A stretch of DNA of 64,000 nt, taken from the NCBI RefSeq assembly GCF_003337555.1, contig NZ_QPJK01000017.1, forward strand, positions 1 to 64,000. The letters run 5' to 3'. Numbering within the stretch: position 1 is the stretch's first letter; each line of letters opens with the position of its first letter. Positions 1-64,000 of this stretch are shown piece after piece. The stretch comes from Pseudorhodoferax soli (lineage in GTDB: Bacteria; Pseudomonadota; Gammaproteobacteria; Burkholderiales; Burkholderiaceae_C). A model generated the notes under the pieces. It was not told the DNA's origin. It made no database searches and worked only from the letters and a program-made list of their open reading frames with translations. The position numbers were made by a program, and so were the translations under genes.

Positions 1-582
1 CGCGCCAGCGGCGGCCTGGGGCTGGGCCTGTCCATCGTCAAGCACCTGGCCGAGCTGCACGGCGGTGGTGTGGAACTGAGCAGCCCGGGCCTGGATGCCG
101 GCACCACGGCGCGCGTGTGGCTGCCGCTGCAGCCGGCCATGGCCGACGGCGGGCCGGCTCCGGAGACCCAGCCCGGCGCGCTGGACGACGCCGCGCTGGC
201 AGGCCTGAGCGGCCGCCGGGTGCTGGTGGTGGAGGACGACCGCGACGCGGCCGAGATGCTGGAGCACATCCTGGAGGACCGCGGCGCCCAGGTGCGCATC
301 GCGGGCGACCACGACAGCGGGCTGGCGGCGCTGCAGGACGCGCGGCCCGACCTGCTGCTGAGCGACATCGGCCTGCCCGGCAAGGACGGCTATGCGCTGA
401 TCCGCCATTGGCGCGCGCAGGAAAAGCGTGACGGCCAGCCGCGTCTGCCGGCCATCGCGCTCACCGCCTTCGGCCGGCCGGACGACCGCGCCATGGCGCT
501 GGACGCAGGCTTCGACGCGCACGTGGCCAAGCCGTTCGAGCCGCAGCTGCTGCTCAACACGATCCGCCGGCTGCTGGGGTGA
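1..582 (+). CDS. Hybrid sensor histidine kinase/response regulator, C-terminal part
   Basis: The reading frame is open from the first base, so the gene begins upstream of the window. The first visible residues, RASGGLGLGLSIVKHLAELH, are the G2 box and following helix of a HATPase_c domain. After a short linker comes a complete receiver domain (from about base 220) with acidic pocket EDD, the phosphoacceptor Asp in LLSDIGLPG, the Thr in ALTAFG and the Lys in VAKPF. Proteins of this type sense a signal in the missing N-terminal part, autophosphorylate on His and pass phosphate to the attached receiver. No output domain follows the receiver. The target pathway cannot be told from here. Confidence 0.88.
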   Translation, partial: RASGGLGLGLSIVKHLAELHGGGVELSSPGLDAGTTARVWLPLQPAMADGGPAPETQPGALDDAALAGLSGRRVLVVEDDRDAAEMLEHILEDRGAQVRIAGDHDSGLAALQDARPDLLLSDIGLPGKDGYALIRHWRAQEKRDGQPRLPAIALTAFGRPDDRAMALDAGFDAHVAKPFEPQLLLNTIRRLLG

Positions 583-692
583 GCCATGGTCCGCGCGGCG
601 GACTACATGGCACCTGCCTGCGCACCGTCAGCCGCTCTGCGCCGGCCGCGCCAAGCTCGGGCCCATCCCTTTTCCAGACAGGAGTTCCGTCC

Positions 693-2033
693 ATGCCAGC
701 GCCGCAGCATCTTCGCCTCGCCCTTCCCGCCCTCTGCGCGGCCGCCGCCCTGGCCCTGCTCAGTGGCTGCGGCGAGGCCTCGCGGCTGCCCGAGACCGGC
801 GTGGCCGGCTCGGCGCCGCAGCTGCCCGCACCCAGCACCAGCCTGATCCCCACCGTCAAGGTCGCGCCTGTGGAAGGCTGGGCTGCCGACGCGGCGCCCA
901 AGCCCGCGCCCGGCATGACCGTGACGGCCTTTGCGCGCGGGCTCAGCCATCCGCGTTGGATCACCGTGCTGCCCAACGGCGACGTGCTGGTGGCCGAGAG
1001 CAACAAGCCGGCCAACGCGGGCGAAGGCAAGCCGCCATCCTTGCGCGGCTGGGTGCAGGGCCTGTTCATGAAACGCGCCGGCGCGGGCGTGCCCAGCGCC
1101 GACCGCATCACGCTGCTGCGCGATGCCGACGGCGATGGCGTGGCCGAAGTGCGCAGCGTGCTGCTGCAAGGCCTCACCTCGCCCTTCGGCATGGCGCTGG
1201 TGGGCCAGACCCTGTTCATCGCCAACGCCGACGCGGTGGTGAAGCTGCCCTACCAGGTGGGCCAAACCCAGGTCACGGCGCAGCCGACCAAGCTCGTGGA
1301 CCTGCCCGCGAAGATCAACCACCACTGGACCAAGAACCTGATCGCCAGCGCCGACGGCAAGAAGCTCTACGTGACGGTGGGCTCCAACAGCAACATCGGC
1401 GAGAACGGCCTGGAGAACGAGGAAGGCCGCGCCGCCATCTGGGAGGTGGACGCCGAGACCGGCCAGCACCGCGTCTACGCCTCGGGCCTGCGCAACCCCA
1501 ACGGCATGGCCTGGGAGCCCGGCAGCGGCAAGCTGTGGACCGTGGTGAACGAGCGCGACGAACTCGGCAACGACCTCGTGCCCGACTACCTGACGGCGGT
1601 GGAGGAAGGCGCTTTCTACGGCTGGCCCTGGAGCTACTTCGGCCAGCATGTGGACGAACGCGTGACGCCCGCGCGGCCGGAGATGGTGGCCAAGGCGCGC
1701 GTACCCGACTACGCGCTGGGCGCGCATGTGGCGCCGCTGGGCCTTGCCATGGGCGACAGCAAGGTGCTGGGCGGCAAGTTCGGCACCGGCGCCTTCATCG
1801 GCAACCACGGCTCGTGGAACCGCAAGCCACCGAGCGGCTACAAGGTGGTGTTCGTGTCGTTCGTGGATGGCAAGCCGCAGGGCCTGCCGCGCGACGTGCT
1901 CACCGGCTTCCTGACCGAGGACGGCAAGGCTTTGGGGCGGCCCGTGGGCGTGGCGCTGGACCAGCGTGGAGGATTGCTGGTGGCCGATGACGTGGGGAAC
2001 GCGGTGTGGCGTGTGGGAGCGCCGGGCGGCTGA
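693..2033 (+). CDS. PQQ-dependent sugar dehydrogenase / sorbosone dehydrogenase-like lipoprotein
   Basis: 446 residues. The start at 693 is chosen because GGAG lies 9 bases upstream and because it begins directly with a lipoprotein signal peptide ending in the lipobox LLSGC; longer in-frame starts would bury the signal. The mature part is a beta-propeller of the soluble glucose dehydrogenase / L-sorbosone dehydrogenase type. Visible motifs include GLSHPRWITVLPNGDVLVAE, a Ca-like DADGDGVAEV stretch, INHHW, RNPNGMAW, and a last blade with GVALDQRGGLLVADD. It probably oxidises an aldose or aldehyde at the periplasmic face of a membrane using PQQ; substrate unknown. It stands alone with about 110 featureless bases in front, converging on the TonB receptor. 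Confidence 0.85.
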   Translation: MPAPQHLRLALPALCAAAALALLSGCGEASRLPETGVAGSAPQLPAPSTSLIPTVKVAPVEGWAADAAPKPAPGMTVTAFARGLSHPRWITVLPNGDVLVAESNKPANAGEGKPPSLRGWVQGLFMKRAGAGVPSADRITLLRDADGDGVAEVRSVLLQGLTSPFGMALVGQTLFIANADAVVKLPYQVGQTQVTAQPTKLVDLPAKINHHWTKNLIASADGKKLYVTVGSNSNIGENGLENEEGRAAIWEVDAETGQHRVYASGLRNPNGMAWEPGSGKLWTVVNERDELGNDLVPDYLTAVEEGAFYGWPWSYFGQHVDERVTPARPEMVAKARVPDYALGAHVAPLGLAMGDSKVLGGKFGTGAFIGNHGSWNRKPPSGYKVVFVSFVDGKPQGLPRDVLTGFLTEDGKALGRPVGVALDQRGGLLVADDVGNAVWRVGAPGG

Positions 2034-2054
2034 GCTGCGGCCCGGCTTGCCCCA

Positions 2055-4214
2055 TCAGAAGTCGACCGAAGCGGACAGCATCAGCGTGCGGGGGGCGCCG
2101 ACGGTCACGTAGGTGCTGGTGATCCAGTAGTCGCGGTCGAACACGTTCTCCAGGTTGGCGCGCAGCGTCACGGGCTTGCCGGAGATCCTGGTGGCATAGC
2201 GCGCACCCAGGTCCAGGCGGGTCCAGCTCGGCATGTTCAGCGTGTTGGCGGGGCTCGTGTAGACGCTGGAGGTGTGGATCACGCGGCCGTTGACGCTCAG
2301 GCCGGGCACCCAGGGCGTGTCCCAGTCCAGGCCCAGGTTGAAGGTGCGGTCCGGCACGCCGGGGGCGTTGTTGCCCTGGTTGGCCGGCGCCGTGCGCGTC
2401 AGCTTGGCGTCGTTGAAGGCCATGCTCGCCATGGCCCGCAATCCACGCAGCACCTCGCCGTAGGCCGTCAGTTCCAGCCCGCGGTTGCGTTGCTCGCCGT
2501 CAAAGCTGTAGATGTTGTTCTCGGTGAGCGAAGCAGGCCGCTTGATCTGGTAGAGCGCCACTTGCGTCATCAAGCGGCCCCAATCCACCTTGACGCCCAG
2601 CTCGATCTGCCTGGACTTCTGCGGTGGAAACAGCTGACCTTCGTTGTCCGTGCCTTCGGGCGCCACGCCGCCGCGGACCAAGCCCGCGGTGTAGTTCGTG
2701 TAGATCGACACATTGTTGACGGGCTTCACAACCAAACCGGCCAAAGGCGAGGTCGCACTCCTTTTGTAGGGTGTCGGGTTGGTCCCGAAGGATTCTTGCT
2801 CGATGGTCTGGTCGCGTACGCCGAGGGTCAGCAACACGCGGTCATTCGCAAATGCCATCGTGTCGACCAGCGCAATGCCGTACTGATGGAGTTCGTTGGA
2901 CTTCACCGGCTCGCCGCGCACGCCCACCATGGGGATCAGGGGCGTCGGGTTGTAAATGCTCGATGGCGTGGAGGCCCCGGTGGTGAACAGATTGCCCGCC
3001 TCCTGCTCCAGCAGGTTCACACCCAGCGCGACCGTGTGCTTGACGGAGCCGGTGCTGAAGCGGGTGCGCAGGCCGGCATCGGCAGCGGTGGTCTTGCCGT
3101 AGTAGTCGTACCAGTTGTTGGTCACGGTGAAGCTGCCGTCCTGCCGCAGCCCACCCACAGCGCGCGGAAAGACCTGCTGGTAGTCGACCTCCGAGTAGCC
3201 AACGCCACCCCACACCGTGGTGCGGTCATCGATGTCGTACTCCAGCCGCGTCGACACCAGATCGACGTTGTCCTTCAGGTCCGTTCCCGGATACCAGTTG
3301 CTGCGTGGGGACGGCGGATCGATCGGCCGCGTGACCGTCGAAGCGAAGCTGATCTGAGGCCGGAACTCGACCGTCTTGCCACGGCTGGACATGGCGTCCA
3401 GCGACCAGCGCAGCCCCGACCCCGCATAGTCCAGCCCCAGGGACGCCAGGCCGAGGCGCTGGCGGCCACCGTCCACATTGCCCTCGCCATTGCGCCAGAC
3501 GCCATTGACGCGCACGCCCCATTCGTTGTCTTGGCCAAAGCGGCGGCCCACATCCAGGTGCGTTCCGAACTGCGCTTGGCCCATGTACGTGCCCGTCAGG
3601 CGCGTCAGCGGAATGTCGCCGGCCCGCTTGGTCACGATGTTGATGCCGCCACCGATGTTGCCGGTGGGCGACATGCCGTTGAGGAACGCGCCGGGGCCCT
3701 TCAGCACCTCGACCCGTTCGGTCATCTCCAGCGGGATGCGTGTCGTGGGCGCCAGGCCGTACAGCCCATTGAACCCCACATCACCATTCGGCACCGTGAA
3801 GCCGCGGATCTGGAAGTCGTCGCCGAAGCCACCGCGCGACGTCAGGTTGCGCACCGAAGCATCGTTCATCACCACATCGGCGACCGTCAGTGCCTGCTGG
3901 TTCTGGATCAGCTCGGCCGTGTAGTTCGTCGTGCTGAACGGCACGTTCATGAGGTCGGTCGTGCCCAGGATGCCCAGGCTGCCGCCGCGCGCCAGCTGGC
4001 CCCCCGAATAGGTCTTTTGCAGGTTGCCGATGGCTTCGGCCTGGTCGGACACCGTCACTTCCTTGAGCTGGGCACTGCCGGGCGCGGTCTGCGCCAGGGC
4101 GCCCACTGACGCGATGGCCATGCTGGCCCCGATGCATTGGCGCATCAGTCGCGCAAGCGGAGTGGGCACAAAACGCTGGGCACGGCGGGACGAAAGACCG
4201 GAAATTGAATGCAT
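2055..4214 (-). CDS. TonB-dependent siderophore receptor
   Basis: 719 residues from the ATG at 4214; an ATG at 4262 adds 16 residues, and neither has a good ribosome-binding site. A signal peptide with the hydrophobic run IGASMAIASVGALAQ is followed by a plug domain (LQKTYSGGQLARGGSLGILG; DFQIRGFTVPNGDVGFNGLYG; ERVEVLKGPGAFLNG; GNIGGGINIVTKR) and a 22-strand type barrel ending in the aromatic C-terminus SASVDF. Such receptors bind ferric siderophores outside and import them with energy from TonB-ExbBD. No sigma/anti-sigma pair or inner-membrane uptake genes are adjacent, so it is an orphan receptor. The AT-richer upstream region 4300-4345 probably holds the promoter and an iron-responsive site. 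Confidence 0.93.
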   Translation of the reverse strand: MHSISGLSSRRAQRFVPTPLARLMRQCIGASMAIASVGALAQTAPGSAQLKEVTVSDQAEAIGNLQKTYSGGQLARGGSLGILGTTDLMNVPFSTTNYTAELIQNQQALTVADVVMNDASVRNLTSRGGFGDDFQIRGFTVPNGDVGFNGLYGLAPTTRIPLEMTERVEVLKGPGAFLNGMSPTGNIGGGINIVTKRAGDIPLTRLTGTYMGQAQFGTHLDVGRRFGQDNEWGVRVNGVWRNGEGNVDGGRQRLGLASLGLDYAGSGLRWSLDAMSSRGKTVEFRPQISFASTVTRPIDPPSPRSNWYPGTDLKDNVDLVSTRLEYDIDDRTTVWGGVGYSEVDYQQVFPRAVGGLRQDGSFTVTNNWYDYYGKTTAADAGLRTRFSTGSVKHTVALGVNLLEQEAGNLFTTGASTPSSIYNPTPLIPMVGVRGEPVKSNELHQYGIALVDTMAFANDRVLLTLGVRDQTIEQESFGTNPTPYKRSATSPLAGLVVKPVNNVSIYTNYTAGLVRGGVAPEGTDNEGQLFPPQKSRQIELGVKVDWGRLMTQVALYQIKRPASLTENNIYSFDGEQRNRGLELTAYGEVLRGLRAMASMAFNDAKLTRTAPANQGNNAPGVPDRTFNLGLDWDTPWVPGLSVNGRVIHTSSVYTSPANTLNMPSWTRLDLGARYATRISGKPVTLRANLENVFDRDYWITSTYVTVGAPRTLMLSASVDF

Positions 4215-4310
4215 GGAATGGCGTGCAGAAGATCGGAAACAAGAGGGGTCGAACACGGGCATAGCCGTGCGAAGCCTTGGACGGGCACCAACCCCATGCC
4301 GAGCGGCATA

Positions 4311-4334
4311 GCAATGCGAACTATTCACATTTGC
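4311..4334. promoter_or_regulatory. Candidate iron-responsive operator upstream of TonB receptor
   Basis: A 24-base imperfect palindrome with outer arms GCAA...TTGC and a symmetric AT-containing centre lies in the only AT-rich stretch of the intergenic region, about 100 bases in front of the receptor gene. Fur sites are typically AT-rich palindromes at siderophore receptor promoters. The match to the classical Fur consensus is weak, so this is only a candidate. Confidence 0.25.
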
Positions 4335-4459
4335 AAAAATTCTAACGAGAACTTGCGTGTTTCCCGCCACGAATTCCCGGGCTGGATCACCTGGATGTGG
4401 TGCGTTCGAGACAGCGGACGCTGCCCGCGGAGCGCGCTGAACGGCGCCCGCCCGCCTGC

Positions 4460-4849
4460 TCAGCCCGAGCGCCGCGGCGGCCAGCGCCACCAGGCCCAGG
4501 CCACGGCCAGGCCGAACAGCGTGTAGGCCAGCGTGAACACCCAGGCCGGTGCGTCCCAGTACAGCAGCCGGTGCAGCCAGTGCTGCAGGAAGCCCCCGGC
4601 ATAGCCGCCCTGCCCGGCCGCCACGCGCAGCGCGACCTCCCAGGTGGTCAACGGGCAGGTGATGCCCAGCCAGGCTTCGGTCACCACGAAGCCGATGGCC
4701 GCCAGGTGCAGCAGCCGCAGCCACCAGTGGTTGACCCAGCGCCAGCCGGCCAGGTTGCCGCCGACCACCAGCAGCAGCCCGCCGACCACGAACAGCACGA
4801 TGGCCACGTGCAGCACCAGCACCGCATCGGCCAGCAAAGAAAAGCTCAT
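4460..4849 (-). CDS. DUF2784 family membrane protein
   Basis: 129 residues, four predicted membrane segments (about residues 7-30, 42-62, 80-100, 105-122). The sequence AVLVLHVAIVLFVVGGLL, then WRWVNHWWLRLLHLAAIGFVV and LGITCPLTTWE, is the family signature. Function is unknown. Its ATG overlaps the stop of the EamA exporter gene by four bases (ATGA), so both are translated from one transcript. Confidence 0.85.
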   Translation of the reverse strand: MSFSLLADAVLVLHVAIVLFVVGGLLLVVGGNLAGWRWVNHWWLRLLHLAAIGFVVTEAWLGITCPLTTWEVALRVAAGQGGYAGGFLQHWLHRLLYWDAPAWVFTLAYTLFGLAVAWAWWRWPPRRSG

Positions 4850-5799
4850 GGATGCATCTCGTCCACCGGCGCCGGTGCGCGGTGCGCCGAGATGCACGAC
4901 AGCACGGCCGCCGTCACCAGCACCATGGCGGCCCACTCCCAGGCCGTGGGCCAGCGCGCTTCCCACAGAAAGCCGTAAAGCAGCGCGAACAGCGTCTCGA
5001 ACACCACCATCTGGCCGACCAGCGTGAGCGGCAGCAGCCGGCTGGCCTGGTTCCACAGCGCGTTGCCCAGCACCGAGGCCAGCAGTGCCACGCCGGCCGA
5101 GACGCCGACGAAGCGCCACCAGGCGCCGGCCGGCTGCAGCATGAGATCGGCCAGCACGAAGGCCGGCACGGCCAGCACCAGCGCCTGGGCGCCCGTGACC
5201 ACACCTGTGAGCAGGCTCCAGTCGTGCGCCGACACACCCTGCAGCCGCGCCAGTTGCCGGCTGTTGCCCACCGCATAGCTGGACCACGAGACCAGCGCGC
5301 CGACCGCACAGGCGAAGCCCAGCCAGCGCTGCGCCTGTGGCAGCGCCGACGCGCCCGCGAGCGACTCCCAGGCGATGCAGGCCACGCCAGCCAGGCCCAG
5401 CACCAGGGACGGCGCCAGCCGCCCGAGCGGCACCGCGTTGGCGCCGCGGCTGCCGATCCAGGTCACCGCCACGGGCAGGAAACCGATCACGAGCGAGGTC
5501 ATGGCCATGCCGCCGATCTGCACGCTGCTGGCCAGCAGCACGTAGTACAGGGTGTTGCCCAGCAGGCTGAGCCAGAACAGCGCGCGCCATTCCCGCCCGC
5601 CGACGTGCGGGCGCACGGCGGGCCAGCGCGGCAGCAGCAGCGCCGCGGCGATCAGGCCGTAGGCCAGGTAGCGCGCAGCCGAAAGCTGCAGCGGGTTGAA
5701 TTCAGGCGCCAGCTCGGGCGCGAGGAACACCAGGCCCCAGGCCGCGCCGGCGGCCATGCCGCAGGCCACGCCGAGCCAGGTGCCCGTGGGGGCGTGCAT
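4846..5799 (-). CDS. EamA/DMT family exporter
   Basis: 317 residues with about ten membrane segments in two EamA repeats (first: GVACGMAAGAAWGLVFLAPELAP; second starts near GALVSWSSYAVGN). The start at 5799 has GGAGA seven bases upstream; the longer TTG start at 5823 does not. Members of this drug/metabolite transporter family export amino acids, purines or drugs across the inner membrane; the substrate cannot be read from sequence. It is first in a two-gene operon with the DUF2784 protein. Confidence 0.87.
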   Translation of the reverse strand: MHAPTGTWLGVACGMAAGAAWGLVFLAPELAPEFNPLQLSAARYLAYGLIAAALLLPRWPAVRPHVGGREWRALFWLSLLGNTLYYVLLASSVQIGGMAMTSLVIGFLPVAVTWIGSRGANAVPLGRLAPSLVLGLAGVACIAWESLAGASALPQAQRWLGFACAVGALVSWSSYAVGNSRQLARLQGVSAHDWSLLTGVVTGAQALVLAVPAFVLADLMLQPAGAWWRFVGVSAGVALLASVLGNALWNQASRLLPLTLVGQMVVFETLFALLYGFLWEARWPTAWEWAAMVLVTAAVLSCISAHRAPAPVDEMHP

Positions 5800-5941
5800 G
5801 CGCGGGTCTCCATCGCTGTGCAAAGGCTGCCGAGCTTAGCCGCATGTCGGCGCCGTCCGACAGCAGGTCCCGCCCTGCACTGCCGCCCGCGCGCCGCCAA
5901 CGCCGCCGCGCCGCGCGGTACAGGGGTCGTAGTCTCCAGCC

Positions 5942-8011
5942 ATGCGTGGTTTCTCCCCCGGTCGCGGCACGAAGATCCTGTTGGGCCTGCTCGGCGCCAT
6001 CGTCGTGTTCGTGCTGCTGTTCGACTGGGATTGGCTGCGCGGGCCGCTCAACCGCACCATCAGCGAGAAGACGCAGCGCCGCTTCGACAGTTCGCACCTG
6101 GCGGTGAAGCTGGGCTGGAACCCCGTCATCCGGCTCAAGGACGTGTACTTCGCCAATGCCGACTGGGCCGACGGGACAGGCGACAAGCCCATGGCGCGCA
6201 TCGGCACGCTGGAGTTCTCGGTCTCGCTGCGCGAGCTGTTCGACGGCAAGGTCTTCGTGCCGCGCGTGGCGATGGACCAGGCCGAACTGAATTTCGAGAA
6301 GGCCAAGGACGAGCGCCGCAACTGGGTGCTGGGCGAACCGTCGGAGACCAAGGAGCCGAGCAAGCTGCTCATCTCCAGCCTCTCGGTGCGCCAGGGCAAG
6401 CTGCGCTATGTCGACCGGAGCACCCCGCTCGACATCGGCGTCGACGTCGAAACCTTCGAGCCGGCCGCAGCCGCGAAGGCCGACGATGCCAAGGCCCGTC
6501 CCGACAACGCGCGCTACACCACCCGCTACCGCTTCGCCGGCAGCTACCACGATGCCAAGTTCAGCGGCCAGGCCCAGACCGGCGACGTGCTGAGCTTCCA
6601 GGGCTCCGACGTGCCCTTCCCCATCCAGGGGCGCCTGGTGGCCGGCAGCACGCGGCTGGACGTGGAGGGCACCGTCGCCGATGCGGCCAACATCAGCGGC
6701 ATCGACGTGCGGCTCAACATCGCGGGCAGCACGCTGGCCAACCTCTACCCCTTCCTGCTGCTGCCGCTGCCGGCCTCGCCGCCCTACCAGCTGTCGGGCC
6801 ACCTGAAGCTGGACGGCAACCGCTATTCGATGCAGGACATCCGGGGCCGCATCGGCAAGACCGACGTGGCCGGCGAAGCCGCCTACGTGCAGCGCGAACC
6901 GCGTCCGCTGCTCACCACCACGCTGCACAGCAAGCTGCTGAACCTGCCCGACCTGGGCCCGCTGGTGGGCCTGACCACCAAGGAGACCGCCCAGTCGCGC
7001 CCGCTCACGCAGGCCGAGACGCAGACCCGCGCGAGCGCGCAGGCCCGCGAGAAGCAGAGCAGCGGCGACCGTGCCCTGCCCACGGGCACGGTGCAGGGCG
7101 AGCGGCTGCTGCCCACGGGCAAATTCGAAGGTGGGCGTTTCAAGGCCATCGACGCCGAGGCCGACCTGCGCGTGGACCGCATCGATGCGCCCGACTTCAT
7201 CGCGCTGCAGAACCTGCGCGTGAAGCTGGACCTGAAAGACGCCGTGCTGCGCCTGGACCCGTTCGACGTGGACCTGGCCGACGGCGAGATCCGCTCCGTG
7301 CTGCGCCTGGATGCGCAGCAACCCACCCTGCGCGCGAACGTGGACCTCACCGCGCGCCGGCTCAAGCTGGCGCGGCTGGTGCCGCCCTCGCCGCGGCTGG
7401 CGCCGTCCAGCGGCGCCATGGGGGCGCGCATCAAGCTCAGCGCCAGCGGCAACTCCATCGCCGACCTGGCGGCCAAGGCCGACGGCCAGGTGCAGGCCGC
7501 GCTGTCGCGGGGCCAGGTGTCGAACCTGCTCGATGCCGTGTCGGGCCTGAACGGCGGCAAGATCATCACGCTGCTGATGGGCGGCGACAAGCCCATCCCG
7601 ATCAACTGCGGCGCGGTGTCGTTCGACGTCAAGGACGGCCAGGGCAAGTCGGAGGTGTTCGTCGTCGACACGGCCGACACGCGCATCGAGGGCGACGGCA
7701 CCTTCGACCTGGACCACGAGCGCTTCGACCTGACCATCGCACCCAAGCCCAAGCGCGCCGGCATCCTGTCGCTGCGCACCCCCGTGCGGGTGTACGGCAG
7801 CCTGCGCTCGCCCGACTACGAACTCGACAAGGCCGGCCTGGCCCTGCGCGGCGGGGGCGCCGTGGCGCTGGCCCTGGTCAACCCGCTGGCCGCCCTGCTA
7901 CCCTTGATCGAGACCGGTCCCGGCGAAGACACCAACTGCCAGCAGCTGCTGGCCACCGCCGGCCCGGCTGCCAAGGCCGCCACCCCGTCCCCCACGCGAT
8001 CCAGACCATGA
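5942..8011 (+). CDS. AsmA family protein
   Basis: 689 residues. There is one N-terminal membrane anchor (residues 10-27, KILLGLLGAIVVFVLLF), then a long periplasmic region of repeating beta segments typical of AsmA/TamB-like chorein-type proteins, with the AsmA signature region KLGWNPVIRLKDVYFANADW near the N-terminus and the AsmA_2 C-terminal part (NGGKIITLLMGGDKPIPINCGAVSFDVKDG). Family members are thought to carry phospholipids between inner and outer membranes. A stretch near residues 360-390 (ETQTRASAQAREKQSSG) looks like a flexible linker. Its stop codon overlaps the start of the yihY-like gene (ATGA), so the two are co-translated. Confidence 0.9.
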   Translation: MRGFSPGRGTKILLGLLGAIVVFVLLFDWDWLRGPLNRTISEKTQRRFDSSHLAVKLGWNPVIRLKDVYFANADWADGTGDKPMARIGTLEFSVSLRELFDGKVFVPRVAMDQAELNFEKAKDERRNWVLGEPSETKEPSKLLISSLSVRQGKLRYVDRSTPLDIGVDVETFEPAAAAKADDAKARPDNARYTTRYRFAGSYHDAKFSGQAQTGDVLSFQGSDVPFPIQGRLVAGSTRLDVEGTVADAANISGIDVRLNIAGSTLANLYPFLLLPLPASPPYQLSGHLKLDGNRYSMQDIRGRIGKTDVAGEAAYVQREPRPLLTTTLHSKLLNLPDLGPLVGLTTKETAQSRPLTQAETQTRASAQAREKQSSGDRALPTGTVQGERLLPTGKFEGGRFKAIDAEADLRVDRIDAPDFIALQNLRVKLDLKDAVLRLDPFDVDLADGEIRSVLRLDAQQPTLRANVDLTARRLKLARLVPPSPRLAPSSGAMGARIKLSASGNSIADLAAKADGQVQAALSRGQVSNLLDAVSGLNGGKIITLLMGGDKPIPINCGAVSFDVKDGQGKSEVFVVDTADTRIEGDGTFDLDHERFDLTIAPKPKRAGILSLRTPVRVYGSLRSPDYELDKAGLALRGGGAVALALVNPLAALLPLIETGPGEDTNCQQLLATAGPAAKAATPSPTRSRP

Positions 8012-8967
8012 GCACCCTGCCCCCCACTTCCGCCGCAGCGCAGCGCCATGTGCCGGACCGTCCCGTCCTGCCCACATTCAAGCAATGGCTGGCGCTGTGC
8101 AAGCAGGCCGTGCAATCATGGTCCGACGACTACGCGCCCAGCATGGGGGCCGCGCTGTCCTACTACAGCGTGTTCTCGATGGCGCCGCTGCTGCTGATCG
8201 TGATCTCGGTGGCCGGCCTGGTGTTCGGCGAGGAAGCCGCGCGCGGCGAGCTGTTCGGCCAGTTGGCCGGCCTCATGGGCGCGGACGCGGCCAAGACGCT
8301 GGAGACACTGCTGGCCAGCGTGAACAAGCCGGCGCAGGGCATCGTCTCCACGCTGATCGGGTTGGGCGTGCTGCTGATCGGCGCCACCACCGTCTTCGGC
8401 GAGCTGCAGAACGCGCTGGACCGCATCTGGCGCGCGCCCGCACGCAACACCGGCGGCGGCCTGTGGAATCTGCTGCACACGCGGCTGCTCTCCTTCGGCA
8501 TGGTGCTGGGCATCGCCTTCCTGCTGATGGTCTCGCTGGTGCTGGGCGCCGTGGTCTCGGCACTGGGCAAGTGGTGGGGCGATGCCTTCGTCGGCTGGGA
8601 GATCGCGGCCCAGCTCATCAACATCGTGCTGGGCTTCGCGTTGACCACCGGCGTGTTCGCGATGATCTACAAGATCATGCCGCGCGTGCATGTGCGCTGG
8701 TACGACGTGTGGATCGGCGCGGCCGCCACGGCGCTGCTGTTCACGCTGGGCCGCTTCCTGATCGGGCTGTACATCGGCAAGAGCGGCGTGGCCTCCAGCT
8801 TCGGCGCGGCCGGCTCGCTGATCGTGATCTTCGTCTGGGTCTACTACTCGGCCCAGGTGTTCCTGATGGGCGCCGAGTTCACCTGGCTGTACGCCAAGCA
8901 GTACGGCTCGATGCGGCACCTGCCGGGCTCGGCCACGGCGCCCGCGCCCACCACGGTCAACGGTTAG
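8008..8967 (+). CDS. yihY: YihY/virulence factor BrkB family membrane protein
   Basis: 319 residues with six membrane segments and the family core PSMGAALSYYSVFSMAPLLL, GATTVFGELQNALDRIWR and SSFGAAGSLIVIFVWVYYSAQVFLMGAEFTWLYA. The family was once called ribonuclease BN but is an inner-membrane protein of unsettled function. It begins inside the stop of the asmA-like gene. The end overlaps the convergent gene on the other strand: the four bases TTAG at 8964-8967 supply the stop of both. Confidence 0.92.
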   Translation: MSTLPPTSAAAQRHVPDRPVLPTFKQWLALCKQAVQSWSDDYAPSMGAALSYYSVFSMAPLLLIVISVAGLVFGEEAARGELFGQLAGLMGADAAKTLETLLASVNKPAQGIVSTLIGLGVLLIGATTVFGELQNALDRIWRAPARNTGGGLWNLLHTRLLSFGMVLGIAFLLMVSLVLGAVVSALGKWWGDAFVGWEIAAQLINIVLGFALTTGVFAMIYKIMPRVHVRWYDVWIGAAATALLFTLGRFLIGLYIGKSGVASSFGAAGSLIVIFVWVYYSAQVFLMGAEFTWLYAKQYGSMRHLPGSATAPAPTTVNG

Positions 8968-9698
8968 GCCGCCGGCGCCACGGCGGCGCCCTGGATGCCG
9001 TGGCGGCGCAAGGCCTCCGCCACGAAGCCACTGCCCTTCATGTCCTCCACGAAGGCCGCCAACACGGCCTGGGCCGCAGCACCGCGGCCGGCGGGCAGCC
9101 CCATGGCCTGCTGGATCACCATGAAGCAGCCCGGCAGCAGGCGCAGGCCGCCCAGCCGCGCGGCGTCGGCCTCGAGTTGCTGCTTCACGCCGGCCGCCAC
9201 ATCCGCGGGCTCGTCCAGGAAGCTCTGCACCACGGCCGGTGAACTCGGCGCGCGCAGGATCGTGGCGGCCTTGAGTTCCCGCGTGAGGAACAGGTCGTAC
9301 GCGCTGCCCTTGCCGACCATGACGCTGCGGCCCGCGGCATCGACCTCGGCATTGCCCTGCAGCGGCGAGTCCGCGCGCACCAGGTAGCAGCCTTCGATCA
9401 GCACATAGGGCGCGGTGAAGCGGATGCCCTCGCCGCGCAGCGGGTCGATCGCGAAGAAGCCGATGTCGGCCTGCTCGGCCTTCACGGCGTCGACCGACTT
9501 TCCGGCGGTGTCGAACACCACCAGATCGAGCGGCACGCCCAGCCGCTCGGCGAATGCCCGCGCCAGGTCGACCGAGACGCCCTGGGCCTGGCCCGCGGCG
9601 TCGCGGCCGGCCAGTATCGGGTTCCCCAGGTTGATGGAGGCGCGCAGGCGGCCCGTGGGGGCGAAGGCCAGGGCGAGGTCGGCGGCGATGCGGGTCAT
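8964..9698 (-). CDS. Substrate-binding (SBP family 3) domain protein without signal peptide
   Basis: 244 residues. The fold signature of family 3 solute-binding proteins is clear: LRASINLGNPILAGRDAAGQ, GVSVDLARAFAERLGVPLDL, ADIGFFAIDPLRGEGIRFTAPYVLIEG, and a second-lobe GKGSAYDLFLTRELKAA. The start at 9698 (MTRIAADLALAFAP) has AAAGGA about eight bases upstream. No hydrophobic signal sequence precedes the domain, so it may act in the cytoplasm, either as a sensor or as an enzyme-like relative. It stands alone, convergent with yihY and next to the LacI gene, and may belong functionally with the ABC/RLP operon, which already encodes its own secreted binding protein. Confidence 0.78.
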   Translation of the reverse strand: MTRIAADLALAFAPTGRLRASINLGNPILAGRDAAGQAQGVSVDLARAFAERLGVPLDLVVFDTAGKSVDAVKAEQADIGFFAIDPLRGEGIRFTAPYVLIEGCYLVRADSPLQGNAEVDAAGRSVMVGKGSAYDLFLTRELKAATILRAPSSPAVVQSFLDEPADVAAGVKQQLEADAARLGGLRLLPGCFMVIQQAMGLPAGRGAAAQAVLAAFVEDMKGSGFVAEALRRHGIQGAAVAPAA

Positions 9699-9822
9699 GC
9701 GGAGGGTCCTTTGCGGTGGGTCAGACGCAAGCATGCCAGCAAGCCGGCCGGGCGGTGCCTGTGCGGTGCCGGCCGCCCCGCAGCGCGGGCCCTGGGCGGC
9801 CTGGTACGCCCGCCCGGCGCAG

Positions 9823-10869
9823 CTAGGGCAGGTTCTCGCGGAAGATCACCTGGCTGCGCGTGCTCTCCACGCCCGCCAGGGCGGGCCGGCCTTCGCGCAC
9901 GTTGACGAAGATGCGCACCGCGCTGGCCAGCGTGGCCTGCGGGCTCTGCGTGATCACCGCGTCCACGCTGCCATCGATCAGCAGCGCGCGCGTGTCGGGC
10001 GTGAGGCCGTGGCCGACGAACACCACCTTCTGGTCGCGCCCGGCCTGCTTCAGCGCGCGCGCCACCCCGTCGGACGCACCGCCGATGTTGTAGATGCCGG
10101 CGAGAAGCGGGTGCTGCTCCAGCAGCGAGCAGGTCTGCGCATGGTTCTGCTCCGAGTCGTCATGCCCCTCGCGCAGGCCCACCACCTCGAGCTGGCCGAA
10201 CATCTCGGCCAGCACGTGCAGGAAGCCGGCCTCGCGCTCCTCGTGCGCGCGGTAGCTGCGGCTGCCGGCGATCAGCGCCACCTTGGCCGGGCGCTGCCCG
10301 ATGAAGCGGCCGATCAGGTAGCCGGCGGTGCGGCCCGCGGCGCGGTTGTCCAGCCCCAGGTAGGCTGTGCGCGACGCATTCGACAAATCCGAGATCAGCG
10401 TGACCACGGGCACGCCGGCCGCCACCAGCTCGTGCACGGCCTCGCGCACGGCCGGGTGCTCCAGCGCCATCAGCGCCACGCCATCGGCGCGCCGGCCGTG
10501 GCGGCGCAGCGCATCGGCCAGCGCCAGCGGGTTGAAGCTCTCGATGAACTCGCTGCGGCAGCGCACGTTGTAGGGCGTCCAGTGTTCCTGCGAGTAGCCC
10601 ACCATGTCGCCCAGCATGCGGATGAAGCGGTTGTTGCCGGCCGGCAGCAGGAAGCTCAGCTGCATGGGCCGCGACGCGGCCACCGCGCTGGCCTGCACCG
10701 CGGGCAGCACCGCATGGCCGAGCTCTGCCGCCGCGCGCAGCACGCGCTGCTGGGTGGCGGCGCGCACGCCCGCGCGCTGGTTCAGCACCCGGTCCACCGT
10801 GGCCGTGGACACCCCGGCCAGGCGCGCGATGTCCGGAATGCGGGGGGCCTTGGCTTCGCTGGATTCCAT
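9823..10869 (-). CDS. LacI family transcriptional regulator
   Basis: 348 residues. An N-terminal helix-turn-helix (PRIPDIARLAGVSTATVDRVLNQRAGV) and hinge helix (RAAAELGHAV) are followed by a periplasmic-binding-protein-like effector domain related to ribose-type regulators (LSFLLPAGNNRFIRMLGDMV; DGVALMALEHPAVREAVHEL; VGHGLTPDTRALLIDGSVDAVITQSP). ATG 10869 is preferred over a TTG at 10878. It is divergent from the ABC/RLP operon (first gene at 10999) with 129 bases between, so it very likely represses that operon and itself, with a sugar or sugar-acid as inducer. Near-identical repeats in the intergenic region are candidate operators. Confidence 0.92.
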   Translation of the reverse strand: MESSEAKAPRIPDIARLAGVSTATVDRVLNQRAGVRAATQQRVLRAAAELGHAVLPAVQASAVAASRPMQLSFLLPAGNNRFIRMLGDMVGYSQEHWTPYNVRCRSEFIESFNPLALADALRRHGRRADGVALMALEHPAVREAVHELVAAGVPVVTLISDLSNASRTAYLGLDNRAAGRTAGYLIGRFIGQRPAKVALIAGSRSYRAHEEREAGFLHVLAEMFGQLEVVGLREGHDDSEQNHAQTCSLLEQHPLLAGIYNIGGASDGVARALKQAGRDQKVVFVGHGLTPDTRALLIDGSVDAVITQSPQATLASAVRIFVNVREGRPALAGVESTRSQVIFRENLP

Positions 10870-10958
10870 CAAATTCAATCAAGTTCTTGGCTGGCCTTCT
10901 GAGGCATCAATCGATACTATCACTCGCCATTTGTGCCTCAAAGCATCAAATTCCATCA
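10867..10958. repeat. Pair of near-identical 15-base direct repeats, candidate operators
   Basis: CATCAAATTCAATCA at 10867-10881 and CATCAAATTCCATCA at 10944-10958 match at 14 of 15 positions in the same orientation; a shorter relative, CATCAATCGAT, starts at 10905. The first copy covers the LacI start codon and the second lies 41 bases before the first permease start. Repeats placed like this between a LacI regulator and its divergent operon are plausible binding sites, although LacI sites are more often palindromes. Confidence 0.4.
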
Positions 10959-10998
10959 GACCACAGAGCCGCAACGAGCGGCCAATACCGGAGACAGG

Positions 10999-11688
10999 GT
11001 GGGCTACGAATTCGACTTCGCCGCAATGCTCCAGGCCTGGCCGCAGTTCCTGGCCGGGGCCTGGCTGACCGTGCAGCTGTCACTGCCCGCCACCGTGGTC
11101 GGCTTCATGCTGGGCACGCTGCTGGCCATCGGCCGGCGCGGCCGGCACGCCTGGCTGCGCAGCGCCTGTGGTGCCTATGTGGAGGTGGTCCGCAACACGC
11201 CGCTCCTGGTGCAGGTGTTCCTGGTGTTCTTCGGCCTGGCCAGCCTGGGCTGGAAGGTGCCGGCCTTCGCGGCGGCGCTGGCCGCGCTGGTCCTCAACGT
11301 GGCCGCGTACTCGTCGGAGATCATGCGCGCGGGCATGGACGCCATCCACAAGGGCCAGATCGAGGCGGCGGAATGCCTGGGCCTCACACGCCGGCAGATC
11401 TACTGGCACGTGATCCTGCGGCCGGCCATGGAGAAGGTCTACCCGGCCCTGACCAGCCAGTTCGTGCTGCTGATGCTGGCGACCTCCATCACCTCGCAGA
11501 TCTCGGTGGAGGAACTCACGGCCGCCGCAGCGCGCGTGCAGTCGGAAACCTTCCGGCCGTTCGAGGCCTACATCCTGGTGGCCGTGGCCTACCTGCTGCT
11601 CTCGCTGCTGATGCGCGCCGGGCTGTGGCTGTTCGGTCAGGCGGTGTTCACGCGGCGCCGCAAGCTCGGTGCGGGGGCAGCCCGATGA
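10999..11688 (+). CDS. Polar amino-acid type ABC transporter permease (HisM/GlnP family), first
   Basis: 229 residues, beginning at a GTG with GGAG just upstream; a longer GTG start at 10933 lacks a ribosome-binding site. Four to five membrane segments, with the EAA-loop motif EAAECLGLTRRQIYWHVILRPAM that contacts the ATPase and the family N-terminal signature GAWLTVQLSLPATVVGFMLG and VEVVRNTPLLVQVFL. It forms the channel with the next permease. First gene of the ABC-VOC-RLP-kinase operon under the LacI regulator. The neighbours deal with a sugar acid rather than an amino acid, so the transported compound is probably a small polar carboxylate. Confidence 0.9.
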   Translation: MGYEFDFAAMLQAWPQFLAGAWLTVQLSLPATVVGFMLGTLLAIGRRGRHAWLRSACGAYVEVVRNTPLLVQVFLVFFGLASLGWKVPAFAAALAALVLNVAAYSSEIMRAGMDAIHKGQIEAAECLGLTRRQIYWHVILRPAMEKVYPALTSQFVLLMLATSITSQISVEELTAAAARVQSETFRPFEAYILVAVAYLLLSLLMRAGLWLFGQAVFTRRRKLGAGAAR

Positions 11689-12341
11689 TCGACGGCGGCC
11701 TGCAAGCCATCCACCTGCAGTACCTGGCGTTCGGCGCGCTGTGGACCATCTGCCTGTCGCTGATCGCCTTCGTCGGCGGCAGCATCGCCGGCGGCCTCGT
11801 GGCCCTGGCCCGCATCAGCCCGAACCGCCTGGTGCGCTGGGCGGCCATCGCCTGGATCCAGCTGATCCAGGGCACGCCGCTGCTGGTGGTGCTGTTCCTC
11901 AGCTACTTCGGCCTGTCGATCGCCGGGCTGGAACTGCCCGCGCTGGTGGCCGCCGGCATCGCCATGGTGGTCTACGTCAGCGCCTACCTGGGCGAGATCT
12001 GGCGCGGCTGCATCGAGGCCGTGCCGCGCACGCAGTGGGAGGCGGCCGAGTGCCTGGCCATGTCGCGCACGCAGCGCATGCGGCTCGTCATCCTGCCGCA
12101 GGCGGTGCGCATCGCCACACCGCCCACCGTGGGCTTCATGGTGCAGATCGTCAAGAACACCTCGCTCGCATCCATCGTCGGCTTCGTCGAACTGGTGCGC
12201 TCGGGCCAGCTCATCAACAACCCCATCTTCCAGCCGTTCCAGGTCTACCTGCTGATCGCGGCCTTCTACTTCGCGCTGTGCTATCCGCTCTCGGTGTGGA
12301 GCCGGCGGCTGGAGCGGCGTTTGCTGGTGGGCAAGGCATGA
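11685..12341 (+). CDS. Polar amino-acid type ABC transporter permease, second
   Basis: 218 residues, overlapping the first permease by four bases (ATGA). It shares the family features: GALWTICLSLIAFVGGSIAGG, LIQGTPLLVVLFLSYFG, and the ATPase-coupling loop EAAECLAMSRTQRMRLVILPQA. It is expected to pair with the first permease as a heterodimeric channel. It is followed by the palindromic repeat element at 12373-12595, which separates it from the ATPase gene. Confidence 0.9.
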   Translation: MIDGGLQAIHLQYLAFGALWTICLSLIAFVGGSIAGGLVALARISPNRLVRWAAIAWIQLIQGTPLLVVLFLSYFGLSIAGLELPALVAAGIAMVVYVSAYLGEIWRGCIEAVPRTQWEAAECLAMSRTQRMRLVILPQAVRIATPPTVGFMVQIVKNTSLASIVGFVELVRSGQLINNPIFQPFQVYLLIAAFYFALCYPLSVWSRRLERRLLVGKA

Positions 12342-12372
12342 GAAACGTTGTTTCCCTCGAACAGCACCGGAC

Positions 12373-12595
12373 CACGCCGACGGCGTGCCCTGCTCCGCGA
12401 ATGTCCCCCGCCTTCGGCTCCTCCTTTATTTCGCTGCGCAGGACACGCCATCGACGCGATCCCTCCGCGCCACGATCGACCGCGTCGTGCGACGCGGCGT
12501 GCCTTGGGTCGAGGGCAGCGGGTGGCCCCTGCAGCGAAACAAAGGAGGAGGCCGCCAGGCCGGGGGACGTTCGCGGAAGGGGCCACCCGGTGGCC
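12373..12595. repeat. Composite inverted repeat (REP/MITE-like) inside the ABC operon
   Basis: Two diverged copies of one unit lie head to head. The left copy starts with the palindrome CACGCC-GAC-GGCGTG (12373-12387), then GCGAATGTCCCCCGCC and CTCCTCCTTTATTTCGCTGC. The right copy, read on the minus strand, starts with GGCCACC-C-GGTGGCC (12581-12595), then GCGAACGTCCCCCGG and CTCCTCCTTTGTTTCGCTGC. At the centre is a perfect 8-base hairpin, CCGCGTCG-TG-CGACGCGG (12480-12497). The arrangement could fold into one long stem in the mRNA. No protein is supported here: frames on both strands are low-complexity and in-frame only by high GC. Confidence 0.75.
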
Positions 12596-12627
12596 TCGGC
12601 CCACGCGCCACACCAGCACCGGAAACC

Positions 12628-13356
12628 ATGAACCCCATCGTCGAACTCCAGGACGTGCACAAGCGCTTCGGCAGCAATGCCGTGCTCCAGGGCGTGTCCT
12701 TCGCCATTCCCAAGGGCCAGGTCGTGGCCATCATCGGCCAAAGCGGCTCGGGCAAGAGCACGGCGCTGCGCTGCATCGACCGGCTGGAAACCATCGACAG
12801 CGGCCGCATCACGGTCTGCGGCCATGCGGTGCACGACCCGGCGCTGGACATCCGTGCGCTGCGCAAGGACGTGGGCATCGTCTTCCAGAGCTACAACCTG
12901 TTCCCGCACCTGACGGTGGAGCAGAACATCACGCTCGCCCCCAAGGCCGTCAAGGGCCTGGGCGCGGCCGCCGCGCGCGCCATCGCCGAGCGCACGCTGC
13001 GCCAGGTCGGCCTGCTCGAGAAGGCCCAGGCCTATCCCGAGCAGCTGTCCGGCGGCCAGCAGCAGCGCGTGGCCATCGCGCGCTCGCTGGCCATGGAGCC
13101 GCAGGTGATGCTGTTCGACGAGGTCACCTCGGCGCTGGACCCGCAGCTGACCGGCGAGGTGCTGCGCGTGATCGAGCAGCTGGCCGAAGGCGGCATGACC
13201 ATGGTGCTGGTCACGCACGAGATGGAGTTCGCCGCGCGCGTGGCCGACACCGTGATCTACATGCACGCCGGCCGCGTCTGGGAGACCGGCAGCGGCGCCA
13301 TGCTGAAAGACCCGCAGACGCCCGAGCTGCGCGCCTTCCTGTCCCACGGGCTATGA
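12628..13356 (+). CDS. Polar amino-acid type ABC transporter ATP-binding protein
   Basis: 242 residues. Walker A GQSGSGKST (37-45), Q-loop FQSYNLFPHLT, ABC signature LSGGQQQRVAIARSLAMEP (140-158), Walker B MLFDE (161-165) and H-loop LVTHEMEF are all present. The ATG at 12628 matches the usual family start (NPIVELQDVHKRFG); the upstream frame through the repeat is not coding. It powers the two upstream permeases. Confidence 0.93.
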   Translation: MNPIVELQDVHKRFGSNAVLQGVSFAIPKGQVVAIIGQSGSGKSTALRCIDRLETIDSGRITVCGHAVHDPALDIRALRKDVGIVFQSYNLFPHLTVEQNITLAPKAVKGLGAAAARAIAERTLRQVGLLEKAQAYPEQLSGGQQQRVAIARSLAMEPQVMLFDEVTSALDPQLTGEVLRVIEQLAEGGMTMVLVTHEMEFAARVADTVIYMHAGRVWETGSGAMLKDPQTPELRAFLSHGL

Positions 13357-13375
13357 CAGTTTTCAAGGAGACCCC

Positions 13376-14158
13376 ATGCAACTCTCTCGCATTGTTCTGG
13401 CCGCCGCCATCGGCGCGCTGAGCCTGCCGGCGCTGGCCGACCTGGCCGAAATCAAGGCCGCCGGCAAGCTGCGCGTCGGCATCGATTTCGGCGCGCCGTT
13501 CTACGGCTTCGTGGACGACAAGATGCAGCCCACGGGTTCGGATGTGGACGCCGCGCGGCTGCTGGCCAAGGACCTCGGCATCCCGCTGGAGATCGTCAAC
13601 ACGACGAACTCGGCGCGCATTCCCAACCTGCTGTCGAACAAGGTCGACCTGGTGATCTCCTCGCTGTCGATCACGCCCGAGCGCCAGAAGGCGGTGGACT
13701 TCTCCATCCCCTACGGCGCGATCCAGGCGGCCGTGGGCGCGCCCAAGAGCTTGAAGCTGGCCAACATCGACGACCTGGCCGGCAAGACCGTGGCCGTCAC
13801 GCGCGGCGGCCCGCAGGACAAGATCGTCACCGAACGCGCGCCGCAGGCCAAGGTCGTGCGCTTCGACGACGAGGCCGCCTCCATCACGGCGGCGGCCACC
13901 GGCCAGGCCGACATCGTGGCCATCACGCCGCCCATCATCATGGCGATCGCCAAGCGCAACCCGGCGCGCGAGTTCGAGGTCAAGTTCGTGCTGCAGTCCT
14001 ACCAGCTGGGCATGGCCATGCGCAAGAACCAGCCTGAGCTCATGAACGCCGTGAACGGCTGGATCAAGACCAACCTGGCCAACGGCAAGCTCAACGAGAT
14101 CCACCTCAAGTACGCCGGCGTGGCCATCCCCGACGACATCGTCGCCGGCGCGAAATAA
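13376..14158 (+). CDS. ABC transporter periplasmic substrate-binding protein (SBP family 3)
   Basis: 260 residues with AAGGAG five bases before the ATG. A signal peptide (MQLSRIVLAAAIGALSLPALA) precedes a family 3 binding fold: LAEIKAAGKLRVGIDFGAPFYGFVDD, GSDVDAARLLAKDLGI, LVISSLSITPERQKAVDFSIPYG, and GKTVAVTRGGPQDK. The Arg in the SITPERQKAVDFS motif normally binds the alpha-carboxylate of an amino acid, so the ligand should carry a carboxylate. It delivers the ligand to the permeases encoded just upstream. Confidence 0.92.
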   Translation: MQLSRIVLAAAIGALSLPALADLAEIKAAGKLRVGIDFGAPFYGFVDDKMQPTGSDVDAARLLAKDLGIPLEIVNTTNSARIPNLLSNKVDLVISSLSITPERQKAVDFSIPYGAIQAAVGAPKSLKLANIDDLAGKTVAVTRGGPQDKIVTERAPQAKVVRFDDEAASITAAATGQADIVAITPPIIMAIAKRNPAREFEVKFVLQSYQLGMAMRKNQPELMNAVNGWIKTNLANGKLNEIHLKYAGVAIPDDIVAGAK

Positions 14159-14172
14159 GAAGGACGACAGAC

Positions 14173-14715
14173 ATGAGCCGTCATTTCGGTGCCATCCGCC
14201 AGCTGGGCTACGTGGTCCACGACATCGAGGCCGCCATGGACTACTGGAGCCGCACGCTGGGCGTGGGGCCCTGGTTCTACAACCCCCGGGTGCCCATCGT
14301 GAACTACCGCTACCGCGGCGAAGGCCACCAGCCGCACAACTCGGTGGCGTTGGCGAACTCGGGCTACGTGCAGGTCGAACTGATCCAGACCCGCAACGAC
14401 GTGCCCTCGATGTACCGCGACTTCCTGCAGGCCGGCCGCACCGGGCTGCAGCACGTGGCCTACTGGACCAGCGACTACGACGCCGATCTGGCGCGGCTCA
14501 CGGCCGAGGGCTTCAAGCCGGTCATGAGCGGCGAGGTGGGCGAGCGCGGGCGCTTCGTCTACTTCGACACCGAGTACCACCCGGGCACGGTGATCGAGCT
14601 GTCCGAGGTCGCCGGCCCCAAGGGCAGGATGTTCGACATGATCCGCGCAGCGTCCGAGACCTGGGACGGCAAGACCGACCGGGTGCGGCCGTTCCCCGAT
14701 CTGAGCACCCTGTGA
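14173..14715 (+). CDS. VOC (glyoxalase/dioxygenase) superfamily protein
   Basis: 180 residues. Two babab half-modules of the vicinal-oxygen-chelate fold are visible: IRQLGYVVHDIEAAMDYWSRTLGVGPWF and LQHVAYWTSDYDADLARLTAEGFKPV, followed by FVYFDTEYHPGTVIELSEV. His in VALANSGYVQVELIQ/LQHVAYW and Glu in VIELSE are the likely metal ligands. VOC enzymes catalyse isomerisation, epimerisation, lyase or dioxygenase reactions on metal-chelated oxygen groups. Its place between a sugar-acid transporter and an RLP suggests an isomerase or epimerase step in that pathway; the exact reaction is unknown. Its stop overlaps the RLP start (TGATG). Confidence 0.85.
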   Translation: MSRHFGAIRQLGYVVHDIEAAMDYWSRTLGVGPWFYNPRVPIVNYRYRGEGHQPHNSVALANSGYVQVELIQTRNDVPSMYRDFLQAGRTGLQHVAYWTSDYDADLARLTAEGFKPVMSGEVGERGRFVYFDTEYHPGTVIELSEVAGPKGRMFDMIRAASETWDGKTDRVRPFPDLSTL

Positions 14716-15986
14716 TGACGGCACCGGACCGCATCCACGCCAGCTACCTGATCGAGACGCCGCTGGACCCGGCGGCCGTGGCCGAGGTCATGGCCGGCGA
14801 ACAGTCCTGCGGCACCTTCAAGCGCGTGGAAGGCGAGACCGACGCACTGCGTGCGCGCGCCCGCGCCACGGTGGAAGGCGTCGAGCCGCTGGACAGCGCC
14901 GCGGCGCCGAGCCTGCCCAACGCGCGGCTCAAGCGCCAGCAGGTGCCCGGCCCCTGGCGGCGGGCGCGTGTGCGGCTGTCCTTTCCCGTGGCCAACATCG
15001 GCGCCAACCTGCCCACGCTGGCAGCCACCGTGGCCGGCAACCTGTACGACCTGGGCGAGAGCACCGGCATGCGGCTCGAGACGCTGCAGGTGCCCGCGGG
15101 CTACCGCCGCCGTTTCGACCTGCCGCGCCTGGGCATCGCCGGCACGCGCGCCGCCACCGGCGTGGCACAGGGCGCGCTGGTCGGCACCATCATCAAGCCC
15201 AACGTGGGCTTCTCCAGCGTGCAGACGGCCGAGCTGGTGGGCCGGCTGTGCGCGGCTGGCGTGGACTTCATCAAGGACGACGAGGTCTGCGCCGACCCCG
15301 ACCACGCGCCGCTGGCCGAGCGCGTGCCGGCCGTGATGGCCGTGGTCCGCGCCCACCAGCAGCGCACCGGCAAGCTGGTGATGGTGGCCTTCAACATCAC
15401 CGACGAGGTGGACGCCATGCGCCGCCACGCCGACCTGGTCCAGCGCGAAGGCGGCAGCTGCGTGATGGCCAGCCTGAACTGGTGCGGCTTCTCCGCCATC
15501 CAGGCCCTGCGCCGCCACACGCCGCTGGCGCTGCACGGCCACCGCAACGGCTTCGGCGCGCTGTCGCGCCACCCGCTGCTGGGCATCTCGTTCCAGGCCT
15601 ACCAGACGCTGTGGCGCCTGGCCGGCGTGGACCACATGCATGTGCACGGCCTGGCCGGCAAGTTCGCGCAGGCCGACGCTGAAGTCATCGGCTCGGCCCA
15701 CGATTGCTACACGCCGCTGGCCGAAGGGCTGGACGACGCCGTGATGCCGGCCTTCTCGTCCGGCCAATGGGCCGGCACCGTGCCGCCGACCTGGGCCGCC
15801 ATCGGCCGCGACGACCTGCTCTTCATGTCCGGCGGCGGCATCCTCGCGCACCCGGGCGGCCCGGCTGCCGGCGTGGCCAGCATCCGCCAGGCCTGGGCGG
15901 CCGTGCGCACGGGCCAGCCGCTGGCCGAGGCCGCGCGCCAGGCGCCCGAGCTCGCGCAGGCGCTGGCCTTCTTCGGCACGCCGTGA
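14715..15986 (+). CDS. RuBisCO-like protein (form IV RLP, RuBisCO large-chain superfamily)
   Basis: 423 residues from ATG 14715, which overlaps the VOC stop; a GTG three bases earlier is equivalent. The N-terminal domain (1-125) and TIM barrel are both present. Active-site positions of RuBisCO are largely kept: K161 in TIIKPNVGFS (Lys175), the carbamate loop DFIKDDE with K187, D189 and E190 (Lys201/Asp203/Glu204), HGHRNG with H276/R277 (His294/Arg295), GK316 (Lys334, loop 6) and the phosphate-binding SGGG 372-375. The second Lys of the KPK motif is Asn here, so carboxylation of RuBP is not expected. RLPs are known as enolases, isomerases and transcarboxylase/hydrolases. Pairing with a DUF1537 kinase recalls OiaX of 3-oxo-isoapionate catabolism. 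Confidence 0.92.
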   Translation: MTAPDRIHASYLIETPLDPAAVAEVMAGEQSCGTFKRVEGETDALRARARATVEGVEPLDSAAAPSLPNARLKRQQVPGPWRRARVRLSFPVANIGANLPTLAATVAGNLYDLGESTGMRLETLQVPAGYRRRFDLPRLGIAGTRAATGVAQGALVGTIIKPNVGFSSVQTAELVGRLCAAGVDFIKDDEVCADPDHAPLAERVPAVMAVVRAHQQRTGKLVMVAFNITDEVDAMRRHADLVQREGGSCVMASLNWCGFSAIQALRRHTPLALHGHRNGFGALSRHPLLGISFQAYQTLWRLAGVDHMHVHGLAGKFAQADAEVIGSAHDCYTPLAEGLDDAVMPAFSSGQWAGTVPPTWAAIGRDDLLFMSGGGILAHPGGPAAGVASIRQAWAAVRTGQPLAEAARQAPELAQALAFFGTP

Positions 15987-17275
15987 GCCCTGCGCTGCTC
16001 TGGTACGGCGACGACTTCACCGGCGCCACCGACACGCTGGGCACGGCCGCGCGGGCCGGCCTGCGGGCGCTGCTGTTCCTGCGCCCGCCCAGCGGTGCGC
16101 AGCTGCGGGCCGCCGGCCCGCTGGACTGCGTGGGCCTGGCCGGCTCGGCGCGCTCCATGGCGCCCGACGCGATGCGGGCCGAGCTCGCGCCCGTGGTGCC
16201 GCTGTTCCGGCGCCTGGGCGCGCGCGTGCTGCACTACAAGCTGTGCTCGACCTTCGACAGCGCGCCGCAGGTGGGCAGCATCGGCGTGGCGCTGCAGACC
16301 CTGCGCGCGGCGCTGCCGCCGGGCACGCGCACCGCCATCGTCGGCGGCCAGCCCGACCTGGGCCGCCATTGCCTGTTCGGCAACCTGTTCGCGCGGGCCG
16401 GCAGCGCCGGCGAGGTGCACCGCATCGACCGGCACCCGACCATGGCGCACCATCCGGTCACGCCCATGGCCGAGGCCGACCTGCGCCTGCACCTGGCGCT
16501 GCAGGGCCTGGAGCGGCTCGCGCTGCTGCCCTGGCCCGCGCTGCGCGCCGCCGACCCCTGGGAGCACTGGCAGCGGCTGGCCGACGGTGCGCCGGACGGC
16601 GTGCTGTTCGACGTGGCCGACAACGCCGACCTGACCCGCATCGGCCCGCTGCTGTGGCGCGAGGCGCAGCGCGCACCGCTGCTGGTGGCCGGCGCCAGCG
16701 GCGTGGTGCAGGCATTGGCGCCGGCCATCGCCACCGCGGCGCTGGCGCCATCGCCCGCCGTGGCTCCGGCGCGGGGGCCGGTGTTCGTGCTGGCCGGCAG
16801 CCTCTCGCCGGTCACGGCCGAACAGGTGCAGGCCGCGCACTCCTACGAGAAGCTCTGGCTGGACGCGCCCGCGCTGGCGAGCGAAGCCGCCTACCGCGCG
16901 CAGGCCGCGCAGCGCATCGCGGCGCTGCTGCGCCAGGGCCGCCATGTGCTGGCCTGCACGGTGGCGCCGCAGCAGTCCGGCCCGCAGCCGCTCGATGCAC
17001 GCGCGCTCGCGCTGGCCGGCGGCGCCCTGCTGGCCCAGGTGCTGGCGGCGCAGCCGCTGGCACGCGTGGGCGTGGCCGGCGGGGACACCTCCAGCCTGGC
17101 GGTGCAGGCGCTGCCCGCCTGGGGACTGTCTTACGCTGGCGCCGTGGCGCCGGGGGTCTCGCTGTGCCGCATGCACAGCGACGACGCCACGCTGCACGGC
17201 AGCGAGATCGCGCTCAAGGGCGGGCAGATGGGCACGCCGGACCTGTTCGAACGGCTGGTGCACGGCAGCGCCTGA
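15983..17275 (+). CDS. Four-carbon acid sugar kinase family protein (DUF1537)
   Basis: 430 residues from a GTG that overlaps the RLP stop (GTGA). The N-terminal substrate domain starts with the family motif WYGDDFTGATDT (residues 7-17) and has GGQPDLGRHCLFGNLF and HPVTPM. The C-terminal nucleotide domain has AGGDTSS (365-371) and KGGQMG (412-417). The family phosphorylates acid sugars such as threonate, erythronate, denatonate and 3-oxo-isoapionate. It is presumed to make the phosphorylated substrate of the adjacent RLP. Last gene of the operon; 23 bases separate it from an unrelated phosphatase gene. Confidence 0.92.
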   Translation: MSPALLWYGDDFTGATDTLGTAARAGLRALLFLRPPSGAQLRAAGPLDCVGLAGSARSMAPDAMRAELAPVVPLFRRLGARVLHYKLCSTFDSAPQVGSIGVALQTLRAALPPGTRTAIVGGQPDLGRHCLFGNLFARAGSAGEVHRIDRHPTMAHHPVTPMAEADLRLHLALQGLERLALLPWPALRAADPWEHWQRLADGAPDGVLFDVADNADLTRIGPLLWREAQRAPLLVAGASGVVQALAPAIATAALAPSPAVAPARGPVFVLAGSLSPVTAEQVQAAHSYEKLWLDAPALASEAAYRAQAAQRIAALLRQGRHVLACTVAPQQSGPQPLDARALALAGGALLAQVLAAQPLARVGVAGGDTSSLAVQALPAWGLSYAGAVAPGVSLCRMHSDDATLHGSEIALKGGQMGTPDLFERLVHGSA

Positions 17276-17298
17276 CAGCGGCGCGCCACAATCCGCGC

Positions 17299-17781
17299 AT
17301 GCCCCCTGCACGTCTCCACAGCGTCCTGTTCATCTGCACCGGCAACATCTGCCGCTCGCCCACGGCCCATGCGCTGCTGGTGCACAAGGCCCGCGCGGCC
17401 GGCCTGCAGCTGGAGGTCGACAGTGCCGCCATCTCCGACGAAGAGCGCGGCAACCCGTTCGACCGCCGCGCCGCGGCCGAACTGAAGCGCCGCGGCGTGC
17501 CGGCCCACGAGCACTGCGCGCGCCAGGTGCGGCGCGAGGACTTCGCGCGCTTCGACTGGATCGTCGGCATGACGCAGGCGCACTGCGCAGCGCTGCGCCG
17601 CCAGGCGCCGGCAGGCGCCCATGCGCAGATCGCCTTGATGCTGGACTTCGCGCCCGGCCATGCAGGCGAGGACGTGCCCGACCCCTGGTACGGCGGCGCG
17701 CAGGACTTCATCCACGCCTTCGACCTGATCGACAGCGGCGTGGACGGCCTGTTGGCCCGGATCAGCCCACCGAGCCCGTGA
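17299..17781 (+). CDS. Low molecular weight protein-tyrosine phosphatase
   Basis: 160 residues. The P-loop CTGNICR (C13 to R19) and the general-acid loop DPW (128-130) are both intact, so the protein should be an active cytoplasmic phosphatase. The length fits the family. The gene follows the DUF1537 kinase at short distance but is probably an independent housekeeping gene. The last 20 bases overlap the end of the convergent SDR gene. Confidence 0.94.
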   Translation: MPPARLHSVLFICTGNICRSPTAHALLVHKARAAGLQLEVDSAAISDEERGNPFDRRAAAELKRRGVPAHEHCARQVRREDFARFDWIVGMTQAHCAALRRQAPAGAHAQIALMLDFAPGHAGEDVPDPWYGGAQDFIHAFDLIDSGVDGLLARISPPSP

Positions 17782-18781
17782 CGGGCAGCACGATGCCGCT
17801 GATGTAGCTGGAACAACAGGGCGCGGCCAGGAACACGAAGGCCGGCGAGATCTCCTCGGGCTGCGCGGGCCGGCCCATGTCCGTGCCGGCGCCGAACTGT
17901 TCGATCTCGTCGGCCGGCTTGTCGGCCGGGTTCAGCGGTGTCCAGACCGGGCCCGGCGCCACGGCGTTGACGCGGATGCCCTTGTCCATGAGGTTGGACG
18001 CCAGCGACATCGTGAACGCATGGATCGCGCCCTTGGTGGCGGAATAGTCCAGCAGGTGCTTGCTGCCCTTGAGCCCCGTGACCGAGCCGCAGTTGACGAT
18101 GCTGGCGCCACGCTGCAGGTGCGGCACGGCCGCCTTGGCCATGTGGAAGTAGCCGTAGACATTGGTGCGCAGGGTCTCGTCGAAGCGCTCCTCGCTCAGG
18201 TCCTCGATGTCCTGCGCATGCTCCTGGAAGGCTGCGTTGTTGACCAGCACGTCGAGCTTGCCGAAGGCCTGCACGGTCTGGGCCACGGCATCGCGGCAGA
18301 ACGCAGGGTCCTTCACGTCGCCGGGGATCAGCAGGCAGCGCCCGCCTTCGGCCTCGACCAGCTGGCGTGTCTGCACGGCGTCCTCGTGCTCGTCGAGGTA
18401 GACGATGGCGACATCGGCGCCTTCGCGCGCGTAGAGCACGGCCACGGCTCGGCCGATGCCCGAGTCGCCGCCCGTCACCAGCGTGGCGAAGCCGGACAGT
18501 TTGCCGCTGCCCTTGTAATGCGGGGCCTCGAAGCGCGGCTTCTGCGCCATCTCGGCCTCGTGGCCGGGCTTGGCCAGGTGCTGGCGCGACAGGGGCGGTG
18601 CCGGCTCTTCGCGCTGCGGTCCGGGTGCGGGCTTCTTGCCCTTCTTGGCGCTGGCCTGCGGCTGGCCCTTGGCCTGGGCGCGGGCTTCGGCGTCGCGGTG
18701 GTCCTGTTCGCGCTGGATGCGTTGCTGCTTGCGGGCGGTGTCGTGGGCCTGGGCGGTCGGGGATGGACTCTTGCGGGGCAT
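17762..18781 (-). CDS. SDR family oxidoreductase with charged N-terminal extension (YghA-like)
   Basis: 339 residues, start at 18781 with AGGAG upstream. Residues 1-85 are a charged, low-complexity extension rich in K, Q, A and P (MPRKSPSPTAQAHDTARKQQ...), longer than in most homologues. The catalytic domain has the NAD(P) motif LVTGGDSGIGRAVA, NNAA, the Ser-Tyr-Lys triad (NCGSVTG; DYSATKGA) and the APGPVWTPLNP loop, as in the glucose/ribitol dehydrogenase YghA group that is often stress-induced. Divergent from the small acidic protein gene across a 203-base intergenic region, so the two may share stress regulation. Confidence 0.88.
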   Translation of the reverse strand: MPRKSPSPTAQAHDTARKQQRIQREQDHRDAEARAQAKGQPQASAKKGKKPAPGPQREEPAPPLSRQHLAKPGHEAEMAQKPRFEAPHYKGSGKLSGFATLVTGGDSGIGRAVAVLYAREGADVAIVYLDEHEDAVQTRQLVEAEGGRCLLIPGDVKDPAFCRDAVAQTVQAFGKLDVLVNNAAFQEHAQDIEDLSEERFDETLRTNVYGYFHMAKAAVPHLQRGASIVNCGSVTGLKGSKHLLDYSATKGAIHAFTMSLASNLMDKGIRVNAVAPGPVWTPLNPADKPADEIEQFGAGTDMGRPAQPEEISPAFVFLAAPCCSSYISGIVLPVTGSVG

Positions 18782-18984
18782 GGAATCTCCTGAATGCGGC
18801 TGTTGCCGCCATGCTGCGCGGCCCCGAGGGCGGGCTGTTTCGGACGGCGGCGCAGCCATGTGTCAGCCGGTGCGCTGCATCCAGATGCCGCAGCCTTCCT
18901 ACGTCCGCTGACGCGGCGGCCTACAGCGCCGCCGGCACGCGCGCACTAGGCTGGTGGGCAGCACGAAACCAAGGAGAAAGACAC

Positions 18985-19374
18985 ATGGCACGCAGCAGCA
19001 TCCTGGGCGGCGAGACGCCCGCCACCCGACCCAGCGGCAACGACGTCGACACGCTGGGCCCCAGCGACACGTCGGACAGCGGCAGCGATGTGCAGGGCGA
19101 ACGCCGCATGGCGACCGAGGCCGACAACCCCGCCGAATGGGGCGCGGTGGTGAACGGCCACGACTCCGACAGCGACGCCTCGGGCACGGGCGAACGCGCC
19201 TCGGCCGTGGGCGACGATGGCCGCGCCAACGCCGACATCCTGCCCGACCGCATCGTCACGCCCGGCGTGGGCGCCGGCCGGGATGCGCTGGACGAAGTGC
19301 CGGGCCTGGCCGGCGAGGATGGCGAGAGCGAGGACGACCCGATCGAAGGCACGGGCGACGACGACAGCATCTAG
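18985..19374 (+). CDS. Small acidic hypothetical protein
   Basis: 129 residues with AAGGAG nine bases before the ATG. I do not recognise a family. The composition is striking: very rich in Asp, Glu, Gly and Ser, no hydrophobic segment, no Cys, few aromatic residues, and repeating acidic patches (GEDGESEDDPIEGTGDDDSI at the end). It is probably disordered. The good ribosome-binding site, the GC-skewed codon use of a real gene and the clean fit between neighbours support coding. It diverges from a YghA-like SDR. The last four bases (CTAG) are also the stop of the convergent acyl-CoA ligase gene. Confidence 0.7.
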   Translation: MARSSILGGETPATRPSGNDVDTLGPSDTSDSGSDVQGERRMATEADNPAEWGAVVNGHDSDSDASGTGERASAVGDDGRANADILPDRIVTPGVGAGRDALDEVPGLAGEDGESEDDPIEGTGDDDSI

Positions 19375-20861
19375 GCCGTCTCGCGCAATGCGCGCTTGAG
19401 CACCTTGCCGTAGCTGTTCTTGGGCAGCGCGTCGACGAACACATAGCGCTTGGGCCGCTTGAACCGCGCGATCTGCGCCAGGCAATGCGCGTCGAGCGCG
19501 GCCGCATCGACCACCGCACCGGGTGCAGCCACCACATGGGCGACGACGACCTCGCCCCACTCCGCGTCCGGCGCGCCGACCACGCAGGCCTCTGCCACGC
19601 CGGGGTGCGTGAGCAGCACCTCTTCCACCTCGCGCGGGTAGATGTTGGAGCCGCCGCTGATGACCACGTCCTTGGAGCGGTCGCGCAGCGTCAGGCAGCC
19701 GTTCTCTCCCTGCACGCCGATGTCGCCGGTCCACAGCCAGCCGCCGCGCAAGGCCTGGGCCGAGGCCTCGGCGTTGCGCCAGTAGCCGGCCATCACCGTG
19801 GCGCCGCGCACCGCGATCTCGCCCGGCTCGCCCGGCGGCAATGGTTGGCCCTGCGCATCGAGCACCGCGACCTCGGTGCCGCTGCGGGCCCAGCCGACCG
19901 AGGCCAGCTGGTGCGCCGGTGCACTGCTGTGCTCGGCGCGCGTCAGGCCGGTGATGGTCATGGGCGTCTCGCCCTGGCCGTAGATCTGGGCGAACACCGG
20001 GCCGAAGGCGTCCATGGCGCGGCGCAGCTCCTCCAGGTACATCGGCCCGCCACCGTAGACGATGCAGCGCAGATGCTGCGGGCGCTGGCCACCGCGCGCG
20101 GCCAGCGCCTCGCGCAGGCGCTGCACCATGGTCGGCGCAAGGAAGGCACCGCAGCCGGGGTGCGCATCGCACAGCGCGAGGAACTCCGCCGGCTCGAAGC
20201 CATGGGAGGCCGGCACCACCTGGCGCGCCCCGCGCGCCAGCGATGGCAGCAGGTACAGGCCGGAGCCATGCGACATCGGCGCGCCATGCAGCTGGCTGCA
20301 CTGCGGGCCGAGCTCGGGCTCGATGTCGGCCAGGTGCGCCACCGCCATGGCCACCAGGTTGCCGTGGGTGAGCATGGCGCCCTTGGAGCGGCCGGTGGTG
20401 CCGCTGGTGTAGAACAGCCAGGCGAGCGTGTCGGCCGCCACCGGTGCGATCTGCAGCGCGGCCGGCGCCAGCAGGGCGCCGTAGGCCGGACTGTCCAGCG
20501 CGATGCACTGGCACGGCAGGCCCTGCAGGGCCGGCGCCAGCTCCGGCGAGGCGAACAGCAGGGCCACCTGCGCGTCCTCGACGATCTGGGCCACTTCGCG
20601 CGCGTGCAGCTTGTAGTTGACGGGCACGGCGACCAGGCCGGCGGCCCAGATGCCGAACAGCAGCTCGACGAACTCCGGCCGGTTCTCCGAGACCAGCGCG
20701 ATGCGCGCGCCGGGCACATGGCGCGCACGCAGCGCCGCGGCGATGGCCGCTGCACGGGTGCGCAGTTGCGCAAAGGTCCAGAGCGTGTCGGCCCCGAGGC
20801 AGACGGCCGGCAGGCCGGCGTGTCGGGTGGCGGATTGGTCGAGCAGGACGGCAAGGTTCAT
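19371..20861 (-). CDS. AMP-dependent acyl-CoA synthetase/ligase
   Basis: 496 residues. The AMP-binding P-loop YTSGTTGRSKG (151-161), the A5 motif YGQGETPMTIT, the hinge region TGDIGVQGENGCLTLRDRSKD and the C-terminal catalytic Lys in NSYGK are intact, so it should activate a carboxylic acid as acyl-AMP and load it on CoA. It resembles medium/long-chain fatty acid or aryl-acid ligases; substrate unknown. It is a single-gene unit converging on the acidic protein gene. Confidence 0.9.
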   Translation of the reverse strand: MNLAVLLDQSATRHAGLPAVCLGADTLWTFAQLRTRAAAIAAALRARHVPGARIALVSENRPEFVELLFGIWAAGLVAVPVNYKLHAREVAQIVEDAQVALLFASPELAPALQGLPCQCIALDSPAYGALLAPAALQIAPVAADTLAWLFYTSGTTGRSKGAMLTHGNLVAMAVAHLADIEPELGPQCSQLHGAPMSHGSGLYLLPSLARGARQVVPASHGFEPAEFLALCDAHPGCGAFLAPTMVQRLREALAARGGQRPQHLRCIVYGGGPMYLEELRRAMDAFGPVFAQIYGQGETPMTITGLTRAEHSSAPAHQLASVGWARSGTEVAVLDAQGQPLPPGEPGEIAVRGATVMAGYWRNAEASAQALRGGWLWTGDIGVQGENGCLTLRDRSKDVVISGGSNIYPREVEEVLLTHPGVAEACVVGAPDAEWGEVVVAHVVAAPGAVVDAAALDAHCLAQIARFKRPKRYVFVDALPKNSYGKVLKRALRETA

Positions 20862-20998
20862 GGGCGAAGGTCTCCGGCCGCGAGCATAGGTTCAATCCGG
20901 CCGGATGGCGGCCGCCCTGGCGTCCTTGGCTTCCTCGGCTGCCCGGCCCCGGCGCTCTGCGTGCGCCACCGAACTGTCACACCAATGCAACATCCCGG

Positions 20999-22048
20999 AT
21001 GCAGCATGACCGGTTGCCCGACGCCATGGACAGCGACCTCCCGATCGAACCTACACGCTATGGCGCCGATGCGCATGGCCTGGTCTGTGGCTACCGCTTC
21101 GAAACTGCCACCGCGGCCTGCCCCATCGGATCCGACGAGGCGGCGCAGTGGCTGGCCGGTGCCACGGACGGCGGCTTCGTCTGGCTGCACTTCAACCTGT
21201 CGCACGCCGGTGCCGAGCGCTGGCTGCAGCGCCACGCGCAGCTGCCCGAGTCCTTCTACGACACGCTGCACGACGACCACCGTTCCACGCGGCTGGAGCG
21301 CGACCAGGCTGCGCTGATCGCGGTCATCAACGACGTGCAGTTCGACTTCGCGTTCGAGTCCTCCGACATCGCCACGCTGTGGATCGGCGTGGACCGGCGG
21401 CTGGTGGTCACGGCGCGCCAGTCGCCGCTGCGCTCGATCGACCGCCTGCGCACGGCCATCCGGCGCGGCGAGCCCCTGCGCTCGACCACCGAGCTGCTGG
21501 AGTGGCTGCTGCGCTCGCAGGCCGAGGTGCTGGTCGACGTGGTGCGCGGCGTCACGCGGCGCATCGACGAGGTCGAGGACGCATTGCTCGCAGGCCGGCT
21601 GCAGCACAAGCGCACACGCCTGGGTGTGCTGCGCCGGCTGCTGGTGCGGCTGCAGCGGCTGCTCGCGCCCGAGCCGGCCGCACTGTTCCGCCTGCTGCAG
21701 CACCCGCCGACCTGGATGGTCGAGCGCGACGTGGACGAACTGCGCCAGGCGACCGAGGAGTTCTCGGTGGCGCTGCGCGACATGGCGGCACTGCAGGAGC
21801 GCATCAAGCTGCTGCAGGAAGAGATCGCCGAAGCCGTCAACGAGCGCACCAGCCGCAGCCTGTTCGTGCTCACCGTGGTCACCGTGCTGGCCCTGCCCAT
21901 CAACATCCTGGCCGGCCTGTTCGGCATGAACGTGGGCGGTGTGCCATTGGCCGAGAACACGCACGGCTTCTGGATCCTGGTGGCCGTGGTCATCGCCTTC
22001 ACGGCGGTGGCCGGCTGGCTGGCCTTCCGCGGCCACAACGACCGTTAG
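20999..22048 (+). CDS. zntB: CorA-like zinc transporter (ZntB type)
   Basis: 349 residues (322 or so if the later ATG at 21026 is used; neither has a clear ribosome-binding site). A soluble N-terminal domain with long helices is followed by two C-terminal membrane segments (LFVLTVVTVLALPINILAGLFG and FWILVAVVIAFTAVAGWLAF) separated by the pore motif GMNVGG, as in CorA/ZntB pentameric channels. It probably moves Zn2+ or Mg2+ across the inner membrane. The adjacent CYTH-CHAD gene starts two bases after the stop. Confidence 0.87.
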   Translation: MQHDRLPDAMDSDLPIEPTRYGADAHGLVCGYRFETATAACPIGSDEAAQWLAGATDGGFVWLHFNLSHAGAERWLQRHAQLPESFYDTLHDDHRSTRLERDQAALIAVINDVQFDFAFESSDIATLWIGVDRRLVVTARQSPLRSIDRLRTAIRRGEPLRSTTELLEWLLRSQAEVLVDVVRGVTRRIDEVEDALLAGRLQHKRTRLGVLRRLLVRLQRLLAPEPAALFRLLQHPPTWMVERDVDELRQATEEFSVALRDMAALQERIKLLQEEIAEAVNERTSRSLFVLTVVTVLALPINILAGLFGMNVGGVPLAENTHGFWILVAVVIAFTAVAGWLAFRGHNDR

Positions 22049-22049
22049 C

Positions 22050-23600
22050 ATGCCTGCCATGTCCTCTTCCATGACCGAAATCGAATTCAAGTTCGACATC
22101 CCCCGCGCCGCCCTGCCCGCACTCGAGGCCGCACTGCGCGGCCCGGGCAGCCGCCGCACGCACCTGCAGGCCCGCTACTTCGATACGCCGCACGGCGACC
22201 TGGCCGCACACGGCGTGGCCCTGCGCCTGCGCAAGGAAGGCCAGCGCTGGGTGCAGACCGCCAAGGCCCTGGGCGACGGCCCGGTGCAGCGGCTGGAACA
22301 CAACGTGGACCTGGGCCCGGCGCGCAAATCACAAGGGCCGCAAGGGCAGCAGGGGCTGCAGGCCGATCCCGCCCGCCATGCCGGCACGCCGGTGGGCAAG
22401 CGCCTGGACCATGTGCTGCGCCACGCCGGCACACCGCTGGTCGAGGTCTACGGCACCGACATCTGGCGCGCCACGCAGGAGCTGCAGGTGGGCGCGAGCC
22501 GCATCGAGGTCGCGCTGGACCAGGGCCGCGTGCTGGCACCCGCGCCCGATGGCGGCCTGCCGCGCAGCGCCGTGGTCTGCGAGCTGGAACTCGAGCTGCT
22601 CGAGGGCGATGTGCGCGACCTCACGGCGGTTGCCGCCGAATGGGCCGCGCGCCACGGGCTGACGCTCAGCACCGTGACCAAGTCCGAGCGCGGGCTGCGG
22701 CTCGCACATGGCCAGTCCACCCGCGCGGCGGTCAAGGCCAGCGCGCCGCAGTGGCCCGCCGGCAGCGGTTTTCCGGACGGCGCCACGGTGCAGCGCGCCG
22801 TGGTCGGCGCCTGCCTGGCGCAGATCCTGCCGAATGCGAGCGAGATCGCCGCGGGCAGCGAGGACGCCGGGCAGATCCACCAGCTGCGCGTGGGCCTGCG
22901 CCGGCTGCGCACCGCGCTGCGCGAGCTGGCGCGGCTGGGCCCGGGGCTCGACCCGGCCTGGGAGGCGCCGCTGGCGCAGGCCTTCCGCGTGCTGGGCGTG
23001 CGGCGCGACCGCCAGCAGCTGCAGGCGCTGATGCAGCCGCGGCTGCTGGCCGCCGGCAGCCCCGTCATCGTGCTGGCGCCGGTGGACGACAGCGCGCCCA
23101 CCCCGGCACAGGCGGTGCACGATGCCGGCCTGCAGACCGCGCTGGTGGGCTTGATCGGCTTTGCCGCCGCAGCCGCTGGCAAGGGCCTGACGCCGCACGA
23201 CACGCAACGCCACCTGCGCCAGCGGCTGGACAAGCTGCACCGCCGCGTGGGCAAGGAAGGCGAGCGCTTCGAGAAGCTGGCGCCCGAGGCGCGGCACAGC
23301 CTGCGCAAGCGCCTGAAGCGCCTGCGCTACCTGGCCGAATTCGTGGGCGCGTGCTTTGCGCCGCGCCGCGCCGCGCAGTTCACGCGCGCGCTGGAACCCG
23401 CCCAGGACGCGCTGGGCGCGTACTACGACGAGGTGGTGGCGCTGGAGAGCTACCGCGCGGCGGCAGAGCAGGAGCCGCGCGCCTGGTTCGCGGTGGGCTG
23501 GCTGCAGGCCCGGGCGCCGCACAGTGCGCACCAGGCCGGCCTTGCGCTCGCGGAACTGGCTGGGGCGGCCCGGCCGTTCTGGCGCAAGAAGAAGGACTGA
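22050..23600 (+). CDS. CYTH and CHAD domain-containing protein
   Basis: 516 residues from ATG 22050; ATGs at 22059 and 22071 are also possible. The CYTH domain opens with the diagnostic ExExK (E10-I-E12-F-K14), followed by ARYFDTPHGDLAAHGVALRLRKEG. A CHAD domain fills the C-terminal half, with conserved His/Arg/Lys helices such as IHQLRVGLRRLRTALREL and RHSLRKRLKRLRYLAEF. CYTH enzymes hydrolyse inorganic triphosphate, and CHAD binds polyphosphate, so a role in polyphosphate metabolism is likely. The Q-rich insert KSQGPQGQQGLQ near residue 90 is unusual. Linked to the CorA-like transporter by a two-base gap. Confidence 0.9.
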   Translation: MPAMSSSMTEIEFKFDIPRAALPALEAALRGPGSRRTHLQARYFDTPHGDLAAHGVALRLRKEGQRWVQTAKALGDGPVQRLEHNVDLGPARKSQGPQGQQGLQADPARHAGTPVGKRLDHVLRHAGTPLVEVYGTDIWRATQELQVGASRIEVALDQGRVLAPAPDGGLPRSAVVCELELELLEGDVRDLTAVAAEWAARHGLTLSTVTKSERGLRLAHGQSTRAAVKASAPQWPAGSGFPDGATVQRAVVGACLAQILPNASEIAAGSEDAGQIHQLRVGLRRLRTALRELARLGPGLDPAWEAPLAQAFRVLGVRRDRQQLQALMQPRLLAAGSPVIVLAPVDDSAPTPAQAVHDAGLQTALVGLIGFAAAAAGKGLTPHDTQRHLRQRLDKLHRRVGKEGERFEKLAPEARHSLRKRLKRLRYLAEFVGACFAPRRAAQFTRALEPAQDALGAYYDEVVALESYRAAAEQEPRAWFAVGWLQARAPHSAHQAGLALAELAGAARPFWRKKKD

Positions 23601-23644
23601 CCCAGGCCTGGCTCAGGCCGGGCTCAGGCCGAATTCCGGAGGGC

Positions 23645-23971
23645 TCAGGAGGGGCTGCTGATCGGCGCGTCGGCTGCGATGCCGGCCATTTGCTGCTGCT
23701 GCGGTGCGGCGGCCTGCTCAGGCTGGTTCAGCGCGCTGGCCTGCACGGCGAAGTCGTACAGCTTGGCCTTGCCGGCGTAGTACCGGTCCAGGCGCCATTC
23801 CCGGATGATCTGCACGGCCAGATCGAAGTCGCTGAGCTGCAGCGCGTAGAGCCGTTCGAGCTGGAAAGGCTCGCCCGATTCGAGGGACAGGACGAGGTCG
23901 GCGAGGGTCTTGGCCGAGGGCCTGAAAGGGTCCTTGGCGATGAGTTTCTTGGCTTCTTTGATGGCGTTCAA
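23645..23971 (-). CDS. Small hypothetical protein
   Basis: 108 residues, family not recognised. Residues 1-80 are helical and amphipathic, with positive and negative patches (MNAIKEAKKLIAKDPF; LADLVLSLESGEPFQLERLYAL; AVQIIREWRLDRYYAGKAKLYDFAV). The tail is low complexity (QPEQAAAPQQQQM). No signal or membrane segment. A TTGACA at 24039-24044 (minus strand) is a possible -35 box, but no convincing -10 follows at normal spacing. It is a single gene, convergent with the CYTH-CHAD gene and downstream of the glycosyltransferase pair. Confidence 0.7.
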   Translation of the reverse strand: MNAIKEAKKLIAKDPFRPSAKTLADLVLSLESGEPFQLERLYALQLSDFDLAVQIIREWRLDRYYAGKAKLYDFAVQASALNQPEQAAAPQQQQMAGIAADAPISSPS

Positions 23972-24071
23972 CTGGGTCTTCCTGGCGCTCGGGATTAGCG
24001 CAAACCCTGATTGGACACTGCTTACCCCACGAAAATTGTGTCAATTGCATGACCAATTCGTGACCCGATTG

Positions 24072-25226
24072 TCACGCCACCAATTGCAGATGACCCAGCG
24101 ATGGTGCATGTTGAACCAATTTCGCCATCAAATCGGGCACTTCAAAGACAGATCGGTTCCTTAACAGTGCGACCCGTGCACGATAAGCGGGCATTCGTTC
24201 GCAAAGCGCACGGACGGCGGAAGCGACGCCCGAGAAGCCCGGCAGCACCAGCCCGAGGCCCTGCTCCTGCAGCCACTGGGTGTTGTAGCGCTCCTGCGGC
24301 ATGGTGAAGGCGTTGCGCGTGGTCAGCACCGGCAGGCCCATCAGCAAGGCTTCGCTCATGCTGCCGGGGCCGGGCTTGCCGATGAAGAAGTCAGCCAGCG
24401 CCAGGTAGCGCCGCACCTCGCGCGTGAAGCTCTGTACCACGCGGGGCGCGGGCGCCGGCAACGCGCGCAGGCGCTGGGCGAGCCGGCGGTGGTGGCCGCA
24501 CAGCAGGATCAACGGGGTATCCGGCAGCAGCCGGGCGATGCGCTCCATCACCATGGAGCCGGCACCGCCGAACATGACCACGCCGACTGGCGGGCCCGTG
24601 TCCGGGTCCGGGAGGCCCAGCGCACGGCGCTCGGCCGCGCGGTCCAGCGCCATGGGCGCGTAGAAGTCCGGGTGCACGGGCATGCCCGAGACGAGGTGCA
24701 GCCGGCGCGCGTCGTGGCCGGCAGCGCGGGCCTGGGCGAGCGCATGCGGCGTGCCGCAGACCAGGTGCTGTTCCACGCCCTCGGCGCGCCAGAAATGCGG
24801 CGGGTGGTCGGCCATGTCGGTCATCACCGTCATGAACGGCACGCCGGGCCGGGCCTGGGCAACGCTCTCGCCCAGCGCCCGGTTGAAGTTGGGGATCAGC
24901 GAGACCACCAGGTCGGGCCGGCTTGCGCGCCAGTGCGCAGCCAGCCGCTGGCACAGCTGGCCGTGGGCCATCCGGATGAGGCCCTGCAGCAGCTTGAGCT
25001 CCTGCGCGAGCCCCAGTGTCCAGCCGCGTGCCAGCCGGGCGTTGTAGAGGTCTTCGGGCGCCATGCCGGTGCAGCGCTGGAACAGGCCCTGCGGATCGAC
25101 CACGTCGACGAGATTGACAGCCTGCACGTCCCAGGGGCGCTGCTGTTGCACGCAGGCGGCCAGCAGGGCCTGCGCGGCCGCGCGGTGGCCGCCGCCGGCG
25201 TTGAAGTAGACCAGCTGGACCTTCAC
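24072..25226 (-). CDS. Glycosyltransferase, MGDG-synthase-like (GT28-type)
   Basis: 384 residues from a GTG that overlaps the upstream gene's stop (GTGA). The N-terminus VQLVYFNAGGGHRAAAQAL is the glycine-rich acceptor/membrane motif of the monogalactosyldiacylglycerol synthase and MurG family. The C-terminal donor-binding half has VVMFGGAGSMVMERIA, ILLCGHHRRLAQRL and FIGKPGPGSMSEALLMGLPVL. It probably adds a sugar to a lipid at the cytoplasmic face of the membrane. It is co-transcribed with a GT4 enzyme, which suggests sequential sugar addition to a glycolipid. Confidence 0.87.
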   Translation of the reverse strand: MKVQLVYFNAGGGHRAAAQALLAACVQQQRPWDVQAVNLVDVVDPQGLFQRCTGMAPEDLYNARLARGWTLGLAQELKLLQGLIRMAHGQLCQRLAAHWRASRPDLVVSLIPNFNRALGESVAQARPGVPFMTVMTDMADHPPHFWRAEGVEQHLVCGTPHALAQARAAGHDARRLHLVSGMPVHPDFYAPMALDRAAERRALGLPDPDTGPPVGVVMFGGAGSMVMERIARLLPDTPLILLCGHHRRLAQRLRALPAPAPRVVQSFTREVRRYLALADFFIGKPGPGSMSEALLMGLPVLTTRNAFTMPQERYNTQWLQEQGLGLVLPGFSGVASAVRALCERMPAYRARVALLRNRSVFEVPDLMAKLVQHAPSLGHLQLVA

Positions 25227-26476
25227 GGCAGGCCGGCCACCGCACGCGAGCCCGTCGCCGCGCGGATGCCGGCCGTGCCCTGGCGCGACAGCGCTTCGAA
25301 GGCCGATTCGAGCTCGCCCACGATCTGCGGCCAGGCCAGCGCCACGGCTGCGGCACGCGCCTGCAGCCGCAGCCCCTGCACAAGCGCGCAGTCGCGCGCC
25401 AGCCGCTCGGCCTGGGCAATGAACCGTGCGGGCTGCTCCAGCGGCGCCAGCAGGCCGCTCTCGCCTTCGGTGATGAGCTGGGCCGCGGCCGCATAGCCGT
25501 AGGCCAGCACCGCCAGGCCGCTGGCCATGGCCTCGGGCGTCACGTTGCCGAAGGTCTCGGTGACGCTGGGGAACAGGAAGATGTCGCCGCTGGCGTAGTG
25601 CGTGGCCAGGTCTTCGTCGCGCCGGGCGCCGGCGAACACCACGCCCTGGCCGGCCCACGCGCGCTCCAGCTCGGCACGCAGCGGGCCGTCGCCCACCATG
25701 ACCAGGCGCACGCGCGGGTCGATGCGGCGCATCGCCTGCACCGCCTGCAGCAGCAGCGAGAGGTTCTTCTCGGGCGCGAGCCGGCCGACGTGCAGCACCA
25801 CGGGCGTCGCCGCATCGGCGCCCCATTGCGCACGCAGCGCAGCGCTGCGGCGCACCGGGTCGAAGCGCTCGGCGTCCACCCCGCGCGCCACCACGCGCAG
25901 GCGCTCCAGGCCCTGGCCAGCCAGCTGCTGGCGCAGCGACTCGGTGGGCACCATGGTCAGGTCGCAGCGGTTGTGGAACTTGCGCAGGTAGGCCATCAGC
26001 GGCTTGTGCAGCCAGCCCAGGCCGTAGTGCTGGCCGTAGGCCTGGAAGTTGGTGCGGAAATCCGAGCTCACCGGCAGGCGCAGCTTGCGCGCGGCCTGCA
26101 GCGCCGACCAGCCGAGCGGGCCTTCGGTGACGATGTGCACGACATCGGGCCGCGACAGCGTCCACAGCCGTACCAGCGCACGCGTGGCGGGCAGGCCCAT
26201 CTTGAGGTGCGGGTAGCGCGGGATCGGCAGGCCGCGCATCAGCACCTCGGCGGCGCTCGCGTGTGCAGCGTCGCCCTCATCGCAAGCATCCTGGCGCGGC
26301 CGCACCAGCTGCACCTGGTGGCCGCGCGCGCGCAGGCCCTGCACCACGCAGGCGATGGTGGCCGCCACGCCGTTGACCTCGGGCGGGTAGGTCTCGGTGA
26401 CGAAGGCCAGACGCAGCACGCGCCGGGCCGGCGCGAACTCGTCCACGACGATGGGAGCGGGTTCGGCTTGCGGCAT
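25223..26476 (-). CDS. Glycosyltransferase family 4 (PimB/SqdX-like)
   Basis: 417 residues from ATG 26476; an upstream TTG at 26500 is less likely. GT-B fold: N-terminal FVTETYPPEVNGVAATIACVV and HIVTEGPLGWSALQAARKL; C-terminal VVLHVGRLAPEKNLSLLLQA and the donor-site FLFPSVTETFGNVTPEAMASG (EX7E). Members transfer mannose, glucose or sulfoquinovose to lipid acceptors. First gene of a two-gene glycolipid-type operon. Confidence 0.88.
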   Translation of the reverse strand: MPQAEPAPIVVDEFAPARRVLRLAFVTETYPPEVNGVAATIACVVQGLRARGHQVQLVRPRQDACDEGDAAHASAAEVLMRGLPIPRYPHLKMGLPATRALVRLWTLSRPDVVHIVTEGPLGWSALQAARKLRLPVSSDFRTNFQAYGQHYGLGWLHKPLMAYLRKFHNRCDLTMVPTESLRQQLAGQGLERLRVVARGVDAERFDPVRRSAALRAQWGADAATPVVLHVGRLAPEKNLSLLLQAVQAMRRIDPRVRLVMVGDGPLRAELERAWAGQGVVFAGARRDEDLATHYASGDIFLFPSVTETFGNVTPEAMASGLAVLAYGYAAAAQLITEGESGLLAPLEQPARFIAQAERLARDCALVQGLRLQARAAAVALAWPQIVGELESAFEALSRQGTAGIRAATGSRAVAGLP

Positions 26477-26540
26477 GGCGCCATGCTGCGGGCCGCCCAA
26501 GTCAACGGCGTGACGCTGCCATGGCAGTTCGGTGTCGCTG

Positions 26541-27749
26541 CTATGGCTTGGCGGCCACCAGCCCGCGCGAGCCGAACGCCGCCACCACAGCCAGCGCCAG
26601 CAGCAAGGCGCCGTAGCCCAGCGCGGTCGCGTGCAGGCCGAACCAGCCGGTCGCCAGGCCCGCCAGGATCGCCGGCACGCTGAACGCCAAATAGCTGCAG
26701 ACGAAGAAGCTGGCCATCAGGCCGGCGCGCTGCTGCGGCGGCGCCAGCGGCACCAGCGTGCGCAGCGTGCCGCTGAAGCTGCAGCCCATGCTGAAGCCGG
26801 CGACCAGGGCACCGGCGAAGAAGGCCGCCGGTGCATGCCAGTGGACGCCGGCCAGGGCCAGCACCATGCCCAGTGTCAGCCCGCCCGCACCGAGCACCAG
26901 GGCCTGCGCCGCCAGCCGGCGCTGCATGACCACGCTGGCCAGTGCCCCCGGCAGCACCATGGCCGCGATCAACGCGCCGCCCGTCAACGGTGCAGCGTTG
27001 CCGGTCACCTGCCGCGCCAGCGTGGGCCCCAGCGACAGGAAGAAGCCCATCAGCGCCCAGCCCACGGTGTTGGCCGGCAGCAGGCGTTGCAGCACCGCGC
27101 TCGCACCTGGCGGCACGGCCATCTGCGGGCGCAGCGAGCCCCAGGCACCGGCCCGGTGCGCCACGGTATCGGGCAGGCGCAACGCCACCACCACCTGCAC
27201 GGCCAGCATGGCCAGCAGCACCTCGTAGACCAGCCGCGTGGGCGCCGGCGCGAACTGCACCAGCGCCGCCGTGCCCAGCGCGCCGAGCGCCATGCCGACC
27301 ATCGGCGCGACCCCGTTCATCATCGACGCGCGCAGCGGATTCAGGTCGAGCAGCATGGAACTCAGCGCGCTCGTGGCGATGCCGGTGGCCACGCCCTGCA
27401 GGATGCGCGCTGCCAGCAGCCAGGCCACCGACTCGGCCTGCCAGAACAGCACGACCGACAGGAACTCCAGCACCAGCGCGCCGACGATCACGCGGCGCCG
27501 GCCCAGGTGGTCCGACAGCCGCCCGAACATCAGCAGGGCCGCGAGCAGCGCGAACGCGTAGCTGCCGAACACCCACGTGAGCGTGAGCGCCGAAAAGCCC
27601 CAGGCCTCGCGGTACAGCGCGTACAGCGGCGACGGCGCGCTGGACGCCGCCAGGAAGGTGACCATCATCGCGGCGGTCCACCACAGCGCCGGCTTGGGCG
27701 CCAGCGGTTGGCGCGGCGAAGGAGTGGTGGCGGGGCTGGAGGTGGGCAT
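26541..27749 (-). CDS. MFS transporter, drug-efflux type
   Basis: 402 residues with about twelve membrane segments. The loop 2-3 signature GRLSDHLGRRRVIVG, which marks the major facilitator superfamily, is present, with the DHA-type ASSAPSPLYALYREAWG near the N-terminus. It is likely to export a hydrophobic compound. The gene is divergent from a TetR regulator with 90 bases between them that carry repeated operator-like sequences, a classical arrangement for regulator-controlled efflux. Part of its N-terminal coding sequence exists as a damaged second copy at 28440-28629. Confidence 0.9.
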   Translation of the reverse strand: MPTSSPATTPSPRQPLAPKPALWWTAAMMVTFLAASSAPSPLYALYREAWGFSALTLTWVFGSYAFALLAALLMFGRLSDHLGRRRVIVGALVLEFLSVVLFWQAESVAWLLAARILQGVATGIATSALSSMLLDLNPLRASMMNGVAPMVGMALGALGTAALVQFAPAPTRLVYEVLLAMLAVQVVVALRLPDTVAHRAGAWGSLRPQMAVPPGASAVLQRLLPANTVGWALMGFFLSLGPTLARQVTGNAAPLTGGALIAAMVLPGALASVVMQRRLAAQALVLGAGGLTLGMVLALAGVHWHAPAAFFAGALVAGFSMGCSFSGTLRTLVPLAPPQQRAGLMASFFVCSYLAFSVPAILAGLATGWFGLHATALGYGALLLALAVVAAFGSRGLVAAKP

Positions 27750-27761
27750 GCGCAGCTTCTC

Positions 27762-27825
27762 AAACGCAAAGAAATAGCGTTTGCGCCATTGTGCACTGGC
27801 TCCACTCATAACGCAAACGCTTTGC
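27762..27825. promoter_or_regulatory. Operator-like repeats between MFS and TetR genes
   Basis: The core CGCAAACGCT occurs at 27812-27821 and as its exact reverse complement AGCGTTTGCG at about 27776-27785. Each core is also part of a local inverted repeat: AAACGC-N9-GCGTTT at 27762-27782 and GCAAA-CGC-TTTGC at 27813-27825. AACGCAAA occurs on the plus strand at both sites. These are very probably the binding sites of the TetR protein, placed to control both promoters. Confidence 0.7.
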
Positions 27826-27839
27826 TTTAAGATGGCGCC

Positions 27840-28430
27840 ATGCCTCCACGCCCCAATCTCCGGCCCGGCGGGCGCAGCGCGCGCGTCCAGTCTGCCGTGC
27901 ACCAGGCCACGCGCGAACTGATCGAGCAGCATGGGCGCGATGCGCTGACCGTGCCGCTCATCGCGGCGCGCGCCGGCGTCACGCCGTCCACCATCTACCG
28001 CCGCTGGGGCGATCTGGCGGAACTGCTGGCCGATGTCTCGGTCGAGCGCATGCGGCCCGAGGGCGAACCGGCGGACACCGGCAGTTTCCGGGGCGACCTC
28101 TTGCTGTGGGCCGACCAGTTCCACGAAGAGATGTCGTCCGAGGTGGGCCAGGCGATGCTGCGCGACGTGGTCGCCGCCGCCGGGCGCGGCGACGCGGCCG
28201 GCACCTGCCAGTGCGCGCAGTTCACGGCCGGTGTGGTGTCGGTGCTGGTGCAGCGCGGCGCAGCGCGGGGCGACGCCGTGCCGACGGTCGAGGACGTGAT
28301 GGACCGCCTGGTCGCCCCCATCATCTACCGGCTGCTGTTCGGCATGGTCCCGGCCAGCGCGCAGCAGGTGGCCGGCTGGGCCGCAGCCTGCGCGGATGCA
28401 GTGACCGACAAGCCTTCGCGCAGCCGCTGA
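27840..28430 (+). CDS. TetR/AcrR family transcriptional regulator
   Basis: 196 residues. The N-terminal helix-turn-helix VPLIAARAGVTPSTIYRRWGDLAELLADV is typical of the family. The C-terminal ligand domain contains a Cys pair in GTCQCAQF and the WHG-like region DRLVAPIIYRLLFGMVP. It is expected to repress the divergent MFS gene and itself, releasing on binding the exported compound. Confidence 0.92.
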   Translation: MPPRPNLRPGGRSARVQSAVHQATRELIEQHGRDALTVPLIAARAGVTPSTIYRRWGDLAELLADVSVERMRPEGEPADTGSFRGDLLLWADQFHEEMSSEVGQAMLRDVVAAAGRGDAAGTCQCAQFTAGVVSVLVQRGAARGDAVPTVEDVMDRLVAPIIYRLLFGMVPASAQQVAGWAAACADAVTDKPSRSR

Positions 28431-28439
28431 GCGCGCGAA

Positions 28440-28629
28440 GGCGTCGCTGGCGAACACCGCGGTCTGCGTGAGTGCCTAGAGACCCAGGCCTGGCGGTACA
28501 ACGCGTACAGCGGGAGGGCGCGCTGGAGGCGCCCACGAAGGTCCGTTGCATGGCGGCAGTCCAGGCCAGAGCCGGGTTCGGCGCGCGCCGGCGCACCGGC
28601 GAAGGATGGTCTGGGGCGGTGCGCGGCAT
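28440..28629 (-). pseudogene. Frameshifted N-terminal fragment of an MFS transporter
   Basis: On the minus strand, MPRTAPDHPSPVRRRAPNPAL-WTAAM-TF-ASSAPS aligns with the start of the intact MFS protein at 26541-27749 (MPTSSPATTPSPRQPLAPKPAL-WTAAMMVTFLAASSAPS). The match then continues in another frame as PLYALYRQAW, and later returns as TDRGVRQRR, a garbled copy of the following region. No downstream transporter sequence remains: the homology stops about where the TetR gene ends. It is a remnant of a duplicate or of a related efflux gene. Confidence 0.75.
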
Positions 28630-28692
28630 GGCAGGGCTCGTAACAGACTGAGACTGCAGAGGTAGCTGCAGTCACGCGCTGGTCTGCAGCAC

Positions 28693-29490
28693 TCAATCCG
28701 GCAGCCGCCGCGCATGGCCGCTGCGGATGTCCGCGACGAGCTGCAGCAGGCGGGGCGCGAGCTGCGCCGCCACGCTGGCCATCGGCTCGGCCGTCGACAC
28801 GCTGACGTTGAGCGCGTAGGCCGCGTCGTCCAGCACCAGCGGCGCCGCCAGCGCGACCACCTCGGGCTGCCAGGATGCGGCGCAGAAGCCGTCGCGCTGC
28901 ACGGCCGCGTGGGCTTCGTCGATGGCGCGCGACAGCGCCGGCCATCCGGTCCGCCGGCGGTCGCGGAACACGGCGAGAAGCCGCTTGCGACGCGGCTCCG
29001 GCGCCACCGCCAGGTAGGCCCGGCCGAGCGAGGTCAGCTCCATCGGAATGCGCTGGCCCGACACCACGTGCCGCAGGATCACGCGCCGGTTGTAGCGGAT
29101 GGATTCGAGGTAGACCATCTCGTCGCGGTCGGGCGCGGCCAGGCCGACGTTGATGCGCTGGCCCTCCGCCAACACACGCATCAGCGGCGCCGCGATCGCC
29201 AGCACCTGCGAGCCCGAGCGCATGGCGTGGCCCAGGCTCAGCACGGCGGGGGCGAGCCGGTAGGCGCGGCGTGCCGTGTCCAGCTGCAGCATGCCGGTGC
29301 CGACCAGGGTCTGCGTCAGTCGGCTGACGGTGGATTTGGACAGGCCAGTGCGCTCGGCCAGTTCGCCGTTGCCCAGCAGCTCCGAGCCCTGCCGGAAGGC
29401 GCGCAGCAGCTCGATGCCGCGCTCCAGCGAACGGTTGGCGGGCGACAGGCCGGGCTTGTCGTGGGCGATGACGGTGCGGACGGATTCCAT
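28693..29490 (-). CDS. IclR family transcriptional regulator
   Basis: 265 residues from ATG 29490 with AGGGA upstream; a longer frame to 29529 runs through the operator. N-terminal winged helix-turn-helix (GNGELAERTGLSKSTVSRLTQTLVGTGMLQLD) and C-terminal IclR effector domain (YLESIRYNRRVILRHVVSGQRIPMELTSLGRAYLA; ALAAPLVLDDAAYALNVSV). Such proteins sense small carboxylates. It is divergent from the Bug / enoyl-CoA hydratase / acyl-CoA synthetase / MmgE operon and should regulate it. Confidence 0.92.
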   Translation of the reverse strand: MESVRTVIAHDKPGLSPANRSLERGIELLRAFRQGSELLGNGELAERTGLSKSTVSRLTQTLVGTGMLQLDTARRAYRLAPAVLSLGHAMRSGSQVLAIAAPLMRVLAEGQRINVGLAAPDRDEMVYLESIRYNRRVILRHVVSGQRIPMELTSLGRAYLAVAPEPRRKRLLAVFRDRRRTGWPALSRAIDEAHAAVQRDGFCAASWQPEVVALAAPLVLDDAAYALNVSVSTAEPMASVAAQLAPRLLQLVADIRSGHARRLPD

Positions 29491-29523
29491 GGCGTTCCCT
29501 GCAGTGACGGCGCAGTATCGCTG

Positions 29524-29538
29524 TTCCACTGAGTGGAA
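29524..29538. promoter_or_regulatory. Palindromic IclR-type operator
   Basis: TTCCACT-G-AGTGGAA is a perfect 15-base palindrome, 33 bases upstream of the IclR start codon and 111 bases upstream of the Bug gene. Its size and the TTCC...GGAA arms match operators of IclR family regulators. It most likely controls both directions. Confidence 0.78.
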
Positions 29539-29649
29539 TTGACGGGGTTACTTTGGCGGGCGAAGTTCCTAAGCTCAGCGCACGGTGATCGCAGCGCGGC
29601 GCCGCCACAGCCCGGGCCTTGCGGCCCTCACAGCCATGGAGACATTCAC

Positions 29650-30642
29650 ATGCGTCAACCCACCTTCCGCCCCTTTCACACCCGCCGCGCCTTCGCCGCA
29701 TCCCTGCTCATCGTCGGCCTGCTCGCCGTCGGCGCCGCGTCGGCCAACACCTTCCCGCAAAAGCCCGTGCGCATCGTCGTGCCGTTCTCGCCCGGCGGTG
29801 GCACCGACCTGATCGCGCGCACGCTGGGGCAGGAAATGTCCAAGGACCTGGGCCAGCCCGTCATCATCGACAACAAGCCCGGCGCCGGCACCATCATCGG
29901 CACGGACGCCATCGCCAAGGCCCAGCCCGATGGTTACTCGCTGGTGATGGCCAGCTTCGCGCATGCGGTGAACCCCAGCCTGCAGTCCAAGCTGCCGTTC
30001 GACAACGCCAAGGCCTTCGCGCCGGTGATCCTGGTCGGCCGCGGCCCCAACGTGCTGGTGGTGCGCCCGGCCAGCCCGTTCAAGACGGTGGCCGACGTGC
30101 TGGCCGCCGCCAACGCCAACCCGGGCAAGCTGACCTATGCGTCGCAGGGCGCCGGCACCTCGGCCCACCTGGCCGGCGAGATGTTCGACAACCTGGCCAA
30201 GGTCAAGACCCTGCACATCCCCTACCGCGGCGCCGGCCCGGCGATGACCGACCTCATGGGCGGGCAGGTCGAGATGTTCTTCGGCACGGCCGCGGCCGTG
30301 GCACCGTTCGTGGAGCGCGGCCAGCTGCGCGCCATCGCCGTGACCAGCGCGGTGCCCTCCCCTGCCTTCAAAGGCGTGCCCACCATCGCCGCGACCATCC
30401 CCGGCTACGCCGTGGAGAGCTGGTACGGCCTGTACGCGCCGGCCGGTACGCCCAAGGACGTGATCGACCGCCTGAACGCCGCCGGACGCAAGGCCGCGCG
30501 CTCGCCGGACTTCACGCGCAAGGTGGAGCAGGAGGGCCTGAACATCGCCGCAGGCGACCCGGCCGAACTCGACACCTACGTGCGCGCCGAAGAAGCCCGC
30601 TGGGCCCGCATCGTCAAGGAAAACGGCATCAAGGCCGACTGA
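29650..30642 (+). CDS. Tripartite tricarboxylate transporter substrate-binding protein (Bug family)
   Basis: 330 residues with GGAG eight bases upstream. A signal peptide (RRAFAASLLIVGLLAVGAASA) precedes the Bug fold: PQKPVRIVVPFSPGGGTDLIAR, GQPVIIDNKPGAGTIIGTDAIAKAQPDGY, and LHIPYRGAGPAMTDLMGGQVEMFF. Bug proteins bind carboxylates in the periplasm. No TctA/TctB membrane partners lie nearby, as for most of the many Bug paralogues of Burkholderiales, so it either uses distant TctAB or acts as a sensor. First gene of the IclR-regulated operon. Confidence 0.94.
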   Translation: MRQPTFRPFHTRRAFAASLLIVGLLAVGAASANTFPQKPVRIVVPFSPGGGTDLIARTLGQEMSKDLGQPVIIDNKPGAGTIIGTDAIAKAQPDGYSLVMASFAHAVNPSLQSKLPFDNAKAFAPVILVGRGPNVLVVRPASPFKTVADVLAAANANPGKLTYASQGAGTSAHLAGEMFDNLAKVKTLHIPYRGAGPAMTDLMGGQVEMFFGTAAAVAPFVERGQLRAIAVTSAVPSPAFKGVPTIAATIPGYAVESWYGLYAPAGTPKDVIDRLNAAGRKAARSPDFTRKVEQEGLNIAAGDPAELDTYVRAEEARWARIVKENGIKAD

Positions 30643-30667
30643 ACCTCACCCCATCCAGGAGACCCAC

Positions 30668-31462
30668 ATGCCCTACGAACTCATCACCCTGCAGGTACAC
30701 GACAGCATCGCCACGCTGACCCTGAACCGCCCCGACAAGCGCAACGCCTTGAGCGATGACATGCGCACCGAATTCATCGATGCGCTGGAACGCGTGGCCG
30801 CCGACAAGGCCATCAAGGCCCTGGTGCTGACGGGCGCCGGCAAGGGCTTCTGCGCCGGTGGCGACATCGCCGGCATGCAAAAGCGCATGAACGCACCGAC
30901 TGGCGAGGTGGGCTTCAACGGCTGGCACCGCCAGCAGCGCGTGCACCATGTGCAGGCCCTGCTGCACACCATGCCCAAGCCGGTGATCGCGGCCGTCAAC
31001 GGCGCGGCCTCGGGCCTGGGTGCGGACACCGCACTGGCCTGCGATTTCGTCATCGCCAGCGAGTGGGCCAGCTTCACCTGGTCGTACATCCACCGCGGCA
31101 TCATTCCCGATGGCGGCGGCATGTACTTCCTGCCCCGCCGCGTGGGCCTGCCCAGGGCGAAGGAATTGATCTTCACCGGCCGCGTGGTGAAGGCGGACGA
31201 AGCCTTGTCGCTCGGCATCATCGACCGCAAGACCAGCGCCGAGACGCTGGTGGCCGACGCGCAGGCCTGGGCCGCCGAGCTCGGCCGCGGCTCGGCCACC
31301 GCGCTCGCACTGACCAAGACCATCCTGAACCAGAGCTTCGAGCTGTCCTCGCACGACGTGTTCGCGCAGGGCAGCCAGGCGCAAGGCATCTGCTACACCA
31401 GCAGCGAGCACCGCGCCTCGGTCGAAGCCTTCCTCAACAAGACCGCTGCCGCCAAGGAGTGA
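30668..31462 (+). CDS. Enoyl-CoA hydratase/isomerase family protein
   Basis: 264 residues. Crotonase fold with both oxyanion-hole regions, GKGFCAGGDIAGM and NGAASGLGADTALACDFVIAS. The second catalytic position is Asp in IIPDGGG rather than the usual Glu, and the first Glu is replaced in the FTWSYIHRG segment, so isomerase, hydrolase or lyase chemistry is possible as well as hydration. It acts on a CoA ester presumably formed by the next gene's product. It ends four bases before the start of that gene. Confidence 0.9.
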   Translation: MPYELITLQVHDSIATLTLNRPDKRNALSDDMRTEFIDALERVAADKAIKALVLTGAGKGFCAGGDIAGMQKRMNAPTGEVGFNGWHRQQRVHHVQALLHTMPKPVIAAVNGAASGLGADTALACDFVIASEWASFTWSYIHRGIIPDGGGMYFLPRRVGLPRAKELIFTGRVVKADEALSLGIIDRKTSAETLVADAQAWAAELGRGSATALALTKTILNQSFELSSHDVFAQGSQAQGICYTSSEHRASVEAFLNKTAAAKE

Positions 31463-31466
31463 TGCC

Positions 31467-33554
31467 ATGAACGACGCCATTTCCCGCCTGCTGCAGCCGC
31501 GCAGCGTCGCCGTCATCGGCGCCTCGGCAGACGCCGGCAAGACTGCAGGACGCCCCGTTTCCTACCTCGTCAAGCACGGCTTCGCGGGCGCCATCTACCC
31601 GGTGAACCCCAAGGTCGACCGCATCGGCGAGCTGACCTGCTACCCCGACATCGCATCCCTGCCCGGCGTGCCCGACGTGGGCATCGTGCTGCTGGGCGCC
31701 GAGCGTGCCCACCTGGCGGTGCGCGACCTGGCAGCGCGTGGCTGCGCCGCCGCCATCGTGCTGGCCAGCGGCTACACCGAGACCGGCGAAGACGGCGCGC
31801 GCCGCCAGAAGCAGTTGATCGAGGCCGCAGGCAGCATGCGCATCCTCGGCCCCAACACCATTGGCCTCGTGAACCTGACCGACAACATCGTGCTGTCGGC
31901 CACCGGAGCGCTGGAGATGGCGCACTTCCCCGTGGGCGGCATCGGCGTGGTGTCGCAAAGCGGCGGCATCCTGGGTGCGCTGCTGTCGCGTGCCGCAGCG
32001 CGCGGCGTGGGCCTGTCCAAGCTGATCTCCACCAGCAACGAGGTGGACCTGGAGCTGGCCGACTTCATCGACCACCTGGCCGACGACGAAGCCACCAAGG
32101 TCATCGCGCTGTACGTGGAAACCGTGCGCGACCCGGCCAAGTTCCGCAACGCCTGCCTGAAGGCCGCGCGCAAGGGCAAGCCGGTGGTGGCGTTCAAGAT
32201 CGGCCGCTCCGAGGCCGGTGCCAAGGCCGCCGTCTCGCACACCGGCGCATTGGCCGGCGCCGACCGCATGTACGACGCGCTGTTCCAGCAGGTCGGCGTG
32301 ATCCGCGCGCAGACCTTCGGCGAGCTGCTCGACATCCCGGCCGCGCTGGCCACCGGCCGCAGGCTGCAAGGCAAGCGCGTGGCCATCCTGACCTCCACGG
32401 GCGGCGCCGGCACGCTGGTGTCCGACGACCTGGGCATGGCCGGCTTCGACACGCCCGCGCCCGACGCGGCCACGGCCGAGGCCCTGCGCGCCCTGCAGAC
32501 CGGCGACCACGCCGTGCTCGACCGCAACCCCATCGACGTGACGCTCGCCGGCCTGCAGCCCGCGCTGCTGCGCGGCGCCATCAACGTGCTGCTCAAGAGC
32601 GACAGCTACGACGCGCTGACCATCATCGTGGGCTCGTCCAGCCTGGCCATGCCCGAGCTGCTGGCCGGCGCCATCCAGGACTGCCTGCCGAACTCCGACA
32701 AGCCGGTCATCGCGTATGTGAGCCCGCATGCGCCCGAGGTGGGCGCCCTGCTGACGCAGCGCGGCGTGCCCGCCTTCGCGGCGGCCGAGAGCTGCACGGC
32801 GGCGCTGCGCGCGATGTACCAGGTCGCACACCTGCAGCCCCAGGTCGAGGCCAGCGCGCCTGCCGCCCCGGTGGCGCTGGACGACCTGCCATCGGGCTCG
32901 CTGGACGAGTACCAGGCCAAGCAACTCTTCACGCGCTTCGGCGTGCCCTGCGCGGGCGAGCGCATCGTGGCCACGCCGGCCGAGGCCGAGGCCGCCGCGC
33001 GCGAGCTGGGCGGCCGCGTGGTGCTGAAGATCCTCTCGGCCGAGATCACGCACAAGAGCGACGTGGGTGGCGTGGCCGTGGGCCTGACGGCCGACACCGT
33101 GGGCGCGCGCCTGGTGGCCATGGCGGCCGAGGTCGAAGCCAAGGCCGGCGTGCAGCCCAGGCGCTTCCTGGTGCAGGAGATGGTGGGCAGCGGCACCGAG
33201 CTGATTCTGGGCATGCACCGCGACGCGCTGGGCACGGCCATCCTGCTGGGCATGGGGGGCGTGACGGCAGAACTGTTCAAGGACACCACCATGCGCCTGC
33301 TGCCCCCTGAAGGTGGCCTCTCGCGCGCCGATGCGCTGGCGATGGCGCAGGCGCTCAAGAGCTGGCCGCTGCTGGACGGCTTCCGTGGCCGGCCCAAGGC
33401 CGATGTAAAGGCGCTGGTCACGGCCATCGTGGCGTTCTCGCAGATGGCGGCACAGCTGGGCGAGCGGCTGGTGGAGGCGGAGATCAACCCAGTGTTCGTG
33501 CAGGCCCAAGGGCAAGGCGTGCGTGCTGCCGACGGCGTGGTCGTGCTGGCCTGA
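31467..33554 (+). CDS. ADP-forming acyl-CoA synthetase (fused acetate-CoA ligase family)
   Basis: 695 residues. In order: a CoA-binding Rossmann domain (residues 1-135, RSVAVIGASADAGKTAGRPVSY), succinyl-CoA-ligase-like domains with VVSQSGGILGALLSRAAARG and the phospho-His motif AVSHTGALAG, then an ATP-grasp domain (about 475-695, AKQLFTRFGVPCAGERIV; VVLKILSAEITHKSDVGGVAVGL). All catalytic parts are present. It probably activates an organic acid to its CoA ester with ATP. It sits between the hydratase and MmgE/PrpD genes in one operon. Confidence 0.92.
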   Translation: MNDAISRLLQPRSVAVIGASADAGKTAGRPVSYLVKHGFAGAIYPVNPKVDRIGELTCYPDIASLPGVPDVGIVLLGAERAHLAVRDLAARGCAAAIVLASGYTETGEDGARRQKQLIEAAGSMRILGPNTIGLVNLTDNIVLSATGALEMAHFPVGGIGVVSQSGGILGALLSRAAARGVGLSKLISTSNEVDLELADFIDHLADDEATKVIALYVETVRDPAKFRNACLKAARKGKPVVAFKIGRSEAGAKAAVSHTGALAGADRMYDALFQQVGVIRAQTFGELLDIPAALATGRRLQGKRVAILTSTGGAGTLVSDDLGMAGFDTPAPDAATAEALRALQTGDHAVLDRNPIDVTLAGLQPALLRGAINVLLKSDSYDALTIIVGSSSLAMPELLAGAIQDCLPNSDKPVIAYVSPHAPEVGALLTQRGVPAFAAAESCTAALRAMYQVAHLQPQVEASAPAAPVALDDLPSGSLDEYQAKQLFTRFGVPCAGERIVATPAEAEAAARELGGRVVLKILSAEITHKSDVGGVAVGLTADTVGARLVAMAAEVEAKAGVQPRRFLVQEMVGSGTELILGMHRDALGTAILLGMGGVTAELFKDTTMRLLPPEGGLSRADALAMAQALKSWPLLDGFRGRPKADVKALVTAIVAFSQMAAQLGERLVEAEINPVFVQAQGQGVRAADGVVVLA

Positions 33555-33580
33555 GCGAACCCAGTCCGGAAGACCCCGCC

Positions 33581-34933
33581 ATGCATGCCACTGAAGTGTT
33601 CGGCCACTACGCCCAGGACTACCACCGCACCGCGCTCCCCGACGAGGTAGTCCACCACGCCAAGCGCGCCGTGATCGACTGGTACGCCGCGCTGTTCCCC
33701 GGCCTGGCGACTGCCCCGCTGGCGCAACTCGAACAGGTGCTGGCCGACGACCTGGACCGCGGCCGCGCACGCCTGGGCAACGGCCGCAGCGCCACCGCGC
33801 GCGCCGCTGCGCTGTACAACGGCACGGCGGCCCACGCGGCCGAGGTGGACGACAGCTTCCGCGACGCGATGTACCACCCCGGCGCAGCCACCATCGCCGC
33901 CGCGCTGGCCGCCAGCCAGGACGCGGGTGCCAGTGGCCTGGACTTCCTGCGCGCGCTGGTGCTGGGCTACGAGGTGTCCACGCGCATCGGTGTGGTGCTG
34001 GGCCGGCCGCACTACCAGTACTGGCACAACACCGGCACGGTGGGCACCTTCGGCGCCGCGGCCGCGGCCGCCGGCGCGCTGCGGCTCGGCGCCCAGCCGT
34101 TCGCGCACGCGCTGGCCACGGCCGCCACCTTTGCCGCCGGGCTGCAGCAGGCCTTCCGCATGGACTCCATGTCCAAGCCCCTGCACGCCGGCCGCGCGGC
34201 CGAGGCCGGCCTGCTGGCCGCGCAGCTGGCGGCGCGCGGCGTGACCGGCTCGCTCGACGTGCTGGACGGCGAGGCCGGCCTGGGCCGGGCCATGGGCGAC
34301 GGCCCCGATTGGTCGCAGGTCGGCGCCACGCTGGGCCGCGACTTCCACATCACGCGGCTGACCTTCAAGAACCACATCGGCTGCGGCCACACCTTCGCGG
34401 CCGTCGACGGCGCACTGGCGCTGCGCGAACAACACGGCCTGCAGGCCGACGACATCGCCCATGTGCAGGTGGACACCTACCGGCCCGCGCTGGACATCGC
34501 CTGCTACGAGAAGCCGGCCACGGCCAACGAGGCGCGCTTCAGCCTGCGCTACGTGGTGGCCACGGCGCTGGCGCGTGGCAGCGTGCGGCTGGCGGCCTAC
34601 GAGCCGGCGCAGTTGGACGATGTGCGTGCGCGCGAGCTCATGACGCGCATCGACGTGCGCGTGGACCCGCAGATCGACGCCGCGTTTCCAGGCCAGCGCG
34701 CCGCGCGGGTGGAGATCTCCACGCACAGCGGCGCGAAGCTGGTGCACCTGCAGCCCAACCGCAAGGGCGACCCGGAGCTGCCACTGTCGGATGCGGAGCT
34801 GGAGAGCAAATTCCTGGAGCTGTCGGGGCCGGTGATCGGGGATGTGGGGGCCAAGGATCTGCTGGCCCAGCTGTGGACGCTGGAGCGGGCGGCAGCGCTG
34901 CCAGCGACGCCCGGCGCCCCTGGGGACCGCTGA
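33581..34933 (+). CDS. MmgE/PrpD family protein
   Basis: 450 residues. Family features include HHAKRAVIDWYAALFPGL, YNGTAAHAAEVDDSFRDAMYHPGAATIAAALA, GYEVSTRIG and FKNHIGCGHTFAAVDGALAL. Characterised members are 2-methylcitrate dehydratase (PrpD) and cis-aconitate or iminodisuccinate-type lyases, all acting on di- or tricarboxylates. Last gene of the operon; together with the CoA synthetase and crotonase it points to breakdown of a branched or unsaturated dicarboxylate. Only 23 bases separate it from the LuxR-type regulator, where base composition changes. Confidence 0.9.
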   Translation: MHATEVFGHYAQDYHRTALPDEVVHHAKRAVIDWYAALFPGLATAPLAQLEQVLADDLDRGRARLGNGRSATARAAALYNGTAAHAAEVDDSFRDAMYHPGAATIAAALAASQDAGASGLDFLRALVLGYEVSTRIGVVLGRPHYQYWHNTGTVGTFGAAAAAAGALRLGAQPFAHALATAATFAAGLQQAFRMDSMSKPLHAGRAAEAGLLAAQLAARGVTGSLDVLDGEAGLGRAMGDGPDWSQVGATLGRDFHITRLTFKNHIGCGHTFAAVDGALALREQHGLQADDIAHVQVDTYRPALDIACYEKPATANEARFSLRYVVATALARGSVRLAAYEPAQLDDVRARELMTRIDVRVDPQIDAAFPGQRAARVEISTHSGAKLVHLQPNRKGDPELPLSDAELESKFLELSGPVIGDVGAKDLLAQLWTLERAAALPATPGAPGDR

Positions 34934-34956
34934 ATCGGCGGTGTGAAAATGGCCGC

Positions 34957-37602
34957 ATGGCCACCACAGATCATCGGCCCCTGCTGAAAGCCAAACTGGC
35001 AAGGCCTCTGGCTCCGCGCATGGGCCTGTCCCGTCCACGGCTGTTGGAGCTGCTGTCCGATGCGATCCGCAGGCCCTTCACGTTGCTCTGCGCTCCGGCA
35101 GGCTTCGGCAAGTCGAGCCTGCTCTCCACCTGGGCTGCGGAAGCGGTCGAGCAGCCCATCGCAGCGTGGCTCGTCCTGGACGAAGAAGACAACGATCCTG
35201 CCAGGTTCTTCGAATATGTCCGAGGCGCGCTTCGCTCTGCCGGCATCGAGATCGGTGGCCCTGCCGCGCGGACACACCCCGGTGCCGCTTCGCCATCGGC
35301 CAAGGACCGGATGGCCGTGCTGCTCGATGATCTTGCCGATCTGACCCAGCCGGTGATGCTTGTCCTCGACGACTATCACCTTGTCCGAAACGCGGAGCTC
35401 GACACGGCGCTGGCGTTCCTTGTCGAGCACGCGCCGGAGAACCTGCGCTTGGTGATGGCCACACGGGAAACGCCGCGTTTCCCATTGGCGCGCTGGCGCA
35501 CGAAGGAATGGATGTCGGAGATCGGTGCCGACCAACTGCGGTTCACGCAAGAGGAGGCCTCGGCCTACCTTTCGCGCAGCATGGGCCTGACCATCGAGCC
35601 ACAGTCGCTGCGCGCACTGGCCGCGCGCACGGAAGGGTGGATCGCCGGACTCCAGATGGCGGGCCTCTCCCTTCAGAGACACATCGAAGTGCAGGGAAGT
35701 GCGCAGCTTGCGCAGGTGGTCTCGGCCTTCAATGGAGAACACTCGCATGTGATCGACTACCTGGCTGGCGAAGTGATGCGGCTGCAATCCAGGGAGCTCA
35801 GCGAATTCGTCCGCAAGGTGTGTGTTCTCGACCGCTTCTGTGCGGGCCTGTGCGACGCCGTGACCGGACGCTCCGACAGCAGCGCGCTGCTGGCCGCCGT
35901 GGAGCGTGGCAATTTGTTTTTGCAGCGGCTCGACGATCAAGGCCGCTGGTTCCGGTTTCACCAGCTGTTCGCCGACTTCCTGCGCAACGGCGTCGACGAA
36001 GCAGAGGCGTTCGAACTTCATCGAAAGGCAAGCGCATGGTTCGAAGCCCACGACCGCGGGCCGGAAGCCATCAAGCATGCCTTGGCGGCACGCAGCGATG
36101 CCGATGCGGTGCGGCTGTTCCGCCAGCAAGTCGAGGAGTTGCTCGCACGCGGCGAGCTCCCGACCTTGCTCGCCTGGCTGGAGATGCTCCCGACGACGCT
36201 GGTCAGGCAGCACCAGGACCTGGCAGGCTACAAGGCCTGGCTTCTCTTCATGAGCGGGCGGACGACGGAGGCGATGGAGTACCACGGCGTGGCGACCGCC
36301 CTTGCGGCGTTGCCCGATGCGCCGGAGCCGCCGGAGATCCTGTTCTCGCTGCAAGCGTTCATCGCCATCAACTCGGACCAGCCAGAGCTTGCGATCGAGC
36401 TGTCCCAGCAAGCACTCAGCCGACTCGGCAATACCACCTCGTTCTTCCGTCTGTGGCCTCTTTTCTACAGTGGACTGGGATTGCTGCGCACCGGCAGCAC
36501 CAGGGAGGCAGCGGAGGTGCTGCGGCAAGCCCTCGACCTGGGGTGGTCGTTCGGGCACCGATTGACGGCGCTCGACGCGCTCGGACATCTGATCCCGTTG
36601 ATGAGCGGGCAGGGGCAGCTGCGCGAGGCAAAGCTGCTTTGCGAAGAGTTTCTGGCGCAATGCTCGCCGTCCGACGAAGCACATGCTCCCATCAGCGGCC
36701 TGCTCCTCATTCCGATGGGCATGCTTGCGTACGAGCGCAATGAACTGCGCGAAGCCGTGGAACTGCTGGAAGCCGGCACCGGGTTGTGCAAGCGCTTGGG
36801 CAGCGTGTTCCATGCGTTGGCGGGGACCTGCGCACTCGCCAAGGCCTTCCACGCCAGCGGCATGCGCGATCGCGCGTGGAACGCCATCGCCGCTGCGCGT
36901 GAGCTTGCCGACAGATCGCGCAACCCGCGCCGGCGCCGTGCTGTTTTGGTCGCCAGCGCCGACCTGCACCTGCGCGACAACAACGTAGAGGCCGGGCGGC
37001 TGGCACTGGAGGAGCTCGGCCCGGCGTTGGAAGTGGCAGTGGAAGCCCAACTGCTGCAGGTGCGTGTTCTGCTCAGCTCCGGTGCGACGCTGCCCGCCAT
37101 GCGCATGCTCGGCGGCATCGAGGCCGCCTGCCGGGATCAGGGCCAGCAAGGCACGCTGATTTCCGTGCACTTGCTGCAGGCCCTGGGGCATCGGGCCAAC
37201 GGAGGGCGTGCTGCGACTCTCGAGCACCTCGACAAGGCCATTTCGCTTGCCGCAGCCGGCGGCTACGTGCGCCCGTTCCTGGATGCCGACGCGGAACTCG
37301 CCACCTTGCTGCGCCATGCCAGCCTTGGCAGGTCTGCCTTCGTGGAGGAGCTGCTGGGCGCCGTCCGCCATCCGGCCCAGTCGCCGGCTGCCTCACAGGA
37401 AACGGCACCGATGCAGCTCACGCGGACACAGCTGGAGGTCCTCGTTCTGATCGGCAAAGGCCTGGGCAACCAGCAGATCGCAGAGCAACTCGTCATCACC
37501 GTCGGCACGGCGAAGTGGCACGTCAGCCAGATCTTCGAGAAGCTGGGCGTGCGCAACCGTTCTCAGGCAATCGCGAAGGCACGCGAGTTGTCGGTCCTCT
37601 AG
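34957..37602 (+). CDS. LuxR family regulator with NTPase domain (MalT/LAL type)
   Basis: 881 residues. The N-terminal STAND ATPase has Walker A APAGFGKSS (46-54) and Walker B-like MLVLDDYHLV. A long TPR-like helical middle is followed by a C-terminal LuxR helix-turn-helix (LTRTQLEVLVLIGKGLGNQQIAEQL, then KWHVSQIFEKLGVRNRSQA). Such regulators oligomerise on binding an inducer and ATP and activate nearby catabolic operons. It directly precedes the FAD/SDR/TRAP genes and probably activates them. Its codon use is less G/C-biased than the genes to the left. Confidence 0.93.
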   Translation: MATTDHRPLLKAKLARPLAPRMGLSRPRLLELLSDAIRRPFTLLCAPAGFGKSSLLSTWAAEAVEQPIAAWLVLDEEDNDPARFFEYVRGALRSAGIEIGGPAARTHPGAASPSAKDRMAVLLDDLADLTQPVMLVLDDYHLVRNAELDTALAFLVEHAPENLRLVMATRETPRFPLARWRTKEWMSEIGADQLRFTQEEASAYLSRSMGLTIEPQSLRALAARTEGWIAGLQMAGLSLQRHIEVQGSAQLAQVVSAFNGEHSHVIDYLAGEVMRLQSRELSEFVRKVCVLDRFCAGLCDAVTGRSDSSALLAAVERGNLFLQRLDDQGRWFRFHQLFADFLRNGVDEAEAFELHRKASAWFEAHDRGPEAIKHALAARSDADAVRLFRQQVEELLARGELPTLLAWLEMLPTTLVRQHQDLAGYKAWLLFMSGRTTEAMEYHGVATALAALPDAPEPPEILFSLQAFIAINSDQPELAIELSQQALSRLGNTTSFFRLWPLFYSGLGLLRTGSTREAAEVLRQALDLGWSFGHRLTALDALGHLIPLMSGQGQLREAKLLCEEFLAQCSPSDEAHAPISGLLLIPMGMLAYERNELREAVELLEAGTGLCKRLGSVFHALAGTCALAKAFHASGMRDRAWNAIAAARELADRSRNPRRRRAVLVASADLHLRDNNVEAGRLALEELGPALEVAVEAQLLQVRVLLSSGATLPAMRMLGGIEAACRDQGQQGTLISVHLLQALGHRANGGRAATLEHLDKAISLAAAGGYVRPFLDADAELATLLRHASLGRSAFVEELLGAVRHPAQSPAASQETAPMQLTRTQLEVLVLIGKGLGNQQIAEQLVITVGTAKWHVSQIFEKLGVRNRSQAIAKARELSVL

Positions 37603-37641
37603 GGACTTTCCCTAGACAGGGGCCGAAACCTAACTTTCGGC
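37599..37641. promoter_or_regulatory. Two stacked inverted repeats between the LuxR gene and the catabolic operon
   Basis: CTAGGG-N5-CCCTAG (37599-37615) straddles the end of the regulator gene. Twenty bases on, GCCGAAA-CCTAAC-TTTCGGC (37622-37641) is a 20-base inverted repeat like a lux-box. No U-run follows either, so terminators are less likely than protein-binding sites. The second lies 49 bases in front of the FAD-oxidoreductase start, where a class II activator would bind. Confidence 0.5.
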
Positions 37642-37690
37642 AGGGGCGAGATAGGCGAGCCCGTTGGACCGGCTGGGAAGAATTCGGTCC

Positions 37691-39436
37691 GTGAACACCC
37701 CCCGGACCACCTCCCCACAGATCCCAGTCGCTTGCGACGTGCTCGTCGTCGGTTCCGGCGCTGCAGGCCTGGCGGCAGCCGTGACGGCGGCCTGGCATGG
37801 CCTGCGCGTCGTCGTCGTCGAGAAAGAAGCGGTCTTCGGTGGCGCCACGGCCTGGTCGGGCGGATGGATGTGGGTCCCCGGCAATCCGCTGGCCAAGCGT
37901 GCGGGGATCGTGGAAGACCCTGCCCAGCCGCGGACCTACCTTCGCAACGAACTGGGCGACCACTACGACGCGAACCGCGTCGATGCGTTCCTGGACCACG
38001 GCCCACGCATGGTGGAGTTCTTCGAGACGCACACCGAGCTGCAGTTCGTCGATGGGAACGGCATTCCGGACATGCATGGAGACACGGAAGGCGCAGCAAC
38101 CCAGGGGCACCAGGTGATCGCTGCGCCGTACGACGGGCGGGCGCTGGGCGATTTGCTCGGACGGCTGCGCAAGACGCTGCGCGAGACCTCGTTCGCGGGA
38201 ATGCCGATCATGGCTGGCGCTGACCTGGCGGCCTTTCTCTCGGTGACCCGCTCGGCCCGCTCGGCCGTCCACGTTGCAAGACGCCTGGGGCGGCACCTGG
38301 TCGATCTGGCCCGCCATGGCCGGTCGACGCAGCTGGTCAATGGCGTCGCGCTGGTTGCACGCCTGGCAAGGTCCGCGGACCAGCTTGGCGTCACCCTCAT
38401 GGAGTCTGCCGCGGCGAAGGAACTCATCGTTGCCGAAGGTGCTGTGAAAGGCGCCGTGGTCGAGACGTCCCGCGGCAGGCTGGAGATCCGGGCATCGCGC
38501 GGGGTCGTCCTCGCAAGCGGGGGATTCCCCCATGACGTGGAGCGCCGCCGCAAGCTGTTTCCCCGCACATCCACGGGGCACGAGCATCTCGCACTGCCGC
38601 CCGCATCGTGCAGCGGCGACGGCATCTCGCTGGGCGAATCGGTGGGTGGCGTGTTCGCGACGGACCTCGCATCGCCGGTGGCCTGGGCGCCTGTCTCGAA
38701 GATCCACCACGCCGACGGCACGGTGGGCCACTTTCCGCACATCATCGACCGCGCCAAGCCGGGTGTGATCGGGGTGCTGGCCAACGGCCAACGCTTCGTG
38801 AACGAGGCTGGCGGCTACTACGACTACACCGCGGCCATGGTGGCCAATGCGCCGCAGGGCGCCGAGGTGGCCTCCTGGCTGGTGTGCGACCACCGCTTCC
38901 AGCGCCGCTACGGGCTTGGTTACGCGAAGCCGTTCCCGATCTCCGTCCAGCCTCTGCTGCGAAGCGGCTACCTGGTGCGCGCCCACTCCATCGGGGAGCT
39001 GGCACGGCAGTGCGGCATCGACGTGGAGGGCCTCAAAAGAACCGTCGCGCAATTCAATGTGCACGCGCGGCAGGGTCAAGACCCCCAGTTCAAGCGGGGC
39101 TCCACCGCCTTCAACCGCAAGGGTGGCGACGCTGCGCACCACCCGAATCCCTGCGTTGCGCCGATCGAGCAGGGCCCGTTCTACGCCGTCAAGGTGTTGC
39201 CGGGCAGCTTCGGCACTTTTGCAGGACTGAGGACCAACGAGGCAGCGCAGGTGCTCGACGACGCGGCAGCGCCGATTCCCGGCCTCTATGCAGCCGGAGC
39301 CGACATGGCCAGCGTCATGGGTGGTCGCTATCCCTCGGGAGGCATCAACCTGGGGCCTGCCATGACCTTCGGATACATCGCCGGGCTGCATCTGGCAGGA
39401 CAGCTGTGCAAGCCGTCCACCGGCGGGAAGCCCTAG
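37691..39436 (+). CDS. FAD-dependent oxidoreductase (3-oxosteroid 1-dehydrogenase / fumarate reductase flavoprotein family)
   Basis: 581 residues from GTG 37691; a TTG at 37664 is an alternative, and neither has a strong ribosome-binding site. FAD-binding DVLVVGSGAAGLAAAVTAAWHGLRV with the family motif GGATAWSGGWMWVPGN, GVVLASGGFPHD, and the C-terminal GGRYPSGGINLGPAMTFGYIAG. Relatives introduce a double bond next to a carbonyl in a ring (ketosteroids, 4-oxocyclohexane carboxylate) or reduce fumarate. No Tat or Sec signal is present, so it is cytoplasmic. It starts the LuxR-associated operon with an SDR, a TIM-barrel enzyme and a TRAP transporter. Confidence 0.88.
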   Translation: MNTPRTTSPQIPVACDVLVVGSGAAGLAAAVTAAWHGLRVVVVEKEAVFGGATAWSGGWMWVPGNPLAKRAGIVEDPAQPRTYLRNELGDHYDANRVDAFLDHGPRMVEFFETHTELQFVDGNGIPDMHGDTEGAATQGHQVIAAPYDGRALGDLLGRLRKTLRETSFAGMPIMAGADLAAFLSVTRSARSAVHVARRLGRHLVDLARHGRSTQLVNGVALVARLARSADQLGVTLMESAAAKELIVAEGAVKGAVVETSRGRLEIRASRGVVLASGGFPHDVERRRKLFPRTSTGHEHLALPPASCSGDGISLGESVGGVFATDLASPVAWAPVSKIHHADGTVGHFPHIIDRAKPGVIGVLANGQRFVNEAGGYYDYTAAMVANAPQGAEVASWLVCDHRFQRRYGLGYAKPFPISVQPLLRSGYLVRAHSIGELARQCGIDVEGLKRTVAQFNVHARQGQDPQFKRGSTAFNRKGGDAAHHPNPCVAPIEQGPFYAVKVLPGSFGTFAGLRTNEAAQVLDDAAAPIPGLYAAGADMASVMGGRYPSGGINLGPAMTFGYIAGLHLAGQLCKPSTGGKP

Positions 39437-39503
39437 CCGGCAACGGCTTCGCCCTGGGCCGCGCAAGCACCGGCGGCATTTTCTTCACCAACGACGATCA
39501 ACC

Positions 39504-40247
39504 ATGAACACGAACAGACAAGCGCAGACAGCCATCATCACGGGGGGCGCGCGCGGGCTGGGTCTTGGCATTGCAAAGAGGCTTGCCGACGAAGGGACCG
39601 ACGTCATCCTGTGGGATGTCAACTTCCAGGGCTTCGATGCCGCCACCGCGGGCCTGCAGCCCCTGCTGCAGCAGCAGGTCGATGTGTCCAACTGGGAATC
39701 CGTGGGCCGTGCATTCCAGGAGGCCGTCGAGGTCGCAGGAGGCCAGATCCAGATCCTCGTGAACAACGCGGGCATCAATGGGCCCATTGCCCCGACAGCC
39801 GAGTACCCCTTGGATCAGTGGCAGCGCGTGATCGACATCGACCTGACCGGCGTGTTCCATTGCTGCCGTGCAGCCATCCCGCACATGACGCACAAGGGCT
39901 ACGGCCGCATCGTGAATGTGGCATCCATTGCAGGCAAGGAAGGCAACCCCAACAGCGCGGCCTACGCGGCAGCGAAGGGCGGCGTGATCGCGTTCACCAA
40001 GTCCATCGCGAAAGAGATCGCGCAGTCCGGGGTGCTCGTCAACTGCGTCGCGCCCACGATGGCGGAGACGGATCTCTTGCAACAGATGACACCCGAGTTC
40101 ATCAGCGGGATCAAGGCCAAGATCCCTATGGGGCGCTTTCTGAAGATCGAGGAAGTCGCGGCGATGGTTGCATGGATCGCCGGACCGGACTGCAGCTTCA
40201 CCACCGGCTTCACGTTCGACCTGACCGGCGGCCGGGCGACTTACTGA
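39504..40247 (+). CDS. SDR family NAD(P)-dependent oxidoreductase
   Basis: 247 residues. It has the cofactor motif IITGGARGLGLGIAKRL, NNAGINGP, the catalytic Ser-Tyr-Lys (NVASIAGKEGNPNSAAYAAAKGG) and the C-terminal DLTGGRATY. It resembles FabG-like dehydrogenases of hydroxy-acid and cyclic alcohol catabolism. It probably oxidises an alcohol that the FAD enzyme or the TIM-barrel enzyme handles next or before. Fourteen bases separate it from the next gene. Confidence 0.92.
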   Translation: MNTNRQAQTAIITGGARGLGLGIAKRLADEGTDVILWDVNFQGFDAATAGLQPLLQQQVDVSNWESVGRAFQEAVEVAGGQIQILVNNAGINGPIAPTAEYPLDQWQRVIDIDLTGVFHCCRAAIPHMTHKGYGRIVNVASIAGKEGNPNSAAYAAAKGGVIAFTKSIAKEIAQSGVLVNCVAPTMAETDLLQQMTPEFISGIKAKIPMGRFLKIEEVAAMVAWIAGPDCSFTTGFTFDLTGGRATY

Positions 40248-40261
40248 GAAGGAGAAGCGCT

Positions 40262-41122
40262 TTGACCGAACGTTTTGCACTCCATCGGATGTCGCTCGCG
40301 AACCTCACGGTGGGACGCGTGGCGCAACAGGACCTCATCACTGCCGCTGCAGCGGCTGGATTCGGCAAGGTCGGCCTGCTCATCATGACCGCGACGGCGC
40401 AGCCGCTGCAGCACGAGCTGCTCGGCAGGCCGGAGATGGTCCGTGAGGTCAAGGCCGCCCTGCGCGACACCGGCACACGCGTGTTCGACATCGAGGCCTT
40501 CGTGCTGTCTCCGGCAACGGATCTGGCGCGGTTCAAGCCGGCACTGGAACTCGGCGCCGAACTGGGCGCAACGCACATCTCCTCCATCGGCACCGAGCTC
40601 GGGGAGGGCGCCGTCTTCCTTTCGCCAGCGCAACGGGTCGATCTGTTCGGGCGCCTGTGCGACGAAGCCATGCAGTTCGGCCTGACGGTGGGTGTCGAGT
40701 TCATGCTGTACCGGGACATCCGCACGTACAGGGATGCCCTGCAACTGGTCGAGGCCGCCGGCCGCCGCAATGCGGGCCTCATTCTCGACATCCTGCACTT
40801 CGTTCGCGGCGGTGGCACTGCTGCCGACCTGCAGGCGGTGCCAGCGGAGCGGATCGCCTACGCGCAGCTGTGCGACTGCGCCCAGGCGAGCTTGCCGGTG
40901 CACGCCCTGCCTGCCGAAGCCCGCACCTCGCGTTTGCACCTCGGCGATGGCATCGCACCGTTGTGGCCCGTACTCGACTTGCTGCCAGAAGAACTTCAGC
41001 TTGTCGTGGAGACACCCGTTCTGGCGGAAGCCGGCTGGACCACTGCCCAGCGCGCGGAGTCGGCAGCCAGGCACACCACCCAGTTCTTCCAACGGCGCGA
41101 CCAACAGCGGTCTGCGGCCTGA
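40262..41122 (+). CDS. Sugar phosphate isomerase/epimerase-like TIM-barrel protein (AP endonuclease 2 family)
   Basis: 286 residues from a TTG start, chosen because AAGGAG lies seven bases upstream at 40249-40254; the next ATG (40289) has none. Barrel features include GLTVGVEFMLYRDIRTY, LILDILHFVRGGG and AYAQLCDCAQ, with Glu, Asp, His and Gln placed as metal ligands of the xylose-isomerase-like family. Known relatives include IolE-type dehydratases, 3-dehydroshikimate dehydratase and 3-oxo-isoapionate decarboxylase. The reaction here is unknown. Confidence 0.86.
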   Translation: MTERFALHRMSLANLTVGRVAQQDLITAAAAAGFGKVGLLIMTATAQPLQHELLGRPEMVREVKAALRDTGTRVFDIEAFVLSPATDLARFKPALELGAELGATHISSIGTELGEGAVFLSPAQRVDLFGRLCDEAMQFGLTVGVEFMLYRDIRTYRDALQLVEAAGRRNAGLILDILHFVRGGGTAADLQAVPAERIAYAQLCDCAQASLPVHALPAEARTSRLHLGDGIAPLWPVLDLLPEELQLVVETPVLAEAGWTTAQRAESAARHTTQFFQRRDQQRSAA

Positions 41123-41151
41123 CATTCCCACGCACCCATCCAGGAGACACC

Positions 41152-42186
41152 ATGTACCCCATCCCCAACGCCTCGCTGCGCCACACCATCACGAAGTGGA
41201 GTGCGAGCATCCTTGTCGGCGTCGCCGCGCTGGCCTCGGCCGCACACGCCGAGATCCGCGAGCACAAGATCAAGTTTGCCTACGTCACGGCGGCGGACAC
41301 CGGCAAGCTCAACGGTGTGGACAAGTTTGTCGAACTGGTCAAGCTCAAGAGCGCAGGCAAGATCGACATCAAGGTGTTCCCTGGCGGATCGCTCGGCGGT
41401 GACGTTCAAATGATTTCGGCCATGCAGGGCGGCACGCTCGAGATGGCGGTGATGGGGCCGAACGCCCTGGTCGGGGTCGTTCCGGACTTCAGCCTGCTCG
41501 ATCTTCCCTACCTGGTCGACAACGAGAAGGAGGCGTCTGGTCTCATCGACGGCGCGGTCGGCAAGGCGCTGTTCGACAAGCTCGCGGCGAAAGGCGTCGT
41601 CGGCATGCCGATCTCGGCATTCGGCTTTCGCCACCTGCACAACAGCAAGCGGCCCATCAACCGCCTCGAAGACATCAGCGGGCTCAAGCTCCGTGTGATC
41701 CAGAGCCCGGTCTACGTCGACTTCGTGAAGACGCTCGATGCCAATCCGGTGGCCATGTCCTTCACCGAGGTCTACAACGCGATGGAACAGAAGGCCATCG
41801 ACGGGATGACGAACACTGCACTGATCGCATCGAGCATGAAGGCGTACGAAGTGCAAAAGTACATGTCGCTCACGCGGCACATGTACAACCACATCGTCCT
41901 GCTGATCAGCGCAAAGGCGTGGGACCGGTTCAACGAAGAAGAAAAGACCCTGATCCGTCAGGCTGCTGACGAGGCGAAGCAGCACCAGCGCAAGCTGCTG
42001 GTCGATGTCACGGAGAAGGCCATCGCGGACCTGAAGGCGAACAAGATGGCGGTCAACGAAGTGCCTGCTGGCGAAATTGCCCGGATCAAGGCCGCAGCGC
42101 AGCCTGTGGTCGACAAATACGCCAAGAACCTGAGCCCCGGTCTGATGCAGATGGCGACCCAAGAGATCGCCGCCATGCGCAAGTAG
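41152..42186 (+). CDS. dctP: TRAP transporter substrate-binding protein DctP
   Basis: 344 residues, with AGGAGA before the ATG. A signal peptide ending ASAAHA is followed by the DctP fold (IKFAYVTAADTGKLNGVDKFVELVKLKSAGKIDIKVFPGGSLG; MQGGTLEMAVMGP; LKLRVIQSPVYVDFVKTLDANPVAMSFTEVYNAMEQKAIDGMTN). The conserved Arg in LRVIQSP normally salt-bridges the substrate's carboxylate, so the operon should import an organic acid. The two membrane partners follow at once. Confidence 0.95.
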   Translation: MYPIPNASLRHTITKWSASILVGVAALASAAHAEIREHKIKFAYVTAADTGKLNGVDKFVELVKLKSAGKIDIKVFPGGSLGGDVQMISAMQGGTLEMAVMGPNALVGVVPDFSLLDLPYLVDNEKEASGLIDGAVGKALFDKLAAKGVVGMPISAFGFRHLHNSKRPINRLEDISGLKLRVIQSPVYVDFVKTLDANPVAMSFTEVYNAMEQKAIDGMTNTALIASSMKAYEVQKYMSLTRHMYNHIVLLISAKAWDRFNEEEKTLIRQAADEAKQHQRKLLVDVTEKAIADLKANKMAVNEVPAGEIARIKAAAQPVVDKYAKNLSPGLMQMATQEIAAMRK

Positions 42187-42198
42187 GTCGCGGGCCAC

Positions 42199-42774
42199 AT
42201 GGAACAAGCATTCAACATGCTCCACCGCGCGCTGGAGAATCTCATCGCGCTGCTGCTCGCCGCCATGGTCGTCCTGGTGTTCGGCAATGTCGTCCTGCGC
42301 TACGGATTCAACTCGGGCATCACGGTATCGGAGGAGCTGGCTCGCTGGTTCTTCATCTGGGCCACATTCCTTGGTGCCATCGCGGCCATGCGCGACCGTA
42401 GCCACCTGGGCGTGGACATGCTGGTGAGCCGGCTGCCTGCCTGGGGAAAGCGGCTGTGCCTGGTCGCGAGCCACCTGATCATGTTGCTGATCGTCTGGAT
42501 GTTCTTCACCGGGAGCCTGGCGCAGACCCGCATCAACTGGGATGTGAGCGCGCCGACGTCCGGCTACTCGATGGCCTGGGTCTACGGCGTGGGCTGCGTG
42601 TTCGCTTGCCTGGCGGCGCCCTTGTTGATGCTTGACCTGTGGCGGATCTTGAGCGGACAGCTGTCCGACGACCAACTAGTGATGATCCAGGAGTCGGAAG
42701 AGACTGCCAACCTGGACGAGATCCTGCGTGAGCACCAGGCCGGCGGCCCGAACACCGTCGCGACGGGGAGATAG
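42199..42774 (+). CDS. dctQ: TRAP transporter small permease DctQ
   Basis: 191 residues with four membrane segments and the family motif VSEELARWFFIWATFLGAIAAMRDRSHLGVDM. It couples the binding protein to the large permease. The C-terminal 40 residues (EESEETANLDEIL...) are a charged cytoplasmic tail. Three bases separate it from DctM. Confidence 0.93.
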   Translation: MEQAFNMLHRALENLIALLLAAMVVLVFGNVVLRYGFNSGITVSEELARWFFIWATFLGAIAAMRDRSHLGVDMLVSRLPAWGKRLCLVASHLIMLLIVWMFFTGSLAQTRINWDVSAPTSGYSMAWVYGVGCVFACLAAPLLMLDLWRILSGQLSDDQLVMIQESEETANLDEILREHQAGGPNTVATGR

Positions 42775-42777
42775 GAC

Positions 42778-44058
42778 ATGACGGTCTTTGTTTTCATCGG
42801 CTCGCTGCTCCTCACGATGGCACTTGGCATGCCCATCGCCTATGCGCTTCTGGCAAGTGGGGTGGCCTTGATGTGGCACCAGGATCTGTTCGATGCGCAG
42901 ATCCTAGCGCAGAACCTGATCGGTGGCGCCGACAGCTTCCCCTTGCTCGCGGTGCCATTCTTCATGCTGGCCGGCGAGATCATGAACGTCGGTGGCCTGT
43001 CACGCCGGATCGTGAACCTTGCGCTTGCCGTGGTCGGGCATGTGCGCGGCGGCCTGGGCTACGTGACGATCATGGCCGGTTGCCTGCTTTCGGCGTTGTC
43101 CGGGTCGGCTGTTGCAGACGCGGCCGCTCTGACGGCATTGCTTCTGCCCATGATGGCCAAGGCGGGGCACGACCGCGCCCGCGCGGGCGGATTGATCGCA
43201 GCTACGGGTGTGATCGGACCAGTCATTCCCCCTTCGATCGGCCTCGTGATCTTTGGCGTGGCTGCGAACGTGTCGATCTCCAAGCTGTTCATGGCGGCCA
43301 TCGTCCCTGGCCTGCTCATTGGTGGCGCTCTGTGGATCACCTGGGCGTGGCTGGTGCGGCGGGAGACGATCCAGCCCCCACCACGCAAGAGTGGGAAAGA
43401 GATCCTCCAGGCGGCCCGGGAAGCGGGGTGGGCGCTCGTGCTGCCCATCATCATCCTGGTCGGATTGCGCATGGGCATCTTCACCCCCACCGAGGCGGCG
43501 GTCGTGGCCGCGGCCTATGCGTTGTTCGTCGCCACGGTCGTCTACCGCGAGCTGGGCATGAAGCAGCTCCACACGGTTTTCATCGTGGCGGCGAAGACGA
43601 GCGCCATCGTGATGTTCCTGATCGCCGCTGCCATGGTGAGCGCATGGCTGATCACGGTGGCGGACCTTCCCAGCAAGGTGGTGGAGATGCTCCAGCCATT
43701 CATTGGAAACCCGATCTTGCTCATGGCGGCGATCATGCTTCTTGTCATGGTCGTCGGGACGGCCATGGACATGACACCCACGATTCTCATCCTCACCCCG
43801 GTGCTGATGCCGGTCGTGAAGGCAGCCGGAATCGACCCTGTGTACTTCGGCGTGATGTTCATCATCAACAACGCCATTGGCTTGGTCACGCCGCCCGTCG
43901 GCACGGTGTTGAACGTGGTCGCAGGCGTGGGCCGGCTCAAGATGGATGAGGTGATGCGAGGCGTGATGCCCTTCATGGTGGCCGAGTTCGCCGTCATGTT
44001 TCTCATGGTCATCTTCCCCTGGCTCGTCACGGTGCCTGCGAAATGGTTTGCCGGTTGA
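42778..44058 (+). CDS. dctM: TRAP transporter large permease DctM
   Basis: 426 residues with about twelve membrane segments. Signature stretches include GGADSFPLLAVPFFMLAGEIMN, GCLLSALSGSAVADAAALTALLLPMM, ATGVIGPVIPPSIGLVIFG and NNAIGLVTPPVGTVLNVVAGVGRL. It is the Na+-driven channel subunit. Last gene of the island; base composition returns to the high-GC norm after about 44.2 kb. Confidence 0.95.
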   Translation: MTVFVFIGSLLLTMALGMPIAYALLASGVALMWHQDLFDAQILAQNLIGGADSFPLLAVPFFMLAGEIMNVGGLSRRIVNLALAVVGHVRGGLGYVTIMAGCLLSALSGSAVADAAALTALLLPMMAKAGHDRARAGGLIAATGVIGPVIPPSIGLVIFGVAANVSISKLFMAAIVPGLLIGGALWITWAWLVRRETIQPPPRKSGKEILQAAREAGWALVLPIIILVGLRMGIFTPTEAAVVAAAYALFVATVVYRELGMKQLHTVFIVAAKTSAIVMFLIAAAMVSAWLITVADLPSKVVEMLQPFIGNPILLMAAIMLLVMVVGTAMDMTPTILILTPVLMPVVKAAGIDPVYFGVMFIINNAIGLVTPPVGTVLNVVAGVGRLKMDEVMRGVMPFMVAEFAVMFLMVIFPWLVTVPAKWFAG

Positions 44059-44222
44059 CGCACCTTGCCCCCATGCGCCTGAACGCCGGCACCCGCCAGC
44101 CGAAGCAGGTGTGCGCCGAGCATCGTCTGATGTCGGGTGCCCGTTGAGAACCGGCGCCGCCCCTGTCATCAGTCCTTCATGCCCCGTCGTCACGATCGCG
44201 CCACATGACAACGGGAGCCCGT

Positions 44223-44837
44223 GTGCACGACTTCTTCCAGACCCTGCAGATCCAGCGCGATGACGACCATCGCTTCTACCACCACAGCCGCATCAACCAG
44301 AGCCTGCACCTGCTCTCGGCCTGCACCTTCGTGTGCAGCTATGTGCTGCTGTTCATCGACCCAGCCGTGGCGGCGCTGCTGGCCTGGACGGTGGCCATGG
44401 TCAGCCGCCAGGCCGGCCACTTCTTCTTCGAGCCCAAGGGCTACGACCATGTGAACCAGGCCACGCACGAGCACAAGGAAGAGATCAAGGTCGGCTACAA
44501 CCTGCGCCGCAAGGTGGTGCTGATGCTGCTGTGGGTGGCGCTGCCACTGCTGCTGTGGCTGGAGCCCGGCCTGTTCGGCCTGGTCGAGCCGGCCACCGGC
44601 GTCGAAGGCTGGCTGCGCCATGTGGGCCTGGCGTGGCTGGCGCTGGGCGTGGCCGCCGTGCTGATGCGCACTGTGCACCTGTTCTTCCTGCAGGGCGTGA
44701 TGGCCGGCCTGGCCTGGGCCACCAAGATCCTGACCGACCCCTTCCATGACATCAAGCTGTACTGGAAGGCGCCGCTGGCCCTGATGCGCGGCGAACTGAT
44801 CGACCCGATGGACGACGTGCAGAACGCGGCCCGCTGA
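44223..44837 (+). CDS. Conserved membrane protein, possibly Mpo1-like (DUF962-like)
   Basis: 204 residues from GTG 44223, which has GGGAG five bases upstream; an ATG at 44205 adds six residues but lacks a ribosome-binding site. Three or four membrane segments (about 30-45, 50-65, 98-115, 130-155). The loop SRQAGHFFFEPKGYDHVNQATHEHKEEIKVG carries several His residues in a pattern reminiscent of Mpo1/DUF962 or fatty-acid hydroxylase-like iron sites, but I cannot place it firmly. It converges on the class III aminotransferase gene, 18 bases away. Confidence 0.72.
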   Translation: MHDFFQTLQIQRDDDHRFYHHSRINQSLHLLSACTFVCSYVLLFIDPAVAALLAWTVAMVSRQAGHFFFEPKGYDHVNQATHEHKEEIKVGYNLRRKVVLMLLWVALPLLLWLEPGLFGLVEPATGVEGWLRHVGLAWLALGVAAVLMRTVHLFFLQGVMAGLAWATKILTDPFHDIKLYWKAPLALMRGELIDPMDDVQNAAR

Positions 44838-44855
44838 ACGCAGGCCGCCCGCCCC

Positions 44856-46526
44856 TCAGCGTCCCAGCATTTCCCGCAGGATGCGGCGTTGGATCGATTG
44901 CTTCGTCAGCCCCGCGTCCTGCCACCACCAGCCGTCGGCCTGCATGGCCTGGCAGCCCGCGACGAAGCGGCGGGCCACCTCGGCGAACTCGGCGTCGCCG
45001 TAGTTCAGGCTGAAGATCAGCCGGCCGGTGCCGACCCAGCTCAGCGCCAGGCCTTGTTCGCGCAGGTAATACGGCAGCATCCAGTGGTAGCGCGATGGTT
45101 GCGTGAAGCCCACCGCCCAGACGGTCGACATGGCGCCCACGCGCACCGGCAGGCTGGCGCCTTCGAGCATCTGGTTCAGCTGCGCGGCGCGGGCCTCCCA
45201 GGTCGCGTCCAGGTTCTCGTACATCTTCTGCACCGCGGGCGTGGCCAGCCGCTCCAGGAACACCTGCATCGCGCCCATCACATAGGGGTGGGCGTTGAAG
45301 GTGCCGCGCGCAAAGCAGATGTCCGCCGGCTTGTCCTCGCGCCAGCGCTGCATGAGGCGGTGCGGGCCGCAGACCACGCCGACCGGCAGCCCGCCGCCCA
45401 GCGTCTTGCCGTAGGTGACCATGTCGGCCTGCACGCCGAAGTACTGCTGCGCGCCACCGGGCGCCAGGCGAAAGCCGAGGAACACCTCGTCGAAGATCAG
45501 CACGATGCCGCGCGCCGTGCAGACGGCGCGCAGCCGCTGCAGCCAGGCGGTGTAGGCGGCGCGGTCGAAGGCCGGCGCGGCGCGGCCGGCGATGAGGGCG
45601 GAATCCGAGGGCGCGTTGGCGTTCGGGTGCAGCGCCTGCAGCGGGTTGACCAGCACGCAGGCGATGTCGCGCCGGCTGCCGAGCACGCGCAGCGTGCGCT
45701 CGTCCATGTCGCGCAGCGTGTAGGTGCGCTCGGCCGCGACGGGGTTGCCGATGCCGGGCTGCACGTCGTCCCACCAGCCGTGGTACGCGCCGCAGAAGCG
45801 CACGATGTGCGTGCGCCGCGTGTGGTAGCGCGCCAGCCGCACGGCCTGCATCACGGCCTCGGTGCCGGACATGTGGAAGGAGACTTCGTCCTTGCCCGAG
45901 ATGGCGCGCAGCGCGCGCACGTTGGCCAGCACGGCCGGGTGGTAGCTGCCCAGCACCGGGCCGAGATCGTGCACACGCGCGCTGCCCTCGGCGATGCAGG
46001 ACTTGTAGAAGTCCTGGCCGAACAGGTTCACGCCATAGGAGCCGGTCAGGTCGTAGAAGTCGTTGCCGTCCAGGTCGGTCACCTGCACGCCGTGGCTGGC
46101 CTGCACGAAGGCGCCCATCTTGAGGCTCTCGCGCAGCACGCGGCTGTACTGGAAGGGTACGCGGTAGCGGCTCGTGAACTGCAGGTCGGCGATGCCTTCG
46201 CGCGCGGCCTCGGTCATGGCCAGCGTCTTCGGGAAGCGCTGGGCAAACAGCGCCGCGAGCCGCGCCAGGCCGGCCTCGCGCTGCGCCGCCACGGCCGCAG
46301 GAGCGCCGTCGGAGTCGAAGAAGCGCTCACGACCGAAGTCGTAGAACGGCAGGCGCCGCGCCACGCGGCGCGACAGCTTGGAATGGCCGGCCAGCGAGCG
46401 GTGCTTGGCGCGCGACAGCGCCAGGCGCTGCTGGGCGGCAGGCATGAGGGCCAGCACGGCCGCGGCACCGAAGCCGCCGAGAAAAGTGAGTTCGTTCATG
46501 GGGTCGTGGAATTGGCGATCCCCCAT
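44856..46526 (-). CDS. Class III PLP-dependent aminotransferase (glutamate-1-semialdehyde aminomutase-like)
   Basis: 556 residues from ATG 46526, preceded by AAAGGG; the ATG at 46541 has no such site. An N-terminal extension of about 100 residues includes a hydrophobic stretch (LTFLGGFGAAAVLALMPAA) that could anchor it to the membrane. The catalytic domain has SGTEAVMQAVRLAR, GAYHGWWDDV, LIFDEVFLGFR (D346) and the PLP lysine K374 in TYGKTLGGGLP. It probably transfers or moves an amino group on a substrate presented at the membrane. Divergent from a phosphatidylserine decarboxylase-like gene with only 26 bases between starts. Confidence 0.88.
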   Translation of the reverse strand: MGDRQFHDPMNELTFLGGFGAAAVLALMPAAQQRLALSRAKHRSLAGHSKLSRRVARRLPFYDFGRERFFDSDGAPAAVAAQREAGLARLAALFAQRFPKTLAMTEAAREGIADLQFTSRYRVPFQYSRVLRESLKMGAFVQASHGVQVTDLDGNDFYDLTGSYGVNLFGQDFYKSCIAEGSARVHDLGPVLGSYHPAVLANVRALRAISGKDEVSFHMSGTEAVMQAVRLARYHTRRTHIVRFCGAYHGWWDDVQPGIGNPVAAERTYTLRDMDERTLRVLGSRRDIACVLVNPLQALHPNANAPSDSALIAGRAAPAFDRAAYTAWLQRLRAVCTARGIVLIFDEVFLGFRLAPGGAQQYFGVQADMVTYGKTLGGGLPVGVVCGPHRLMQRWREDKPADICFARGTFNAHPYVMGAMQVFLERLATPAVQKMYENLDATWEARAAQLNQMLEGASLPVRVGAMSTVWAVGFTQPSRYHWMLPYYLREQGLALSWVGTGRLIFSLNYGDAEFAEVARRFVAGCQAMQADGWWWQDAGLTKQSIQRRILREMLGR

Positions 46527-46552
46527 TGGTAACCCTTTCATTTGTCAACACG

Positions 46553-47476
46553 ATGACGCAGACCACCGCCTCCACCTCTCCATCCGCCCTCGCCCGCCTG
46601 CGCGACCGCCTGCTGCTGCAGGAAGACCTCAATTTCCTGTTGACCAACCGCGTGCCGCGGCTGGCGCTCACGCGCTTCATGGGCTGGTTCAGCCAGATCG
46701 AGAACCCGCTGGTGCGCGCGGCCTCCATCGCCGCCTGGCGCGCCTGCACCGAGATCGACCTGTCGGACGCGCAGGAGAAGCGTTTCAAGAGCCTGCACGC
46801 CATGTTCACGCGTGCCTTGAAGCCGGGGGCGCGGACGGTGGCGATGGAGCCGGACGTGCTGGCCAGCCCCTGCGACGGCATCGTCGGCGCCTGCGGGCCG
46901 GTGGACGGCACACAGCTGTTCCAGGCCAAGGGCTTTCCGTACGAGATCGGCGAGCTGTTCGGCGACGCCGAAGCCGCCCGCCCCTGGCACGGCGGCCAGT
47001 ACGTGACGCTGCGGCTGACCTCGGCCATGTACCACCGCTTCCACGCGCCCCACGACTGCACGGTGGAGCAGCTGCGCTACCTGTCTGGCGACACCTGGAA
47101 CGTGAACCCGATCGCGCTCAAGCGCGTGGAGCGGCTGTTCTGCCGCAACGAGCGCGCCGTGCTGCGCGCGCGGCTGGCCAGCGGCCACCCGGTCGCGCTG
47201 GTGCCGGTGGCGGCGATCCTGGTGGCCAGCATCCGGCTGCACTTCATGGACACGCTGCTGCACCTGCGCACGCTGGGCAGCAAGCCGGTGGACTGCGCCG
47301 AGCGCTTCACCAAGGGCCAGGAGATGGGTTGGTTCGAGCATGGCTCGACCATCATCGTGTTCGCGCCCAAGGGCTTCGCGCTGGCTGAGGGCATCGCCGA
47401 AGGTGCGCAGGTCCGCATGGGACAGGCGCTTCTGCGCTTGCCTCCCGGCGCTGCTATTGCGCCGACGCAGGTCTGA
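46553..47476 (+). CDS. Phosphatidylserine decarboxylase family protein
   Basis: 307 residues. Conserved parts include [32 protein letters not shown] and the C-terminal self-cleavage motif FEHGST, where the Gly264-Ser265 bond would break to give the pyruvoyl cofactor. It therefore should be an active decarboxylase of a phospholipid headgroup (phosphatidylserine to phosphatidylethanolamine) or of a related lipid. Divergent from the class III aminotransferase, with overlapping promoter space. Confidence 0.87.
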
Positions 47477-47583
47477 TCCGCTCATCGGCGTATCCACGGC
47501 TTTCGTCGCTCCGGCGAACCGTTCGATCGCATGGCAACTGCGCGAATTGCATACTTTGCATCCGACATCGACAGGAGCAAAGC

Positions 47584-49218
47584 ATGCGCACCAACCTATC
47601 CGTCACGCAGAGGGAGTACATGTTCCCGGACGATGCCACTCTGTTGTCGACGACGGACACCCAGAGCCACATCACCTACGCCAACGCCGCTTTCCTGCAG
47701 GCCAGCGGGTTCTCGCGCGATGAACTGCTCGGTCAGCCGCACAACCTCGTCCGCCATCCAGACATGCCGGCGCAGGCCTTCGGCGACCTGTGGTCCACGC
47801 TGAAGTCCGGCAACTCCTGGACGGCCCTGGTCAAGAACCGGCGGGCGGATGGCGACCACTACTGGGTGCGCGCCAACGTGACGCCGGTGGTGCGCAGCGG
47901 CCAGACCGTGGGCTACATGTCGGTGCGTACCAGGCCCGCACGCGAGGAGGTGGCACAGGCCGAGGCCTTGTACGCGCGCTTTCGCGGGGGACGGGCCAAG
48001 GGCTGGACCTTCCACCAGGGACTTGTGCTGCGCACGGGCATGCTGCGCTGGCTGTCGCTGCCGCAGACCATCCCGGTGCGGTGGCAGCTGCGCCTGGCCT
48101 TGCTGTTCGTGCTGCTGGTGTCGGTGGTCGGGGCCGAGCTTCTGCCGCGCCTGGGCGCAAGCACCGAAGCCGTGGCCGGGGCGGTGGCCCTGGCCTGCGC
48201 GACTGCGGTGCTGTGGCTGGAGGCCCGCATCGCCCGCCCGCTGCAACGCGTGCTGCGGCAGGCCCAGTGCGTCGCTTCCGGCAGCCCGGGCGAGAACGTC
48301 CAGCTCGAGCGCGTGGACGAGATCGGCATGGTGCTGCGCGCCGTCAACCAGGCCGGGCTGAACCTGCGCTCGCTGGTGGACGACGTGGGCGAGCAGGTGG
48401 CCGGCGTGGAGCATGCAAGCCAGGGCATCGCTCGCGACAACCAGGACCTGAGCGCGCGCACCGAGCAGGCGGCGTCCAGCCTGCAGCAAACCGCGGCGTC
48501 CATGGAGCAGATGACGGCCACCGTCAAGGCCACGGCCAGCGCGGCCGCGCAGGCCGTGGGCCTGGCGGGCGCCGCGAGCACGGCCGCGCGGCAGGGCGGC
48601 GCGGTGATCGGGCAGGTGGTGCAGACCATGGACGCCATCACGGCGGCCAGCAGCAAGATCCGCGACATCATCGGCGTGATCGACGGCATCGCGTTCCAGA
48701 CCAACATCCTCGCGCTCAATGCCGCGGTGGAGGCCGCGCGCGCGGGTGAACAGGGCCGCGGTTTCGCTGTGGTGGCGGCGGAGGTGCGGGCCCTGGCGCA
48801 GCGCAGCGCGCAGGCAGCCAAGGAGGTGGGCAAGCTCATCCACAACAGCAGCGAACAGGTGGACAGCGGCAACCAGCAGGTGCGCGACGCCGGCGCGGCC
48901 ATGCAGGACATCGTGCAACAGGTGGGCAAGGTGGCCGACCTGATCCAGGAGATCGGCGCCTCGGCGCGCGAACAGTCGCAGGGCATCGACCAGGTCAACG
49001 TGGCGGTGACCGAGCTCGACCAGATGACCCAACAGAACGCCGCCATGGTGAGCCACGCACGCGAGGCCACCAGCGGCCTGCGTGCCCAGGCGCGCCAGCT
49101 GCTCGATGCGATCGGCGTGTTCCAGGCGCGTGTTCCCGGTGCATTGGTGCAGCCCGCCACTGCAGCACCGCGGCGCAGCCAGGCACCAGGCCTGCAGGCG
49201 GCGGCCCTGCCGGCCTAG
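47584..49218 (+). CDS. PAS domain methyl-accepting chemotaxis protein (Aer-like)
   Basis: 544 residues with AGGAG before the ATG. An N-terminal PAS domain (20-125; [33 protein letters not shown]) resembles the FAD-binding Aer PAS. Two membrane segments (about 170-185 and 195-210) lead into a HAMP region and the signalling domain, whose hairpin tip [40 protein letters not shown] is fully conserved. It signals through CheA/CheW to the flagellar motor, probably for energy or redox taxis. Its stop shares CTAG with the convergent GNAT gene. Confidence 0.95.
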
Positions 49219-49703
49219 CCGAACGCGCGCACCATGTAGGCCGCACCGGGGCCGTAGGCTGCCAGCTTGGACTGGCCAGCGCCCAGGTCGCGCACCTGGT
49301 AGCCCAGCCGCTGCCAGTAGCTCGCGGCGCCATCCACGGCGACCAGGGCGCCCCGGACGAGGCCTTGCGCCCGCGCCTGCGCCAAGGCCTGCGCATAGAG
49401 CACCGCCGCCATGCCCTGCCCATGGGCGCGCGATGCCACGGCGCAGTCGTGCAGGTACCAGCAGACTGCGGCCGGCGGCAAGGCGCCGAGCGCGCTGTGC
49501 AGCGCGGGCGGAGCGGCATCGACCCAGGGGTGGGACAGCAGGTAGCCGAGCACGGCGCCGGCCGCATCGCAGGCCACCAGGCACAGGCCGGGCGCCAACG
49601 CCATGCGGTCACGGAACACGGCGGGCTGCTCGGGTGCGAAGTCGGCGGCGGCGTAGGCCTCGGCCTGAATGGCCATCACACAAGGGAGGTCGGCGGCCGC
49701 CAT
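49215..49703 (-). CDS. GNAT family N-acetyltransferase
   Basis: 162 residues. Acetyl-CoA-binding motif A is visible as [28 protein letters not shown], followed by [11 protein letters not shown]. The start at ATG 49703 begins at the domain ([17 protein letters not shown]). Substrate unknown. It is a single gene convergent with the chemoreceptor; the 107 bases upstream separate it from the phosphoesterase gene. Confidence 0.82.
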
Positions 49704-49810
49704 GGCGCGGACATGCCAACGGGAACGGACGGGAGCGGAACAGGACAAGGCGAAAGGCAAACGCGGATGTGCCGCTGCAAAACGGGCCCGTATTTTCGCC
49801 GAAGGCGGGT

Positions 49811-50683
49811 TCAGACCGTGGCCGACTCCGCCGCGGCCGGCACACGCTGGCGGTGCTGGTGCGCGCCATGCCATTGCACGAGCTCGAGCCGGCCGTCGTG
49901 GTGTTCGACGAGCGCGGTGAGGCTTTCGACCCAGTCGCCATCGTTGCAGTAGAGCGTGCCATCGATCTCGCGCATTTCGGCGCGGTGGATGTGGCCGCAG
50001 ACCACCCCCTGGTAGCCGCGCTTGCGCGCCTCGGCGGCCACGGCCTGCTCGAAGGCGGTGACGTAGTTGAGCGCCTTCTTGACCTTGTGCTTGAGGTAGG
50101 CCGACAGCGACCAGTACGGCAGCCCCATGCGCGCGCGCAGGCTGTTGAGGTGGCGGTTCAGCCGCAGCGTGAGCTCGTAGGCGTTGTCGCCCAGGTAAGC
50201 CAGCCACTTGGCGCACTGGATCACGGCGTCGAAATGGTCGCCGTGCACGACCCACAGGCGCCGGCCGTCGGCGGTGGTGTGCACGGCCTCCTCGCGCACC
50301 TCGATGCCGCCGAAGTGGTGGCCGGCGAAGCCGCGCGCGAATTCGTCGTGGTTGCCCGGCACGAACACCACCTTGCAGCCCTTGCGGGCGCGGCGCAGCA
50401 GCTTTTGCACCACGTCGTTGTGCGCCTGCGGCCAGAACCAGCGCCGGCGCAGCTGCCAGCCGTCGACGATGTCGCCGACCAGGTACAGGGTCTGGCTCGG
50501 GTGGGCTTTCAGGAAGTCCAGCAGCGGCTCGGCCTGGCAACCAGGCGTGCCCAGGTGCAGGTCGGAGATGAAGACGGCGCGGTAGCGCGGCGGGCCGCTG
50601 TCCTCGGCATCGAACGTGGCGCCGTGGTCCGCGCCAGCGCCCGTGGCCTGCCAGAAGCCGGTGGCGTCGAAGGCCGCACGCAT
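49811..50683 (-). CDS. UDP-2,3-diacylglucosamine diphosphatase-like metallophosphoesterase
   Basis: 290 residues, overlapping the acyltransferase gene by ATGA. Calcineurin-like metal motifs are intact: DLHLG, GDIVDGW, GNHDE, and GHIHRAE. It resembles the LpxH-related group with the extra helices RRWFWPQAHNDVVQKLLRRARKG, found beside lipid genes. It probably hydrolyses a pyrophosphate or phosphate ester of a lipid precursor at the membrane. It is paired with an OlsB-like acyltransferase. Confidence 0.87.
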   Translation of the reverse strand: MRAAFDATGFWQATGAGADHGATFDAEDSGPPRYRAVFISDLHLGTPGCQAEPLLDFLKAHPSQTLYLVGDIVDGWQLRRRWFWPQAHNDVVQKLLRRARKGCKVVFVPGNHDEFARGFAGHHFGGIEVREEAVHTTADGRRLWVVHGDHFDAVIQCAKWLAYLGDNAYELTLRLNRHLNSLRARMGLPYWSLSAYLKHKVKKALNYVTAFEQAVAAEARKRGYQGVVCGHIHRAEMREIDGTLYCNDGDWVESLTALVEHHDGRLELVQWHGAHQHRQRVPAAAESATV

Positions 50684-51486
50684 CAGCGGCTCCCGCCGAA
50701 GTGGCGGCTGTAGCGCGGGGGCATGTCCTGCAGCCGCATCAGCAGCGGCAGGTCGGCGGTGTTGAAGTCCGGATCCCAGGCCGGCGGGCCCAGCAGCTTG
50801 GCGCCCAGGCGCAGGTAGCCCTTGACCAGCGGCGGTGCCTCGACATCCAGGCTGTCGTCGAAGCGTTCGACGGGCAGGGGCAGGCGCGGCAGCACATGCT
50901 GGGTGATGGGGGCCAGGTGCGTGGCGCGCAGCTGGCGCCACAGGCTGGCCGCCACGGCGGGGTTGAACACGCCCTGCTGCTGCAGCGGCACGCTGGCGCT
51001 GCCGATCACGAGATCCAGCCCGTTGCGCTGCATGAAGGCGATCAGCGCCGACCACAGGCTCATGATCACCCCGCCCTGGCGGTGGTCCGGGTGCACGCAG
51101 CTGCGGCCCAGCTCCACCATGCGCGGGCGCAGCTGGCGCAGCCGGGTCAGGTCGAACTCGGTGTCGGCGTAGAAGCTGCCGATGCGGCGTGCCTGCACGG
51201 GCGTCAGCACGCGGTAGGTGCCGACGACCTCGCCGCTGGCGGCCTCGCGCACCAGCAGGTGCTCGCAGTAGTCGTCGAACAGGTCGATGTCGTGGCCGGG
51301 CAGCGGCGTGGCCAGCCGCGCGCCCATTTCGCCGGCGAACACGGCGTGGCGCAGCCGCTGGGCAGCACGCACCTCGTCCTGGTGCTGCGCCCACTGCACC
51401 AGCAGGCCGCCGGCCGCGGGCAATGCCTGCGGCGTAGGGCGCGGCCCCAGCGACAGCGGATAGGCTGGGGACGGCAACTCTCTCAT
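50683..51486 (-). CDS. OlsB-like GNAT N-acyltransferase
   Basis: 267 residues, start at ATG 51486 with AGGAG upstream. The sequence fits the ornithine lipid N-acyltransferase family: RLRHAVFAGEMGARLA, DDYCEHLLVREAASGEVVGTYRVL, ELGRSCVHPDHRQGGVIMSLWSAL. OlsB transfers a 3-hydroxyacyl group from acyl-ACP to the amine of ornithine. No olsA is next to it, so the acceptor may differ. First gene of a two-gene unit with the phosphoesterase. Confidence 0.82.
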   Translation of the reverse strand: MRELPSPAYPLSLGPRPTPQALPAAGGLLVQWAQHQDEVRAAQRLRHAVFAGEMGARLATPLPGHDIDLFDDYCEHLLVREAASGEVVGTYRVLTPVQARRIGSFYADTEFDLTRLRQLRPRMVELGRSCVHPDHRQGGVIMSLWSALIAFMQRNGLDLVIGSASVPLQQQGVFNPAVAASLWRQLRATHLAPITQHVLPRLPLPVERFDDSLDVEAPPLVKGYLRLGAKLLGPPAWDPDFNTADLPLLMRLQDMPPRYSRHFGGSR

Positions 51487-51591
51487 GGTCTGGCTCCTGC
51501 GACACGGGCGCCCCACCAGGGAGCGCACGGGAGCCAGTGTGCGAAGCCGCCATGACCGGCGCATGTCGCGCCGATGGCAGCTGCGTGACGC

Positions 51592-52947
51592 TCAGCGCAG
51601 CGTGGCGGCGATGCGCTCGGCGCAGCGGCGGGCCTGGGCCGCGTCGCGTGCCTCGACCATCACGCGCAGCACGGGCTCGGTGCCGCTCGCGCGGATGAGC
51701 ACACGGCCGTTGTCGCCCAGTTCGCGCTCCACCTCGGCCTGGGCCTGGGCCATGGCCTGGTTCGACTTCCAGTCCTGGCCGACGGCCAGCCGCACGTTGA
51801 TCATCGTCTGCGGGAACAGCGTGACCTCACCCAGCGCCTGGGCCAGGCTCTGGCCATTGCGCACGCAGATCTGCAGCACCTGCAACGCGCTGATGAGACC
51901 GTCGCCCGTGGTGTGCTTGTCCAGCGCCAGCAGGTGGCCGGAGCCCTCGCCGCCCAGCACCCAGCCGCGCTTTTCGAGCTCCTCGAGCACGTAGCGGTCG
52001 CCGACCTTGGCGCGCACCAGCTCCACGCCCTTGGCCCGCAGCGCCACCTCCACGGCCTTGTTGGTCATCAGCGTGCCGACCACGCCGGCGACTGCCTCGC
52101 CGGCGCGCTTGCTGCGCTGCGCACCGCCGCGCGACAGGCGCTCGTTGACCATGATGTAGAGCAGCTCGTCGCCGTTGAACATGCGGCCGTCGCGGTCGAC
52201 CATCTGCACGCGGTCGGCGTCGCCGTCCAGGGCCACGCCGAAATCGGCCCGGTGCGTGTGCACGGCCTCGACCATGGCCTCGGGATGCGTGGCCCCGACC
52301 TTCTCGTTGATGTTGAGCCCGTCGGGCGCACAGCCGATGCGGATCACCTCGGCCCCGAGTTCATGGAACACCATGGGTGCGATCTGGTAGGCCGCGCCAT
52401 GCGCACCGTCTACCACGATGCGCAGGCCCTTGAGCGTGAGCGCGGTCGGGAAGGTGCTCTTGCAGAACTCGATGTAGCGGCCGGCTGCGTCTTCCAGCCG
52501 CGTGGTCTTGCCCAGGCTGGCGGAATCCACCCACTGAGGCGGCAGCTCCAGCGCCGCCTCGACCGCGATCTCCCAGTCGTCGGGCAGCTTCGTGCCCTGC
52601 GCGCTGAAGAACTTGATGCCGTTGTCGGCGAACGGGTTGTGGCTGGCGCTGATGACCACGCCCAGGCTGGCGCGCTGCGCCCGCGTGAGGTAGGCCACGC
52701 CCGGCGTGGGCAGCGGGCCCAGCAGCACGACATCGACGCCGGCCGAGTTGAAGCCCGATTCGAGCGCGCTTTCCAGCATGTAGCCCGAAATCCGCGTGTC
52801 CTTGCCGATCAGCACCGTCGGCCTGGCCTCGGCCTTTCGCAGCACGCGGCCCACGGCATGGGCCAGGCGCAGCACGAAATCGGGCGTGATGGGGGCCTGG
52901 CCCACGGTTCCGCGGATGCCATCGGTGCCGAAATAGCGACGGGTCAT
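51592..52947 (-). CDS. glmM: Phosphoglucosamine mutase GlmM
   Basis: 451 residues. [15 protein letters not shown], the phosphoserine loop ISASHNP with Ser102, the metal loop DGDADR and the sugar loop GGEGSGH are all present, so it is an active enzyme. It converts glucosamine-6-phosphate to glucosamine-1-phosphate for peptidoglycan and lipopolysaccharide synthesis. It overlaps folP by ATGA, as in many Proteobacteria. Confidence 0.97.
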
Positions 52948-53843
52948 GGAGAGGTTCCTTCTTGTTGTCTGACGGAAAAGGGGTCGGGGGTGGCGGCACG
53001 CCACACCTGCAGAGCGGCCACCGTGTCGCGCACGTCGTGCACGCGCACGATGCGCGCGCCGCGCTCCACCGCCAGCAGGGCTGCGGCCACGCTGGGAAGC
53101 ATCCGTTCGCTGGCCGGGCGGTCGGAGCCACCGGCCACGGCCGCCAGCGAGGACTTGCGCGACCAGCCCGCCAGCAGCGCATGGCCCAGCTCCAGCAGCT
53201 CGGCCTGGCGCGCCAGCAGCGCGAAGTTCTGGGCCACGGTCTTGCCGAAGCCGATGCCGGGATCGAGCACGATCCGTTCGGCCGCCACACCACGCGCGCG
53301 CAACTGCAGGGCGGCCTCGGCGAGGAAGGCCCGCACCTGGGCCGGCGCATCGCCGTCCATGGGCTCGCGCTGCATGGTGGCGGGCTCGCCGTGCATGTGC
53401 ATGAGGCAAACACCGCAGTGCGGATGGCCGGCCACCACGGCCTGGGCCGCGCCTGGCGCCTCGCCGGCCGCGGCATCGTGCCAGCGCAGGGCCCAGATGT
53501 CGTTGACGATGTCGGCGCCGAGGTGCAGCGCGGCCTGCATCACGCGCGGCTTGTAGGTGTCGATGGAGACGGGCACGCCCAGCCGTGCGGCCTCGCGCAG
53601 CACCGGCAGCAACCGCGCCAGCTCCTCGTCCGCCGGGAGCACGGCCGAACCGGGGCGCGAGGATTCGGCGCCCAGGTCCAGGATGTCGGCGCCTTCGGCC
53701 AGCAGCTGTTCGCAATGGCGCAGCGCCGCGCCCGGGCCGGCATGGCGACCGCCGTCCGAGAAGGAATCGGGCGTCAGGTTCACGATGCCCATGACGCGGG
53801 GCTGGCGCAGGTCGATCAGGTGGCGCGAGGTCTGCCAGAACAT
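52944..53843 (-). CDS. folP: Dihydropteroate synthase FolP
   Basis: 299 residues from ATG 53843; a TTG at 53867 lies inside the terminator hairpin stretch and is unlikely. Motifs [49 protein letters not shown] and GWSRKSSL belong to the pterin-phosphate and p-aminobenzoate site. It joins 6-hydroxymethyl-dihydropterin diphosphate with p-aminobenzoate in folate synthesis and is the target of sulfonamides. It is co-transcribed with glmM and lies just after the ftsH terminator. Confidence 0.96.
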
Positions 53844-53860
53844 GTGGGAATCGGACGGGA

Positions 53861-53889
53861 AAAACAAAACGGGGCCGCGAGGGCCCCGT
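53861..53889 (-). terminator. Rho-independent terminator after ftsH
   Basis: On the minus strand, ACGGGGCC-CTCGC-GGCCCCGT forms a perfect 8-base stem followed directly by TTTGTTTTT. It lies 22 bases after the ftsH stop and ends 17 bases before the folP start codon. Confidence 0.9.
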
Positions 53890-53911
53890 ATTGTGGTTCA
53901 GACCGGCGACG

Positions 53912-55831
53912 TCATGCTGCAGACGGCGCTGGCTCCGGATTGACGGCCGGCGCACCGCCGCTGCCGCCGCCGTTGCCACCCGTCGGCGTGCGCGGCGTGA
54001 AATCCTTGGGCGGACGCGGTTCGCGGCCGGCCATGATGTCGTCGATCTGCTCGGTGTCGATGGTTTCCCACTCGAGCAGGGCCTTGGCCATGGCGTGCAT
54101 CTTGTCGCTGTTCTCTTCGATCAGGCGACGCGCGAGGTTGTACTGGTCGTCGATGATGCGGCGCACCTCGCCGTCGACCTTCTGCATGGTCGTCTCGCTC
54201 ATGTTGGTGGTCTTGGTGACCGAGCGGCCCAGGAACACCTCGCCCTCGTTCTCCGCGTACACCATGGGGCCCAAGGCATCGGTCATGCCGTAGCGCGTGA
54301 CCATGTCGCGGGCGATGGAGGTCGCACGCTCGAAGTCGTTGCTGGCGCCAGTGGTCATCTGGTTCATGAACACTTCTTCGGCGATGCGGCCACCGAACAG
54401 CATGCTGATCTGGCTCAGCATGTATTCCTTGTCGTAGCTGTAGCGGTCCTGCGCGGGCAGGCTCATGGTCACCCCCAGCGCACGGCCGCGCGGGATCACG
54501 GTGACCTTGTGCACCGGGTCGCACTTGGGCAGCAGCTTGCCGATCAAGGCGTGGCCGGCTTCGTGGTAGGCGGTGTTGCGCCGCTCTTCCTCGGGCATGA
54601 CCATGCTCTTGCGCTCGGGGCCCATGATGATCTTGTCCTTGGCCTTCTCGAAGTCCTGCATCTCGACCACGCGCGCGTTGCGGCGGGCGGCCATCAGCGC
54701 GGCCTCGTTGCACAGGTTGGCCAGGTCGGCGCCGGACATGCCAGGCGTGCCGCGCGCGATGATGCTGGGGCTCACGTCCTGGCCGATCGGCACCTTGCGC
54801 ATGTGCACGTTGAGGATCTGCTCGCGGCCGCGGATGTCGGGCAGCGTCACGTAGACCTGGCGGTCGAAGCGGCCCGGGCGCAGCAAGGCGGCGTCCAGGA
54901 TGTCCGGGCGGTTGGTCGCGGCGACCACGATCACGCCGAGGTTGGTCTCGAAGCCGTCCATCTCCACGAGCATCTGGTTCAGCGTCTGCTCGCGCTCGTC
55001 GTTGCCACCGCCCAGGCCAGCGCCACGCTGGCGGCCCACCGCGTCGATCTCGTCGATGAAGATGATGCAGGGGGCGTTCTTCTTGGCGTTCTCGAACATG
55101 TCGCGCACACGGGCCGCGCCCACGCCGACGAACATCTCGACGAAGTCGGAACCCGAGATGCTGAAGAACGGCACCTTGGCTTCACCCGCGATGGACTTGG
55201 CCAGCAGCGTCTTGCCGGTGCCCGGGGGGCCGACCAGCAGCAGGCCGCGCGGAATGCGCCCGCCCAGCTTCTGGAACTTCTGCGGATCCTTGAGGAAGTC
55301 GACAACTTCCTTCACCTCTTCCTTCGCCTCGTCACAACCGGCGACGTCGGCGAAGGTGACGGTGTTGTTGTTCTCGTCGAGCATGCGCGCCTTGCTCTTG
55401 CCGAAGCTGAAGGCGCCGCCCTTGCCACCGCCTTGCATCTGGCGCATGAAATACACCCAGACACCGATCAGCAGCAGCATCGGACCCCAGCTGACCAAGA
55501 GGGTCATCAGCAGCGAACCCTCTTCACGCGGCTTGACGTCGAACTTGACGTTGTTGGCGATCAGGTCGCCGACCAGGCCGCGGTCCAGGTAGGTGGCGGT
55601 GGTGCGCACGCGGCGGTCGTCGGTCGTGATCGCGACGATCTCGGTGCCACCCTGCCCTTCCTGGATGGTGGCAGTCTTGATGCGCTTGTTGCGGACCTCT
55701 TCGAGGAAGTCCGAATAGCCCACGAAGCCTGCACCCGCGGAGGCACGGGTGTCGAACTGCTTGAACACCGTGAACAGCACCATGGCGATCACGAGCCAGA
55801 CAGCAACTTTGGAAAACCAGGGATTCTTCAA
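53912..55831 (-). CDS. ftsH: ATP-dependent zinc metalloprotease FtsH
   Basis: 639 residues with two N-terminal membrane segments (8-23 and 108-128). AAA domain with Walker A GPPGTGKT (201-208), Walker [13 protein letters not shown] and the second region of homology [19 protein letters not shown]. The zinc site HEAGH is at 423-427. It degrades misassembled membrane proteins and regulatory proteins such as LpxC. A GGAG precedes the ATG. It follows rlmE as in E. coli. Confidence 0.98.
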
Positions 55832-55976
55832 GCGGGGACTCCGGTAAGCCGTACGACAGACAGCGGCGACAGCGACGCTGAGGCGTACTTGCGCGCCATT
55901 TTAGGCATTTCAAGTGTGCGACAAGGGCGCCAAACCCGCGTCAGCCATGGCCGGAGCAAGGGTTTACGCCGTTTTC

Positions 55977-56645
55977 TCAGCCGTTTTGCACGGCCTTGAG
56001 CCCGATGCCGACGAGGAATGTCTCAGAGGATTTGTCGCGCGAGGCCTTGGGCTTGATCGGCTTGACGACCCGGAACTCGCTGCGGAACAGCTTGACCAGC
56101 TCGGCGTAGCCGCTGCCATGGAAGAGCTTGACCACCAAGGCACCCTCCGGTTTCAGGTAGGTCTGGCAGAACTCCACCGCCAGTTCCACCAGATGGGCAA
56201 TGCGGGCCGCGTCGGCGGATTCGATGCCCGACAGGTTGGGCGCCATGTCGGACACCACGACATCGGCCTGGCGCCCGCCCATGGCGGTGTGCAGTTGCTC
56301 CAGCACCTCGGGTTCGCGGAAGTCGCCCTGCAAGAATTGGACTCCCTCGATCGCCTCCATCGGCAGGATGTCCAGTGCGATGATGGTGCCATTGAGCTCG
56401 CCCACGGCCGCACCCTGGGGCGACAGGCGCCGCCGCACGTACTGGCTCCAGGCGCCCGGCGTGGAACCCAGGTCCACCACGAGATGGCCGGGTTGCAGCA
56501 GCTTGAGGCCTTCGTCGATCTCCTTGAGTTTGTAGGCCGCGCGCGCGCGGTAGCCCTCCCTGGCGGCGAGCTTCACGTAAGGATCGTTGACATGGTCGTT
56601 CAACCATGCCTTGTTGACCTTCTTCGATTTGGTCTTGACTTTCAT
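55977..56645 (-). CDS. rlmE: 23S rRNA (uridine-2'-O) methyltransferase RlmE
   Basis: 222 residues. The SAM motif [15 protein letters not shown] (57-70) and the catalytic tetrad K39, D133, K173 and E208 correspond to K38, D124, K164 and E199 of the E. coli enzyme. It methylates U2552 of 23S rRNA during large-subunit assembly. It is upstream of ftsH with 145 bases between, and divergent from yhbY with only 20 bases between the start codons. Confidence 0.96.
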
Positions 56646-56665
56646 GCAGCCTGGATAATACGGGG

Positions 56666-57148
56666 ATGCCCCAAATTCAACTCACCCCCGCGCAACGCAA
56701 GGTCCACCGCGCCGAGGCCCACCATCTGGACCCCGTGGTCATGGTTGGCGGCGATGGCCTGACCCCAGCGGTGGTGCGCGAGACCGATCTCGCGCTCAAC
56801 GCGCACGGCCTGATCAAGGTGCGCGTGTTCGCCGACGACCGTGTCGCGCGAGAAGCCATGTACCAGCAACTGGCCGACGAACTCAACGCCGCGCCGATCC
56901 AGCACATCGGCAAGTTGCTGGTGCTGTGGCGGCCCAAGCCCGAGGTTGAGCGCGAGCGCACAGAGGACGAGGACCGCAAGCCCGGCCCGCGCGACGTGAA
57001 GATCCTGAAGTTCAGCAAGCGCGGCGGCCAGCGGCCCGAGGTCAAGACCCTGCGCGTGCTGGGCAACCAGCGCCTGACGGCCGGCGGCAAGGTCAAGCGC
57101 GCCAAGCCGAAGCCGCCGACCAGCGTCAAGAAGCGCAGCCAGACCTGA
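56666..57148 (+). CDS. yhbY: YhbY family ribosome-assembly RNA-binding protein (CRM domain)
   Basis: 160 residues. The CRM domain ([59 protein letters not shown]) fills the first 95 residues and has the GxxG-type loop. A basic tail ([17 protein letters not shown]) longer than in E. coli YhbY probably adds RNA contacts. It binds pre-50S particles. The ATG has no separate ribosome-binding site, since the divergent rlmE start is only 20 bases away. Confidence 0.93.
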
Positions 57149-57163
57149 GCCTGACGGCGCCTT

Positions 57164-58291
57164 TCACACCACCTGGTCCAGCGCCTTGGCCAGGTGGCCC
57201 ACGGTGCGGTCCACGTTCTGCCACTTCTCCAGGCCGAAGAGGCCGATGCGGAAGGTACGGAAGTCCGCGGGTTCATCGCACTGCAGCGGCACGCCGGAGG
57301 CGGTCTGCAGGCCGACGGCCAGGAACTTCTTGCCGTTCTGGATGTCCGGGTCGGTCGTGTAGCTCACCACCACGCCCGGCGCCTTGAAGACCTCGGCCGC
57401 CACGCTGGGCAGGCCGCGCGATTCCAGCAGTGCACGCACCTTGCTGCCGAGTTCGATCTGCGCCTGGCGCACCGTATCGAAGCCGATTTCACGCGTCTCC
57501 AGCATCACATCGCGCAGCCTTACCAGTGCGTCGGTCGGCATGGTCGTGTGGTAGGCGTGCTGGCCCTTTTCGTAGCCCTCGGCGATCTGCATCCACTTCT
57601 TGAGATCGCAGGAGAAGCTGCTGCTCGTCGTGCCATCGATGGCCTCGCGCGCCCGCGCGCTCAGCATCACCATGGCGCAGCACGGCGAGCTGCTCCAGCC
57701 CTTTTGCGGTGCGGAGATCAGCACGTCGACGCCGGTGGCCTGCATGTCCACCCACATGGCGCCAGAGGCCACGCAGTCCAGCACGAACAGCGCGCCGACT
57801 TCATGCGCGGCCGCGCTGATGGCGCGCAGGTAGTCGTCCGGCAGCAGGATGCCGCTGGCCGTCTCCACGTGCGGCGCGAACACCACCTTGGGCTTCTCGG
57901 CGCGGATGGCGGCGGCCACCTCGTCGGCCGGCGCAGGCTGCCAGGCAGCCTGCGGCCCGTCGCCCACGCGGCGCGCCTTGCAGACCACGGCACCGCCGCC
58001 CAGGCCCCCCGCGTCGAAGATCTGGCTCCAGCGGTAGCTGAACCAGCCGTTGCGCACGATCAGCACCTTCTCGCGGTTGGCGAACTGGCGTGCCACAGCC
58101 TCCATGCCGAACGTGCCGCTGCCAGGGACCAGCACCGCGGTGTGTGCGTGGTAGACCTGCTTGAGCGTGGACAGGATGTCCTGCACCACGCCCGTGAAGC
58201 GCTTGGACATGTGGTTCAGCGCGCGGTCGGTGTAGACCACCGAGAATTCCAGCAGGCCGTCCGGGTCGACATCGGGCAAGAGTCCGGGCAT
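57164..58291 (-). CDS. Class V aminotransferase (alanine-glyoxylate aminotransferase-like)
   Basis: 375 residues, start at 58291 with GAAGGAGA upstream. The PLP lysine is K197 in ISAPQKGWSSSP, and LDCVASGAMWVDMQATGVDV holds the Asp that contacts the pyridine nitrogen. The N-terminal half has LVPGSGTFGMEAVARQF. The family uses serine, alanine or similar donors with glyoxylate or pyruvate. It sits downstream of greA and DUF4149 on the same strand; the DUF4149 stop is three bases upstream of its start. Confidence 0.9.
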   Translation of the reverse strand: MPGLLPDVDPDGLLEFSVVYTDRALNHMSKRFTGVVQDILSTLKQVYHAHTAVLVPGSGTFGMEAVARQFANREKVLIVRNGWFSYRWSQIFDAGGLGGGAVVCKARRVGDGPQAAWQPAPADEVAAAIRAEKPKVVFAPHVETASGILLPDDYLRAISAAAHEVGALFVLDCVASGAMWVDMQATGVDVLISAPQKGWSSSPCCAMVMLSARAREAIDGTTSSSFSCDLKKWMQIAEGYEKGQHAYHTTMPTDALVRLRDVMLETREIGFDTVRQAQIELGSKVRALLESRGLPSVAAEVFKAPGVVVSYTTDPDIQNGKKFLAVGLQTASGVPLQCDEPADFRTFRIGLFGLEKWQNVDRTVGHLAKALDQVV

Positions 58292-58293
58292 GG

Positions 58294-58722
58294 TCAGTCT
58301 CCTTCTTGGGATGGGGGCGCAGGGCGCGCCAGTTGCCACAGCGTGATGCTGGCACAGACCCATTGCAGCAACAGCATGCCGCTGCCCAGGTTGTGCCAGA
58401 GCTTCAGATTCTCACGCGCCACGATGCGCGGCGCGACCGCGAACTCGACCACCAGTGCCAGCAGCAGCCCACCCAGCACCCACGGCAACACAGGCCGGGC
58501 CCAGGTCGCCGTGCGGTCAGCATCGCGCGGACGCGAGGCCATCAGGATCAGCAGACAACAGGCGAGTGTGGCCCAGGTCTGGCCGCTGAACAGCCGGGCC
58601 GCTGCGGCGCCAGCCAGGGCCGGGCTGGGCAGCTGCATGAACAGCAGCGGCACGATCCAGAACAGGGCCGTCAGGCTGCCCCACCACAGGGAGGCAGCCA
58701 GTAGCGGCAGGCGCGCGCGCAT
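58294..58722 (-). CDS. DUF4149 domain-containing membrane protein
   Basis: 142 residues with four membrane segments (about 7-30, 48-62, 75-95, 112-130). The WWGSLTALFWIVPLLFMQLPSPALAGAAAARLFSGQ start and the LWHNLGSGMLLLQW end are the family marks. Function unknown. It lies 10 bases after greA and probably belongs to the greA transcript. Confidence 0.88.
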   Translation of the reverse strand: MRARLPLLAASLWWGSLTALFWIVPLLFMQLPSPALAGAAAARLFSGQTWATLACCLLILMASRPRDADRTATWARPVLPWVLGGLLLALVVEFAVAPRIVARENLKLWHNLGSGMLLLQWVCASITLWQLARPAPPSQEGD

Positions 58723-58732
58723 CGCCAGCGCT

Positions 58733-59212
58733 TCAGATGTAGCGGACGCCGATGACTTCGTAGCGCTTGATGCCGCCAGGCGTGTGCACCTCGGCGCTGT
58801 CGCCCTCGCCCTTGCCGATCAGGGCGCGTGCGATCGGGCTGGAGATGTTGATGCGGCCCAGCTTCAGGTCGGCCTCGTCCTCGCCGACGATCTGGTAGGT
58901 CACGGCCTGGCCGCTGTCCTCGTCTTCGAGGTCGACAGTGGCGCCGAACACCACCTTGCCGCCGGCATTGAGCTCGGCCGGGTCGATGACCTGGGCCACC
59001 GACAGCTTGCCCTCGATCTCCTGGATGCGGCCTTCGATGAAGCCCTGGCGGTCCTTGGCGGCGTCGTAGTCGGCGTTCTCGGACAGGTCGCCCTGCGCGC
59101 GCGCTTCGGCGATCGCATTGATGATGAAGGGGCGGTCCACGGTCTTCAGGCGGTGCAGTTCGGTCTTCAAGGCCTCGGCGCCGCGCCGGGTCACCGGAAA
59201 GGTGGTTGTCAT
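58733..59212 (-). CDS. greA: Transcription elongation factor GreA
   Basis: 159 residues: an N-terminal coiled-coil ([49 protein letters not shown]) with the acidic tip Asp/Glu residues, then the FKBP-like C-terminal domain ([18 protein letters not shown]). It rescues backtracked RNA polymerase by stimulating transcript cleavage. GGAGACC before the ATG follows a strong terminator hairpin, so expression needs read-through or a promoter inside the Kdo-hydroxylase gene. Confidence 0.97.
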
Positions 59213-59225
59213 GTTTCAGGTCTCC

Positions 59226-59260
59226 AAAAGCAAACCGCCGAACGTCGCCGTTCGGCGGTT
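59226..59260 (-). terminator. Intrinsic terminator immediately upstream of greA
   Basis: AACCGCCGAACG-TCGC-CGTTCGGCGGTT is a perfect 12-base stem with a four-base loop. On the minus strand it is followed by TTTGCTTTT and then the greA ribosome-binding site. It would end the carAB / Kdo-hydroxylase transcript. Confidence 0.88.
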
Positions 59261-59275
59261 GGTAGGTGAGGGGGG

Positions 59276-60145
59276 TCAGACGAGTGTTCGTCCGGTCAGC
59301 CGGCTCAGAATTGCCAGCGGACTAGCGGCGGGATTGTATTGGCTCGCTGCCGGCAGATGCAGTGTCTGCTCGGCCATGAACTGGCCCGACATCACCGCAT
59401 GCGATGTCTGGTCGGAGAAGCACACCCAGACCGAGCCCGGCGAGAAGGGCACGGTCTGCTGCGGTGCGCTCTGCTGGTAGCCCAGGTCGGACTTCATCGC
59501 GTCGTGCAGCTGCAGCATGAGGTGGTCGTATTCGCTGCGCAGCGACTTGGTCACGCGCAGTGCCCGCAAGGCCTTGGCCTGCCAACGGGAATAGGGCTTG
59601 AGCCGCGGCAGGAAGCGCTGGGCCACGGCACCGAAGGGCTCGCCCACGCGCCAGACGCGTGGCGCGCCGTTGGGATTGAGGTTGGCGAAGACGCGCAGGA
59701 TGCGCTCACCGTAGTTGGGCCGCGACGGGAAGGCATCGACATGCAGGCGCTTGTCGTCCGCACGCCAGGACTGCGTGCGCGTTTCGACCTGGGCTGGGCG
59801 AAAGCTCGTGGGCGCCATCCGCAAGGCAGGCCCGTAAGCCGGCAGCAGCCCGTCCACGAGTTGTCGTGCCTGGCTGCGAAAACGCGCGACCATGGCGGCT
59901 GTGGCCTGCTGCTTCGCTGCGTCGCCGGCGGCCCCCTTGAGCCGGCCCGTGGCGTCCAGGCTGATGTTGCGCGAACCTTCGGCCAGCAGCGCGGGATCCA
60001 GCAGGCGCTGCTCGTCGGCCAGCAACTCGAACCGCAGGCGCGGGAAGTACAGCACCTTGCCTGCCTCCAGCGCAGCGATCCAGTCGTCGTTGGAGCGGGC
60101 CCCGGCCCAATCGGCCAGGTCCAGCTCCACCAGTTGCGACGTCAT
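59276..60145 (-). CDS. Kdo hydroxylase family dioxygenase (KdoO-like)
   Basis: 289 residues. Probable Fe(II)/2-oxoglutarate site: H135-x-D137 in KRLHVDAFPSRPNYGERILR and the distal H249 in FSDQTSHAVMSGQ. The conserved block ILRVFANLNPNGAPRVWRVGEPF matches the family of KdoO, which hydroxylates 3-deoxy-D-manno-octulosonic acid of the lipopolysaccharide core at C3. It lies 18 bases after carB and is probably co-transcribed with carAB, an unusual partner for pyrimidine/arginine genes. Confidence 0.85.
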   Translation of the reverse strand: MTSQLVELDLADWAGARSNDDWIAALEAGKVLYFPRLRFELLADEQRLLDPALLAEGSRNISLDATGRLKGAAGDAAKQQATAAMVARFRSQARQLVDGLLPAYGPALRMAPTSFRPAQVETRTQSWRADDKRLHVDAFPSRPNYGERILRVFANLNPNGAPRVWRVGEPFGAVAQRFLPRLKPYSRWQAKALRALRVTKSLRSEYDHLMLQLHDAMKSDLGYQQSAPQQTVPFSPGSVWVCFSDQTSHAVMSGQFMAEQTLHLPAASQYNPAASPLAILSRLTGRTLV

Positions 60146-60163
60146 CGGCCGGCCCTCGTCGGA

Positions 60164-63398
<3,235 letters not shown>

Positions 63399-63406
<8 letters not shown>

Positions 63407-64000
63407 TGCTCGCCTCCGCCTTGAATTTTTCCATGGACTGCGTGAAGCGGTCGAAGAGGTAGCCGATGTCGTGCGGGCCGGGCGATGCTTCCGGGTGGCC
63501 CTGGAAGCAGAAGGCCGGCCTGTCGGTGCGGGCCAGGCCCTGCAGCGTGCCGTCGAACAGGCTCACGTGCGTGGCGCGCAGATTGGCCGGCAACGTTTTC
63601 TCGTCGACTGCGAAGCCGTGGTTCTGGCTCGTGATGGACACGCGGCCGTTGTCCAGGTCTTTCACCGGGTGGTTGGCACCGTGGTGGCCGAACTTCATCT
63701 TGAAGGTCTTGGCGCCCGAGGCCAGGGCCATGATCTGGTGGCCGAGGCAAATGCCGAACGTCGGGATGCCGGTCTCGATCAGTTGGCGCGTGGCCTCGAT
63801 CGCGTAGTCGCAGGGCTCCGGGTCGCCAGGGCCGTTGGACAGGAAGATGCCATCGGGCTTGAGCTTGAGCACGTCGGCCGCGGGCGTCTGCGCCGGCACC
63901 ACCGTGATGCGCGCGCCGCGCTCGGCCAGCATGCGCAGGATGTTCTTCTTGACGCCGTAGTCGAAGGCGACGACATGGAACTTGGGCGTGATCTGCACGC
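63399..64000 (-). CDS. carA: Carbamoyl-phosphate synthase small subunit CarA, C-terminal part
   Basis: About 200 residues of the glutamine amidotransferase domain; the N-terminal part lies beyond the window. [18 protein letters not shown], the nucleophile loop [13 protein letters not shown] (Cys) and the His-Glu of [11 protein letters not shown] complete the catalytic triad. It supplies ammonia to CarB from glutamine. The gene overlaps carB at its stop. Confidence 0.97.

Follow-up and report, generated by a model that had tools for sequence, protein, structure and literature searches.

The window, a stretch of 64,000 nucleotides of Pseudorhodoferax soli DNA, carries an operon for two permeases, the ATPase and the binding protein of an ABC importer, a VOC-superfamily protein, a RuBisCO-like protein (RLP) and a DUF1537 kinase, divergent from the gene of a LacI-family regulator (Table 1). 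Pfam domains confirm this gene set, which a first-pass annotation had read from the sequence. Its description of the operon as tight and overlapping is correct for the junctions, as ATGA joins the two permease genes, TGATG the VOC and RLP genes, and GTGA the RLP and kinase genes, but not for the 286-bp gap (12342-12627) before the ATPase gene. The gap holds a dispersed repeat with 14 further long matches in the genome (186-210 query bases, 74-79% identity). Alternative starts are an in-frame TTG at 10878 for LacI, an in-frame GTG at 10933 for permease 1, and a GTG at 14712 for the RLP; RLP residues are counted here from the last of these.

Table 1. Features of the operon and of the divergent regulator gene
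Feature	Positions	Strand	Evidence and remarks
LacI-family regulator	9823..10869	-	Pfam LacI and Peripla_BP_4; ATG at 10869; divergent from the operon
Operator-like direct repeat CATCAAATTCAATCA	10867..10881	+	Overlaps the LacI start codon
Second operator-like direct repeat CATCAAATTCCATCA	10944..10958	+	77 bp downstream of CATCAAATTCAATCA, same orientation
ABC importer permease 1	10999..11688	+	Pfam BPD_transp_1; GTG start, GGAGA upstream
ABC importer permease 2	11685..12341	+	Pfam BPD_transp_1; ATGA overlap with permease 1
Dispersed imperfect-hairpin repeat, interrupts the operon	12400..12610	.	Inverted-repeat arms; genome matches
ABC importer ATPase	12628..13356	+	Pfam ABC_tran
Periplasmic binding protein SBP_bac_3	13376..14158	+	Pfam
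VOC-superfamily protein	14173..14715	+	Pfam Glyoxalase_4
RuBisCO-like protein (RLP), KPN clade	14715..15986	+	Pfam RuBisCO_large; tree; active-site columns
DUF1537 (SBD_N/NBD_C) acid-sugar kinase, OiaK-like	15983..17275	+	Pfam

Conservation of the cassette, its operator motif and its importers

The core order, with LacI on one side and importer-VOC-RLP-kinase on the other, is conserved among 88 cassette loci. At 84 of them the RLP gene is preceded by the VOC gene, contig ends explaining three of the four misses; a kinase match lies downstream of the RLP at all 88, and LacI is present at 81. Conservation of gene order was one of the two tests that the first-pass annotation had set for its own reading, and chance would not produce the arrangement this many times. 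When the search starts from the VOC protein, an RLP gene adjoins it at 31 of 31 places with a cassette-class VOC, at least four of which repeat loci among the 88, and at none of the 11 places examined (13 listed) with a lower-class VOC. Single loci depart from the pattern: L086 has the RLP and kinase without the VOC gene, and L117 has VOC and TRAP genes without an RLP on the same replicon. An SDR (more than 200 bits) lies between the LacI and TRAP genes at five of the 88 loci.

The direct-repeat motif is found in 76 of 81 intergenic regions between LacI and the operon (at most three mismatches; null mean 1.62), and also at L117 and at L179, a cassette with an exchanged RLP (see below). Only three sites in the host genome come within one mismatch of the pattern fitted on the window sites, CATCAAATTCAATCA among them; the motif marks essentially one operon there. 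The window alone is weak evidence, since 4 of 100 shuffles gave two or more pattern matches at two or fewer mismatches. A palindromic operator, which was sought first, was discarded (16 near-palindromes against 9.95 expected), the direct repeat being far stronger. LacI presumably regulates the cassette through these direct repeats.

The ABC importer, at first taken to be part of the identity of the system, is found at only 11 of the 88 loci, and two TRAP types together account for 71. Nor is an importer of the amino-acid type upheld. All 11 ABC-type binding proteins of the cassettes keep what we take to be the carboxylate-binding Arg and have Thr at the position where the amine-binding Asp of polar amino acid importers is, on the same assumption, expected, so that amino-acid import is unsupported. 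Among solved TRAP binding proteins, 4oan comes closest; it is 61-62% identical to two cassette binding proteins and was retrieved with a poor AlphaFold model (pLDDT 46.9) that served no other use. Its density was presumably modelled as (S)-2-acetolactate. A review counts 2-acetolactate among new TRAP ligands. In genome G564, where the gene of 4oan has a 100% match, its neighbours are genes for a TRAP permease and an AMP-binding (acyl-CoA-ligase-like) protein, without an RLP, and we therefore rejected 4oan as a means of naming the cassette ligand and keep its ligand only as a lead.

The RLP, the kinase and a second operon in the host genome

The Lys/Asp/Glu carbamate site (K188, D190, E191) and the loop-6 Lys (K317) of the RLP, as well as Asn (N164) in place of the second Lys of the KPK motif, had been noticed at first inspection; active-site columns bear this out, and the residues are the same in 89 of 89 clade members. 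Carboxylating RuBisCO, which has both lysines, is rejected by the KPN motif and by family scores below cut-off. With NCBIfam models, the window RLP scores 412 bits for OiaX (NF042437, cut-off 700), 217 for type III RuBisCO, and 141 and 115 for MtnW (against 409 and 514), all below cut-offs. These scores place it outside the MtnW enolases, the family whose membership had been named beforehand as fatal to the proposed reading. Two further members of the VOC-associated clade, the RLP of an exchanged-RLP cassette and 12 of 12 apionate-type RLPs tested (411-518 bits) likewise remain below 700 for OiaX. As the apionate-type RLPs fail too, the cut-off cannot separate the two clades, and since no tested RLP of either clade reaches it, the activity of the apionate-type clade is here an assumption.

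In a quickly built tree, in which some outgroup branches are long, cassette RLPs form one clade (SH-aLRT 100), separate from 14 apionate-type RLPs, which have KPS where the cassette clade has KPN. Catalytic-site positions 164, 281, 316 and others differ between the clades, so the reaction of the KPN clade may differ as well. A solved structure, PDB 3nwr ('A rubisco-like protein'), falls inside the KPN clade, matches the window RLP with 677 bits and shares 93% identity with the RLP in the Paraburkholderia ginsengisoli cassette (L065). We take its source to be Burkholderia fungorum; a literature search found no function assigned to it.

There is one genus in which the RLP has been swapped: 14 of its 19 VOC cassettes bear an apionate-type (KPS) RLP in the same slot, which may reflect a single event. 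One such cassette was examined over a wider region, and its kinase is OiaK-like (551 bits). An apionate-type RLP at this position suggests that the VOC protein yields 3-oxo-isoapionate or something close to it. RLPs using 3-oxo-isoapionate-4-phosphate are described in PMC6302742.

The window kinase scores 293 bits for OiaK (NF042436, cut-off 700) and 155 for 3-oxo-tetronate kinase (OtnK, cut-off 350), and it is at most 40% identical to apionate-type kinases. Conserved positions number 52 that are common to the two clades of kinases and none is clade-specific at the thresholds used. The 3-oxo-tetronate pathway (OtnK/OtnC), in which a 3-oxo acid is phosphorylated before C-C cleavage, resembles the cassette in this kinase-then-cleavage logic, but the cassette kinase differs from an OtnK at several conserved positions of the substrate domain.

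Genes of the apionate pathway had been reported as missing from the operon. This agrees with the cassettes at large, as no ApnO-like match, and hence no PGDH_C gene with the RLP/kinase pair of the ApnO-type D-apionate pathway, is present in the flanks scanned at the 88 loci, while the same scan found ApnO-like matches at five of nine more distant plasmid RLP loci. The genome does have such genes: contig 3 has an apionate-type operon with a PGDH_C/ApnO-like gene, a kinase that passes the OiaK cut-off (755.9) and a second RLP. That operon seems to be complete, its regulator is of the NanR type, and the operator motif does not occur in 19.9 kb of its region; with such an operon on another contig of the same genome, the window cassette is a second system. 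The host ApnO-like protein matches KARI_N weakly, at a score barely above the cut-off, which fits a ketol-acid rearrangement. An ApnO-like gene was seen at only 7 of the 14 loci classed as apionate-type. The D-apiose/D-apionate system (ApnO, OiaK, and an RLP of OiaX or transcarboxylase/hydrolase type) and the cassette have in common the RLP and DUF1537 pair, the conserved positions of the kinase and, in one genus, an interchangeable RLP slot. They differ in that the cassette has a VOC gene in place of the ApnO-like gene, an RLP from the KPN clade instead of the KPS clade, and LacI with direct-repeat motifs, in contrast to the mostly NanR/GntR- or LysR-type regulators of the apionate-type loci inspected.

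The VOC protein and the predicted pathway

Pfam Glyoxalase_4 is matched in 39 of 39 VOC sequences, in which Q10, E69, H94 and E142, the presumed metal ligands, are invariant; sequence comparison shows the protein and the RLP to be equally conserved. The model of the VOC protein (pLDDT 93.2) has 3gm5 as its best fold match, followed by methylmalonyl-CoA epimerases and, at lower ranks, by hydroxymandelate synthase and 4-hydroxyphenylpyruvate dioxygenases. The gene neighbourhoods of more remote VOC relatives did not help to assign a function.

An unusual branched sugar acid is probably what the cassette imports and then degrades via the RLP. In the best reading, the VOC protein, with or without the SDR, stands in for the oxidoisomerase ApnO as the entry step. 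The sequences themselves show which genes are present and that they are conserved together, that the RLPs form a clade apart, that the RLP/kinase part is swapped in one genus and that the operator motif exists; from there we infer the substrate, the VOC reaction, the RLP products and the regulation. A carboxylate without an alpha-amino group would be taken up by the ABC importer in the window and by TRAP importers elsewhere. The VOC metalloenzyme would convert it, with no net redox change, to 3-oxo-isoapionate or to a 3-oxo acid very much like it, most likely through an alpha-ketol (acyloin) rearrangement that starts from 2-oxo-apionate. This is the reaction of the isomerase half of ApnO; the dehydrogenase half would fall to the extra SDR at some loci. 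The OiaK-like kinase would then phosphorylate a terminal hydroxyl, and the resulting beta-keto acid phosphate would be decarboxylated, or transcarboxylated and hydrolysed, by the RLP, giving central metabolites. The first-pass annotation had outlined import, a VOC step, phosphorylation and RLP-catalysed C-C chemistry in this order, and the scheme still fits, the 3-oxo-isoapionate node being supported indirectly by the RLP-swap cassettes and the OiaK-like kinase; what falls away is the ABC importer as a defining part. Overall, the chance that this LacI-regulated, self-contained cassette enters D-apiose-type acid-sugar catabolism through the 3-oxo-isoapionate branch, independently of ApnO, seems to us to fall a little short of even. 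A more specific proposal is doubtful: the VOC protein may be a metal-dependent ketol-acid isomerase that, with the optional SDR, makes up a 'split ApnO', in which the SDR oxidises and the VOC protein migrates a carbon group. This would open a second route, free of ApnO, that leads to 3-oxo-isoapionate or to a sister branched oxo acid and feeds an RLP clade without earlier assignment. To our knowledge, ketol-acid isomerase chemistry is unfamiliar within the VOC superfamily.

The substrate could instead be a longer branched acid, such as hamamelonate or a 2-carboxy-3-keto-pentitol derived from 2-carboxy-arabinitol, which the kinase would phosphorylate and the RLP would cleave as RuBisCO cleaves its six-carbon intermediate. 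An RLP that works as an oxygenase has been reported from a D-hamamelose pathway (Kim et al. 2018) and is described as lying among hamamelose assimilation genes; it belongs to branched-sugar catabolism, as the cassette RLP would, the active-site signature of the KPN clade is peculiar to it, and the SDR variants could produce the 3-keto acid. We nevertheless consider a longer acid unlikely: the kinase has no clade-specific conserved differences from apionate-type kinases, the apionate-type RLP occupies the same slot in most cassettes of one genus, and in the seven annotated plasmid cassettes neither hamamelose assimilation genes were recognised nor a lactonase annotated.

Similarly improbable is that the VOC protein is not a skeletal isomerase but an epimerase, lyase or dioxygenase salvaging a stereoisomer or some other kind of substrate, as its fold matches would allow. 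Its score for methylmalonyl-CoA epimerase (TIGR03081) is 24.6 bits against a cut-off of 115, by which that family is rejected; the position aligned with Glu43 of the Streptomyces coelicolor epimerase, a residue probably catalytic judging by the mutants named for the structure entry, is not conserved among cassette VOCs; and, by chemical reasoning, epimerisation by proton transfer is impossible at the quaternary C2 of 3-oxo-isoapionate. It is very unlikely, finally, that the cassette belongs to the usual D-apionate pathway, drawing on an ApnO encoded elsewhere in the genome, with the VOC protein as an accessory. The host does have an ApnO-like gene with OiaK and a second RLP, but in the self-contained, differently regulated operon on contig 3, and a VOC gene so conserved and so constantly placed upstream of the RLP argues against an accessory role.

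With the cassette as an ApnO-independent entry, an RLP clade that has a solved structure (3nwr), and for which we found no assigned function, gains a pathway context and a candidate substrate node, and a new type of reaction is predicted for the VOC superfamily. The loci also display natural swaps of parts around one VOC gene, with three importer types and two RLP clades. If the reading is true, the half-reactions of ApnO would be separable onto two enzymes, and an undescribed branched sugar acid would join the compounds taken up by plant-associated and marine bacteria.

Conservation of the cassette

Domain searches of the window bear out the gene set and domains that the first-pass annotation had proposed for the operon. 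Its description of the operon as tightly overlapping holds for three gene junctions, but not for the stretch between the permease 2 and ATPase genes, which contains a dispersed imperfect-hairpin repeat with inverted arms. The repeat has at least 14 further long matches in the 8.16-Mb host genome (186-210 query bases, 74-79% identity; the 14 long matches are among 19, with 40 of 88 first-look candidates scored), and the sequence of the gap is without match in the other loci compared, save for two overlapping sequences drawn from one and the same place. A lone SBP_bac_3 protein gene adjoins the LacI gene, and a low molecular weight phosphotyrosine phosphatase gene, apparently unrelated, lies directly 3' of the operon.

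Features of the window at and around the cassette
Feature	Position	Remark
SBP_bac_3 protein gene	8964-9734	minus strand
Operator-like direct repeats	10867-10881 and 10944-10958	candidate LacI sites
Permease 1/permease 2 overlap	11685-11688	ATGA
Permease 2-ATPase stretch	12342-12627	not tight
Dispersed imperfect-hairpin repeat	12400-12610	inside operon
VOC/RLP overlap	14713-14717	TGATG
RLP/kinase overlap	15983-15986	GTGA
Phosphotyrosine phosphatase gene	17299-17781	

Named bacterial and archaeal genomes were scanned with an alignment of eight RuBisCO-like proteins (RLPs); at least 593 stretches matched, and 544 encode relatives. The best 80 of these 544, the window and seven plasmid loci make up a set of 88 loci, selected by RLP similarity. 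The closest named relative among the best 80 of the at least 593 stretches is Pseudorhodoferax sp. Leaf267 (RLP identity 91%). In marker searches, a kinase match was found 3' of the RLP gene at all 88 loci, a VOC gene upstream of it at 84, with gaps of at most 306 bp, and LacI at 81. Three VOC misses (L027, L082, L084) are contigs that start at the RLP gene and one (L086) is true; five of the seven LacI misses are on short or cut contigs, and two (L086, L088) are real. By best match near the RLP, the importer is TRAP type 1 at 56 loci, TRAP type 2 at 15 and ABC at 11, including the window, and none was found there at six of the 88. The ABC label requires four changes on the RLP tree, at least two of them forced by starred branches; the importer has thus been swapped on more than one occasion while the core stayed unchanged. 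No match to ApnO, the oxidoisomerase of the D-apionate route, was found in the flanks of the 88 loci (up to about 9 kb per side, shorter at contig ends). Short-chain SDR-type genes scoring above 200 bits, a count that leaves out weaker matches of this very large family, lie between the LacI and TRAP genes at five loci (L005, L038, L044, L047, L080) and close by at two more (L079, L083).

Whole genomes were also searched with the VOC alignment, so that selection was not by RLP. Matches occurred in 9 of 399 genomes of an order sample, in 17 of 398 of a phylum sample at a stricter limit and, at the strictest of the three, in 19 of 265 of the genus defined by genome G1055, which we guess from its kinship to L064 to be Bradyrhizobium-type. 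The scores split into two classes, above 300 bits and at most 230. An RLP gene is directly adjacent at 31 of 31 upper-class places (8 + 5 + 18), at least four of which (L102, L109, L166, L198) duplicate loci among the 88; none was found at the 11 lower-class places examined of 13 (L114-L116, L171-L177, L178), within about 1.5 kb per side for six and about 8 kb for five. A plasmid search with VOC yielded, outside the 31, an Azospirillum thermophilum plasmid (L117, 1126-8543) with LacI, TRAP and VOC genes and no RLP on the plasmid record. Nearby genes encode an OiaK-like kinase (473 bits), a PdxA-family protein, a DeoR-type regulator and a protein annotated as aldolase, which may process the same intermediate in a different manner.

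RLP clade, kinase and a proposed pathway node

Against NCBIfam, the window RLP scores 412 bits with OiaX (cut-off 700), 217 with type III RuBisCO, and 141 and 115 with MtnW. In a quick-method tree of 103 rows, from which two cut rows were dropped, cassette RLPs and PDB structure 3nwr (93% identical to the RLP of L065) form one group of 87 with SH-aLRT 100, separate from 14 RLPs that we term apionate-type; an ApnO-like gene was found at seven of these 14 loci (L008, which is cut, L009, L012, L013, L014, L101 and L129). The carbamate Lys, Asp and Glu and the loop-6 Lys are conserved in 89/89 cassette-clade RLPs. In place of the second Lys of KPK, all 89 have Asn (KPN), versus Ser in 14/14 apionate-type sequences (KPS); the position corresponding to spinach His298 is Tyr or Phe in 88/89, versus Trp in 14/14; and the residue preceding the loop-6 Lys is Gly in 89/89, versus Asn or Ser in 14/14. 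Since the L113 RLP combines KPN with an HVNG loop, position 312 is an imperfect clade marker.

In the G1055 genus, RLP adjoins all 19 VOC genes found, 5 being KPN-type and 14 KPS-type, the latter 70 to 75% identical to apionate-type L013. L179, the single such swap locus read widely, has LacI, TRAP, VOC, KPS-type RLP and an OiaK-like kinase (551 bits) in that order, and no ApnO-like match was found there. Because a KPS-type RLP occupies the cassette slot, we read the VOC product as probably identical, or very close, to the 3-oxo acid that ApnO produces, assuming from sequence that RLPs of the KPS clade act on the 3-oxo-isoapionate route; the 14 KPS cassettes may represent a single swap event, inherited within one genus. 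The kinases of the two clades (85 versus 12 sequences; 95% and 90% thresholds) have 52 conserved positions in common and no position that is conserved in both yet different between them, whereas an OtnK and 5dmh differ from both at several substrate-domain positions. Counting against a shared node, identity between the window kinase and apionate-type kinases does not exceed 40%. We hold 3-oxo-isoapionate as the node of the cassette with moderate confidence.

Gln10, Glu69, His94 and Glu142 of the VOC protein do not vary across 39 sequences, and the predicted model (pLDDT 93.2) places them on strands, at sites that are presumably the metal-holding positions of VOC enzymes. By fold, the model matches 3gm5 best, a structure whose title is putative methylmalonyl-CoA epimerase; solved methylmalonyl-CoA epimerases come next. 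That activity was rejected: the family score is far under the cut-off, and cassette VOCs do not conserve the residue that aligns with S. coelicolor epimerase Glu43. The ApnO reaction combines an oxidation with a rearrangement; the two steps would here be divided between a redox-neutral VOC protein and an optional SDR, a chemistry that we propose with low to moderate confidence.

Operator-like motif and importers

The LacI/operon intergenic regions have in common CATCAAAAACCATCA, a CATCA direct repeat with a 10-bp period, found at up to three mismatches in 76 of 81 regions (Markov null mean 1.62, maximum 6), a fit that is partly circular as the motif was derived from the same 81. It is supported by perfect copies at L179 and L117, sites outside motif discovery. 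Loci bearing it belong to alpha- and betaproteobacteria. LacI proteins usually target palindromes, whereas this motif is a direct repeat: the direct arrangement occurs 143 times at gap 5, whereas other gaps reach no more than 32 and the inverted arrangement 25. Among 44 neighbouring same-strand motif pairs, 17 are spaced at 75-78 bp and 8 at 10 bp. When a pattern was fitted to the two window sites, three sites in the host genome matched it at no more than one mismatch, and none matched the reversed control pattern; the third, on contig 6, is in an uncertain reading frame some 3 kb 3' of a DEAD-box helicase gene.

All 11 cassette ABC binding proteins retain the presumed carboxylate-binding Arg, but have Thr at a position that is Asp in the aligned AncCDT-1 and Thermotoga-type binding proteins. 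The TRAP type 1 binding protein is nearest to 4oan (R. palustris RPB_2686; 61-62% identity for two members). At its own locus (L157:6331-11036), the 4oan gene is accompanied instead by genes for a TRAP permease and an AMP-binding (acyl-CoA-ligase-like) protein, a setting shared by its close relatives in the two further genomes inspected (L158, L159).

A second RLP operon in the host

Contig 3 of the host genome carries, in order, an ApnO-like gene, a DctP gene, RLP, a kinase and a NanR-type regulator. The ApnO-like protein, whose name follows the apiose literature, has PGDH_C and a weak KARI_N match just above the cut-off, and no NCBIfam match; the kinase passes OiaK (755.9, cut-off 700). In one report (PMC11747546), a cluster that includes D-apionate oxidoisomerase is described, as is growth on D-apiose. 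The host genome has a single copy of the VOC gene (E ≤0.001). Given the contig 3 operon, the window cassette is therefore a second system, not the host's sole candidate for an apionate route. A literature search, largely without subscription papers, found no paper uniting RLP with a VOC gene and a DUF1537 kinase. We conclude that this is a real and conserved variant of RLP-based acid-sugar catabolism and, as far as could be found, an undescribed one; our confidence in the cassette itself is high.
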